A stretch of DNA of 41,689 bases from Verrucomicrobiota bacterium (GTDB lineage: Bacteria > Verrucomicrobiota > Verrucomicrobiia > Chthoniobacterales > Terrimicrobiaceae), in NCBI GenBank assembly GCA_026398275.1, contig JAPLTF010000071.1, forward strand, positions 1 to 41,689, in the 5' to 3' direction. Within the stretch, counting starts at the first letter, position 1. The number at the start of each line of letters is the position of its first letter. The translations under genes were made by a program, and so were the position numbers. Below are positions 1-41,689 of this stretch, one piece after another. The notes beneath the pieces are model-generated. The model did not search any database and had not been told where the DNA came from. It saw only the letters and a list, made by a program, of their open reading frames with translations.

Positions 1-202
1 GCCCGTGCAGTGCCTTCTCCTGGCGGGAATCGCCCGGGCGCGTGAGCGCGACCTCGGTGCCTTCGACCTTGGCTTTGATGGGGGCTGGCAGAACCCACAC
101 CAGCTTCCGCCTAGGACCTTCCACAGTGACGGATCCGGACTCGGAAACCGAGACCTTCACCTTCGCGGGAAGCGTGATTTTTTTGTTGCCGATACGTGAC
201 AT
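1..202 (-). CDS. rplF: 50S ribosomal protein L6, 5' part (cut by window edge)
   Basis: Large-subunit protein that binds 23S rRNA near the factor-binding site. The first 67 codons are visible, starting MSRIGNKKITLPAKVKV, the standard L6 N-terminus, and continuing through SGSVTVEGPRRKL. The rest lies outside the window. The ATG (complement of 200-202) is one base from the S8 stop, so it is probably translated by coupling. It is the last gene of the ribosomal operon visible here. Identification is by family recognition and position after S8, the usual spc-operon order. Confidence 0.95.
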   Translation of the reverse strand, partial: MSRIGNKKITLPAKVKVSVSESGSVTVEGPRRKLVWVLPAPIKAKVEGTEVALTRPGDSRQEKALHG

Positions 203-203
203 G

Positions 204-593
204 TTACCAGATGTAGGCGAGCACTTCGCCGCCCACGTTTTGTTTGCGCGCTTCCTGGCCAGAGAGCACTCCCCGCGGAGTCGAGAGCACCGCGATGCCC
301 ATGCCGCCGAGGACGCGGGGAATTTCCCCCGCACCCACATAGCGGCGCAGACCGGGGCGGCTCACCCGCTTGAGACCGGTGATGGCGCTGGTTTTGTTGA
401 TGAACTTTGTGCGGATTTTCAGCTGCGGATGCTTCTCGGTCGTATCGAGTTCGTAGTCGTTGATGTAGCCTTCCTTCTTGAGGATTTTGGCGACTTCGCT
501 CTTAAGCTTCGAATACGGCATCTTGAATTCGGATTTCTTGGCACCGGCGGCGTTGCGCAACCGGGTCAGAAGGTCTGCGATGGGATCATTCAT
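204..593 (-). CDS. rpsH: 30S ribosomal protein S8
   Basis: Small-subunit primary binding protein for the central domain of 16S rRNA, and in other bacteria the translational repressor of the spc operon. The product is 129 residues, the normal length. It starts MNDPIADLLTRLRNA, the classic S8 N-terminus, and ends GGEVLAYIW with the conserved glycine-rich C-terminus. The open frame extends 14 codons further upstream, but that part overlaps the L5 stop region and is unlike S8, so the ATG at 593 is chosen. The gap to L5 is only 13 bases, so S14, usually encoded here, is absent. Confidence 0.97.
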   Translation of the reverse strand: MNDPIADLLTRLRNAAGAKKSEFKMPYSKLKSEVAKILKKEGYINDYELDTTEKHPQLKIRTKFINKTSAITGLKRVSRPGLRRYVGAGEIPRVLGGMGIAVLSTPRGVLSGQEARKQNVGGEVLAYIW

Positions 594-606
594 GGCTTGT
601 GGGTCC

Positions 607-1197
607 TCAGGCGGCGGCTTCCGCGACCTTGGCAACTGCTTTCTTGGCTTTGTCGGCGAACGGCATTCCGAGTTCGCTCAGGAGGGACTTCGCCTCCTCG
701 TTGGTGTGGGCCGTCGTGACGATCGTCACGTCGAATCCGATGTTCTTCTTGATGCGGTCGAGCTCGATCTCCGGGAAAATCGACTGGTCGGAAACCCCCA
801 GCGTGTAGTTGCCGTGGCCGTCAAACGCGCGGGTCGAGACGCCGCGAAAATCGCGGATGCGCGGGAGCGCGGTTTTGATCAGGCGCTCGAGGAACTCATA
901 CATGATGCGGCCGCGGAGCGTGACCTTGGCTCCGATCGCCTGATTGTCACGGAGCTTGAAATTCGAGATCGCCTTTTTGGACACCGTGGTGAGCGGCTTC
1001 TGGCCGGTGATCGTGGTGAGGTCGGTCTTCGCAATTTCGAGCGCCTCCTTCGTGTCCGGGGCCGAGCCGATGCAGGTGTTGACGACGACCTTCGAGACCT
1101 TCGGGATCTCGTTCAGGTTTTTATACCCGTGTTTTTCGCGCAGGGCGGGAACGATGCGGGTCTTGTATTCGATGAGAAGTTCGGGTTCCTGGATCAT
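607..1197 (-). CDS. rplE: 50S ribosomal protein L5
   Basis: Large-subunit protein that binds 5S rRNA and contacts P-site tRNA. The product is 196 residues, somewhat longer than the usual ~180 because of an Ala/Lys-rich C-terminal tail. Family hallmarks are PKVSKVVVNTCIG near residues 33-45, ITGQKPLTT, KVTLRGRIMYEFLERL, and the distal FPEIELDRIKKNIGFDVTIVT-type segment. The start lies 3 bases downstream of the L14/L24 chimera stop. The next gene downstream is S8; S14 is missing from between them. Confidence 0.97.
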   Translation of the reverse strand: MIQEPELLIEYKTRIVPALREKHGYKNLNEIPKVSKVVVNTCIGSAPDTKEALEIAKTDLTTITGQKPLTTVSKKAISNFKLRDNQAIGAKVTLRGRIMYEFLERLIKTALPRIRDFRGVSTRAFDGHGNYTLGVSDQSIFPEIELDRIKKNIGFDVTIVTTAHTNEEAKSLLSELGMPFADKAKKAVAKVAEAAA

Positions 1198-1200
1198 GGC

Positions 1201-1749
1201 TTAGGCGGCCTTCTTTTTGGCGGGTTTGTCGGTGGCGGCCTTTTCGACCAGCTTGACGTTCGAGATATGGAGCGGGCCCTCGCGCTCGATGATCGCACCG
1301 TTCGGCTGGTCCTGGGTTTTGCGCTGGTGCTTTTTGATCATGCGGACGCCCTCGACGATCACCTGGTTTTTGGCCGCGAGGATCTGAAGGATCTTGCCGC
1401 TGGCGCCTTTGTGGTTGCCGGAGATCACCTGGACGATGTCGCCGCGACGGACACCGAAGATGCGGGTGCCGCGCGGGGTCATGTCCTTGTCGATGATGAC
1501 GATCGCGTTGTTGTCGAAGCGAAGATATGAGCCGTCCTCCCGGCGGACGGGCTGGCGGGTGCGGACGACCACGGCGCGGACGACGTCGCCCTTTTTGACG
1601 GTGCCGCCCGAGGAGGCCTCCTTGACGTTTGCGGTGATGATGTCGCCGACGTGGGCGTTGGCCGAAGCCTTGCCGATGACGCCGATCATGGTGGCCATGC
1701 GGGCGCCGGTATTGTCGGCCACATCGATGCGGGTGCGGAGCTGGATCAT
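1201..1749 (-). CDS. Chimeric ribosomal protein: L14 residues 1-99 fused in frame to L24
   Basis: Residues 1-99 are ribosomal protein L14 (uL14): MIQ start, [32 protein letters not shown], and the block ending PRGTRIFG. In normal L14 (about 122 residues) this block is followed by a conserved helical C-terminus beginning PVxRELR. Here the very next residues, [16 protein letters not shown], are the start of L24 (uL24), which continues through its KOW motif, VIVEGV, IKKH and [10 protein letters not shown] to a Lys/Ala tail. The L14 C-terminus, its stop codon and the L24 start codon are all absent. The junction lies near 1449-1458, stays in frame, and shows no stop. The gene occupies the normal L14-L24 slot between S17 and L5. 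It is either a true deletion fusion or an assembly error. No separate L14 or L24 is seen in the window. Confidence 0.9.
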
Positions 1750-1750
1750 G

Positions 1751-2038
1751 TTAGTGCCTGAGCATTTCGACCAGGCGCCAGCGTTTTTGGCGGCTGAGAG
1801 GACGGGTTTCCATGATGCTCACGCGGTCGCCGATCTTGGCTTCGTTCTTCTCGTCGTGGGCATGAAATTTGGAGACGTGCTTGGTGATTTTGCCGAACTT
1901 CGGATGTGGCACGCGGGTGACCGTGCGGACGACGATGGTCTTGTCCATCGCGTCCGAGACGACCTCGCCGACGCGGGTTTTCCGGAGTGAGCGGCCGGGG
2001 GCGGCCTGGGGTTCGGGAGTGGTGATGGTTTCGCTCAT
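1751..2038 (-). CDS. rpsQ: 30S ribosomal protein S17
   Basis: Small-subunit primary rRNA-binding protein with an OB fold. The product is 95 residues. The core starts at about residue 18 ([20 protein letters not shown]) and contains the HPKFGK and KFHAHDE motifs, then [20 protein letters not shown], all typical of S17. The first ~17 residues (rich in Thr, Pro and Ala) are an extension beyond the common form. It lies one base upstream of the L14/L24 chimera and directly abuts the L29 stop. Confidence 0.97.
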
Positions 2039-2242
2039 TTACTTGACGGGTGTTGGACGTGTCTTTTTGGTGAGCACGGTTTCAATTCTGGCGATATTGC
2101 GGCGCAGGGCGTGAAGCATGTGAGGCTTCTCAAGCTGGCCGCTCTGCTGTTGCACGCGAAGGTTGAAGATCTCCTCGCGCAGCTCGCGCTTGCGGGAGAG
2201 AAGTTCTTTGGCGGTGAGTTCTTTGATTTCAGCGATCTTCAT
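2039..2242 (-). CDS. rpmC: 50S ribosomal protein L29
   Basis: Small two-helix large-subunit protein at the peptide exit tunnel, where signal recognition particle and trigger factor dock. The product is 67 residues, the normal size. Typical elements are KIAEIKELTAKELLSRKREL, the FNLRVQQQSGQLEKPH block and RRNIARIETVL. It sits between L16 and S17, the canonical order, and abuts the S17 start with no spacer. Confidence 0.96.
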   Translation of the reverse strand: MKIAEIKELTAKELLSRKRELREEIFNLRVQQQSGQLEKPHMLHALRRNIARIETVLTKKTRPTPVK

Positions 2243-2250
2243 GGCGTGGA

Positions 2251-2670
2251 TCAGCCTGCGTGGTGGCGGGCGATGAAGCGGGTGCGAACCGGTAGTTTGT
2301 TGGCCGCGAGGCGCAGGGATTCGCGGGCGACGGTCTCGGAGACGCCGTCGAGTTCAAAAAGGATGTTTCCCGGGCGCACGACGGCGACCCAGTATTCCGG
2401 CTGGCCTTTGCCTTTACCCATTCGGGTTTCCGGCGGACGGGCGGTGACGGATTTGTCGGGGAAGATCCGGATCCAAAGCTTGCCCTTGCGTTTCATGTTG
2501 CGGGTGAGCGCGACGCGGGCGGCTTCAATCTGGGTATTGGTGATCCAGGCGCGTTCCAGCGTCTGAAGACCGAATTCTCCGAAGTCGATGTGGATATTGC
2601 GTGAGGCGAGGCCCTTGCGGCTTCCCCGCTGGGTCTTGCGATACTTCACGCGTTTTGGCAAAAGTGGCAT
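2251..2670 (-). CDS. rplP: 50S ribosomal protein L16
   Basis: Large-subunit protein near the A-site tRNA elbow, required for late 50S assembly. The product is 139 residues, close to the usual 137-138. It begins [16 protein letters not shown] and shows [30 protein letters not shown] and the MGKGKG loop, all diagnostic. Thirty-two bases separate it from S3 and eight from L29. Confidence 0.97.
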
Positions 2671-2702
2671 GTGAGGTCCCTTCTAAAAAGTTGGAGATTC
2701 GA

Positions 2703-3398
2703 TCAGGCGGCTGGCTCGAATGTTTCCTTGGGTTCAGGTTTGCGGGAGGCTTCAGCTTTTTCAGCTTCCACGACTTCCTGCTTCTTGCAGATCCAGCACT
2801 TGATGCCGATCTTTCCGGCAACGGTCATGGCTTCGGTGAAACCGTAGTCAATCGGTGTGCGGAGAGTGTGGAGGGGGACTTTGCCCTCGCGATACCATTC
2901 GGTACGGGCGATTTCGGCGCCGCCGAGGCGGCCCGAGGCGCGGATCTTGATTCCGAGAGCGCCCTGCTCCATGGAGATCTGGACGGCGCGCTTCATGGCG
3001 CGGCGGAAGGAGATGCGGCGCTCGAGCTGGGAGGCGACGTTTTCGGCGACGAGCTGGGCGTCGAGGTCCGGGCTCTTGATTTCGACGATGTCGATCTTGA
3101 CGGATTTTCCACCGGCGAGATCGCTGACCTCCTTGGTGAGGTTTTCGATTTCCGAACCGCGGCGTCCGATGACGACTCCGGGGCGGGCCGTGTGGATCGT
3201 GACGCGCAGGCTGTTCCAGGCGCGCTCGATCACGATGCGGGCGACGGCCGCCTGCTTGAGTTTCTTTTTGAGCGATTCACGGATCTTGGCGTCGGCGAGA
3301 AGGTAGTCGGCAAAATCTTTGCGCGAGGCATACCAGCGCGATCCCCAGTCACGGGTGATCGGGAGGCGGAATCCGATTGGATTGACTTTTTGTCCCAT
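2703..3398 (-). CDS. rpsC: 30S ribosomal protein S3
   Basis: Small-subunit protein at the mRNA entry channel with helicase-associated KH domain. The product is 231 residues. It starts [20 protein letters not shown], contains the KH-type segment [15 protein letters not shown], and ends in the C-terminal domain with [18 protein letters not shown] and IGIKCWICK, followed by an acidic, Pro-rich tail. The start codon lies 3 bases after the L22 stop, indicating coupled translation. Confidence 0.97.
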
Positions 3399-3401
3399 GG
3401 T

Positions 3402-3860
3402 TTACTCCTTGGAATCCGCGGCGGGGGCGGATGTTTCTGTGGCTGGCTCTGCGGGAGCCGGTTTTGCGGTCGCTTTTTTGGAGCGGGGCTTTTTGGTTTT
3501 GGCCGCTGGCTCGCGGCGTTTGATTTCGATTTCGTCGGTGAGAGTGATGCGGATGTGGCTGGTCCGTTTGCGGATCGGGCCGGCGCTGCCGCGGGCTTTC
3601 GGCTGCGAGCGCTTGAACGTCGGCCCCTCGCCCACGATGGCTTCCTGGACAACGAGGCTGGCGGCGCTGAGGTTGTTGTTGTTCTCGGCGTTGGCGATCG
3701 CGCTCTTGAGCGTCTTGATGACAAGCAAGGCGGCCTTTTTGGGGGTGAAGCGGAGGATGTCCAAGGCATCCGTTGCCGGAAGGCCCTGGATGGCACGGGT
3801 GACCTCGCGCGCCTTGAAGGCGGAGATCCTCGCAAATTTGTAACTGGATTTTACCTGCAT
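3402..3860 (-). CDS. rplV: 50S ribosomal protein L22 with low-complexity tail
   Basis: Large-subunit protein whose hairpin lines the peptide exit tunnel. The globular part is residues 1 to ~112: KFARISAFKAREVTRAIQGL, LLVIKTLKSAIANAENN, and the RARGSAGPIRKRTSHIRITL hairpin segment. Residues ~113-152 are a Lys/Pro/Ala/Glu-rich tail not found in typical L22. The gene follows the secreted coiled-coil gene with a 21-base gap, whereas in most bacteria it directly follows S19. Confidence 0.96.
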   Translation of the reverse strand: MQVKSSYKFARISAFKAREVTRAIQGLPATDALDILRFTPKKAALLVIKTLKSAIANAENNNNLSAASLVVQEAIVGEGPTFKRSQPKARGSAGPIRKRTSHIRITLTDEIEIKRREPAAKTKKPRSKKATAKPAPAEPATETSAPAADSKE

Positions 3861-3881
3861 GTCGTTGTTGGTTTTGGAAAT

Positions 3882-4667
3882 TTATTGTTTGGCATCCACC
3901 CGGAGGCGGTCGCCGGTTTTCACGGTTTCTTTTTCTGACTCGAGATTTTGAATCACTGCTCCACTGATGCGGTCCCTGACATCCACGACCCGCACATTTC
4001 CGATCCTGCGGTTGTCGCGCCAGACCTGGAATGGCATTCCTACCTTGACGCCGTGTTTGGCGCCGATGTTGGCGACGACCAGCGAGAGGTCCTCCTTGGT
4101 GTCCACGACCATTCCGTCCGAGAGCGTGGCTTCGATGCTCTGCGCTCTGGCGGCATCCGGGGTTCCGAGAATTTCACTGGTCTTCCGCAGCTCGGCCTCG
4201 ACGGCCATTCGTGCCTGCGGGTTGATGCCTTCGGTGGTCTTGATGAGGACCTGGATACTTTCCGAGAGCCGGACCAGCTGGTTCACAGCATCCTCGTTCT
4301 GCTTTTTGAGCAGGCGAAGGTCGCGGACCGCGGCGAGAAGCCGCTGCTCGACTTTTTCCGGCTCCTTGTCGAGGCCGGCGAGCCCGTAGGCGTCCAGTTT
4401 GAGCTGGAGTTCGGCGGCCTGGCGCTTGAAGACCTCGGATTCGTTATTGGCCATCGCCAGACTGTCGGTGAGGGCCTTGATCGAGGTGCGCGCCAGAACC
4501 AGCTTTTCCTCCAAGCTGCCATGGTCGTTCTCATCCGGAGCAGGGATCGAGATCTCCTGCCCCAGAGGGACTGATTCAAAATCTTTCAAAGAGCGGTTGT
4601 CCTGGGCCGATGATCCGAAGATCCCCGGCAGGACGATGAATGCTGCCGCCGTGGCGACAACTTTCAT
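3882..4667 (-). CDS. Secreted coiled-coil protein embedded in the ribosomal operon, function unknown
   Basis: I do not recognise a named family. The 261-residue product starts with a signal-peptide-like segment (MKVVATAAAFIVLPGIFGSSAQ) predicted to send it out of the cytoplasm. Residues ~50-160 are rich in heptad-like Leu/Ala/Glu/Gln and should form a coiled coil (ARTSIKALTDSLAMA, LLAAVRDLRLLKKQ). The last ~85 residues look like a small beta domain (VANIGAKHGVKVGMPFQVWR, RIGNVRVVDVRDRISGAVI). Its ATG lies 3 bases after the S19 stop and it is followed 21 bases later by L22, so it is co-transcribed with ribosomal proteins. A periplasmic or envelope role is inferred from the signal sequence. Confidence 0.85.
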   Translation of the reverse strand: MKVVATAAAFIVLPGIFGSSAQDNRSLKDFESVPLGQEISIPAPDENDHGSLEEKLVLARTSIKALTDSLAMANNESEVFKRQAAELQLKLDAYGLAGLDKEPEKVEQRLLAAVRDLRLLKKQNEDAVNQLVRLSESIQVLIKTTEGINPQARMAVEAELRKTSEILGTPDAARAQSIEATLSDGMVVDTKEDLSLVVANIGAKHGVKVGMPFQVWRDNRRIGNVRVVDVRDRISGAVIQNLESEKETVKTGDRLRVDAKQ

Positions 4668-4670
4668 GGG

Positions 4671-4949
4671 TTATTTGGTCACTTTTGCGGTGTGAGAACC
4701 GTGTTTCTTAAAGATGCGCGTCGGGGAAAATTCCCCCAACTTGTGTCCGACCATGTTCTCCGTCACAAAGACCGGGATGAACGTTTTGCCGTTGTGCACA
4801 TTGAACGTGTGCCCGACAAAGTCGGGGGTCACCGTGCTGCGGCGCGACCAGGTTTTGATCGGTTTCTTGATGCCGGAGTCGTTCATCCGGTCAATTTTGT
4901 CGAGGAGTTTCCACTCGACGAACGGGCCTTTTTTTAGGGAGCGTGCCAT
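4671..4949 (-). CDS. rpsS: 30S ribosomal protein S19
   Basis: Small-subunit head protein that forms a complex with S13 and binds 16S rRNA. The product is 92 residues, the usual size. It starts [19 protein letters not shown] and contains [20 protein letters not shown] and [11 protein letters not shown], the standard S19 signature. It is two bases downstream of L2 and three bases upstream of the secreted coiled-coil gene. Confidence 0.97.
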
Positions 4950-4951
4950 GG

Positions 4952-5800
4952 TTAGTTTTTAGCTTTGGCCTTGCGGCGCTGGACAATAAAGGTGTCGGAA
5001 GGCTTGTGTTTGCGGCGGGTTTTGAACCCCTTCGCGAGCTGGCCCCACGGGGACATCGGATGGTGGCGTCCGCCACCGCCCTTGCTCTTGCCCTGGCCGC
5101 CCCCCATCGGGTGATCCACCGGGTTCATGACCATACCGCGGACATGCGGACGGCGTCCGAGCCAGCGGGTGCGCCCGGCCTTGCCTGCGGAGACGTTCAT
5201 GTGGTCGGTGTTTCCCACCTGGCCCATCGTCGCGTAGCAGTTTTCGTTGATTTTGCGGATTTCTCCCGAGGCGAGCTTCACGAGGGCGAAGCCTCCTTCG
5301 CGGTTGGCGAGGACGGCCACCGAGCCAGCGCTGCGGATGATCTGGCCGCCGCGGCCGGGGGTGAGCTCGACGTTGTGAATCGAGGATCCGAGAGGGATGG
5401 CTTTGAGCGGGAGGGCGTTTCCGACCGAGGGATCGACCTTTTCGCCCGCACTGATCTTCGTTCCGACTTCGAGGCCGACAGGAGCGAGGATGTAGGCCTT
5501 TTCGCCATCCGTGTATTGGAGGAGAGCGAGGCGGGCTGAGCGGTTCGGATCGTATTCGATCGCGAGAACCTCGGCGACGATATCGCGTTTCGAGCGCTTG
5601 AAATCAATGATCCGGTAGCGGCGCTTGTGGCCTCCGCCGCGGTGGCGCATGGTCATGCGGCCCTGGTTGTTGCGGCCGCCGGTGCGCTTGATCGACTCGG
5701 TCAGAGTCTTTTCCGGTTTGTCTTTGGTGATCTCGGCAAAATCCGGCAGCGCCTTGAAGCGGCTGGCGGGAGTGAGAGGTCTGAAAGTCTTGAGTCCCAT
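4952..5800 (-). CDS. rplB: 50S ribosomal protein L2
   Basis: Large-subunit core protein needed for subunit association and peptidyl-transferase activity. The product is 282 residues (typical ~275). Signature segments are [45 protein letters not shown], and the C-terminal block [19 protein letters not shown] with the conserved histidine. It is nine bases after L23 and two before S19. Confidence 0.98.
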
Positions 5801-5809
5801 GGTAGTTCC

Positions 5810-6094
5810 TTAGACGAGGTCGAGTTTTTCGCCGGCTTTGAGCGTGACGATGGCCTTTTTCCAGTGCGGGCGGCGGCCGAAGTCGGCCTTGCGCTCGCGC
5901 TTTTTCTTGCCGGCGTAGTTGGCGGTATTCACGTCGAGGACCTTCTTTTTGAAGATCACTTCGATCGCGCGCTTGATCTGGAGCTTGTTGGCGGCCGGGC
6001 TGACGCGGAAGACGTATTTGTTGAGCTTTTCCGAGAGGAGCGTGGCCTTCTCGGTCAGGATGACAGTTTGGATATGGTCGTGGACTTCGTTCAT
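5810..6094 (-). CDS. rplW: 50S ribosomal protein L23
   Basis: Large-subunit protein at the exit tunnel and docking site for trigger factor. The product is 94 residues. It shows VILTEKATLLSEKLNKYVF, the KLQIKRAIEVIFKKKVLDVNT segment, and the Lys/Arg-rich KKKRERKADFGRRPHWKKAIV region typical of L23. Its start overlaps the L4 stop by the 4-base ATGA, so the two are translationally coupled. Confidence 0.97.
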   Translation of the reverse strand: MNEVHDHIQTVILTEKATLLSEKLNKYVFRVSPAANKLQIKRAIEVIFKKKVLDVNTANYAGKKKRERKADFGRRPHWKKAIVTLKAGEKLDLV

Positions 6095-6708
6095 GACGCG
6101 AGCCTTTCGGAGAGTTTTTCGAGGGCGTCCCTGGTGAGGACAATTTTGTCGAAGGCGAGGAGCTGTTCCGTGTTCACGTCATCCGCGCGGGTGAGCTGGG
6201 CATTGGAGACATTCCGGGCCGCCTTGAAGGTGACTTCATCGAAGCCGACCGAGACGATCAGCGTCTTGCGGGCTTTGGCGGCGGTTTCGGAGAGCAGGGC
6301 GACGAAGAGCTTGGTCTTCGGCTCGGCGACCGCGAACTTGTCGACGAGAAAAACGTCGCCGTCGAGGATCCGGGCGCTGAGGGCCTTGCGGAGGGCGAGC
6401 TTTTTGACCGCCTTCGGGGTGTTCTTTGTATAGTCGCGAGGCACCGGCCCGTGCGCCGCGCCGCCGCCGACCCAGACGGGGCTGGAAAAATATCCGGCGC
6501 GTGCGCGGCCGGTTCCTTTTTGGCGCCAGGGCTTGCGACCGGAGAGGTTGACCTCGGCCTTGGTCTTGGCGCAGGCGGTGCCGCTGCGCCGGGCTGCCTG
6601 AATGGCAACCACGACATCGTGCACGGCCTGGCGGCCTTTGGCATCTTCGGTGATCAGTTGGATTTTCGCCTTCTCTGCATCGGCGGCTGTAAGGACGGTC
6701 GCGCTCAT
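6091..6708 (-). CDS. rplD: 50S ribosomal protein L4, first gene of the operon
   Basis: Large-subunit protein that lines the exit tunnel; in Escherichia coli it also represses its own operon through the mRNA leader. The product is 205 residues from the ATG at 6706-6708. A TTG seven codons upstream is possible but weaker. Signature regions are ARRSGTACAKTKAEVNLSGR, PWRQKGTGRARAGYFSSP and GPVPRDYTKNTPKAVKKLAL. S10 and L3, usually encoded just upstream, are absent. The 5' side is a non-coding leader with hairpins and then a divergent gene. L4 overlaps L23 by 4 bases. Confidence 0.96.
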   Translation of the reverse strand: MSATVLTAADAEKAKIQLITEDAKGRQAVHDVVVAIQAARRSGTACAKTKAEVNLSGRKPWRQKGTGRARAGYFSSPVWVGGGAAHGPVPRDYTKNTPKAVKKLALRKALSARILDGDVFLVDKFAVAEPKTKLFVALLSETAAKARKTLIVSVGFDEVTFKAARNVSNAQLTRADDVNTEQLLAFDKIVLTRDALEKLSERLAS

Positions 6709-6791
6709 GGTCAATTTTGCTGCGGACAAACCGCGGCGGCGTCGTCCGTGGAGACGGCAGTTGCGTGGATGTCGGTGTGCATGTTCATTTC

Positions 6792-6820
6792 AAAAAAAGT
6801 TTCCCGTTGGCCCTTGGAAA
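6792..6820 (-). terminator. Second terminator-like hairpin in the ribosomal operon leader
   Basis: On the minus strand TTTCC (complement of 6816-6820) and GGAAA (complement of 6800-6804) can pair around an 11-base loop. A C and then seven T residues (complement of 6792-6798) follow. The stem is short and AT-rich, so on its own it is a weak intrinsic terminator. It lies about 84 bases before the L4 start and about 12 bases after the stronger hairpin at 6832-6853. Confidence 0.4.
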
Positions 6821-6831
6821 TATCCGGGGAC

Positions 6832-6853
6832 AAAAAAACCACGCTAACGTGGT
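6832..6853 (-). terminator. Intrinsic terminator or attenuator upstream of L4
   Basis: Read on the minus strand, ACCACG-TTAG-CGTGGT forms a perfect 6-bp stem with a 4-base loop (complement of 6838-6853). It is followed at once by a run of seven T (complement of 6832-6838, sharing the last stem base). This is the textbook shape of a Rho-independent terminator. No minus-strand gene ends upstream, because the neighbouring gene beyond it runs on the plus strand. An attenuator in the L4 leader is therefore the more likely role. Confidence 0.65.
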
Positions 6854-6934
6854 AGTGCGTCCGACCGAAGACTCGCGGGAGAGAGGAGTTTACGAATCGA
6901 AGTCCAACAGGCAAGAATAAAATACAGGATTATG

Positions 6935-6963
6935 AAAATATTTTTTGGCGGCCCATTTGTCTA
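6935..6963 (-). promoter_or_regulatory. Candidate sigma70 promoter of the ribosomal protein operon
   Basis: On the minus strand TAGACA (complement of 6958-6963, five of six matches to TTGACA) is followed after exactly 17 bases by TATTTT (complement of 6935-6940, four of six). Transcription would begin near 6928, leaving a leader of about 220 nt before the L4 ATG that contains both terminator-like hairpins. A second, weaker candidate (TTGCCT, 16 bases, TAAACT) lies at 6887-6914. Assigned by motif only. Confidence 0.45.
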
Positions 6964-7153
6964 TCGAAACCGCGGCTTTCGTGCCCCGGTTCATCGCGGG
7001 CGACGGGCGACAATCCGGGCATCCGACCTGCGCCTTGTTCTCGATCCCCCGAACGCGATCCCCGCCCAGTTCTCGAACTCGAAGGGTGGTGCCCCCGCTG
7101 CCCCGCGCGAAGCCCGGCTTGCCGGCGCGATCTCTCCCGGTATTCTGCTCGGC

Positions 7154-8677
7154 ATGCCCGGGAACGATTCCCCATCAGTCCTGCGAACCGTGCGCCTCGG
7201 CCTGCTGCTGGTGCTCGCAACCGGCGTGGCGTGGCGGCTCGTGCGCTACGCTCTGGGGATGCCCCTCTGGGGCGACGAGGCGGCGGTCGGGCTGAATCTT
7301 CTCGACCGTTCGTTCGCGGGCCTGCTGGCACCTCTGGATTACGCGCAAGTGGGACCGGTGGTTTTCCTGTGGCTGGAAAAGGCCGCGCTGCTGTTGCTGG
7401 GGACATCGGAGTATGCGCTGCGCCTGCTTCCGGTCATGGCCGGGATTGGCGGGCTGCTTCTGTTTCACCAGCTCGCGCGCGTGGCGCTCGCGCCGCTGGC
7501 CGCCGGGCTGGCCACGGCGATTCTCGCGGTGAGCTATTACCCGGTGCGCCATTGTGTGGAACTGAAGCCTTATTCCTTCGACCTGCTTGCCTCGGTCGCT
7601 CTTCTGCTCCCTGCGGCGCTTTTCTGCCGGGATAAGACAACACTCCCGCTCGCGGCATGGATGGCGGTCGCGCCCCTGGCTGTCTTCGTTTCGTTCCCGG
7701 CCGTGTTTGTCTTCGGTGCCTCGGCGGCGGGGCTGCTGTTTGCGATGCGGGAAGCATCGCAAAGCCAGCGGGCGCTCTGGCTGATTGGAAGCCTGCTGGG
7801 CGTGTCCGCCTTTGTGTGGATGGCGAGTTCGGTCGCGAACCCGCAGTTCAGTGCGCTTGAATCGCCGATGACCACGTATTGGAGCCAAAGCTTTCCTCCC
7901 GCATCGTTTTGGAAATTCCCGCTCTGGCTGCTTCAAACGCACGCCGCAAACATGTCGGCATATCCCGTGGGCGGGAAGCACTGGGGAAGTTCAGGCACGC
8001 TTCTGCTGTGTGCGCTCGGCCTCCTGGTTTCCTCAAAAAAGTGGCCACCCACCGTGCTTGCGCTTTTTCTTCTCCCGTTCTTGCTGACGCTCGCCGCCGC
8101 GTTTATGCACCGCTATCCCTATGGCGGCAGCGCTCGCATCGCGCAGCATCTCGCACCCACCATTTGCATCCTCGCGGGGGCTGGGGCGGCATGGCTGATT
8201 GAGCTCCAGCCGGACGTGAAACTTCGCCGGCTGGGAGTGGCGTTTGCATTTGCCCTGCTGGCGGTCGTGGGACTCGTGGGAATCGCCCGTGACATCGGCT
8301 TCCCCTACAAGTCCCCCGGCGACATGCGGGCGAGGCAGCTCGTCCGTGAATGGGCCGTCCCCTCGGGGAAGGACGAGAAGTTTGCAGTCTGGGAACCATG
8401 CCGCGATTTGTCGTGGAGCTTCCAATGGTTTCTCAGAACCTGCGGAGTGGAGATCGTGTGGGATGCCAGGGAAGACCGCTCATGGGCCACTGCATCCGGC
8501 CCTGTGAATGTGCTCAGCTTCGACAGGAACGTGAATCTCGCACGGCTTGTCGCAGAAGTGCTGCCCGACCACCGGGTGACAACGCATCCTGCCGAGGATG
8601 TGCTGGTCGGTCCGCCGGAAAAAGGACCCGACCACTGGCAGCGCATCCACTGCGAGGCTGCCGGATCTGAGCACTGA
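7154..8677 (+). CDS. GT-C family integral membrane glycosyltransferase (ArnT/PMT-like)
   Basis: Likely transfers a sugar from a polyprenyl-phosphate donor on the outer face of the inner membrane; the acceptor is unknown. The 507-residue product has many hydrophobic helices (first LGLLLVLATGVAWRLVRYAL, then about ten more up to residue ~390). A GDEAAVGLN motif in the first periplasmic loop is the acidic catalytic motif of GT-C enzymes. A soluble C-terminal domain (~residues 395-507) follows. The open frame reaches back to 6932, but the ATG at 7154 is chosen because the membrane protein pattern starts right after it. It stands alone, divergent from the ribosomal operon. Confidence 0.8.
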   Translation: MPGNDSPSVLRTVRLGLLLVLATGVAWRLVRYALGMPLWGDEAAVGLNLLDRSFAGLLAPLDYAQVGPVVFLWLEKAALLLLGTSEYALRLLPVMAGIGGLLLFHQLARVALAPLAAGLATAILAVSYYPVRHCVELKPYSFDLLASVALLLPAALFCRDKTTLPLAAWMAVAPLAVFVSFPAVFVFGASAAGLLFAMREASQSQRALWLIGSLLGVSAFVWMASSVANPQFSALESPMTTYWSQSFPPASFWKFPLWLLQTHAANMSAYPVGGKHWGSSGTLLLCALGLLVSSKKWPPTVLALFLLPFLLTLAAAFMHRYPYGGSARIAQHLAPTICILAGAGAAWLIELQPDVKLRRLGVAFAFALLAVVGLVGIARDIGFPYKSPGDMRARQLVREWAVPSGKDEKFAVWEPCRDLSWSFQWFLRTCGVEIVWDAREDRSWATASGPVNVLSFDRNVNLARLVAEVLPDHRVTTHPAEDVLVGPPEKGPDHWQRIHCEAAGSEH

Positions 8678-8739
8678 GCCCTCGCGGTTTGAGGCTTTTT
8701 GGAAGTTGATTGCGGGCAGCCTGGATCCGCGCATCGCAG

Positions 8740-9339
8740 CTACCCGCCGAGATGGTTTTTCAGGCGCTCGCGGAGGTCGGTTCTAGCGCGGAAGAGGAGG
8801 CTCTTGATGGAGGGGACGGTCGTCTTGAGGACCTTGGCGATTTCCTCGTAGGGCATATTTTCGAAGCGCCGCAGGATGACGGCGATGCGCTGGGTTTCCG
8901 GCAGGGAGGCGATCGCGCGGGTGACGGCGGCCTGCAATTCCGCGTCCGCGATTTCCTCCGGAGCGGAGCGGGCGGAAGCGTCCGCATGGCCGACGGGAGG
9001 GCGGTCGGCATCGCCCGGATCGAGCGGAACCAGTCGGGCGCGCTGGCGGCGGCGCATTTCGTTGAAGACGAGATTGCGGGTGATGGTGAGCAGCCAGGTG
9101 GTGAACTTGGCGGAGGGGTTGTAGCGGGGGGCGCTCTGCCAGACGCGGATGAAGACCTGCTGGGCGATGTCCTCGGCGTCGGATTCTCCACCCAGCATCT
9201 TGGCGACGGTGCCGACGACGCGGAACTGGTGGCGCTCGACCAGGGACTCGAAGGCCCGCTCGTCGCCGGACTTCACCGCCAGCATGAGGGCGATGTCTTC
9301 CGCTGCGGCATCAGAATCCGGGGTGGTGCTTGGGGTCAT
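8740..9339 (-). CDS. ECF-type RNA polymerase sigma factor
   Basis: Directs RNA polymerase to a stress or envelope regulon. The product is 199 residues with the two-domain ECF layout: sigma2 at ~24-95 (FESLVERHQFRVVGTVAKML, SDAEDIAQQVFIRVW, FTTWLLTITRNLVFNEMRRR), a linker of about 35 residues, and sigma4 at ~130-192 (LPETQRIAVILRRFENMPY, EEIAKVLKTTVPSIKSLLFR helix-turn-helix). No anti-sigma gene is adjacent on either side. It diverges from the GT4 gene. Confidence 0.93.
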   Translation of the reverse strand: MTPSTTPDSDAAAEDIALMLAVKSGDERAFESLVERHQFRVVGTVAKMLGGESDAEDIAQQVFIRVWQSAPRYNPSAKFTTWLLTITRNLVFNEMRRRQRARLVPLDPGDADRPPVGHADASARSAPEEIADAELQAAVTRAIASLPETQRIAVILRRFENMPYEEIAKVLKTTVPSIKSLLFRARTDLRERLKNHLGG

Positions 9340-9437
9340 CTGCGGGAAAAGAAAAGGGATTTAACCACGGAGGCGGGCGAAAGGCTCGCGAAATTCCTCT
9401 CGCCGCGGGTGCCGGCATCGGGTTTCTTTGTCTGCCC

Positions 9438-10595
9438 ATGAGCCGCCCGGTCGTCGCCAGCTATTGCACCACGTTTCTGAAGCGCGAGATGCGCCATATC
9501 TACCGCCAGGTGAGTGGGCTCAGGGAAGTCGGCACATTTGTGATCACGCGCTCGCGGGAGAACCCGGAGGAATATCCGTTTCCGGACGTGGAGGTGCTGC
9601 CCCGGCCGCGGATATTTTTTCTCAAGCGGTTTTACAAAAAGTATATTGCCGGTGAGGAGGCGCTGTTCTACCGCGGGGAATACAAGCAGCTCACCACGCT
9701 GCTGGAGCGACGGAACCCCGATCTGGTGCATGTTTACTTCGGGCACACCGGTGTGCACCTGCTTCCGTTCATCCGGGCATGGAAGGGCCGCGCGCTCGTC
9801 TCATTCCACGGGATGGACATCATGCCCCGCGAGGATGAGCCCGGGTATCTCGACCGGCTCCGGGAGCTTCTCCAGGTCCTGCCGATGGTGCTCGCGAGAA
9901 GTGAATCGCTCGCGGCGCGTCTGGTGGATCTCGGCTGCTCTCCGGAAAAAATCCGCATCAACCGCACGGGAATCCCGCTCGATTCTTACCCTTTTATAGA
10001 GAGGACGCCGCCGCCCGGCGGGGCCTGGCACATCGTGCAGGCATCGCGCCTGATCGAGAAGAAGGGCCTGAACAACACGCTCGAGGCCTTCGCTGCATTT
10101 CAAAAAACCCACCCGGCCGCGCGCCTGACCATCGCCGGCGACGGCCCGCTGCTGGATCCCCTCCGGCAGATGGCCGGCCGCCTGGGGATCGCTCCGGCGG
10201 TCCGGTTTGCAGGCTTCCAATCCCAGGAGGAACTGGCCCGCCTCTACGCCTCGGCGCACATTTTCATGCACCCCAGCCGGATGACCGCGAAGCAGGACCA
10301 GGAGGGGGTGCCGAACTCGATGCTCGAGGCCATGGCCACCGGGCTGCCGGTCGTCGCGACACTCCATGGCGGGATTCCCGAAGCGGTGGATGACGGGCAC
10401 GACGGCCTGCTCACACCGGAAAATGATTCTGCCGCGCTCGCGGCTTCGCTGGAGAGAATTGCCGGCCGGCCGGAGCTCTTCCGGCAATTCCGTTCCAATG
10501 CGGCCCAATCCGTTCGCGCGAAGTATGAACAAGCCGCTGCGATCCGCTCACTGGAGGGATTCTACCGGGAACTGATCGCCGCAAAGCCCGTGTGA
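9438..10595 (+). CDS. GT4 family glycosyltransferase
   Basis: Retaining glycosyltransferase of GT-B fold that uses a nucleotide-sugar donor, probably for a surface glycan or exopolysaccharide. The product is 385 residues. The N-terminal domain carries VHVYFGHTGVHLLPFI and SFHGMDIM; the C-terminal domain has QASRLIEKKGLNNTLEAF, LTIAGDGPL, and the E-x7-E donor site in QEGVPNSMLEAMATGLPVV. The ATG at 9438 is chosen because the 36 codons before it lack family similarity and overlap the divergent sigma factor start. Confidence 0.9.
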   Translation: MSRPVVASYCTTFLKREMRHIYRQVSGLREVGTFVITRSRENPEEYPFPDVEVLPRPRIFFLKRFYKKYIAGEEALFYRGEYKQLTTLLERRNPDLVHVYFGHTGVHLLPFIRAWKGRALVSFHGMDIMPREDEPGYLDRLRELLQVLPMVLARSESLAARLVDLGCSPEKIRINRTGIPLDSYPFIERTPPPGGAWHIVQASRLIEKKGLNNTLEAFAAFQKTHPAARLTIAGDGPLLDPLRQMAGRLGIAPAVRFAGFQSQEELARLYASAHIFMHPSRMTAKQDQEGVPNSMLEAMATGLPVVATLHGGIPEAVDDGHDGLLTPENDSAALAASLERIAGRPELFRQFRSNAAQSVRAKYEQAAAIRSLEGFYRELIAAKPV

Positions 10596-10645
10596 ATAAC
10601 TTGCGAAGAAGATCGCGTTTCCTCTTGGGATTATTCACACCGGGA
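10586..10645. repeat. Inverted repeat with two DnaA-box-like 9-mers
   Basis: GTGTGAATAA at 10590-10599 and TTATTCACAC at 10631-10640 are perfect inverted copies separated by 31 bases, with near-matching flanks (CCCG and CGGG). Each contains TTATTCACA, which fits the DnaA box consensus TTATNCACA. The first copy overlaps the stop codon of the GT4 gene; the second precedes rsmA. A third copy lies inside rsmA-nudix at 11580-11588. Confidence 0.6.
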
Positions 10646-10680
10646 TTGTGAATGCCCCACGAATACCGTAGCGGAACAAA

Positions 10681-11994
10681 ATGACATTGAGCGAAATTCA
10701 GCGCACCCTCGAAAAATGCGGGACAGTTCCCACCCGGAGCCTCGGCCAGAATTTTTTGCATGACCAGAATCTCGCGCGCTGGATCGTCGGCTGCCTCGAC
10801 ATCCGGCCCGGCGATCACATCATCGAGATCGGCCCGGGGCTCGGTGCGCTCACGGAATTTCTCGCCGCGCACGACATCCGGCTGACGCTGATCGAAAAAG
10901 ACGGACGGCTCGTGCGCCACCTTGAAGAGAGGTTCCGCAACGCAACGACCGAAGTGTTGCATCTCGATGCGCTGGATTACGACCTGAGGCAAGCCTGGGG
11001 AAAAGGTCCGGTGAAGATCGTCGGCAACCTGCCGTATTATGTCTCGACACCGCTGATTGCAAAATTCACATCCGCCCTCTCACCCGCATCCCGCCTTGTT
11101 TTGACGCTGCAGCTCGAACTTGCGCAACGAATGAATGCAACGCCGCGGACGAAAGAATACGGTGCCATGTCGGTCTGTGTGAACCGGAGATGGAAGGCCT
11201 CGTATCTGCGCAAGCTTCCCGCCTCGGTTTTTTTTCCCGCGCCCAAAGTCGACTCGGCCATCATCGCGCTCGACCGGCGTCCCGCAGACGAGGTGCGCCC
11301 GCTGGATGAAGCGCTCTTCGACTCGCTTGTGCGCCGGGGATTTTCGGAAAGAAGAAAACAGCTCCGCAATCTCGTGCCGGAGCTCAGGCCGAATTGGGCG
11401 GAGGCGACCGCCGCATTGAACGTTCCGGAGACCGTGCGCGCCGAGGAATTGTCGCTGGCCCAGTGGGAGACGCTGGCGGATATCGCCCGTCCATCAGCGG
11501 CCCAGAGCGGGGCCGAGATGTTTGATGTGGTGGATGAAAACGATCGTGTGCTGAGGGCGGAACCGCGGGATGTGGTGCATGTGAATAACTTGCTCCACCG
11601 TGCGGTGCACATGCTGATCTTCAATGCCCGGGGCGAGATCCTCCTGCAGAAGCGCTCGATCTGGAAAGACCGGAACCCCGGCCGCTGGGACTCGTCTGCG
11701 GCAGGCCATGTGGACAGTGGCGAAAATTACCTCGAAGCCGCGACGCGGGAGCTGAACGAGGAACTGGGCATCGAGATGCCCGGCCTGGAGCGGCTCGGGA
11801 AGCTGTCGCCATGCGAGCAGAACGGCTGGGAGTTCATCGAGGTTTACCGGGGATTTCACGACGGTCCGTTCGCGCCGGCTCCGATGGAGGTCGAGACGAC
11901 CGCGTTTTTCCGCAAGGAGGACGTGCTGGCCTGGGCGGCGGTCTCGCCCGGAGACTTCAGCCGCGTTTTCCTGCTGTGCCTTGACTTTCTTTGA
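10681..11994 (+). CDS. rsmA: RsmA (KsgA) 16S rRNA dimethyladenosine transferase fused to a Nudix hydrolase
   Basis: Residues 1-~265 are RsmA, which dimethylates two adjacent adenosines (A1518/A1519) in helix 45 of 16S rRNA during ribosome assembly. It has SLGQNFLHD, the SAM-binding motif IIEIGPGLGALTEF and the catalytic NLPYYVS (about residue 116), then FFPAPKVDSAI. Residues ~280-437 are a Nudix hydrolase, MFDVVDENDRVLRAEPR, with a complete Nudix box beginning G342 (GHVDSGE, RELNEELGI). The two parts are joined by a short linker (ARPSAAQSGAE). Standalone RsmA is about 270 residues. The Nudix substrate is unknown. Confidence 0.93.
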   Translation: MTLSEIQRTLEKCGTVPTRSLGQNFLHDQNLARWIVGCLDIRPGDHIIEIGPGLGALTEFLAAHDIRLTLIEKDGRLVRHLEERFRNATTEVLHLDALDYDLRQAWGKGPVKIVGNLPYYVSTPLIAKFTSALSPASRLVLTLQLELAQRMNATPRTKEYGAMSVCVNRRWKASYLRKLPASVFFPAPKVDSAIIALDRRPADEVRPLDEALFDSLVRRGFSERRKQLRNLVPELRPNWAEATAALNVPETVRAEELSLAQWETLADIARPSAAQSGAEMFDVVDENDRVLRAEPRDVVHVNNLLHRAVHMLIFNARGEILLQKRSIWKDRNPGRWDSSAAGHVDSGENYLEAATRELNEELGIEMPGLERLGKLSPCEQNGWEFIEVYRGFHDGPFAPAPMEVETTAFFRKEDVLAWAAVSPGDFSRVFLLCLDFL

Positions 11995-12081
11995 ACGCCT
12001 TCGACAATCGCCTTCGTGCCGGAGCGGTTGGGACTTTGATTGGCAAATCCGGTCCGGCCCTGTAGATTTGACCCGAAGCCG

Positions 12082-12483
12082 ATGAGTTTGACCGACGCAC
12101 AGTTCAAGAACATCCCCCTGGTTTTTACAGCGCCCGGATCACCGGTCCATGATCTCCTCGCGCCCTCAAATGACGAGGTTGCCGACGAGGGCTCCCGGGC
12201 CATCTGGTCGGAGTTCTGCGCGGAGCTGCTGCCGCGGATGGAATCGCTGGCGGAAAAAAATCTGAGCCAGAAGGAACTCACCGATGAGCTTCATGCCCTG
12301 CGCGGGAACATTTCACAGTTCGGGCTCTTCCTTCTGGAAATCTTTCTCTTCGCCTGGGAGAAGAAGGAACCCGATCCGGTGGGTGCCGCATTTAAATACC
12401 TCCCCGGATCCGTGGTGATCGCCCGCCTGTCCCTGGAGGCGATCGAGAACGACTTCCCGCATTTGAAGTCTCGCCGCGAATGA
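12082..12483 (+). CDS. Small helical protein, possible histidine phosphotransfer (Hpt) domain
   Basis: A 133-residue product just upstream (29 bases) of the hybrid histidine kinase. Its centre reads LHALRGNISQFGL (His at residue 71), resembling the HxxKG-type phosphoacceptor helix of Hpt domains but with Arg in place of the usual Lys. Flanking sequence is helical (MESLAEKNLSQKELTDE before; VVIARLSLEAIENDF after), compatible with a four-helix bundle. If correct it would relay phosphate from the receiver of the next gene. The ATG at 12082 is preferred over an upstream start at 12040. The Hpt assignment is an inference from a short motif plus context. Confidence 0.6.
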   Translation: MSLTDAQFKNIPLVFTAPGSPVHDLLAPSNDEVADEGSRAIWSEFCAELLPRMESLAEKNLSQKELTDELHALRGNISQFGLFLLEIFLFAWEKKEPDPVGAAFKYLPGSVVIARLSLEAIENDFPHLKSRRE

Positions 12484-12512
12484 ACCGGGATTTCATACCG
12501 TGAGGTGACGCT

Positions 12513-15500
12513 ATGGACTATCTGACATTTGTCTGGTCGTTCCTGCTCTCGCTTTCGAGTGTCGTGTGCCTGATCCCGAACCGGCGGACTTCGAGGAGGG
12601 GCTGGATTTCCCTCGGGGTGAGCCTGATGTGCGCAGCCCTTCTGCGGGCCTGGCAGTTTCTCTGGTGTGGGGAACCCGTCCCGATGCACCTGGAGTGGAT
12701 TCCCGCGCTTCTGCTGGCGGTGGCATCCTTAAGCGCATTCTGGGCCGCGAAAGGATTTTTGGCGAAGAGGATTGCCTTGGCGTGGTTTGCTCTGCCCGCG
12801 GGAATTTCCGTGATGTGCTGGGTGCTCGGCGGTCCGGCATTTTTTGTGGAGCGGGCGCAGTGGGTCCTCTGGGCACCGGCGCTCCTGTGCGCAGCCTGGG
12901 CGGTCTTCCGGCTGTCGCGCACGGAGTCCGGCGAGGCGCGATCCGCCTGCGGGTTGCTTGCGACCGGCCTTGTGATTCTCGCGTTTCTGAAGCCCATGCC
13001 GTCGGTGTATTCGCAGACCAGCCACGCCGAGGAGGAAACCATCCGGGCCCTCCTGTCAAGCAGCCAACTGCTGCCCGCCCTTGTGACCACGATAGCCTGC
13101 GCCTTTTTGCTCGCCGGATCATGGATCACTTACCGGCTGAGCCGCATGTCCGCCATCCCGGCCATGAGCGGGCAGGTCGGCTTGCGCCGCGGGTGGATTT
13201 TCGGCGGGCTGGTCAGCGCGGTTCTGATCGCTGGATGGCCGGTGACGGACCGCATCAGCGAACACATGGACTTCATGTGGCGGGATCAGCTTGTCCAGGA
13301 AACCAGGCTGGCTGCCGCGACGATTGCCCCGGAGTGGATCGCCCGGCTGAGCGGTTCGCCCCAGGATCTCGCAAACCCGGCCTACGCCGCCATCAAGGAC
13401 CGGCTGGAACTCGTGGCCAAATCGGGGCGCGGGTATCGCCTCGCGAGCCTGACCGGAATGAAGGACGGAAAGGTCGTCTTCCTGGCGGACTCCGAGCCGC
13501 TCGGCTCGATCGACGAATCGGTTGCGGGCGATGTTTATGTCGACGCATTCAAGGAACTGGTCCGGGGATTTTCGCATCCCGATGCCTTTGCCGTTGGGCC
13601 CGAGACCGACCGGTGGGGAACATGGGTCAGCGGCTTTACCCCGGTGCCCGGGGGCGAATGGCAGGGGCTCCCGGTTTTCATGGGGCTGGATCTCAGCGCC
13701 CGGACATGGCAGGCGGAGCTCTCCCGCCTGCGACAGGCGAGGATGCTGGCGATCTATCTCTTTGCGCTTTTTGTCGTGGGGTCGTTTGCCATCAACTACG
13801 TCGCCCTGGAGGCCAAGGCCCTCCAGGAGGCTTCGGAGGACCGGTTGCGGGTCTCCCTCCAGGGCGCCGAGCTGGCCGCGTGGGAAATGGACATCCCCTC
13901 GCGCACGATCACGCTGGACAGCGCCTGGCGCAATTTGGCCGGCACGAAAGACACCGGGAACACGATGGACTGCAATTCGTTCCTGGCCCTCGTGCATCCG
14001 GAGGATCAGGAAACCGCCACGCGTGGATTTTTCGGGCTTTGCGACGGCGCTCCGGATACCGTCGAATGCGAGTTCCGGATCAGAAAAGGCGGCGGAGATT
14101 GGATCTGGGTCCTGAACCGCGGGAAGACCATCAAGCACACTTCGCAGGGCGCCAACCCGCGGGCTGCGGGACTTTTTCTGGACATCTCCGCAAGAAAAAA
14201 AACCGAGGCCGAGCTCTCGAGGCAGCGGGAGGAATCCAAGCGCCTCGCGCTTGTGGCGGAAAGCACAACCAATGCCGTCATCATCGCGTCGACCCGGGGG
14301 CTGATCGAGTGGGTGAACGCGGGATTCACGAGGCTCACCGGCTTCACCCTCAAGGAAGTCTCGGGCCGGTCGCCGGGGACGTTTCTTCAGGGGGAAAAAA
14401 CCGATGCGGAAACCGTTGAAAGGATGCGAAGTGCGGTGATGGCCGGACGGGGGTTCAGCGAGACGGTGGTCAACTACTCCAAGGACGGAGGGACGTATTG
14501 GGTCTCCATCGAGTGCCAGCCTCTCCATAATGATGCCGGCGACCTCACAGGCTTCATGGCCATCGAGGCGGACGTGACCCGCAGGATCGAGGCGGAATCG
14601 GCGCTCGAGGAACAACGGAAGCGCCTGCAGAAAATCAACGAGTGCCTTCTCGGGCTGGGGGACGCCTACTCGAACAACATCATGGAACTGACCGCCCTGG
14701 CCGCGAGTGTCTTCCACGCGGACCGGGCGATCTACCACAGGCTGGAGAACGGGGGGATGGAGGTGCGGGGGATTTCCGGGGCCCCGGAGAAATTTATCGA
14801 GACCCGTTCGACCCGGAGCGATTCCGACGGCTTGGGATTTGATGTGGTCCACGGGAAAGGACACTATGTGTTTGTGGAGGATCTGGCTTCGGATGGCCGC
14901 GGCGCATCGGATCCGCTGACGGCAGGGTTCGCCACATTCCTTGGCATGGGGGTTGACATGGGGGACGCCACGGTCGGTTCGCTCAGCGTCCTGTTCCGAA
15001 AACCCTTCCGTCTGACACCGGACCTGAAGGATTGCCTCTCGATCATCGCCCAGGCTGTCGGCCGCGAGGAGCTCCTGCAGCAGAACCGCCAGAAGCTGGA
15101 CGCGCTGGCCTCGCGCGAGGCAACCGAGCGCAGCCGGTTCTCCACACTGCTCCTCAACATGGATGACGCCGTGCTGGTGGAAGACTCCAACCGGATCATC
15201 ACGTTCGCCAACCAGTCGCTGGAAAAAATGTTCGACGTCTCCGCGTCGGATATCCAGGGCCTGCATTGCCCCCTGCTGGCCAAAAGCGCCGCGCTCGGTT
15301 TTGTGGAAACCGAAAGGTTCCTGAGCTCCATCAACGACGCCATCTCCACCGGCAAAGCCGCCACGGACATGGTTTTTGAAACCACCGATGGACGCCACCT
15401 CTCCCGGGATTTCATCCCGATCCGCGACAGGGGGATTCCCTACGGCTACCTGTGGCATTACCGGGACATCACCCGGCAGAGACGCAATCAGATCCTTTTG

Positions 15501-17213
15501 GAGTCGGTGGCCGATGTGGGGCAATCGGTGCTCCGCACACCGCTGAGCTCGCCGGATGCCTGGGCCGGGCTCGCCGCAGCCCTCGGCACCAAGATCGGAG
15601 TGGACCGGGTCCATATCTACAGCTTCCTTGGCGGTGGTCCGGTTTCCTCTTCGAGCTTTAACCTCGTCTCCCAGTGGATCCGCACCGGCATCGCGCCTCC
15701 GCGGAAAACCGCGTCCCTTTGGAGCCCGGTTGAGAAGGCGGGCTGCCTGCCCGAATGGGTGGCCGAGCTTTCGCGCGGACGCTGTGTGGTGGAAACCGGA
15801 GCGCCCGCCACGGCTCTTCGCGACACGGGCTGCAAAACCATGCTCCTGCTTCCCCTGCTTGTTGAGAACGAACTTTGGGGAACCGTGGTTCTGCAGCACT
15901 GCTCCCATTCGTATTCCTGGCACGAGGAGGAAATTGCGCTGCTCGCGACCGCAGCAAGCCTGATCAGTTCGCGCATGGATCTCCAAAGGTCGGAGGAGGC
16001 GCTCATTGCGGCCAAAGAAACCGCGGACGCGGCCAACCGGGCGAAGAGCACGTTCCTCGCCACGATGAGCCACGAAATCCGGACGCCCCTCAATGCCGTG
16101 ATCGGCATGTCCTCCCTCCTGCTGGAGACGAAGCTTGAGCCCCAGCAGCGCGATTACGCCGCCACGGTCACAACCTCCGCGGAGACCCTGCTGGATCTCA
16201 TCAATGACGTCCTCGATTACTCCAAGATCGAGGCCGGGCGCATCGAAATCGAACACGCGCCATTCCACCTTTCCGAGGTCATCGCCGAGCCTCTCGAAAT
16301 CCTCGCCCGCGCCGCGGCGGACAAGCGGATAAAAATGTGCAGCGTTTCGGATCCCTCTCTCCCGACGGTTGTCGTCGGCGACCGCACCCGGCTGAAACAG
16401 GTCCTCCTCAACCTCCTCTCAAATGCCGTCAAATTCACCGAGGCCGGGGAGATTTTGATCCGAGTGGAACCGGATGCCGGCCACCCGGCGGCCATACGTT
16501 TTCTCGTGACGGATTCGGGAATCGGCATGACCGAGGAAGTCCAGAACAGGCTATTTCAACCGTTCATGCAGGCGGATTCCTCGGTCACCAGACGGTTTGG
16601 AGGAACCGGTCTCGGGCTGGCGATCAGCAAGCGCCTCATCGAACTCATGAACGGGTCGATCGGGGTCAGAAGCTCTCCGGGCAGGGGCACCACTTTCGTC
16701 TTCACGATTCCTCTCCCGACCTGTGACTCCCCGGAGAAGACGAAGCCTCTTCCGGAGGGCTCTTCGACCGCGCTCGCGGCAGGGAATAAAACCAGGGAGC
16801 CGAAGGAAGTCCATCCGCCTGCCGCCGGCGGGCTCAGGGTTCTCGTGGCCGAGGACAACGTGACAAACCAGAAGGTCATCAACCTGATGCTCATGCGCCT
16901 GGGCATCTCCCCCACCATCGTCCCAAACGGGCTTCTGGCTGTCGAGACCGTGAAACGGGAAGCCTTCGATCTCGTCCTGATGGACATTCAGATGGCCGTG
17001 ATGGACGGTCTGGCTGCGGCGAAAGCGATGCGCGCGCATTTCGGCAGCAGCTCCCGTCCGGAAATTATCGCACTCACAGCTAATGCGTTCAAAGAGGATC
17101 GGGAAGCCTGCTTTTCGGCGGGAATGGACGGGTATCTCGTCAAACCGATCACGTTGGAGCGGCTCAAAACCGTCGTCGAGAAGGTGCGACATCATCACGA
17201 GCAAGGGGCCTGA
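12513..17213 (+). CDS. Hybrid sensor histidine kinase with membrane sensor, three PAS, two GAF and a receiver domain
   Basis: A 1566-residue membrane sensor kinase. Residues 1-245 hold about eight hydrophobic helices; ~246-408 is a probable extracytoplasmic sensor loop; a further membrane helix spans ~411-430. The cytoplasmic part then has PAS (~441-559), PAS (~576-690), GAF (~708-850), PAS (~872-986) and GAF (~996-1155). The kinase core follows: HisKA with [14 protein letters not shown] (His1187), HATPase with [18 protein letters not shown] and [10 protein letters not shown], and a C-terminal receiver ([17 protein letters not shown] with Asp1491, ALTAN, GYLVKPI). The usual MDIQMPVMDG has Ala instead of Pro. 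No separate response regulator with a DNA-binding output is adjacent, so phosphate probably leaves through an Hpt protein, perhaps the gene just upstream. The signal is unknown. Confidence 0.95.
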
Positions 17214-17290
17214 ATATTTCCGGATTTGGTGAACGGAAAACAACGGTTGAGATTGACAGAAGCCGCTTCATGGCTGATGGCTAGCAAGCC

Positions 17291-17992
17291 ATGCGTTTAA
17301 TGGTTTGCCCCAGAACAAAGGTGCCGGATTATGTTGAGGCGCCGGTGACTCACTTCGTGAGCCTGATCGACCCGGACGAGATCAACACGTTTCTGCAGCC
17401 GCCCCGCCAGACGCGCCAGAGGCTTCAGCTGGTTTTCCACGATCTCGACGACATCGAGATGACCCTGCCGCGCTACGCAAAATACTCCGCTCCGACCGAA
17501 AAGCATGTCCAGTCGCTCGTGGAATTCGGCCGGAGCATGGCTCCCCTCAACGACTGGGGGCTGCTGACCCACTGCGAGGCGGGCATCAGCCGTTCCTCTG
17601 CCGCCGCGATCACGCTGCTCGTCTCCGCCGGTTATCCCCCGCAAGTGGCTTTTGGGCTCGTGCGCAAAGTCTGTCCAATGATGCTTCCGAACCGCAGGAT
17701 TCTGCGGATCGCCGACGGATTGCTCGACACGGGAGGCCGGCTCCACACGATGGCGCAAATCTATCGCAGGAAGGCTTTCCAGAGGGCCGGATACGAGGAT
17801 CCGACCAACGTGCTTCTTGCGGAGGCGAAGGCCGGAAAAGCCAAACCCAAAAGTCTCTTTGACAGGATTTTCGGCTTCCTTTCCCCCGGGTGGAGGGCGC
17901 GGATCGGCACTGGGGCCACAATGCGCGGAGTGGACCTCCAGCAGGCGGCCAGGGACCGGACGACCGCCCGCAGAAAAAATTTCCAATACTGA
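17291..17992 (+). CDS. Protein tyrosine / dual-specificity phosphatase-like protein
   Basis: A 233-residue soluble protein with the Cys-based phosphatase signature HCEAGISRSSA (Cys95), matching HCxxGxxRS. Upstream, FHDLDDIEM around residues 49-57 may supply the general acid loop. Similar small phosphatases occur in many bacteria with uncharted substrates. The C-terminal ~60 residues are basic and of unclear role. It lies 77 bases after the hybrid kinase on the same strand and is convergent with gnd. The start ATG sits in a short hairpin (ATGGCT/AGCCAT at about 17272-17293); a second ATG is at 17300. Confidence 0.75.
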   Translation: MRLMVCPRTKVPDYVEAPVTHFVSLIDPDEINTFLQPPRQTRQRLQLVFHDLDDIEMTLPRYAKYSAPTEKHVQSLVEFGRSMAPLNDWGLLTHCEAGISRSSAAAITLLVSAGYPPQVAFGLVRKVCPMMLPNRRILRIADGLLDTGGRLHTMAQIYRRKAFQRAGYEDPTNVLLAEAKAGKAKPKSLFDRIFGFLSPGWRARIGTGATMRGVDLQQAARDRTTARRKNFQY

Positions 17993-18002
17993 ACGGCTCC
18001 GC

Positions 18003-19421
18003 TCAGCCGAACCACTCGGTGTGGAAGAACTCTCCGGCCGGCTTGTCGGTCCGCTCGTAGGTGTGCGCCCCGAAGTAGTCCCGCTGCGCCTGCAGCAGGT
18101 TCGCGGGCAGTCTCGCAGAACGGCAGCTGTCGTAATAGGACAGCGCCGCGCTGAACGCCGGCGCAGCAACCCCATACTCGATCGCCGTCTGCACCGCCGT
18201 CCGCCAGTTGGACTGGGACTTCGCGATCATGTCCCGGAAATACGGATCCAGGATCAGATTTTTCAATGACGGGTTGCTCCGGTAGGCCTCGGTGATCCGG
18301 TTGAGGAAGCGTGCGCGGATGATGCAGCCTCCGCGCCAGATCGAGGAGATGTCTCCGAAGTTGAGGCTCCATCCATAAAGTTCGGAGGCAGCGCCAAGCT
18401 GAACAAACCCCTGGGCGTAGCTGATGATTTTGCTGGCGTAGAGCGCGTCCCGCACCGCGTTGACGAGCGCCTGCCTGTCCCCGCTCCAGTTTTTTGGCTC
18501 CGGGGCCGGCAGCACACCCGCCGCCTCCACGCGCTCGGCTTTCATCGAACTCAGGATCCGCGCCTCGACCGCGCTGCCGATGACCGAGAGCGGAACGCCC
18601 ATCTCGACCGCATGGCCGACCGTCCACTTGCCGGTGCCCTTCTGCCCCGCTTTGTCGAGGATGACATCCACCAGCGGCTTGCCGGTCAGGGCGTCTTTGC
18701 GCCCGAAAATATTGGCGGTGATATCGATCAAAAACGAATCGAGGTCGCCATGGTTCCACTCGGAAAATATCGCGGCGAACTCCTCCGCCGTCGGGGCGAC
18801 AGTGGCCTGGAGAATCGCGTAGGCCTCGCAGATCAGCTGCATGTCGCCGTATTCGATGCCGTTGTGAACCATCTTCACGTAGTGCCCTGCCCCGTCGGTC
18901 CCCATGTGGCGGCAGCAGGGCTCCCCCTCGGCCACCGCGGCGATCTTCGTGTAGATCGGCTCCAGCACCTTCCAGCCCTCGGCCGATCCTCCGGGCATGA
19001 TCGACGGGCCTTTCAACGCCCCCTCCTCCCCGCCGGATACCCCGACGCCAAAAAAATGTATGCCCTGCTCGCGGAGTGATTTCTCCCGCCTCTGGGTGTC
19101 GGTCCAGAGCGAATTTCCGCCATCAATGATGATGTCGCCGGCCTCGAGGAGCGGGACCAGCTGCGCGATCACGGCATCCACGGGCGCACCGGCTTTCACC
19201 ATGATCTGGACTTTCCGCGGACGGTCCAGCGCCCCCACAAACTCCTCCAGCGTCCGGCAGGGAACGATATTTTTCCCCTTCGCCCGGTTCTCCGCGAACT
19301 TGTCGGTCACGGCGGTTGTCCGGTTGTAAACGGCGACGCGGAATCCTTTGGACTCCATATTGAGGACGAGGTTTTCGCCCATCACGGCGAGGCCGATCAG
19401 ACCGATGTTGGATTTGCTCAT
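18003..19421 (-). CDS. gnd: 6-phosphogluconate dehydrogenase, decarboxylating
   Basis: Oxidises 6-phosphogluconate to ribulose 5-phosphate and CO2 with NADP+ in the oxidative pentose phosphate pathway (cytoplasm). The product is 472 residues, the normal length. Key elements are the Rossmann start IGLIGLAVMGENLVLNM, GAPVDAVI, IIDGGNSLW, GVGVSGGEEGALKGPSIMPGG, the catalytic region YVKMVHNGIEYGDMQLI and KGTGKWTV. Genes on both sides lie on the opposite strand, so it is monocistronic. Confidence 0.97.
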   Translation of the reverse strand: MSKSNIGLIGLAVMGENLVLNMESKGFRVAVYNRTTAVTDKFAENRAKGKNIVPCRTLEEFVGALDRPRKVQIMVKAGAPVDAVIAQLVPLLEAGDIIIDGGNSLWTDTQRREKSLREQGIHFFGVGVSGGEEGALKGPSIMPGGSAEGWKVLEPIYTKIAAVAEGEPCCRHMGTDGAGHYVKMVHNGIEYGDMQLICEAYAILQATVAPTAEEFAAIFSEWNHGDLDSFLIDITANIFGRKDALTGKPLVDVILDKAGQKGTGKWTVGHAVEMGVPLSVIGSAVEARILSSMKAERVEAAGVLPAPEPKNWSGDRQALVNAVRDALYASKIISYAQGFVQLGAASELYGWSLNFGDISSIWRGGCIIRARFLNRITEAYRSNPSLKNLILDPYFRDMIAKSQSNWRTAVQTAIEYGVAAPAFSAALSYYDSCRSARLPANLLQAQRDYFGAHTYERTDKPAGEFFHTEWFG

Positions 19422-19509
19422 GGATTTTTATGGTTTTACGGTGGCAGGCGGGGCATCGTATTCCTGCGCTCGCGGGTCTTGCAATCGTGTTCTTTCCGTT
19501 CCCTTTTCC

Positions 19510-20073
19510 ATGAATCTTCCGAACAAACTCACCGTCTCGCGATTGTGGCTCACCGCGGTTTTCGTGATCTGTTTTGTCGTGGAAATCCCGGGCCGCTTCT
19601 CGGTCGCCTTTCTGATCTTCCTCATCGCCACCCTCTCCGACTACCTCGACGGAGTGATCGCGCGAAGGCGCGGGCTCATCACCGATTTCGGCAAGCTCAT
19701 GGATCCGCTCGCTGACAAAATCCTCACCGCCTCCGCATTCATCAGCCTCTGCGCCATCGGAAAATTTCCCGCCTGGGCGGTCATCGTCATCATCAGCCGC
19801 GAGTTTCTGATCACCGGCCTGCGCTCGCTGGCCGCCTCGAAGGGAACCGTCATCCCCGCCGACCGCCTGGGCAAACACAAGACCGCCTGGCAGATGATAA
19901 CGATCATCTACTTCCTGCTCCTGCTCTCGGCGGGCGAATGGACATCCGCGGACTGGACCCGGACCGCCTGGAAGCTCGGGCAATCCGGCCTCATTTCGAT
20001 CACCGTGATCCTCACGGTTTATTCCGGCATCGCCTATCTCTGGAAAAACCGCTCCCTCATCGAGACCGAGTGA
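19510..20073 (+). CDS. pgsA: CDP-diacylglycerol-glycerol-3-phosphate 3-phosphatidyltransferase
   Basis: Makes phosphatidylglycerol phosphate from CDP-diacylglycerol and glycerol 3-phosphate in the inner membrane. The product is 187 residues, the family's usual size, starting MNLPNKLTVSR. The complete CDP-alcohol phosphotransferase motif D-x2-DG-x2-AR-x8-G-x3-D-x3-D is present (SDYLDGVIARRRG through MDPLADK). Four to five hydrophobic helices follow the family layout. The ATG at 19510 is chosen over an in-frame extension that overlaps the gnd 5' end. Confidence 0.93.
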   Translation: MNLPNKLTVSRLWLTAVFVICFVVEIPGRFSVAFLIFLIATLSDYLDGVIARRRGLITDFGKLMDPLADKILTASAFISLCAIGKFPAWAVIVIISREFLITGLRSLAASKGTVIPADRLGKHKTAWQMITIIYFLLLLSAGEWTSADWTRTAWKLGQSGLISITVILTVYSGIAYLWKNRSLIETE

Positions 20074-20132
20074 GCTCGACAATGTACGAAACTTTGATGC
20101 GGCCGCATGAAAGTTTTGCAAACGCAACCGGG

Positions 20133-20158
20133 AGCAGCTCCCGGAGCTGCTTTTCTTG
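20133..20158 (+). terminator. Rho-independent terminator after pgsA
   Basis: AGCAGCT (20133-20139) and AGCTGCT (20145-20151) form a 7-bp stem with a CCCGG loop. The tail TTTCTTGT follows. It lies about 60 bases after the pgsA stop and ends about 40 bases before lpxI. An alternative GGGAG/CTCCC pairing overlaps the stem. Confidence 0.65.
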
Positions 20159-20196
20159 TCAGCAAGTTTTGGAACCGGTATTGATCAGATCCATTG

Positions 20197-21003
20197 ATGG
20201 CCATTGATTCTCTTTTTCTGATAGCCGGCAACGGTGACTATCCCCGTTTGGTGATCGAAGCCGCCCGGTCTGCGGGCGTCCGGCGGGTGGTGATGGCCGC
20301 CTTTGACGGGGAGACATTCCCGGAGTCGCTCGCCCTGGCAGACGAGGTCCACCACATGAAGGTCGGGCAGCTCGGGAAGCTTCTCGACGCCGCAAAAAAA
20401 TCCGGGGCCAAAGTGGCGATCATGGCCGGGCAGATCGCGCCGGAGAACCTTTTTGACCTTCGCCCCGACCTCCGCGCCCTCGTGATCCTGGCCCGCCTGA
20501 AAGTGCGGAACGCCGAGACCCTTTTCGGCGCCGTGGCCTCCGAATTGGCGTCAGCGGGCATCGAACTTCTCCCGGCCACGACCTTTCTCGACGAGCAGGT
20601 TGCCGGGAAGGGGCATCTGGCGGGGCCTCGACTCAAGCCGCGGCACCTTGCGGACCTGGAGTTCGGATTCCGGATCGCAAAGGACTCCAGCCGGCTCGAT
20701 ATCGGGCAGACGGTCGTGGTAAAAAACGGAACTGTGCTGGCGGTCGAAGCCTTCGAGGGCACCAATGAAGCGATCCGCCGCGGGGGGAAACTCGCCCGGA
20801 GCGGAGCGATCGTAGTGAAGGTTTCGAAGCCCGGCCAGGACATGCGGTTCGATGTTCCCGTTGTCGGCACAAGGACTCTGGAGACGGCGGCGGAAGCAAA
20901 AATTCTCGCGATCGGCGTGGAGGCCGGAGCGACATTGCTTTTGGACCGCGAAAAGGTCGCCAAGGCGGCAGACACCCTCTCCATCACGATTTACGGACTA
21001 TGA
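20197..21003 (+). CDS. lpxI: UDP-2,3-diacylglucosamine pyrophosphatase LpxI
   Basis: Hydrolyses UDP-2,3-diacylglucosamine to lipid X and UMP in lipid A synthesis; LpxI replaces LpxH in many non-gamma-proteobacteria. The product is 268 residues. It carries the LpxI N-terminal signature LIAGNGDYPRLVIEAARSAG, MAGQIAPENLF, FLDEQVAGKGHLAG and the C-terminal domain with VVVKNGTVLAVEAFEGTNEA. An upstream TTG abuts the ATG, which is preferred. It is first in a lipid A gene set with the oxidoreductase and lpxB. Confidence 0.93.
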   Translation: MAIDSLFLIAGNGDYPRLVIEAARSAGVRRVVMAAFDGETFPESLALADEVHHMKVGQLGKLLDAAKKSGAKVAIMAGQIAPENLFDLRPDLRALVILARLKVRNAETLFGAVASELASAGIELLPATTFLDEQVAGKGHLAGPRLKPRHLADLEFGFRIAKDSSRLDIGQTVVVKNGTVLAVEAFEGTNEAIRRGGKLARSGAIVVKVSKPGQDMRFDVPVVGTRTLETAAEAKILAIGVEAGATLLLDREKVAKAADTLSITIYGL

Positions 21004-21017
21004 AAAAACCAACGTGG

Positions 21018-21072
21018 AGCAGGCGTCCCGCCTGCTACTCACCTGACATACGGGCAACCGGGACGGTCGCCC
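21018..21072. repeat. REP-like paired palindromes between lpxI and the oxidoreductase
   Basis: A perfect hairpin AGCAGGCG-TCC-CGCCTGCT at 21018-21036 is followed about 15 bases later by a second hairpin, GGGC-A-ACCG-GGA-CGGT-C-GCCC at 21052-21072 (one mismatched pair). Two linked GC-rich palindromes in the ~80-base intergenic gap fit a REP/BIME-type element. The first could also attenuate transcription but has no T-run. Confidence 0.6.
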
Positions 21073-21082
21073 CACATCCTTT

Positions 21083-22120
21083 ATGAAAAACATCAAAACA
21101 GGCGTCGTGGGAGTGGGGCACATGGGGATCAATCACGCGCGAATCTACAGCGAGCTCGAGGGATCCACGCTCGCCGCGGTCTACGATTCCAACAGCTCGA
21201 CGGCGCATTCGGTGGCGGCAAAATACCACACCAAAGCCACGACTTCGCTGGAGGAATTCGCTTCGCTGGTTGACGCCGCCACGATTTGCACGCCAACGGT
21301 CACCCACTACGAGATCGGGAAAATTCTTCTCTCAAAGGGCAGGCACCTCCTCATCGAAAAGCCCATTGCCGACACGCCCGCGCATGCGAGGGAGCTCTCC
21401 GAACTCGCCGCCTCGAACGGCTGCGTGCTCCAGGTTGGCCACATCGAGCGCTTCAACCCGGTCCTTCACGCGCTCGAATCCCAACTCCAAAACCCGAGGT
21501 TTCTCGAGGTCACCCGCCTCTCGCCGTATCCGAACCGCAGCACCGATATCGGAGTCGTCCTCGACCTGATGATCCACGACATCGAGATCATCCTGCATCT
21601 TGTCCGATCCCCGGTCACCGGCATCGACCCTGTCGGCATCTCGGTCCTCGGCCGCGGCGAGGACATCGCCAATGTCCGCTTCCACTTCGAAAATGGCTGC
21701 GTTGCGAACCTCACCGCCAGCCGCATCAGCCAGGACCGGGTGCGGAAAATCCGGGTGTTCCAGGAAAATGCCTACCTCTCGCTCGATTACAAAAACCAAT
21801 CCGGCTACCTCCTGCGGCTCGCCCGCGATGACGAGAAGGCCAGCTCCGGAATCGGAAAACTCATCGGTCTCGCCACGGATTCCAAAATTGTCACCGACTT
21901 CAGCGGGCACCGGATCGTGCGCGAACCGGTGGAAGTCGAGGCGGGCGAGCCTCTCCGCATCGAATTGGAGTCCTTTGTCCAGTGCGCGCGAAACGGGCTC
22001 AAACCCCGCGTGACCGGGCAGGCCGCCGCGGACGCCCTTGACATCGCGCTCGAAATCACCCGCCGGATCGAGGAGGCCGACCCGCGCAAGACGCGCACGG
22101 GAGGGCGAACCTCCGTGTGA
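21083..22120 (+). CDS. Gfo/Idh/MocA family NAD(P)-dependent oxidoreductase in the lipid A cluster
   Basis: A 345-residue two-domain dehydrogenase. The N-terminal Rossmann domain has VGVGHMGINHARIYSEL; EKPIADTPAHA carries the catalytic Lys of the family, and QVGHIERFNP follows. The C-terminal alpha/beta domain contains DLMIHDIEIILHLV with the conserved His-Asp. Enzymes of this type between lipid A genes include GnnA, which oxidises UDP-GlcNAc at C3 on the way to diamino lipid A. The partner aminotransferase GnnB is not in this window, so that role is only a possibility. The last residues and stop codon come from an inserted palindromic repeat. Confidence 0.85.
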   Translation: MKNIKTGVVGVGHMGINHARIYSELEGSTLAAVYDSNSSTAHSVAAKYHTKATTSLEEFASLVDAATICTPTVTHYEIGKILLSKGRHLLIEKPIADTPAHARELSELAASNGCVLQVGHIERFNPVLHALESQLQNPRFLEVTRLSPYPNRSTDIGVVLDLMIHDIEIILHLVRSPVTGIDPVGISVLGRGEDIANVRFHFENGCVANLTASRISQDRVRKIRVFQENAYLSLDYKNQSGYLLRLARDDEKASSGIGKLIGLATDSKIVTDFSGHRIVREPVEVEAGEPLRIELESFVQCARNGLKPRVTGQAAADALDIALEITRRIEEADPRKTRTGGRTSV

Positions 22121-22158
22121 GCCCAAATATTTCGGCCCGGACGGAGCCTCGCCCTCCC
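22099..22158. repeat. REP-like palindrome spanning the oxidoreductase stop and lpxB start
   Basis: GGGAGGGCGA at 22099-22108 is the exact inverted copy of TCGCCCTCCC at 22149-22158, and inner segments (CTCCGT and ACGGAG; GAGCCC and GGCCC) pair further with mismatches. The 60-base element contains the stop of the oxidoreductase and the GTG start of lpxB, which overlap as GTGA (22117-22120). Confidence 0.7.
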
Positions 22159-23361
22159 AGGGCAGAGACATGCGCCCACGCGTGTGGAGGCCGTGCCACC
22201 GCCGATGCTCTCACATTCTGGTTTGTCGCCGGGGAGGAGAGCGGGGACGCGCGTGCCGCAGAAATCATGCGCGCATTGCACGGAATGCGCCCGGATCTCC
22301 GCTTTCTTGGGGCCGGAGGCGCGCAGATGCAGGCGCTCGCGGACCGGCCGTTTGACAACTGGACCGCCCGTGCGGCCGTGCTCGGGCTCTGGGACGTGCT
22401 CCGGCACTACGGATATTTCAAAGCCAAATTCCGGCAGATGCTGGCGGACATCCGGGAAACAAATCCGCTGGCCGTGGTGCTGGTGGACTACCCGGGATTC
22501 AACCTGCGTCTCGCCAAGGCGCTCCGGAAGTCCGGCTACAAAGGGAAAATCCTTTATTACATCAGCCCGCAGGTCTGGGCCTGGAATCGCGGCCGCATTC
22601 CCAAAATGGCCCGGATCCTGGATCTGATGATCTGCGTATTCCCGTTCGAGGCTCCGATGTATGAGGCGAGCGGACTCCACACCGTCTTCGTCGGGCATCC
22701 GCTTCTCGAGGCTCTCGAGCAAGAAAAAACTCCCACTGCCCGCGAGCCCGGCCTCGTGGGATTCTTTCCCGGAAGCCGCGAGCGCGAGGTCCGGAAAATT
22801 TTTCCCGTGATGATCGACGCCGCAGTAATCATCCGCAGGGAATATCCCGCCGCCCGGTTCGAGGCGGCGGCCGCCAGCGAGGCCCATGCGGCAAAGATGC
22901 GTGCGATGGCCCCGGAGATTGTCGTCCACACGGGGACCGCTCATTCCCTGATGCAGCGGGCTTCGGCGGGAGTGGTCTGCTCCGGGACCGCCACGCTCGA
23001 AGCCGCCTTCTTCGGACTCCCGTATTGCCTGGTCTACAAGATCGCCTGGCTCACCTACGAAATTGGAAGGCGACTGGTCGACGTGGACGCGCTCGGAATC
23101 GTCAACATCCTGAACAACTACCGCCGGAACCCTCCGCCGGACCCCCGCCTGCCGGCGAAGGCCGCTCCCCATATCATCCGCGAATTTATCCAAGACGATG
23201 CCACCCCCGGGGCGCTGGCCGATGAGGTCCTCCGCCTTCTCCGTGATGCAGGGGCCCGGGCAGCGCTCACCCGGGATCTTCTGGAGATCACCTCGGAACT
23301 CGAGGTGCATGGAGCCTCTCAGCGCGCAGCCTCCGCTTTGATTCAGGCGCTGGGATTGTAG
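22117..23361 (+). CDS. lpxB: Lipid A disaccharide synthase
   Basis: Joins UDP-2,3-diacylglucosamine and lipid X to form the lipid A disaccharide at the inner membrane. The product is 414 residues (typical ~380). Family motifs are FVAGEESGDARAAEIMRAL, FLGAGGAQMQA, VLVDYPGFNLRLAK, YYISPQVWAW, GHPLLEAL, FFPGSREREVRKIFPVM and CSGTATLEAAFFGLPYCLVYK. The only in-frame start before the core is the GTG at 22117, inside the REP-like element, which adds about 30 non-conserved residues. It is coupled by overlap to the oxidoreductase. Confidence 0.93.
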   Translation: MSPNISARTEPRPPRAETCAHACGGRATADALTFWFVAGEESGDARAAEIMRALHGMRPDLRFLGAGGAQMQALADRPFDNWTARAAVLGLWDVLRHYGYFKAKFRQMLADIRETNPLAVVLVDYPGFNLRLAKALRKSGYKGKILYYISPQVWAWNRGRIPKMARILDLMICVFPFEAPMYEASGLHTVFVGHPLLEALEQEKTPTAREPGLVGFFPGSREREVRKIFPVMIDAAVIIRREYPAARFEAAAASEAHAAKMRAMAPEIVVHTGTAHSLMQRASAGVVCSGTATLEAAFFGLPYCLVYKIAWLTYEIGRRLVDVDALGIVNILNNYRRNPPPDPRLPAKAAPHIIREFIQDDATPGALADEVLRLLRDAGARAALTRDLLEITSELEVHGASQRAASALIQALGL

Positions 23362-23368
23362 TTTTCCG

Positions 23369-23824
23369 TCAAGCCCCGAGCTGCTTCTGAACTTCGCTGC
23401 TGAGCGTGCGCCCGTCGATGCGCCCCTCCGCCTTGGCATTGACAATTTTCATGACCGCACCCATCTGCTGGCGTGTTGTCGCGCCGGCCTCGGCGATGGC
23501 CCTGCGCACGAGGGCGGCGACCTCCTCGGCGCTGGGTGCCGCAGGCAGAAACACGGAGAGGATCACCATCTCCGCGCGCTCGTTGTCCGCCATCGCAGGG
23601 CGGCCGCCTTTTTCGAACCCCTCAATCGAGTCCTGCCGCTTTTTGATTTCCTTGCGGACGATAGAGATCGCGTCGGCATCGTCGAGCGCCCCGCCGGCTC
23701 CGTGCTTCTCGATGGCGGAGTTCATGAGCGCGGCCTTGAGCATGCGCAGAACCCCGAGCTTGAGCGTCTCGCGAGCCAGCATGGCCGATTTAATTTCCTG
23801 GTCGATCCGGGCTTGAAAAGTCAT
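23369..23824 (-). CDS. GatB/YqeY domain-containing protein
   Basis: A 151-residue YqeY-like protein. The family resembles the tRNA-binding tail domain of the amidotransferase GatB, but its role is unproven. Visible hallmarks are LKLGVLRMLKAALMNSAIEK, EIKKRQDSIEGFEKGGR, FLPAAPSAEEVAALVRRAI and the C-terminal MGAVMKIVNAKAEGRIDGRTLS. The ATG at 23822-23824 is chosen because family similarity begins there; an upstream in-frame extension is not conserved. It converges with lpxB across 7 bases. Confidence 0.88.
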   Translation of the reverse strand: MTFQARIDQEIKSAMLARETLKLGVLRMLKAALMNSAIEKHGAGGALDDADAISIVRKEIKKRQDSIEGFEKGGRPAMADNERAEMVILSVFLPAAPSAEEVAALVRRAIAEAGATTRQQMGAVMKIVNAKAEGRIDGRTLSSEVQKQLGA

Positions 23825-23930
23825 GGCCACTACCATGTGGCAGATTGGAATCGCGGTCGACTGGAAACTCTGCAGCAGACCGACAAAAATGCCGCCCTGC
23901 CCCACCCCCAAGACATTTTGCATTTCCCGT

Positions 23931-23959
23931 TTGACGCCCCTCCCTGTTTGCTGTTCTAT
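23931..23959 (+). promoter_or_regulatory. Candidate promoter of the tRNA-Arg gene
   Basis: TTGACG (23931-23936) and TTCTAT (23954-23959) are separated by 17 bases. The start would fall near 23966, about 10 bases before the tRNA. The -35 box is strong and the -10 box weak. Confidence 0.45.
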
Positions 23960-23975
23960 TTCCACCCCATCCCAT

Positions 23976-24049
23976 GCAGCCGTAGCTCAATTGGATAGAG
24001 CATCTGACTACGGATCAGAAGGTTGAAAGTTCGAGTCTTTCCGGCTGCA
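23976..24049 (+). tRNA. tRNA-Arg (anticodon ACG)
   Basis: A 74-nt cloverleaf. The acceptor stem GCAGCCG pairs with CGGCTGC and is followed by discriminator A. The D-arm is AGCTCAATTGGATAGAGC; the anticodon stem TCTGA/TCAGA encloses loop CTACGGA with anticodon ACG; the T-arm has loop TTCGAGT. CCA is not encoded. Decodes CGU (and CGC/CGA after A34 deamination). DNA just downstream is decayed, as is common at tRNA integration sites. Confidence 0.95.
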
Positions 24050-24059
24050 CTATCTCTCA

Positions 24060-24439
24060 CAACGAGTTACAACTTCCTCTGGGCACTGACTGGGATTCTC
24101 AGTGCCCAACGAGTGCCCAAAACTGGCCAAACTCACCGGCCTACGCGGGCAATGGGAAACTTCGGCTTGGCCGTTGCCCAGATCCGATCATACTTCCTCA
24201 CCTGTGTCGAAGTCAGGAAAGTAACGAAGCCCCCGGCCAAGTTGCCGGTCCCATGCGGGTGCCGGGGGAGTTGCTCAAAGTGGATCGTTGGAAAAACTGG
24301 ACCTTTGGGTTCAACGCGCTCGGTGCAATACGGGGCGATATGGCCCTGGCGAACGTGTATCTTTTCGCAGTCCGTTTGGCACGGATTCACCATGCTCGCG
24401 CCAGCATGTCATCCGATGACAATCCCGAGGTCACGGCCG
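24060..24439. other. Degenerate DNA between tRNA-Arg and a glycosidase remnant
   Basis: No intact gene is visible. A perfect 9-bp inverted repeat, GGGCACTGA (24081-24089) and TCAGTGCCC (24099-24107), lies about 30 bases after the tRNA, followed by a further GTGCCC copy. Short frames here lack recognisable motifs. They may include the disrupted 5' part of the downstream glycosidase. Confidence 0.5.
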
Positions 24440-25144
24440 ATTTCGGAGAAGATCCTGGATGGGCACAAAGATTCTCCCGCGATTTTGGGTTGGGAATTCG
24501 GGAACGAATACGTGCTCGAGGCCGACCTCCCGGCCGAACAACAGGCGGGCCTCGCGCGATGGTTCCAGCCTGAATTCGGAATGCCGTCAAAACCGGGACC
24601 GAACGACCACCTGACCAGCGCGATGATACGGACAGCCTACAGCGAATTCGCCAAAGCCGTCCGCAAGATCGACGCCGGGCGGCCGATTTTCACGGGTGAT
24701 GCCACCCCTCGCTCATCGGCTGCTGCGCTCGAAAAGACGGGGACCTGGGGTTCCGACACTGCGGATGAATGGATCGCCCAACTCATCAAGAACAACCCCG
24801 ACCCGGTGGATACGCTCTCCATCCACTTTTATCCATTCCATAAAGAAGCCGGAGTCGGCCTCGCCAATAAGCCGTTCGAAGAAACGCTGGACGCCTGCAT
24901 CGAGGCCTCCAAGCGATCCGGAAAACCATTATGGATCGGAGAGTTTGCGGGAGCGGAAACTTCCGATGTGGCACTCCGGCGCAAACAGTTCCAAAAGATC
25001 CTCGACCTCCTCGTGGCCCGTCAGGTCCAGCTTGCCGCCGTGTGGGTCTTCGATTACCCCCAACAACCTTTCATGAACATCGACATCGGAACGGACAATG
25101 AATTCATGCTGGAAGCCATCGCCGAGGCAAACCGGCAGAGGTAG
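24440..25144 (+). pseudogene. 5'-truncated GH5-like glycoside hydrolase (cellulase/mannanase type)
   Basis: The readable part (about 234 codons) is the second half of a GH5-type TIM barrel: DSPAILGWEFGNEY carries the acid/base Glu (codon at 24506), VDTLSIHFYPF the usual His/Tyr strand, and LWIGEFAG the nucleophile Glu (codon at 24941), followed by VWVFDYPQQ. The first barrel strands and any signal peptide are missing. The frame continues upstream to 24023 but with no protein-like sequence and it runs into the tRNA. It is therefore a 5'-truncated remnant. Confidence 0.7.
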
Positions 25145-25244
25145 CTGCCGGCCGAGTTGTCCAGTTCCCTTCAGTCTAATTTCGGCAGCTGAGAGAGAGA
25201 TCAAGGCACACTCTGCCAGCAAGGCGCAAGGTGGACGACGTGGA

Positions 25245-25661
25245 TCAGGGCTCGCGCTCGAAGAAAATCTCGTAGGTCTGCTTCTGGGTCGCCTGGAAGT
25301 ATTTTCCCGCCAAGCGCTTTTTGTCTGACGCCAACGTGAGAGCGTAGGTGCTGCCGGTATAGTTGACGTCATCGAACTTCACAAAGAGCGTTGCCGTCCC
25401 GTCCTTGAGTGCGGCATTGGCCTCCGACACGCGGATGGGGTTCGGGTTGAAATACTGCGCTTCGGCCTTTCCGTCCGCCCCGATCGATTTAATCACCAGT
25501 TTGTAGCCTCCATCAGGTCTGATCCATGTTCCAACGAGATCATTGAGCCCGCTGGAGTCCGCCAGAGCCGCAGAGCAGATCGCCAGAAAAAGAATCGGAA
25601 AAACGAAACGCACGAAGAAAAAATGGGAGGTAGCAGACAGGGGACGGAGGAGGTTGTTCAT
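25245..25661 (-). CDS. Small secreted protein of unknown function
   Basis: The 138-residue product starts MNNLLRPLSA and has a hydrophobic signal segment (FVFPILFLAICSAALA) ending near residue 36. The mature part begins LVGTWIRPDGGYKLVIKSIG and is rich in beta-strand residues, with YFNPNPIRVSEA, KFDDVNYTGSTYALTL and QKQTYEIFFER. This resembles small lipocalin-like domains, which is only a fold guess. The ATG at 25661 fits a signal peptide better than an upstream start at 25706. No operon partner is evident. Confidence 0.6.
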   Translation of the reverse strand: MNNLLRPLSATSHFFFVRFVFPILFLAICSAALADSSGLNDLVGTWIRPDGGYKLVIKSIGADGKAEAQYFNPNPIRVSEANAALKDGTATLFVKFDDVNYTGSTYALTLASDKKRLAGKYFQATQKQTYEIFFEREP

Positions 25662-25744
25662 GCGGGAAATGATGCCGCAATCCCCCGCCCGCGCGCAACA
25701 CATCAATCACTCCTCCCCCGTCCCGCCCCTCCCGAGCTTCGTCT

Positions 25745-26176
25745 TCACGCTCGCCGCCACCGGCACCACGGGGAGAAAAAGCGGAAACTGGAAAGCTGAA
25801 GGAATTCAAAATTCAGCATTCCCAATTTAAAATTGATCCAGTGGCGGGCGGTGTGAAATTCCTTGGTCGGCTTGAAACCCGCCTTCGCACTGAGGGCGCC
25901 CCCGGCATTGTGTCGGGCGAACAGGGCTTGGAGTTCGCCGATGATCTCCTCGGCAGCGGATTCCGGGATCAGGTCGCCCTTGATTTTCAACTCGAACGAC
26001 TGCTTGAAGAACGCGGCTCCTTTTTCGCCGGTCACGCGCAGGATGGCGGCATCATCGGTCGTGCCCCGGTAGGAATTCGAGAACCCGACGCGCACGAGCT
26101 CGATCGATAGCCATCGCCGCAGAGAAAAATGGTGCGGTCCCAGCAGACACCCCTCCCCAAAGAAAAGTGTCTGCAT
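25745..26176 (-). pseudogene. Unidentified protein remnant downstream of the three-way-junction palindrome
   Basis: The frame has protein-like sequence from about 26110 down to 25845: IELVRVGFSNSYRGTTDD, VTGEKGAAFFKQSFELKIKG, LIPESAAEEIIGELQALFAR and KPTKEFHTARHW. Both ends look wrong. The first ~20 codons lie within a palindrome, and the last ~30 run into an AT-rich stretch near 25800-25835. I do not recognise the family. It is probably a gene fragment bounded by insertions or deletions. Confidence 0.4.
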
Positions 26177-26220
26177 ATCGCTTCACCCCCATGAAGCGAG
26201 GGACCGCACCAAAGTTTTCT
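26123..26220. repeat. 98-bp composite palindrome folding as a three-way junction
   Basis: The outer arms are TGGTGCGGTCCC (26130-26141) and GGGACCGCACCA (26200-26211), perfect over 12 bp. They extend outward by AGAAAA (26123-26128) with TTTTCT (26215-26220) across a small bulge. Inside are two perfect hairpins: GCAGACAC/GTGTCTGC (26143-26150 and 26167-26174, 16-base loop) and CGCTTCA/TGAAGCG (26179-26185 and 26192-26198, 6-base loop). The single strands at the junction are only one to four bases. The geometry points to a structured RNA or a hairpin-ended mobile element. The class is unknown to me. Confidence 0.8.
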
Positions 26221-26267
26221 GAAAAATCGGCCAATCGGATCCGCCGACATTCTCCCCGTCGAGGTCA

Positions 26268-26492
26268 TCATCGACACACAAAGCCACTGCGGTCGAAGAC
26301 GATGACGCTCAAGTCGTCCGGCGCGAGTTGCGCGTCGAGTTCGAGAACGGCCGCACCCGATGGGTTGCGGAGCGCGAGTTTTCCCTCCGGCGCTGGCTGG
26401 AGGGTCAGGCTTTGCTGCTGGATGCCGATAAATTTCTCAAGCTGACGAAAGATCATTGCGCGGGCGGCGGGGTAAGTGAAGACTTTGAACAT
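26268..26492 (-). CDS. Hypothetical protein fragment
   Basis: A 74-residue frame starting MFKVFTYPAARAMIFRQLEK with plausible protein composition (QPAPEGKLALRNPSG, LSVIVFDRSGF). It ends abruptly about 50 bases before the three-way-junction palindrome. It may be the 5' part of the gene whose remnant lies on the other side, or a separate small gene. No family is recognised. About 230 bases upstream to gmhA show nothing convincing. Confidence 0.35.
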   Translation of the reverse strand: MFKVFTYPAARAMIFRQLEKFIGIQQQSLTLQPAPEGKLALRNPSGAAVLELDAQLAPDDLSVIVFDRSGFVCR

Positions 26493-26719
26493 GAGTTTCG
26501 TTGTCGTCGCATGCTTTATCGTTCATCAATCCCCTTGGCGGATTCTTTTATAACCAATGGATCGGAGAAATTCGCGGGGAGGCGGACATCGGCGCGAGAA
26601 CCCGTCATTTACCATAATGCTTAACCTCAGCGACGAGCATGCTCATTCGCTGTGGCGCCCGGTTCGGCGTTGCGTCTGTTGTCATTTGGTTGAAGCCTGC
26701 CAATCTCGTTTTGGTGCTC

Positions 26720-27352
26720 TCAGCAGGAAAAGCACTCGTCTTCGATCAGGAGGCAGAGGGTGTGGTAGATGGGCAGGTGGAGCTCCTGAACTTCGAGAGT
26801 CCGCTTGGCCGGGACGCGGATGCAGAGGTCGCACAGCGGCGCAAGTTTTCCTCCACCCTCACCGGTGAGGCCGAGCACCTTGAGTCCCCTCGCCCGCGCG
26901 ACCTCGGCAGCGGCGCAGACATTCCCTGCGTTGCCAGAGGTGGAGAGGCCAACGAAGATGCTGCCGGGACGGCCGAGGGCCATGACGAGCTGGGCGAATT
27001 CGAGCGTCGGGTCGATGTCGTTGGCGACGGCGGTGCGCAGGGCGGGAAAGCCGGTGAGCGGGATGCAGGGCACCGCTTGCTGGAGCTTGTCGGCCAGGTC
27101 CGGGCGGAGACCGGCGCGTTGTTCCTGCGTCAGAGGGCGGAGCGACTCGAAGCCTTTCATCAGCTCACCCGCCCAGTGATCCGCGTCGGCCGCGCTGCCA
27201 CCGTTCCCGGCGATGAGCGCGTTGCCTCCGCTGCGGAAGCATTCGAAAAACATATCGGCAGCCTTGTGGATGCCGGCGGCGAGCGGCGCGAGCTCCGGGC
27301 GACGGTTCAGCAGTTCGGCAAGGTGGTCGCGGCGGGATGATGTGGCGTTCAT
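26720..27352 (-). CDS. gmhA: SIS-domain phosphoheptose isomerase (GmhA-like)
   Basis: Probably converts sedoheptulose 7-phosphate to D-glycero-D-manno-heptose 7-phosphate, the first step of heptose synthesis for LPS core. The 210-residue SIS protein has GNALIAGNGGSAADADHWAGEL (residues ~43-64), LSTSGNAGNVCAAAEVARARG and VQELHLPIYHTLCLLIE with the conserved Gln/Glu/His of GmhA. It is the last gene of a three-gene operon, overlapping the deoxyhypusine-synthase-like gene by ATGA. A DiaA-like role is less likely given the neighbours. Confidence 0.85.
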   Translation of the reverse strand: MNATSSRRDHLAELLNRRPELAPLAAGIHKAADMFFECFRSGGNALIAGNGGSAADADHWAGELMKGFESLRPLTQEQRAGLRPDLADKLQQAVPCIPLTGFPALRTAVANDIDPTLEFAQLVMALGRPGSIFVGLSTSGNAGNVCAAAEVARARGLKVLGLTGEGGGKLAPLCDLCIRVPAKRTLEVQELHLPIYHTLCLLIEDECFSC

Positions 27353-28455
27353 GATTTTAGGGCCTGCAGCAGGGTGAGGAGGAAATCCCGATTATGGGCG
27401 CTGACATAGCGCATGGTTCCGCCCATACGGCTGAAGGTCTTGCAGTATCGGAGGTAATACGCGGGGGTGTCGGCGGGCGGTTCGCCATCCTGCTGCCAGT
27501 TCCAGGAACTCTCCGCCAGATCGACGATGACCATGTGGTGGTTCGTGATCTTCCGGCCTTCCTGCAATTCGAGGTTCTGGGACATGGAGAGGGATTTTTC
27601 AAAGATCATGGGCGACATGACCGCCGAACCGACAGAAAGGTAAACCCCTCCCTCCAAGCGATGGACCTGATCCGCAAAGGTGAGGAAATCGCGCAGTGCG
27701 GCGCGCCCGATCGCCGCCCCATGATTGACCGGATGGTTGTAAATGATGTCGTGTCCGATCATCGGGTGGGCCGTGAAGGGAATATTCAACCGATACGCGG
27801 CGGCCTGCGCGCTGTAGCTTTTGTATGGGTGGGGGATGGAAAGGAACCCCGGTGCCAGATCGCGCATTTGCACGATGGAGAGCAGGTCGAGCGCGGATGC
27901 TGCGAGGTCGGGGTTTGTTTCGGCCTGTTCCCTTGCGGTCTTGACCAGGTGCTCGCGAGTGGGGATGTCGAGGCCTTCGCTCTCGATCATCTTGCCGACC
28001 GACTCGCCGTAGCCGAGCCCCTCGTAGGCACCGACAACCAGGGCGAGATTCAGGTAGAAGCCGGTCTCCTCCCAGATGCCAAATTGCCCTTGATCGACAT
28101 TCGCCCGCACGTCCTCGCTGCTGAGCCCTTGAAAGGCAAACTCCCAGTCGTGAATGATGCCGGCCCCGTTCGTGGCCAGAAGCGTGACCCATCCCTGCTC
28201 GATCAGCTCGATAAGCACGGGAGCCAGGCCGTTCTTTATTGTGTGCGCGCCGAAGGCCAGCATGACAGGGTGCCCAGCCAGGCGCGCGGCGCGGATCTTT
28301 GCCACGCATTCCGCCAAGGCTTCCGATGCGGCGAAGGAAAGCGCCCGGGGCTCTGTCTCAGGCGGGACCGCGTCCCGCACAATCTCCACTTTGCTGGGGC
28401 GGCATTCCAATCTGCGGATCCGCAGCTGGGAGCGGTCAAGTTTTGGATGGCTCAT
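27349..28455 (-). CDS. Deoxyhypusine-synthase-like NAD-fold protein in the heptose operon, function unknown
   Basis: A 368-residue cytoplasmic protein. The segment VMLAFGAHTIKNGLAPVLIELIEQG, followed by ATNGAGIIHDWEFAFQG, resembles the nucleotide-binding part of deoxyhypusine synthases. Later blocks are IPFTAHPMIGHDIIYNHP and VYLSVGSAVMSPMIFEKSLSM, then NHHMVIVDLAES. Hypusine on eIF5A is eukaryotic/archaeal, so in this bacterial heptose-type operon a different reaction is expected. It lies 2 bases after the kinase-phosphatase gene and overlaps gmhA, so all three are co-translated. The ATG at 28455 is chosen over one 45 bases upstream that overlaps the preceding gene. Confidence 0.65.
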   Translation of the reverse strand: MSHPKLDRSQLRIRRLECRPSKVEIVRDAVPPETEPRALSFAASEALAECVAKIRAARLAGHPVMLAFGAHTIKNGLAPVLIELIEQGWVTLLATNGAGIIHDWEFAFQGLSSEDVRANVDQGQFGIWEETGFYLNLALVVGAYEGLGYGESVGKMIESEGLDIPTREHLVKTAREQAETNPDLAASALDLLSIVQMRDLAPGFLSIPHPYKSYSAQAAAYRLNIPFTAHPMIGHDIIYNHPVNHGAAIGRAALRDFLTFADQVHRLEGGVYLSVGSAVMSPMIFEKSLSMSQNLELQEGRKITNHHMVIVDLAESSWNWQQDGEPPADTPAYYLRYCKTFSRMGGTMRYVSAHNRDFLLTLLQALKS

Positions 28456-28457
28456 AT

Positions 28458-30398
28458 TCAGCGGGTGGGCAGGAGGAGAAAACTCCAGAGGGTTTCCCAT
28501 TGAGAAAAGTCGGGGACGATGGCCTGGGCGCCCGCGCGGATCAGCCGCGCCCGCTTGTCGAGATTCGGGCCAAAGCGCCGCATCTCATCGCTCGCTACCC
28601 CGACGGCATAGGACCCCCGCCGCATGGTCTCGCGCATCTCCACCGGGCCGTCGCCAAACGCGATGAGCTGTTCGTAGGCACCGCCGACCTCGTTCATGAT
28701 GCGTTCGATCACGATCCGCTTGGCGTCCTTGGTGACCTCGCCGATCGAGCCATAAATCCCGCCGTCGAAGACATCCGCATAGCCCAGGCGCTCCGCCTCC
28801 TGTTTGACGTCCTCTTCGTCGGTCCCGCTTGCAAGGTAAAGCCGCACTCCCGCTTTTTGCAGCGCCCGCAGAAATGGCACCGCTCCCTTGAGGGTGAAAT
28901 CGCTGATGGCCAACTCCCCGCGGTCCAGCTTCGCCAGGCGGAGGTTGACAAGGATTTTCAGCTCCTCGTTGTAGATGGCCTTGTATTCCGCCGGTGAAAG
29001 GATCTTGTCCTCCGGCACGAGGCCGAACTCCCGGACAAGATCCACCAGCCCGTGCATCTGCGTGATCGTCTGAATGCCGGTCGTGCGCTCGATGAATTCG
29101 CCCACGCGGTTTTTCACGCGGTGAAAAAGCGTCTCATCCGCCGTACCGTAGCGGGATTCGAGCACCGCCTTCATCATCATCGGCTCCATGATTTTTTCCC
29201 ATCCCTCGCGCAGGGTCGAAATCGTGCCGTCGTGGTCGAAGATCGCATGGCGGATGTTCAGCGACTTCGGGGGGTCTGCGATGACTTCGATTTCGGTCGA
29301 GGCGACCATCCTGGCGCGGTGGGGCGCTTCGGCCAGCTCCGGATGGTAGGCGTAGTCGGCATTCGAGCCGAGCTTGAGGATCTCCTCGGGCGTGGCCGTG
29401 CCGGTTTGGAAAAGCTTCTGGGCTGTCACCGCCGCCGCGACATTCGCGACAAAGGCGGCCGCCGTGACGTTCGAGCCGGTCGAGGTGATCGCTGCGAGCG
29501 TCGAGACAAATGTGTCTCCGGCACCCACCGGGTCGGTGCGGCCAAGCAACTGGACGCCGAAAATCTGCCGGGGCACATCGCCGGAAAAGACGAGGCACCC
29601 CCGGTCTCCGCGTGTGACGATCAGCGGAGATTTCCATTGCGCGTAGAGCTGCTCGACATGCCGGACAAGATCCTCCAGGGACACGACATCATCCGCCTCC
29701 ATCTTCACCCCGCAGGCCCGCATGACTTCCAAGTCATTGAGCTTGTGGACCGCCTTTTCATAGGACGCATGGTATCCGCGCGAATCAATGATGAAACAGA
29801 CGTCGGGATGGCCGCTCATGACATTTGCCAGCCGCTTGCGGAATCCCTCAGAGTCATGGATGCTTCCGATGACCTGGTGGTTGACCAAGACCACCGAGAC
29901 CTTGCCCAAGACCTCTTCCAGCCCCGCAAAAAAGCTCTCTTCGGTCGCGGCCGACATCCGATTGAAGTTCCCGTGGTCGAGCCGGCTCAGTTCCTCGCCG
30001 TCCACATAGGGTTTGATGTAGGTATGTGTCGCCCAGCCCTCGCCTTGGATGACAAGGCCGCCGGTATTGATGTGCGGGCTTTCCAGCAGCCGATGCAGCT
30101 CCCTGCCGAAGGGATCATCTCCCAGCACGCCGACCGGGTAGATTTGTTGGACCCCGAGCGTGAGCAGATTCATCACCACATTTCCCGCGCCTCCCGGCGA
30201 ATAGCGCTGCGCCCGCACCGGCTCGGTTCTCTGGCCGGTCTCAACGGAGATCTCAGACGCCGACCGGTCGATCGTCCAGTAAACGTCCAGACAGAAATCC
30301 CCCAGAACCGCCACCGAGGCGCGGGACAGGTTGTCGAGGGTCGCGGCAATTTCCTGCCGGCTGAGAATATCGAAGGGCTGAAGGGCGAGAGATTTCAT
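28458..30398 (-). CDS. PfkB-family heptose-type kinase fused to a HAD phosphatase
   Basis: A 646-residue fusion. Residues 1-~345 resemble the kinase half of HldE (RfaE domain I), which phosphorylates heptose 7-phosphate. They show VAVLGDFCLDVYW, RYSPGGAGNVVMNLLTLG, VGVLGDDPFGREL and the PfkB catalytic DPVGAGDTFVSTLAA (~residues 288-300). Residues ~383-646 are a HAD hydrolase: IFDHDGTIST (motif I), LASGTDEEDV (motif II) and IAFGDGPVEM (motif IV). In the usual pathway the kinase is fused to a nucleotidyltransferase and the phosphatase (GmhB) is separate. Here kinase and phosphatase are joined, and no nucleotidyltransferase is seen. First gene of the operon with the deoxyhypusine-synthase-like gene and gmhA. 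Confidence 0.9.
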   Translation of the reverse strand: MKSLALQPFDILSRQEIAATLDNLSRASVAVLGDFCLDVYWTIDRSASEISVETGQRTEPVRAQRYSPGGAGNVVMNLLTLGVQQIYPVGVLGDDPFGRELHRLLESPHINTGGLVIQGEGWATHTYIKPYVDGEELSRLDHGNFNRMSAATEESFFAGLEEVLGKVSVVLVNHQVIGSIHDSEGFRKRLANVMSGHPDVCFIIDSRGYHASYEKAVHKLNDLEVMRACGVKMEADDVVSLEDLVRHVEQLYAQWKSPLIVTRGDRGCLVFSGDVPRQIFGVQLLGRTDPVGAGDTFVSTLAAITSTGSNVTAAAFVANVAAAVTAQKLFQTGTATPEEILKLGSNADYAYHPELAEAPHRARMVASTEIEVIADPPKSLNIRHAIFDHDGTISTLREGWEKIMEPMMMKAVLESRYGTADETLFHRVKNRVGEFIERTTGIQTITQMHGLVDLVREFGLVPEDKILSPAEYKAIYNEELKILVNLRLAKLDRGELAISDFTLKGAVPFLRALQKAGVRLYLASGTDEEDVKQEAERLGYADVFDGGIYGSIGEVTKDAKRIVIERIMNEVGGAYEQLIAFGDGPVEMRETMRRGSYAVGVASDEMRRFGPNLDKRARLIRAGAQAIVPDFSQWETLWSFLLLPTR

Positions 30399-30423
30399 GG
30401 ATGGTGTTCGGATGTGTTCCGCA

Positions 30424-30453
30424 CAGATATCCCGAAAACCGGCCGGCTGTCAA
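30424..30453 (-). promoter_or_regulatory. Candidate promoter of the heptose-type operon
   Basis: On the minus strand a perfect TTGACA (complement of 30448-30453) is followed after 18 bases by TATCTG (complement of 30424-30429), or after 17 by ATATCT. The start codon of the kinase gene is about 26 bases beyond the -10. The -10 is weak, as expected for a regulated promoter. Confidence 0.5.
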
Positions 30454-30461
30454 AGAAAAAA

Positions 30462-30475
30462 TGTAATGCATTACA
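30462..30475. promoter_or_regulatory. Perfect 14-bp palindrome, putative operator
   Basis: TGTAATGCATTACA is a perfect dyad. It lies 8 bases upstream of the -35 box of the heptose-type operon and about 60 bases before the divergent nucleotidyltransferase-like gene, so it could control both. The dyad size fits LacI- or GntR-type regulators; a LacI gene lies at 31697-32674. The link is inference. Confidence 0.55.
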
Positions 30476-30536
30476 ATTTATCTCAATTCCGGCAAACCCG
30501 CTTGCCAAGGACCCCCTTGGCGGCGAAAGTGGCCGG

Positions 30537-31451
30537 GTGATTCCCTACGCCGAGCTCGAAGAGTTTTTTTCCGATCTGGTCGCGACAGCGCAGGCGCGGG
30601 GAATCATGTGTGCGATCACCAGCGGGATGGCGTGCGTCCATTTTGGTGTGGCCGCGACGACGAAGGACTGCGACGTCCTCTGCGAGGCGGCGCAGTCGGA
30701 TGCTTTTCGGGAGCTTGTTGCCGCGACGCCATTGCGGGGAGTGTTTCCGAACTACCGGGGCAATATCTCCCCTCCGCTCGACAGCCGTTGGATGAGCGGC
30801 GGCTGGACCTCCCACTTCACCTGGAAGACGAAGCCGGAGGAGGCCTGCCTGGACATCTTCGGCATCGCGCCGCGGGGGAGTTCGCCTTGGCACCGCCAGC
30901 TTAGCGGCATTTACGCCCGGCCCAACGTGGTTGCGGAAATGAAGCGGACGAATCGCGAAAAGGACTGGCCATTTGCCACCGCTCTCGGCGGACAAATGCT
31001 CGATGAAGGCGATGAGGAAGGCTGGCTTCATCTTTACGATGTGGATGTCTTGCGCCTGTGCGCCAAGCAAGGGCCGCCACCCGGAGCCCTTTCCGGGTTG
31101 CGACCATTGCTGAGGCTCGCTCCATTTTCGGACACCCTGCGGGTCAAGCGATTGCTGCTTGCCGAGCGTGTTTTCTGGAGTGAGCTCGATGAATTGCGGG
31201 TGAAAATCTACCAGAAGCCCCTGCGTCCATATACGGCAGCGGTTCGCCGCGCTTCGGTGGAAGGCCGAACTCTTTCCCAGTCTCATGATCTGAGGATCGA
31301 GTGCGCATTAAACCACTTGCCGCTTCAGCCCCTCAGGGAATACGGACTGGACCGGATGGTGGCGGAGGCCAGGGCCAATGTCAGCGTGACCGTCGGGCCG
31401 GATGTTTTGGACTGGCTCCCGGCGGCTGAAAATCACTTCTGCGGGCTATGA
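30537..31451 (+). CDS. Nucleotidyltransferase-fold protein, function unknown
   Basis: A 304-residue soluble protein from a GTG start at 30537. Earlier in-frame sequence is antisense to the kinase gene, so it is not counted. The N-terminal part, ITSGMACVHFGVAATTKDCDVL, resembles the minimal nucleotidyltransferase signature with acidic DxD-type residues. Later, VVAEMKRTNREKDWPFATALG resembles the helical K-x-R-x-KD segment of such enzymes. The C-terminal half is not recognised. The stop overlaps the start of the next small gene by ATGA, suggesting a functional pair. Confidence 0.65.
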   Translation: MIPYAELEEFFSDLVATAQARGIMCAITSGMACVHFGVAATTKDCDVLCEAAQSDAFRELVAATPLRGVFPNYRGNISPPLDSRWMSGGWTSHFTWKTKPEEACLDIFGIAPRGSSPWHRQLSGIYARPNVVAEMKRTNREKDWPFATALGGQMLDEGDEEGWLHLYDVDVLRLCAKQGPPPGALSGLRPLLRLAPFSDTLRVKRLLLAERVFWSELDELRVKIYQKPLRPYTAAVRRASVEGRTLSQSHDLRIECALNHLPLQPLREYGLDRMVAEARANVSVTVGPDVLDWLPAAENHFCGL

Positions 31452-31669
31452 GCACCGGCCATTCCACTCCCCTGTCTGTCGCGACCGCCCGCCATCGGCG
31501 GCTGCTCAAGATTCTGCGCGACTTCCATGTCCGCGCATTCGGGGAGGAGCTCGCGCGCATCAACTTTCTTCCGGAGAAGCAGCGGAAGCAGGCGGTGGCG
31601 GAGATGATTGACCATGCGAGGCGCAAGGGGGTGAAACTGACCCGTCCGGCGCTCGGGGTGACACCGTAG
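31448..31669 (+). CDS. Small basic protein paired with the nucleotidyltransferase-like gene
   Basis: A 73-residue protein, Arg/Lys-rich and helical (ARHRRLLKILRDFHVRAFGE, KQRKQAVAEMIDHARRKGVK). No family recognised. Its ATG overlaps the previous stop by 4 bases (ATGA), so it is translated with that gene. A role as partner or regulator of the nucleotidyltransferase-like protein, possibly toxin-antitoxin-like, is an inference from layout only. It converges with lacI-family gene 31697-32674. Confidence 0.6.
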   Translation: MSTGHSTPLSVATARHRRLLKILRDFHVRAFGEELARINFLPEKQRKQAVAEMIDHARRKGVKLTRPALGVTP

Positions 31670-31696
31670 CCTGGGCAGGGGCTTCGCGGGATCAGA

Positions 31697-32674
31697 TCAC
31701 CGCTCCGGCAGCGAGTCCCTGGCGACAAATGCAGCCTCAAAGAGCCGGGACTTCTTTCGTTTTCCCAAGGCCAGGTCCACCGCGCACTCCACCATTTCAT
31801 CAAGCGGCTGCCGGTAGCTGCTCAGCGGGGGAGAGGAGAACTGCGCGCGGGGGATGTCATCCATTCCGATCACTTTCATTTTCCCGGGGACGCGCAGAGA
31901 GATCTTTTGGCAGAGGTCCAGCGCCAGCAGCGCGGCGCGATCATCCACGCCGATGATCGCATCCGCCGGATGGGCGGCGAGGTGGCGCTCCAGCTCCGCG
32001 GTGTCCGGCGGCCAGCCGGGAAGGCAGGCGGTCCGGGTTCCAAAATATTTCGGGGCCAGCGCGGCAAAGGATTTCAGCCGTTCTTCGTGATCGGGTTCAC
32101 CGGCGCGGGAACCGAAAAGCAGGACGTTCCGGCAACCCGCCGCCCGGAGGCGTTGCAGGGCGTCCTCGATCCAGCTTCGTTGGTTTAGCCGAACAGATTT
32201 CCAGGCCGGGCATTCCGGCAGGCTCCCCATGAGGCAGACGACGGGCTTGTGCGAGTTGGCGAGGGAGGCGATCAGCGCGTCGTGATGGCGGGGATAGAGC
32301 AGGATCCACGCATCGCAGCGCGAGCGCTGGAGGGTCCGGTGAGCGTGGGCCAGGGTTTCCGGTTCGCTGCGGTTGACCGGGCAAACGAGGAGGTCCAGGT
32401 CGTTTGTGACGAGATGCCGTGTGAGCGAAGCCAGGATGCGTTGGGCGAACTCCGCTTCCGCCCCCTCGACTTCGAGCGGCCAGATCACTCCGAGCACATC
32501 GTGCCGCCCTCGCTTGAGGGCCCGGCCGCTGGGGCTCGGATAATAACCCAGCTTCTGTGCTAGGGCGAGGACCTGATCGCGCGTGTCGGCCCGAAGTTTG
32601 TCGGGCTCGTGAAATGCGCGGGAGATCGTTGCGGTCGAGACCCCGGCCTGCTTGGCAAATTCGCTGATGTTCAT
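31697..32674 (-). CDS. LacI family transcriptional regulator
   Basis: A 325-residue regulator. The N-terminal helix-turn-helix and hinge (ISEFAKQAGVSTATISRAF, DQVLALAQKLGYYPSPSGRAL) bind an operator. The C-terminal periplasmic-binding-protein-like domain holds VLGVIWPLEVEG, DAWILLYPRHHDALI, DAIIGVDDRAALLALDL and KVIGMDDIPRAQFSSPPLSS. The effector is unknown, probably a sugar or sugar phosphate given the catabolic genes to the right. The nearby palindrome at 30462-30475 is a candidate target. Confidence 0.92.
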   Translation of the reverse strand: MNISEFAKQAGVSTATISRAFHEPDKLRADTRDQVLALAQKLGYYPSPSGRALKRGRHDVLGVIWPLEVEGAEAEFAQRILASLTRHLVTNDLDLLVCPVNRSEPETLAHAHRTLQRSRCDAWILLYPRHHDALIASLANSHKPVVCLMGSLPECPAWKSVRLNQRSWIEDALQRLRAAGCRNVLLFGSRAGEPDHEERLKSFAALAPKYFGTRTACLPGWPPDTAELERHLAAHPADAIIGVDDRAALLALDLCQKISLRVPGKMKVIGMDDIPRAQFSSPPLSSYRQPLDEMVECAVDLALGKRKKSRLFEAAFVARDSLPER

Positions 32675-32748
32675 TTTTTGTAGGCTTTCTGGTGACGCCT
32701 TCGCGCAGAGATCCTCCCCCTCCGCAGATTGCTGCGGTGTCGCATGCG

Positions 32749-32894
32749 TTAATTTTCCACGAAGTATTCTGGAGTGATGTCGCGCGCCCCATGCAGGACA
32801 CGAATCAACTCAATCCCATCCTCAATCGGGCGGTAGAAGAGCAGATATCGTCGTAATCGCGTCGCGACTCGCGAGTGCGCAGAATAGGCTGCAT
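32749..32894 (-). pseudogene. parE: Internally deleted and frameshifted ParE-family toxin
   Basis: The start MQPILRTRES is the usual ParE N-terminus, beginning 8 bases after the parD stop. It is joined after about 10-15 codons, in another frame, to the usual ParE C-terminus RYLLFYRPIEDGIELIRVLH, then GARDI to a TAA at 32749. About 45-50 central codons are missing. A full ParE is about 95-100 residues. The toxin should be inactive. Confidence 0.8.
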
Positions 32895-32902
32895 GGCAAA
32901 TG

Positions 32903-33181
32903 TCAGATGGAACCTTGCTGTGCTGCAAGACGCTTGCGGCCCTCAGCCATCACGTCCTCGGCAGTGAACTCGACAAAATCACCCTGGTCGGCCTGCTCAA
33001 TGCCAATCCTCACTTGCTCCCGCAACTCTTCAATGTGGCCCCGGCGAATCGCCTCACGGACTTTCAGCCCGGACAGAGCTTCTGCGACCACTTCGCTTTC
33101 TGAGAAAAAACGACCGGAATTCACTGCTTCCTGGATAAAGTCTTGATCTTCGTCCTTGAGTGCGATGGCAACGGTTGTCAT
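32903..33181 (-). CDS. parD: ParD-family antitoxin
   Basis: A 92-residue antitoxin. The N-terminal ribbon-helix-helix (TTVAIALKDEDQDFIQEAV, FFSESEVVAEAL) binds DNA and represses the operon. The C-terminal helix (REAIRRGHIEELREQVRIGI) and acidic tail (FVEFTAEDVMAEGRKRLA) wrap the toxin. The ATG at 33179-33181 is chosen because upstream frame lacks similarity and overlaps the promoter. It survives although its toxin gene is broken. Confidence 0.87.
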   Translation of the reverse strand: MTTVAIALKDEDQDFIQEAVNSGRFFSESEVVAEALSGLKVREAIRRGHIEELREQVRIGIEQADQGDFVEFTAEDVMAEGRKRLAAQQGSI

Positions 33182-33188
33182 AGCGGGT

Positions 33189-33217
33189 AGTATATCCACG
33201 TTCTTCCCCGCCGACAA
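33189..33217 (-). promoter_or_regulatory. Promoter of parD, likely leaderless transcript
   Basis: On the minus strand TTGTCG (complement of 33212-33217), 17 bases, then TATACT (complement of 33189-33194, five of six matches). Only 7 bases separate the -10 box from the parD ATG, so transcription would begin at or next to the start codon. Confidence 0.55.
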
Positions 33218-33360
33218 GCCGGATGCTGATTGTCTTACGAAACCGAGCCAAGACGTTGCGGCACGCCTTTTTTGGCCACCCGGGAAGATGAGAATTCCTT
33301 GCCTTTTCAAGCTATCAGGCTTGGAAAAAACCGACGGCCCCGGTAGGATATCACTGTTGA

Positions 33361-33599
33361 ATGGCCGTCATGAAATCCAAAACCACAATAACCACATTAG
33401 CGAAAGAAATTGGTGTCAGCGTGGCGACGATCAGCCGCGCATTAAATAATTCTCCCAAAGTCAGCAAAGGACGCCGGCTCCAGATCAAGCAGCTTGCAGC
33501 GAAACAGAACTTCAAACTTCGGGATTTCGCACGACGGGTGAGCAATTTGTGCGTACTCATCTGCACCGACAGCTCACCCGGAGACAACATTTTTTCGGT
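33361..33599 (+). pseudogene. LacI family regulator fragment (DNA-binding part only)
   Basis: The frame starts at ATG 33361 and encodes a normal helix-turn-helix (TLAKEIGVSVATISRALNNS, GRRLQIKQLAAKQNF). It reaches the first strand of the sensor domain (LCVLICTDSSPGDNIFS) and then stops resembling LacI proteins near 33599. A full regulator is about 330-350 residues; about 80 remain. The adjoining sequence is a transporter fragment in another frame. Confidence 0.8.
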
Positions 33600-33893
33600 C
33601 TATCACGATGTTCATGGAGGCCATCGGGGCAAGCGGGGTGATGATCGGGCTGCTCGCCACGGTGCGGCTCATGAGCATGGCCGCACAGATTCCCGGGGCG
33701 ATGCTTTCCGAGCACATGGGTTCGCGGAAGCGGGTCTGGGCCACGCTCGCGATCACGCACCGCGCCCTGTGGATCGTGCCGGCGCTTCTCGCTATGCTCT
33801 GGACTCCCGGGCAGCACTGGGTTCCTCTGGCGGTGTTGGCCGCCATTGCCTTCAGCGAAGTGCTGGGCAATGCGGGCGGCGCACCTTGGATCA
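33600..33893 (+). pseudogene. MFS-type transporter fragment
   Basis: The frame SITMFMEAIGASGVMIGLL, then MSMAAQIPGAMLSEHMGSRK and VWATLAITHRALWIVPALLA, is the N-terminal part of a major facilitator transporter (about 98 codons, three membrane helices). It lacks both the true start and everything after helix three. The left edge abuts the LacI fragment; the right edge coincides with the stop codon of the GH65 gene on the other strand. Confidence 0.65.
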
Positions 33894-36800
33894 GTAAAGC
33901 GCCCTCACTTTTTCGAGGCTGAGGTAGAGGGTGGAAGGGAGGGTGTAGTCGGCTTGGTGGAGGAGCGTCTTGTCACCGATGCCGATGCTCTTCATACTGG
34001 CAGATGCTGCAGCTTTCACGCCGGCGGCGGCATCCTCGATGACCACGCAGGACTCAGCGGGAATGCCGAGGAGTCGCGAGGCGAGCAGCAGGCCTTCCGG
34101 GTCGGGTTTGGACATCTTTGTGTGCTCGCCGGTCACGACCTCATCAAAGCGTCCGTCCAGTCCGATTCGTTTCAGGATGACTCCGGCATTGCGGCTGGCG
34201 GAGACGATGGCTGTCTTGAAACCGGCGGCGTGCAATTCGTCAAGAAAGCAGATGATGCCAGGCAGGATATCCAGGTCAGTCAGGGTTTGAAGCGATTCGA
34301 CGTAGATGTCGTTTTTTATCCGCATCAGCACCTCGATTCCCTCTTCGCTGTAGGAACGTGGCGCATGCTCCAGGATGATATCCAGGCTCTGCCGACGGCT
34401 GACTCCCTTGAGGCGTTCGTTGACGTGGCTGTCGAAGAATATCCCTTCCTGATCGGCGATGTGCTTCCACGCACGATAATGCAGGCAGGCCGTATCGACG
34501 ATGACGCCATCGAGATCGAAGAGGATCGCCTTGGGCTGCGGGCGGTTCAGGAAGGCGGGCGAGATCGGCGCTGTCAGTGGCTCGCGACTCAACTCCACTT
34601 CCTTTCCATAAAGTTTCACCGCAATCTTTTCGCCCGCCAGCAGGCACAGGCTCACCTCGTCGCCCTTGACGCCGACCTGGATCGTGCGGTCCCGGTAAAC
34701 AAACTTGAACCGATAAGCCGTCCAGCCGGGCGGAAGGATGGGCGAAAATTCCAGCAGCGGCCCGGTATAGGTGAGCCCGCCAAACCCACAGACAATGTTC
34801 AGCCACGTTCCGCTCATGGAGGAAATGTGAAGCCCCTCCTCGGTATTGTTGTTGAAGTTGTCGAGGTCCAGGCGCGAACTCCAGAGGTAATATTCGTAAG
34901 CCTGATTGTAGCGGCCGACGTCGCAGGCGAGGATCGAATGAATGGACGGAGACAGAGAGGAGGTATGGACGCAGCGCTGTTCGTAAAAGCTGTAGTTCTG
35001 CCGCTTCTCGTGCGCGGTGAAGCGATCACGCAGCAGGAACATCGCGAGCAGGACGTCCGGCTGTTTCGAGATCTGCTGGCTGTGGATTTTCGGGATCGTC
35101 CACTTGCGCTCGATCGGGTAATCGCGGTCGCGGTCCAGTTCCTCGCGGCTCATCGGGTTCAGGGAAAGATAGATGTCGTTCTCGACGAAAACATCCAGCT
35201 CCGGGTTGTAGTTCAGGATGAGCTTTTCGGCGACTGTCCTCCAGAGGTCCAGTTCGGCACGCTCAAACCCGGTCTTCCGCACCGCCTCGTTGAAATGCTC
35301 CGGGGCCTCGGCCTGAACTTCTGTCACGGCCTGCAGCGCGTATTCCAGCAGCCACTTGGCCATGTAGTTGGTATACCAGTCGTTGTTCACGCCCTGGGCA
35401 AACTCGTTCGGCCCCATGACCCGGTTGATCGCGTATCCATTGCGGAACGGAATGAATGTCGCCCGGCTGCTCCAGAACCTGGCCAGCTCGATCAGCATCT
35501 CCGCCCCGTGGGTCTGAAGGTAGGACTTGTCGCCGGTGACATGGGTATAGACGAAAATCGCGTATCCGATGATCGCGTTGATATGGATCTCTCCCATCCA
35601 GTATTCCCAAACCGGCGTGTCCTCGGTGCCGTCCAAGGTAGTCCACGGAAAAATCGCCCCGCGATACCCGAACTCCTTTGCCTGAGCACGGGCTGCATCC
35701 AGCCCGTTGTAGCGATACTCCAGCAGCTTTTTGACGGAATCCGGGTTGTTGAACAGGTAGAATGGCAGGCAGTAGCTCTCCGTGTCCCAGAATGTCCGCC
35801 CGTTGTAGCATTCGCCGGAATACCCCTTCGGTCCGATATTTAAAAAGCTATCCTGCCCGCGATACGTGCTCAGGAGTTGGAAACTGCAATAGCGAATCCC
35901 CTGCTGCGCGGCCGGATCGCCTTCGATCTCGACGTCGCAGCGATCCCAGAGATGCGCCACTTTTTTTGCATGAGCGGTGCGGGCGCGGTCAAATCCACCG
36001 CCTTCATAAAGAGCAAGGTTTGCGCGGCTTTTCTCCATGAGAAATTCCACGACCTCCTTTTCCTGTGCCGCATCCACCGTCGTCCGATTCTCGCTTTTCA
36101 GAATCAGCCCGTGCGGATGCCCGGCATCGCGGCTCGTCCAGACGGAAACCATTTTGTCAAAAACGTGCTCCACTCCCGGCTCTGGAATGAACGTCAAAAC
36201 GCTGGCAACCCGCTTGTCTGATTTCAAATATTCACGCCGGAGATCCCGCAGAGCAGCTACCTCCACATGCATCCGGTGAATCGTGTATTGGCCGGTCGTC
36301 ACGATGTTGCTCAGGAGAAAAGCATCGGAGTCCGTTGCGCCCTGAAGCACCATCCGGGTGTGAACCCGGCAGGTGGCGTGGTCCCGGTTTTCCTTCTGTC
36401 CATCGATCGCGAAGGTCAGCTTCACCGGACGCGCATGCCCGAGCGCCTGAACCGACAGCCGGATCGCCCCGAGGTGGGAGTCATCATGGCTCACGAACCG
36501 TTCCCAGGACAGGTGGGTCACAGCACCGCTCCGCGTGGTGAACACCAACTGGCGCGAAAGAATTCCCTGCCGCATGTCGAGCGACCGCCGGTATTCAGAC
36601 ACTTGGGATGAATGGAGATCGAGAGGCTCGCCATCCACCTCGACGAGGATCTCAAGCCAGTTGGCGGTGTTCACCATGGAATTGGTGGAATCAGGAAACG
36701 CTTTTCGCTTCCATGGATACGCCTGTTGCTCCTTGACGTAGATGCCGCCGATGTAACACCCGCAGAGGGTTTCTCCCCCGAACCCTTCCTCAAAGTTCCC

Positions 36801-36941
36801 GCGCGTCCCCATGTATTCGTTCGCCAAGGAAAACAGGGATTCGGAAATTTCATTGCGCTCCGGGCGGAACTGTTCCTCGGTGATGTGCCACGGTTCGATG
36901 GTGGCCACCCGGTGCTGGGACATTTTATCTGTATTGCTCAT
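33891..36941 (-). CDS. GH65 disaccharide phosphorylase fused to beta-phosphoglucomutase
   Basis: A 1016-residue cytoplasmic fusion. Residues 1-~790 are a GH65 inverting phosphorylase (maltose/trehalose/kojibiose type), with NEYMGTRGNFEEGF, GYSGECYNGRTFWDTESYCLP, the catalytic acid in VMGPNEFAQGVNNDWYTN (Glu near residue 512) and STYRGQDSFL. Residues ~800-1016 are a HAD beta-phosphoglucomutase: ILFDLDGVIVDTACLHYRAW (nucleophile Asp near residue 808), RLKGVSRRQSL, KTAIVSASRNAGVIL and SKPDPEG. The first domain would release beta-glucose 1-phosphate and the second would convert it to glucose 6-phosphate. The exact disaccharide is not clear from sequence. Last gene of the minus-strand sugar cluster. 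Confidence 0.93.
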   Translation of the reverse strand: MSNTDKMSQHRVATIEPWHITEEQFRPERNEISESLFSLANEYMGTRGNFEEGFGGETLCGCYIGGIYVKEQQAYPWKRKAFPDSTNSMVNTANWLEILVEVDGEPLDLHSSQVSEYRRSLDMRQGILSRQLVFTTRSGAVTHLSWERFVSHDDSHLGAIRLSVQALGHARPVKLTFAIDGQKENRDHATCRVHTRMVLQGATDSDAFLLSNIVTTGQYTIHRMHVEVAALRDLRREYLKSDKRVASVLTFIPEPGVEHVFDKMVSVWTSRDAGHPHGLILKSENRTTVDAAQEKEVVEFLMEKSRANLALYEGGGFDRARTAHAKKVAHLWDRCDVEIEGDPAAQQGIRYCSFQLLSTYRGQDSFLNIGPKGYSGECYNGRTFWDTESYCLPFYLFNNPDSVKKLLEYRYNGLDAARAQAKEFGYRGAIFPWTTLDGTEDTPVWEYWMGEIHINAIIGYAIFVYTHVTGDKSYLQTHGAEMLIELARFWSSRATFIPFRNGYAINRVMGPNEFAQGVNNDWYTNYMAKWLLEYALQAVTEVQAEAPEHFNEAVRKTGFERAELDLWRTVAEKLILNYNPELDVFVENDIYLSLNPMSREELDRDRDYPIERKWTIPKIHSQQISKQPDVLLAMFLLRDRFTAHEKRQNYSFYEQRCVHTSSLSPSIHSILACDVGRYNQAYEYYLWSSRLDLDNFNNNTEEGLHISSMSGTWLNIVCGFGGLTYTGPLLEFSPILPPGWTAYRFKFVYRDRTIQVGVKGDEVSLCLLAGEKIAVKLYGKEVELSREPLTAPISPAFLNRPQPKAILFDLDGVIVDTACLHYRAWKHIADQEGIFFDSHVNERLKGVSRRQSLDIILEHAPRSYSEEGIEVLMRIKNDIYVESLQTLTDLDILPGIICFLDELHAAGFKTAIVSASRNAGVILKRIGLDGRFDEVVTGEHTKMSKPDPEGLLLASRLLGIPAESCVVIEDAAAGVKAAASASMKSIGIGDKTLLHQADYTLPSTLYLSLEKVRALY

Positions 36942-36999
36942 AATTGTTTGTTTTAGTTTCCATTTTTTCTGATCTGCCCGGCTCCGATCTCATGGGCCT

Positions 37000-38903
37000 T
37001 CAGGCAGGCCATGAGTCGCTGCGAAATGGCGGAGCGGGAAGACCTTCTTTGTTGTAAAGATTGCAGCCCTCCGGACTATTGGCCCAGGCATACCGCACCG
37101 CAATCGGTTCTGGAACCAACGGGCTGCTGACAGTGATTGTTTCTCCCTCAATCCCGGCGTCCGCCCAATAAAATATCCGGTCCCTGCCTGCCAACGCAAA
37201 GTGACGCAACGCTCCCCCCCTTGACTCCAGTCCGCCACCGACGTGACGGAACCAACAACGGATCCGTCCGCCCGGCTCGATTTGCATTCCCGAAAAGAAC
37301 GGGCCCGATGGAATTCCGGATTGGCCATAGGCGACCGCCAAAGCCGATAGAGCCAGTCGCTTTCCCACATCGAGTTTGTTTGACGGGTGAATATTGGAAG
37401 ACTCGCCGATGTCGATGGCCACAGCCATGCCCGTGGCAGTTTCCTCCAGAACTCCCGACTGGGCTTCGCGCAACTCCGCCCAGCCGCTCGCTTCTGGCTG
37501 CGGAGAGGGAGCGCCGAAGTTTGCGAGTTGAACTTGTAGGAATGGAAAGTCGCCCTGTCCCCAGGCCCGGCGCCAGTCCTGGATCATCAGGGGCAACATG
37601 CGCCGGTAGAGCCCGGGTTCACCGACATTCGACTCGCCCTGATACCACACCACCCCCCGCAACCCGTAAGGGATCAGGGGAGCCAAGCGATTGTCGAACA
37701 GGATGTGCGGAGAGTTAGGGTTGCCGGTTCCCCATTCCTGCACCGGCGGCACGACTTCACCCCAGTTGTGCTCGACGCAGTAACGCCATTCCCCCGCCAG
37801 AGGCAGAGCATCTGAATCATCATCCGCCCGATGCAGGTGCATCACGCTCGAGGGTCCGGTCAGGCCGCCATCATAAACATGGGATCGGGCACGCACCGCG
37901 ATCACCACCTGCCGGTCGGAGCCAACGAGGCAGCACGGCACGGGATAGACCCGATGCTTGTACCAAGCGCCGGGGTTTCCCAACTCATGGATCCGACGAG
38001 TTCGCCATTCACCCAGGTGTCATCATGCTTGTCGATGGCTCCCAAGCAGAGCACGAGATCGTGTCCCAGCCAGGATTCCGGCACTTCCAATGTCCGGCGA
38101 AACCAGAAAATCCCGCTATGTGGATGCCCTTGGTTGCGCCAGTTGCCGGGGACAGGCATGCCAGGCCAGTCGGAATCGTCAAATTCGGCCCCGGCCCATC
38201 CGCGATCCAAACCAAGGTTGCCCGGATCCTGCGGCGCGCCCGATCGCTCCCACTCCTCGAATGTTTGATTCCGGATCTTGTGATCGGTTCGCCAGGCAAG
38301 CGCTTCATAGAAGCTCACCTCCTCGCGCCCTGCGGGATCGCGCATCAGGGCTTCCCGGCTGAGCCATGCCTGCACGCGCGAACCTCCCCACGCATTGCAA
38401 ATCAGCCCCACCGGAACTCCAAGAGCACGGTGGATCTCCCGGCCAAAATAGCCGCCCACCGCGGAAAACTCCGCCAGCGATTCCCGAGTGCATGCGATCC
38501 ATCGGCCGTCCACCGCCACCGCTCTGCCAGACATGGCCGGGGTGGTGACGGTGAGCATCCGCACTTGTGGAAGATCCGGAGCGTCCGCCATCCATTCCGG
38601 CCCGCACTGCTCGAGTTTCCACTCCATGTTGGACTGGCCGGAGCAGAGCCAGACATCGCCAACCAGAATGTCAGCTATCTCCGCCTGGCCCGATGGGGCT
38701 TCAACCCTTAGCTCGTGCGGCCCCCCGGCGGGAAGTGGCGGCAGGCGCAGCATCCAATGTCCCCGGGTGTCCACTTCGGTCCGGGCTTCATGACCGGCCA
38801 GGCTTACCGTGACACACTCCCCCGGATCGCCCCGCCCCCAGATGGGCAGCGGAAGATCCCGTTGGAGGACGCCGTGATTTTGAAAGACGGATGCTAATTG
38901 CAT
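37000..38903 (-). pseudogene. Sialate O-acetylesterase-type SGNH hydrolase, single frameshift
   Basis: Would remove acetyl groups from sialic acid or plant-type sugars. The N-terminal part (38903 to ~37975) has LQRDLPLPIWG, VGDVWLCSGQSNMEWKL (catalytic Ser) and GVPVGLICNAWGGSRVQAWL. The inserted beta domain ends DTWVNGELVGSMSWETP. The C-terminal part, in the +1 frame, continues GAWYKHRVYPVP, VVWYQGESNVGE and SSNIHPSNKLDVGKRLAL. Restoring one C in the run at 37972-37975 (minus-strand CCCC) would give a normal ~633-residue protein. No signal peptide is seen. It may be a true frameshift or a homopolymer sequencing error. Confidence 0.87.
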
Positions 38904-38969
38904 GGAGTGTCAGAAGTTGCTGTTTTGTTGCTAGGTGTTCATCCATCAGGCAGCGGGTTCCCCGGGGAT

Positions 38970-40211
38970 TCAGAACGAGGTTTGCGGCGCGATCGGCTCG
39001 GGCTCGCCTTCGGGGGAAACCACCACCGAATAATACGGGTTTGATCGTGTGCGATAAGTCAATGTGGTGCCTGCTGGAATGCTGATGGGAAAGCCTCTAG
39101 GTCCGCGCTGGATACGGATTTGCGGGTTTTCCGGATTATCGCATGCCCAGATCTCCCGAACATCGCGCGAAGAGAAGGCGATTCTGGTTTTGATGGTTTT
39201 CTGCAAGGGATTGAAGAGGCGGAGCACGATGGACTTCCCGTCCTCGGAGGGTTTGATCGCGAGGGGCACGATGGCGGGATGCGAGAGCCGGACGAGGCTG
39301 GCCTCGGGGGGGTGGCTGCCGGTGGGATTCGTGACCGGATGGCTGAGCAAGGGGAAACAGGCTTCGAGCCCGATCCGGTTGGCCTCGGCGGCATCGTAGG
39401 CGGCGTGAGGATAAATCCGGTAGTGGAAGGTCACCGTGCCGAGCTGACCGCCAGCGTAGTTCGTATGCCAGTAATTGCACATCGCCATGCTCAGGAAGAG
39501 CGGAGGCATTTTCGGACGCGTCCCGTCGAGCATCCGCGCGAAGTGGAACCCGCCGAACATGGCGATCGGCGCGTCTGCAGTGGTCACGGTCACTCCGCAC
39601 TTATCATTGGAGAAATCCACCCATTGCTGCGCGGTGTGGAAGTCCTGGTTCGACCCCGGAAGCTGGTCGAGCTGCGGGCGCACGATGGCACCGGCCGTCT
39701 GGTATCGTGGCTGGGCATTGGGCAGGGCAAACGGGAACGCCACATAGCAGGCTTCCGCGGCCGTTTCCCAGAGCTTGTCGATGGAGATCCGGAGGTCCAC
39801 GTAAGGTTTGTCATTGGGGAGGGTGATCTCGTATTCGACGCTCCGCGCGCCGGGCGCGAGGCACTTCTGGTGGAACTTCACCTCGCCCGGCAGGACGGTG
39901 GTGGATTGCCCGACAGCATCAATGCAAAATTGCTCGGCGAACCCGCACTCTTTGAGCAGGCAGGCGAGTTTGCTGCGGATGGCGTTGAAGTGTTCCATCT
40001 CGTGGGGGCTCATCGGCTGTGGTCCTCGGCCGGTGTTGAATCCGCGCAGGTTGACGCCCTCGCGGAACCCCTCCGGGAAATTGCCCGCCGCAAACATCGT
40101 CTTGATGAGTTCGAGGAGCTTGAACTGGATGCGTTTCGCCTCGGCCATGTTTCCGCTGAGAAAGCTGTTGTAGAGCAGGATATCGATCGGGCTCTTGGAC
40201 GTGACGAGCAT
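38970..40211 (-). CDS. Chimeric ORF: DapA/NAL-like C-terminus fused to a GH38-like C-terminal domain
   Basis: A 413-residue frame with two unlike parts. Residues 1-~92 match the C-terminal helices of dihydrodipicolinate synthase/N-acetylneuraminate lyase enzymes (LYNSFLSGNMAEAKRIQFKL, MFAAGNFPEGFREGVNLRGF, LACLLKECGF). The barrel with its Schiff-base Lys is missing. Residues ~93-413 resemble the C-terminal beta domains of GH38-type alpha-mannosidases (VAFPFALPNAQPRYQ, TVTTADAPIAMFGG, NYWHTNYAGGQLGTVTFHYR), without the catalytic domain. Neither half should be enzymatically active. It starts 8 bases after the stop of the CBM9-like gene. Most likely a deletion joining two neighbours. Confidence 0.7.
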   Translation of the reverse strand: MLVTSKSPIDILLYNSFLSGNMAEAKRIQFKLLELIKTMFAAGNFPEGFREGVNLRGFNTGRGPQPMSPHEMEHFNAIRSKLACLLKECGFAEQFCIDAVGQSTTVLPGEVKFHQKCLAPGARSVEYEITLPNDKPYVDLRISIDKLWETAAEACYVAFPFALPNAQPRYQTAGAIVRPQLDQLPGSNQDFHTAQQWVDFSNDKCGVTVTTADAPIAMFGGFHFARMLDGTRPKMPPLFLSMAMCNYWHTNYAGGQLGTVTFHYRIYPHAAYDAAEANRIGLEACFPLLSHPVTNPTGSHPPEASLVRLSHPAIVPLAIKPSEDGKSIVLRLFNPLQKTIKTRIAFSSRDVREIWACDNPENPQIRIQRGPRGFPISIPAGTTLTYRTRSNPYYSVVVSPEGEPEPIAPQTSF

Positions 40212-40219
40212 GGAGGCTT

Positions 40220-41581
40220 CTATTTTTTAATCGTTCCCAGGCCGAAGGCCGAGGTGTCCGAGTTATTGGAGGCGGTTCCGAAGAGCATGATCTGGGTTTT
40301 TCGCCCGTTGCCCTTTGCAGGCGGGCCGTTGATCCCGATATCGAAGCCGAAGGATTCCGACTTGCCGAGATTGTTGGGAGCTCTAGGAATTCGCAGCGCG
40401 ACCCAGTATTTGCCATTTCCCGAGCCGACACCGGTCACTGTGACGCCCTCGAGCTTGCCGAATTTCGCCGAGGGTTCCCAGATTTCCGGCGCTCCCGTTG
40501 TCGGGGCCTTGAACACGATCTGATGAACGCCCGGGCCGTAGGCGGGACTGCTGAGCCCGGAGTCTGCGGCGCGAAGATCCAAAAAGACCTCCACGCTGGA
40601 CCCGAGGACGCCCGGCCACTCTTTGGGCTCACGTTGATTGGCATCCTTTACCTCCAGATAGACGAACAGATCTTTGCCGTCCGCTGCGAGTTTTGCCTCC
40701 CCGGAGAGCTCGTTAGGACCCTTCCAGTATTGTTCCTCCTGAAGCGAGGCGAGTAGGGGGGCGCGGCCGACTGTCACCTGGTCGCTCTGGTCGAGCTTGA
40801 GCGCGAGCGGCATCTCTTTCCAGGCGGACGGGTCGTCCCAGGCAAACCCGGACGGGGCCGGCGGGACAACGAATGTCGGATGAACGGCGATCGAGACCGG
40901 AAACGCAAACGGTGTTCCGTCGGGCAGATTGAGCGAAGCCTCCACGGCGTAGCTTCCGCGCTTGGTGCCCGTGGGAATCGTGCAGGCGGCCTGGATCTTG
41001 GCACGTGCGCCCGGTTCCAGATCGAATGCCTGCTCTGAGGGAGTGACCGTCCAGCCCTGAGCATTGGCGAAACGGATGCTTCCGTTCCACGGCTGCTTGT
41101 ATTTGTTAACGAGCGTGAATTGAAAACCGCTGTTGGCATCTTGGGAAACGGCAATCACCGGGGAGGGAAGCAGATGAAGGCCGGGTTTCCTGGTATGGAT
41201 ATAGACCGGCTCCGGCCCGACATCGACCCGGACCAGGCATTTGCCTTCGGGCACGCTTTGCGGCTGACCGAATAGGCTGACGATCTCGATCGTGGCCTCC
41301 GGGCTTTCGACAAGAGCGCTGCGCTTGCCCAGTGGGGACCACAGGACCGCAACCTCGCCTCCGTCTTCTTTGGGGAAAATTCCGCCGAGAACGCCCCCTT
41401 CGTCGATGGCCTTGCCCTCAAGCTGCCTGGCTCCCTTCAACTGCTCCGTCAGCACGGCGATCGCTAGCGTGTGCAGGCTCGGCGTGCGCTCCCCATCCTT
41501 CGAAGCCGAGATCAGGGCAAAGCAGGATTCGGCGGGCACTCCCCACCATGCCGCTTCGACGTTTTGAGTGGGTTCAAGCAT
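40220..41581 (-). CDS. 5'-truncated CBM9-like sugar-binding protein fragment
   Basis: The frame (about 453 codons from the ATG at 41581) lacks a natural start. Its first codons overlap the end of an IS transposase, and the protein begins mid-domain (AWWGVPAESCFALISASKDG). Residues ~60-140 look like a beta-sandwich accessory domain (EGGVLGGIFPKEDGGEVAVL, EPVYIHTRK). Residues ~150-240 resemble a NEW3/Ig-like module (YAVEASLNLPDGTPF). Residues ~255-450 resemble a CBM9-type sugar-binding domain (LFVYLEVKDANQ, SVEVFLDLRAAD, YGPGVHQIVF, YWVALRIP). Probably the C-terminal part of a large secreted glycosidase, cut by the insertion sequence. Confidence 0.55.
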   Translation of the reverse strand: MLEPTQNVEAAWWGVPAESCFALISASKDGERTPSLHTLAIAVLTEQLKGARQLEGKAIDEGGVLGGIFPKEDGGEVAVLWSPLGKRSALVESPEATIEIVSLFGQPQSVPEGKCLVRVDVGPEPVYIHTRKPGLHLLPSPVIAVSQDANSGFQFTLVNKYKQPWNGSIRFANAQGWTVTPSEQAFDLEPGARAKIQAACTIPTGTKRGSYAVEASLNLPDGTPFAFPVSIAVHPTFVVPPAPSGFAWDDPSAWKEMPLALKLDQSDQVTVGRAPLLASLQEEQYWKGPNELSGEAKLAADGKDLFVYLEVKDANQREPKEWPGVLGSSVEVFLDLRAADSGLSSPAYGPGVHQIVFKAPTTGAPEIWEPSAKFGKLEGVTVTGVGSGNGKYWVALRIPRAPNNLGKSESFGFDIGINGPPAKGNGRKTQIMLFGTASNNSDTSAFGLGTIKK

Positions 41582-41689
41582 GAACAATATTGAGTTGAAG
41601 ACCGCCCGCTTTGAGGTAGGCAGCGATGCGGAAGTAATGGAAGTTACGGAAGCCGCGCGCCATGCGCTTGGCGATCTGGAGGATTCCGT
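41574..41689 (-). mobile_element. 3' end of an ISL3-type transposase gene (insertion sequence, cut by window edge)
   Basis: The last ~37 codons read GILQIAKRMARGFRNFHYFR, then IAAYLKAGGLQLNIVHA and stop TGA at 41574-41576. The K-x-ARGFRNFxxF pattern is the C-terminal signature of ISL3-family transposases. The rest of the element lies beyond the window. The terminal inverted repeat probably sits just left of the stop, at about 41550-41573, but cannot be fixed without the other end. Confidence 0.7.

What the first reader, a model, noticed from the sequence alone, without database searches (positions are those of the whole stretch)
26123..26220. Compact three-way-junction palindrome of unknown class
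Seen: 12 bp of perfect outer stem extended by 6 bp, enclosing two perfect hairpins (8 and 7 bp) with almost no unpaired junction bases, about 98 bases in all. It sits in decayed DNA between two protein remnants. This T-shaped fold recalls hairpin-ended replicons or single-strand transposons, or a structured RNA. None of the named repeat types I know matches it.
Basis: seen in the sequence. Interest (0 to 1): 0.7.

Follow-up and report, generated by a model that had tools for sequence, protein, structure and literature searches.

The report
Repeated T-shaped palindrome, probably branched terminator
The 98-base T-shaped fold is real. It is one of four known copies of a small repeated element in two closely related lake bacteria (Verrucomicrobiaceae), and most likely acts as a branched transcription-stop or RNA-end structure carried around by dispersed repeats: a modest new variant of a familiar kind of bacterial palindrome.

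Summary
Confirmed: window 26123-26220 is a perfect three-way junction (12-bp outer stem, two 8-bp hairpins). Folded with short flanks it gives -61.5 kcal/mol (plus) and -67.5 (minus), and no shuffle matched it. It is not unique. This genome has a second, half-deleted copy, and one sister-species MAG has two full copies. I found it nowhere else: 388 related genomes, 84,980 GTDB species, viral contigs, phages and plasmids. All five changes at paired positions among the three full copies keep pairing when read on the minus strand (one fully compensatory, four G-U), against 4.6% expected for random transitions. The minus strand also ends in a conserved TTTTT, and every copy lies 3' of an ORF in the same direction, once right after a nagB stop codon. 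Three copies are followed by a 260-bp dispersed repeat; the window copy keeps only the linking spacer and then switches to another repeat. Best reading: a branched terminator or 3'-end structure spread as part of a modular dispersed repeat. The main rival is a non-autonomous single-strand mobile element. REP/REPIN membership was tested and not met (no GTAG tag, not high copy, no match in the examined RAYT loci). Transcription and termination are untested here.

The parts
26123..26220 (-). Three-way-junction element (core as reported); the strand of interest is minus
   Evidence: copies
26130..26141 (.). Outer stem arm (12 bp, pairs with 26200-26211)
   Evidence: all pairs kept in the 3 full copies
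26200..26211 (.). Outer stem partner arm; contains GGGACCGC
26178..26199 (.). Hairpin A (8 bp, loop CCCCCA on plus / TGGGGG on minus); carries the compensatory G-C / G-U / A-U change
26143..26174 (.). Hairpin B (8 bp; 14 bp with G-U pairs when the minus strand is folded as RNA)
26125..26129 (-). Conserved T-tract directly 3' of the outer stem on the minus strand (CCATTTTTCT), as in an intrinsic terminator
   Evidence: present in 4 of 4 copies
26215..26219 (-). Conserved A-tract 5' of the outer stem on the minus strand (GAAAAC), pairs with the T-tract
   Evidence: 3 of 3 full copies
26098..26121 (-). Possible remnant of the spacer that in the sister genome links the junction to the 260-bp repeat (TGCGGCGATGGCTATCGATCGAGC; compare TGCGGCGTGGTTATAAAGCTCGAGC)
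   Evidence: read; short match with gaps, so suggestive
25705..26100 (-). Neighbouring dispersed repeat: fragment of a gene (VRVGFSNSYRG...GRGGTGEE) that recurs as fragments across the genome
26286..26477 (-). C-terminal remnant of a glycoside-hydrolase-like gene, upstream of the junction in the same direction; its frame ends at a stop at 26268-26270

Best explanation
A small dispersed palindromic element (about 100-125 bp) that, when the DNA is transcribed towards lower window coordinates, folds into a T-shaped RNA: an A-tract, a 12-bp stem closing a tight three-way junction with two hairpins, then a U-tract. It most likely works as a branched intrinsic terminator or 3'-end stabiliser for whatever gene lies upstream. 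It has been copied around the genome as the 5' module of a longer dispersed repeat (junction + spacer + 260-bp module). The window copy has lost the 260-bp module and now sits in decayed DNA, possibly without a live gene to serve. Shown: the structure, the copies, pair-preserving changes polarised to one strand, the conserved T-tract, position 3' of ORFs, and presence after one nagB copy but not after its relatives. Inferred: transcription, termination, and the means of spread.
For: Four copies in two species of one genus. All five changes at paired positions keep pairing on the minus strand; five random transitions at paired positions would do so 4.6% of the time. The minus-sense RNA is 9-13 kcal/mol more stable than the plus sense in each of the three full copies. 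TTTTT follows the stem in 4 of 4 copies. All four lie 3' of an ORF in the same direction: next to the stop codon of nagB in G001:C71, at the stop of the ORF in G001:C41, 75 bp after a long ORF in G000:C16, about 50 bp after the remnant in the window. The nagB region is similar over about 2.2 kb to G000:C111 and G003:C68, and over 1.6 kb to the paralogue G001:C163, none of which has the element after nagB.
Against: Only four copies, so same-strand placement alone has a 1 in 16 chance (1 in 8 if direction is arbitrary). No transcript data. The terminator scan cannot model branched stems, so it neither supports nor refutes. The T-tract can pair with the A-tract, which is not ideal for release. 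Three of the four copies share one flanking module, so placements are not fully independent. The shuffle control on three sequences does not show covariation by itself (324 of 500 shuffles equal it). Two of the upstream ORFs are truncated or remnant genes.
Confidence: 0.45

Rival explanations
1. Structured end of a non-autonomous single-strand mobile element (HUH type: like IS200/IS605-derived PATEs or REPINs). The junction is one end and the palindrome GATGTAAAGTTGGGCCTCAACTTTACATC at the far side of the 260-bp module is the other; a Y1 or other transposase recognises the folded single strand.
For: Composite arrangement in 3 of 4 copies, with palindromic structures towards both sides; variable 5' truncation of the 260-bp module with a fixed palindromic 3' region; no obvious target-site duplication; Y1_Tnp genes present in both genomes; strand polarity of G-T pairs fits ssDNA recognition as well.
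Against: Only four copies and none found beside a transposase; the element's sequence is not found next to the Y1_Tnp loci examined; the T-tract and the position directly after stop codons are unexplained; exact borders differ between copies.
Confidence: 0.27
2. Diverged REP doublet (REPIN/BIME) of the Verrucomicrobia GTAG/GTGG type: its core GCGGTCCCTCGC equals the REP stem-loop core of two other genomes of the order, where inverted doublets also enclose spacers with hairpins.
For: CM hit in G060 (34.8 bits, E 5.7e-6 per genome). G060 carries GTGG-ATGGCGC-GGTCCCTC-GCGCCAT and G044 carries GTAG-GGACGGC-GGTCCCTC-GCCGTCC as single units and inverted doublets. The left half here reads TGGTGC-GGTCCCTC-GCTTCA.
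Against: No GTAG/GTGG tag; two copies per genome at most, instead of many; no such repeat next to the Y1_Tnp loci examined; the core match is 12 bases and was picked from a search over 388 genomes; the inverted-pair pattern is not enriched over its reversed control.
Confidence: 0.12
3. A trans-acting or regulatory structured non-coding RNA (own promoter, own terminator).
For: Compact, conserved fold with conserved loops (TGGGGG); compensatory change.
Against: No Rfam match at any threshold; no sigma-70-like promoter found on the minus strand around it; starts directly at a stop codon in G001:C71; very narrow distribution.
Confidence: 0.1
4. Functionless debris: a chance-strong palindrome duplicated with other dispersed repeats in a repeat-rich genome.
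For: The genome holds many decayed, truncated dispersed repeats around it; one copy is half deleted.
Against: All paired-site changes preserve pairing and are polarised to one strand, though the number of changes is small.
Confidence: 0.06

Closest known systems
ERIC-type intergenic palindromes of Enterobacteriaceae (from memory, not tested)
   Same: About 100-130 bp, imperfect palindrome with branched fold, intergenic, probably transcribed, dispersed.
   Different: No sequence comparison was made; here the fold is a tight perfect three-way junction with a T-tract and belongs to a longer composite repeat; only two copies per genome.
REPINs / REP doublets with RAYT transposases (PMC3116915, PMC3733652; GTAG repeats reported in Opitutus terrae)
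   Same: Inverted arms around a structured spacer; shared core GCGGTCCCTCGC with REPs of two other genomes of the order.
   Different: No GTAG/GTGG tag, not high copy, no match in the examined RAYT loci.
Intrinsic (rho-independent) terminators
   Same: GC-rich stem directly followed by T5-T6, close after stop codons, A-tract on the other side.
   Different: A branched stem of about 80 nt enclosing two hairpins instead of a single hairpin with a short loop; occurs as a dispersed repeat.
Palindrome-associated elements mobilised by IS200/IS605 TnpA (from memory)
   Same: Structured, non-symmetric ends, no clear target duplication.
   Different: No linked transposase and no matching autonomous element found.

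Membership tests
REP / REPIN | GTAG (or GTGG) tetranucleotide next to the palindrome | tested here: not met
   Flanks are CTTTGG / CCATTTTT in the copies
REP / REPIN | High copy number within the genome | tested here: not met
   CM search of the own genome up to E = 10: 2 matches, one of them partial
REP / REPIN | Copies flank a RAYT (Y1_Tnp) gene | tested here: not met
   Y1_Tnp genes exist, but the element has only trivial matches in the loci fetched around them; not all Y1_Tnp genes had loci
REP / REPIN | Inverted arms able to form one long hairpin with the spacer | tested here: met
Intrinsic terminator | Stable GC-rich stem directly followed by a T-tract | tested here: met
   12-bp stem + TTTTT in the three full copies; the partial copy keeps the right arm and the T-tract
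Intrinsic terminator | Lies 3' of genes in the direction of transcription | tested here: met
   4 of 4 copies lie 3' of a same-direction ORF, two of them truncated or remnant genes; small number
Intrinsic terminator | Causes transcript ends | not testable with these tools
   needs 3'-end mapping or a reporter
Non-autonomous mobile element (MITE or HUH-mobilised) | Occupied and empty sites | tested here: inconclusive
   Present after nagB in G001:C71, absent at the related G000:C111, G003:C68 and paralogue G001:C163; the contig ends soon after, so no precise empty site
Non-autonomous mobile element (MITE or HUH-mobilised) | Target-site duplication (MITE) | tested here: inconclusive
   no clear duplication by eye in the alignments; borders uncertain
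Any Rfam family | Match to a covariance model | tested here: not met
   no hit at E up to 10 for 26000-26350
Hairpin-ended replicon | Lies at the end of a linear replicon with replication genes | tested here: not met
   the copies lie among ordinary genes inside contigs; the window was not searched systematically for replication genes

The most novel reading that the evidence does not exclude
A new kind of miniature mobile DNA in Verrucomicrobia: a composite of roughly 400-460 bp with a three-way-junction left end and a palindromic 11-7-11 right end, moved as a single strand and leaving 5'-truncated copies, whose left end doubles as a terminator insulating the insertion.
Probability: 0.15. Interest if true: 0.55.

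Novelty: new variant of a known kind. Interest (0 to 1): 0.3.

Why it matters
If the terminator reading is right, it shows a branched stem used as a 3'-end signal and spread as a repeat, in a phylum with few experimental models. If the mobile reading is right, it adds a structured-end composite repeat outside the REP class. Either way it gives a small, testable sequence family for a lineage whose small repeats are little described.

Tried and rejected
Rfam (gathering and permissive): nothing at the element. Viral contigs with four patterns (two for the junction, two for the 260-bp module): none. Phages and plasmids by distant blastn, junction and 260-bp module: none. CM over 388 relatives: the only weak extra hit with a plausible relation is the REP doublet in G060; hits in G141 and G068 are unconvincing. 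Inverted-pair pattern GCGGTCCC..GGGACCGC: 22 genomes, not more than the reversed control; the informative hits are palindromic doublets in G044, G060 and G317. Y1_Tnp loci: no such palindrome beside them. Reading the flanking 260-bp module as the terminal repeat of a large transposon (two inverted copies 41 kb apart in G041): no transposase recognised beside the copies from the ORF lists, which were not scanned against a family library, so left open. Pfam on the two flanking remnants: nothing above cut-off. An E. coli region call was of no use.

Full report
OBSERVATION. The window is one contig (G000:C24) of a 4.66-Mb draft genome. At 26123-26220 the sequence is as described: a perfect 12-bp outer stem, two 8-bp hairpins, and one plus three unpaired junction bases. 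The plus strand with short flanks folds at -61.5 kcal/mol, z -11.2, no shuffle as good. The minus strand is better still, -67.5 as RNA, because a run of G-U pairs lengthens hairpin B to 14 bp. As ssDNA it gives z -9.2. Folded exactly (102 nt, minus, -61.6), it is at least as stable as the best of 4,894 sliding 102-nt windows across the 41.7 kb (-61.1).

COPIES. A second copy lies in the same genome (C16:5993-6067, 95%), lacking the left arm. The sister-species genome G001 has two full copies, C71:14385-14481 (99%) and C41:13918-14016 (90%). A covariance model built from the three full copies finds only these in 388 relatives with high scores, and two in the own genome even at E = 10. Nothing in GTDB outside that MAG, viral contigs, phages or plasmids; those scans need exact patterns or similar DNA, so distant relatives could be missed.

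STRUCTURE CONSERVATION AND STRAND. Among the three full copies all 99 pair cells are standard pairs on the minus strand, with one compensatory series G-C / G-U / A-U in hairpin A and otherwise only G-U changes. The column shuffle has no power with three sequences (324 of 500 equal). An independent estimate is that five random transitions at paired positions all keep pairing in 4.6% of trials. On the plus strand the G-U states would be A-C mismatches, and the plus-sense RNA is 9-13 kcal/mol weaker in each copy. So the minus strand is the likely functional strand; this fits RNA or a recognised single DNA strand.

CONTEXT. On that strand every copy reads: ORF, then junction, then TTTTT. In G001:C71 the element starts at the stop codon of nagB. 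About 2.2 kb before it match G000:C111 (85%) and G003:C68 (80%), and 1.6 kb match the paralogue C163 (87%); none of these has the element after nagB. In G001:C41 the upstream ORF stops inside the left flank TTTCTGAAAAC. In G000:C16 a 742-codon ORF ends 75 bp before the partial copy. In the window the upstream frame is the C-terminal remnant of a glycoside-hydrolase-like protein (naming from its look and a longer frame in G011, 86% identical in aa; no family search of the long frame was run). It stops about 50 bp before the junction.

COMPOSITE REPEAT. In three of four copies the junction is followed, after a short spacer, by a 260-bp module with 8 listed matches in G000 besides short pieces, 3 in G001 and 2 diverged in G041. 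The module has a constant palindromic 3' region (GATGTAAAGTT-GGGCCTC-AACTTTACATC) and different 5' truncations in different copies. The window copy keeps about 24 bp resembling the spacer and then passes into another dispersed repeat, 25705-26100, fragments of which occur in many places in this genome. The junction therefore travels, or was duplicated, as part of modular dispersed repeats.

WHAT IT IS. The best-supported reading is a branched, T-shaped terminator-like or 3'-end structure (about 45%), copied with a dispersed composite repeat. The strand polarity, conserved T-tract, A-tract and positions support it; transcription has not been shown. The main rival is the structured end of a non-autonomous mobile element acting as single-stranded DNA (about 27%); the two are not mutually exclusive. 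A relation to REPs is hinted at by the shared core GCGGTCCCTCGC, which in G060 and G044 is the stem-loop core of GTGG- or GTAG-tagged REPs that also occur as inverted doublets. GTAG repeats and GTGG variants are published for Opitutus terrae (PMC3733652). But tag, copy number and RAYT linkage were tested and not met, so it is not filed as a REPIN. REPINs are defined in PMC3116915.

LIMITS. Four copies from draft genomes; one contig ends soon after the element. Borders of the element are uncertain by about 10 bp on each side. Resemblance to ERIC and to IS200/IS605-mobilised elements is from memory and was not tested by sequence.

VERDICT. Real, repeated, structurally conserved and lineage-restricted; an unusual shape for a familiar kind of small intergenic palindrome. 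Interest 0.3.

Noticed in passing
L003 2566-2845; L005 1636-1900; L007 (minus) and further copies on G000 C57, C23, C49, C6, C102, G001 C70, G041 C9: A 260-bp dispersed repeat with a constant 3' palindrome (11-7-11, like a tyrosine-recombinase core site) and variable 5' truncations, followed by at least two different extension modules; several copies lie at contig ends; nature unknown.
   Followed up: partly
window 25705-26100: Fragment of a gene (VRVGFSNSYRGTTDDAAILR...SVKTKLGRGGTGEE) that recurs as truncated fragments in many places in this genome; relatives G007 and G014 have longer frames.
   Followed up: partly
L078-L097 (G060), L098-L113 (G044): REP families with GGTCCCTC loops and GTGG/GTAG tags, as single units and inverted doublets with hairpin-containing spacers.
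   Followed up: partly
G041 C9:4486-4597 and 45288-45381 (L010, L013): Two inverted, diverged copies of the 260-bp module 41 kb apart on one contig; could be chance or the ends of a large element.
   Followed up: partly
window 23976-24049: A tRNA gene (Rfam tRNA, 71 bits) at the 5' side of the ORF 24023-25144.
   Followed up: no
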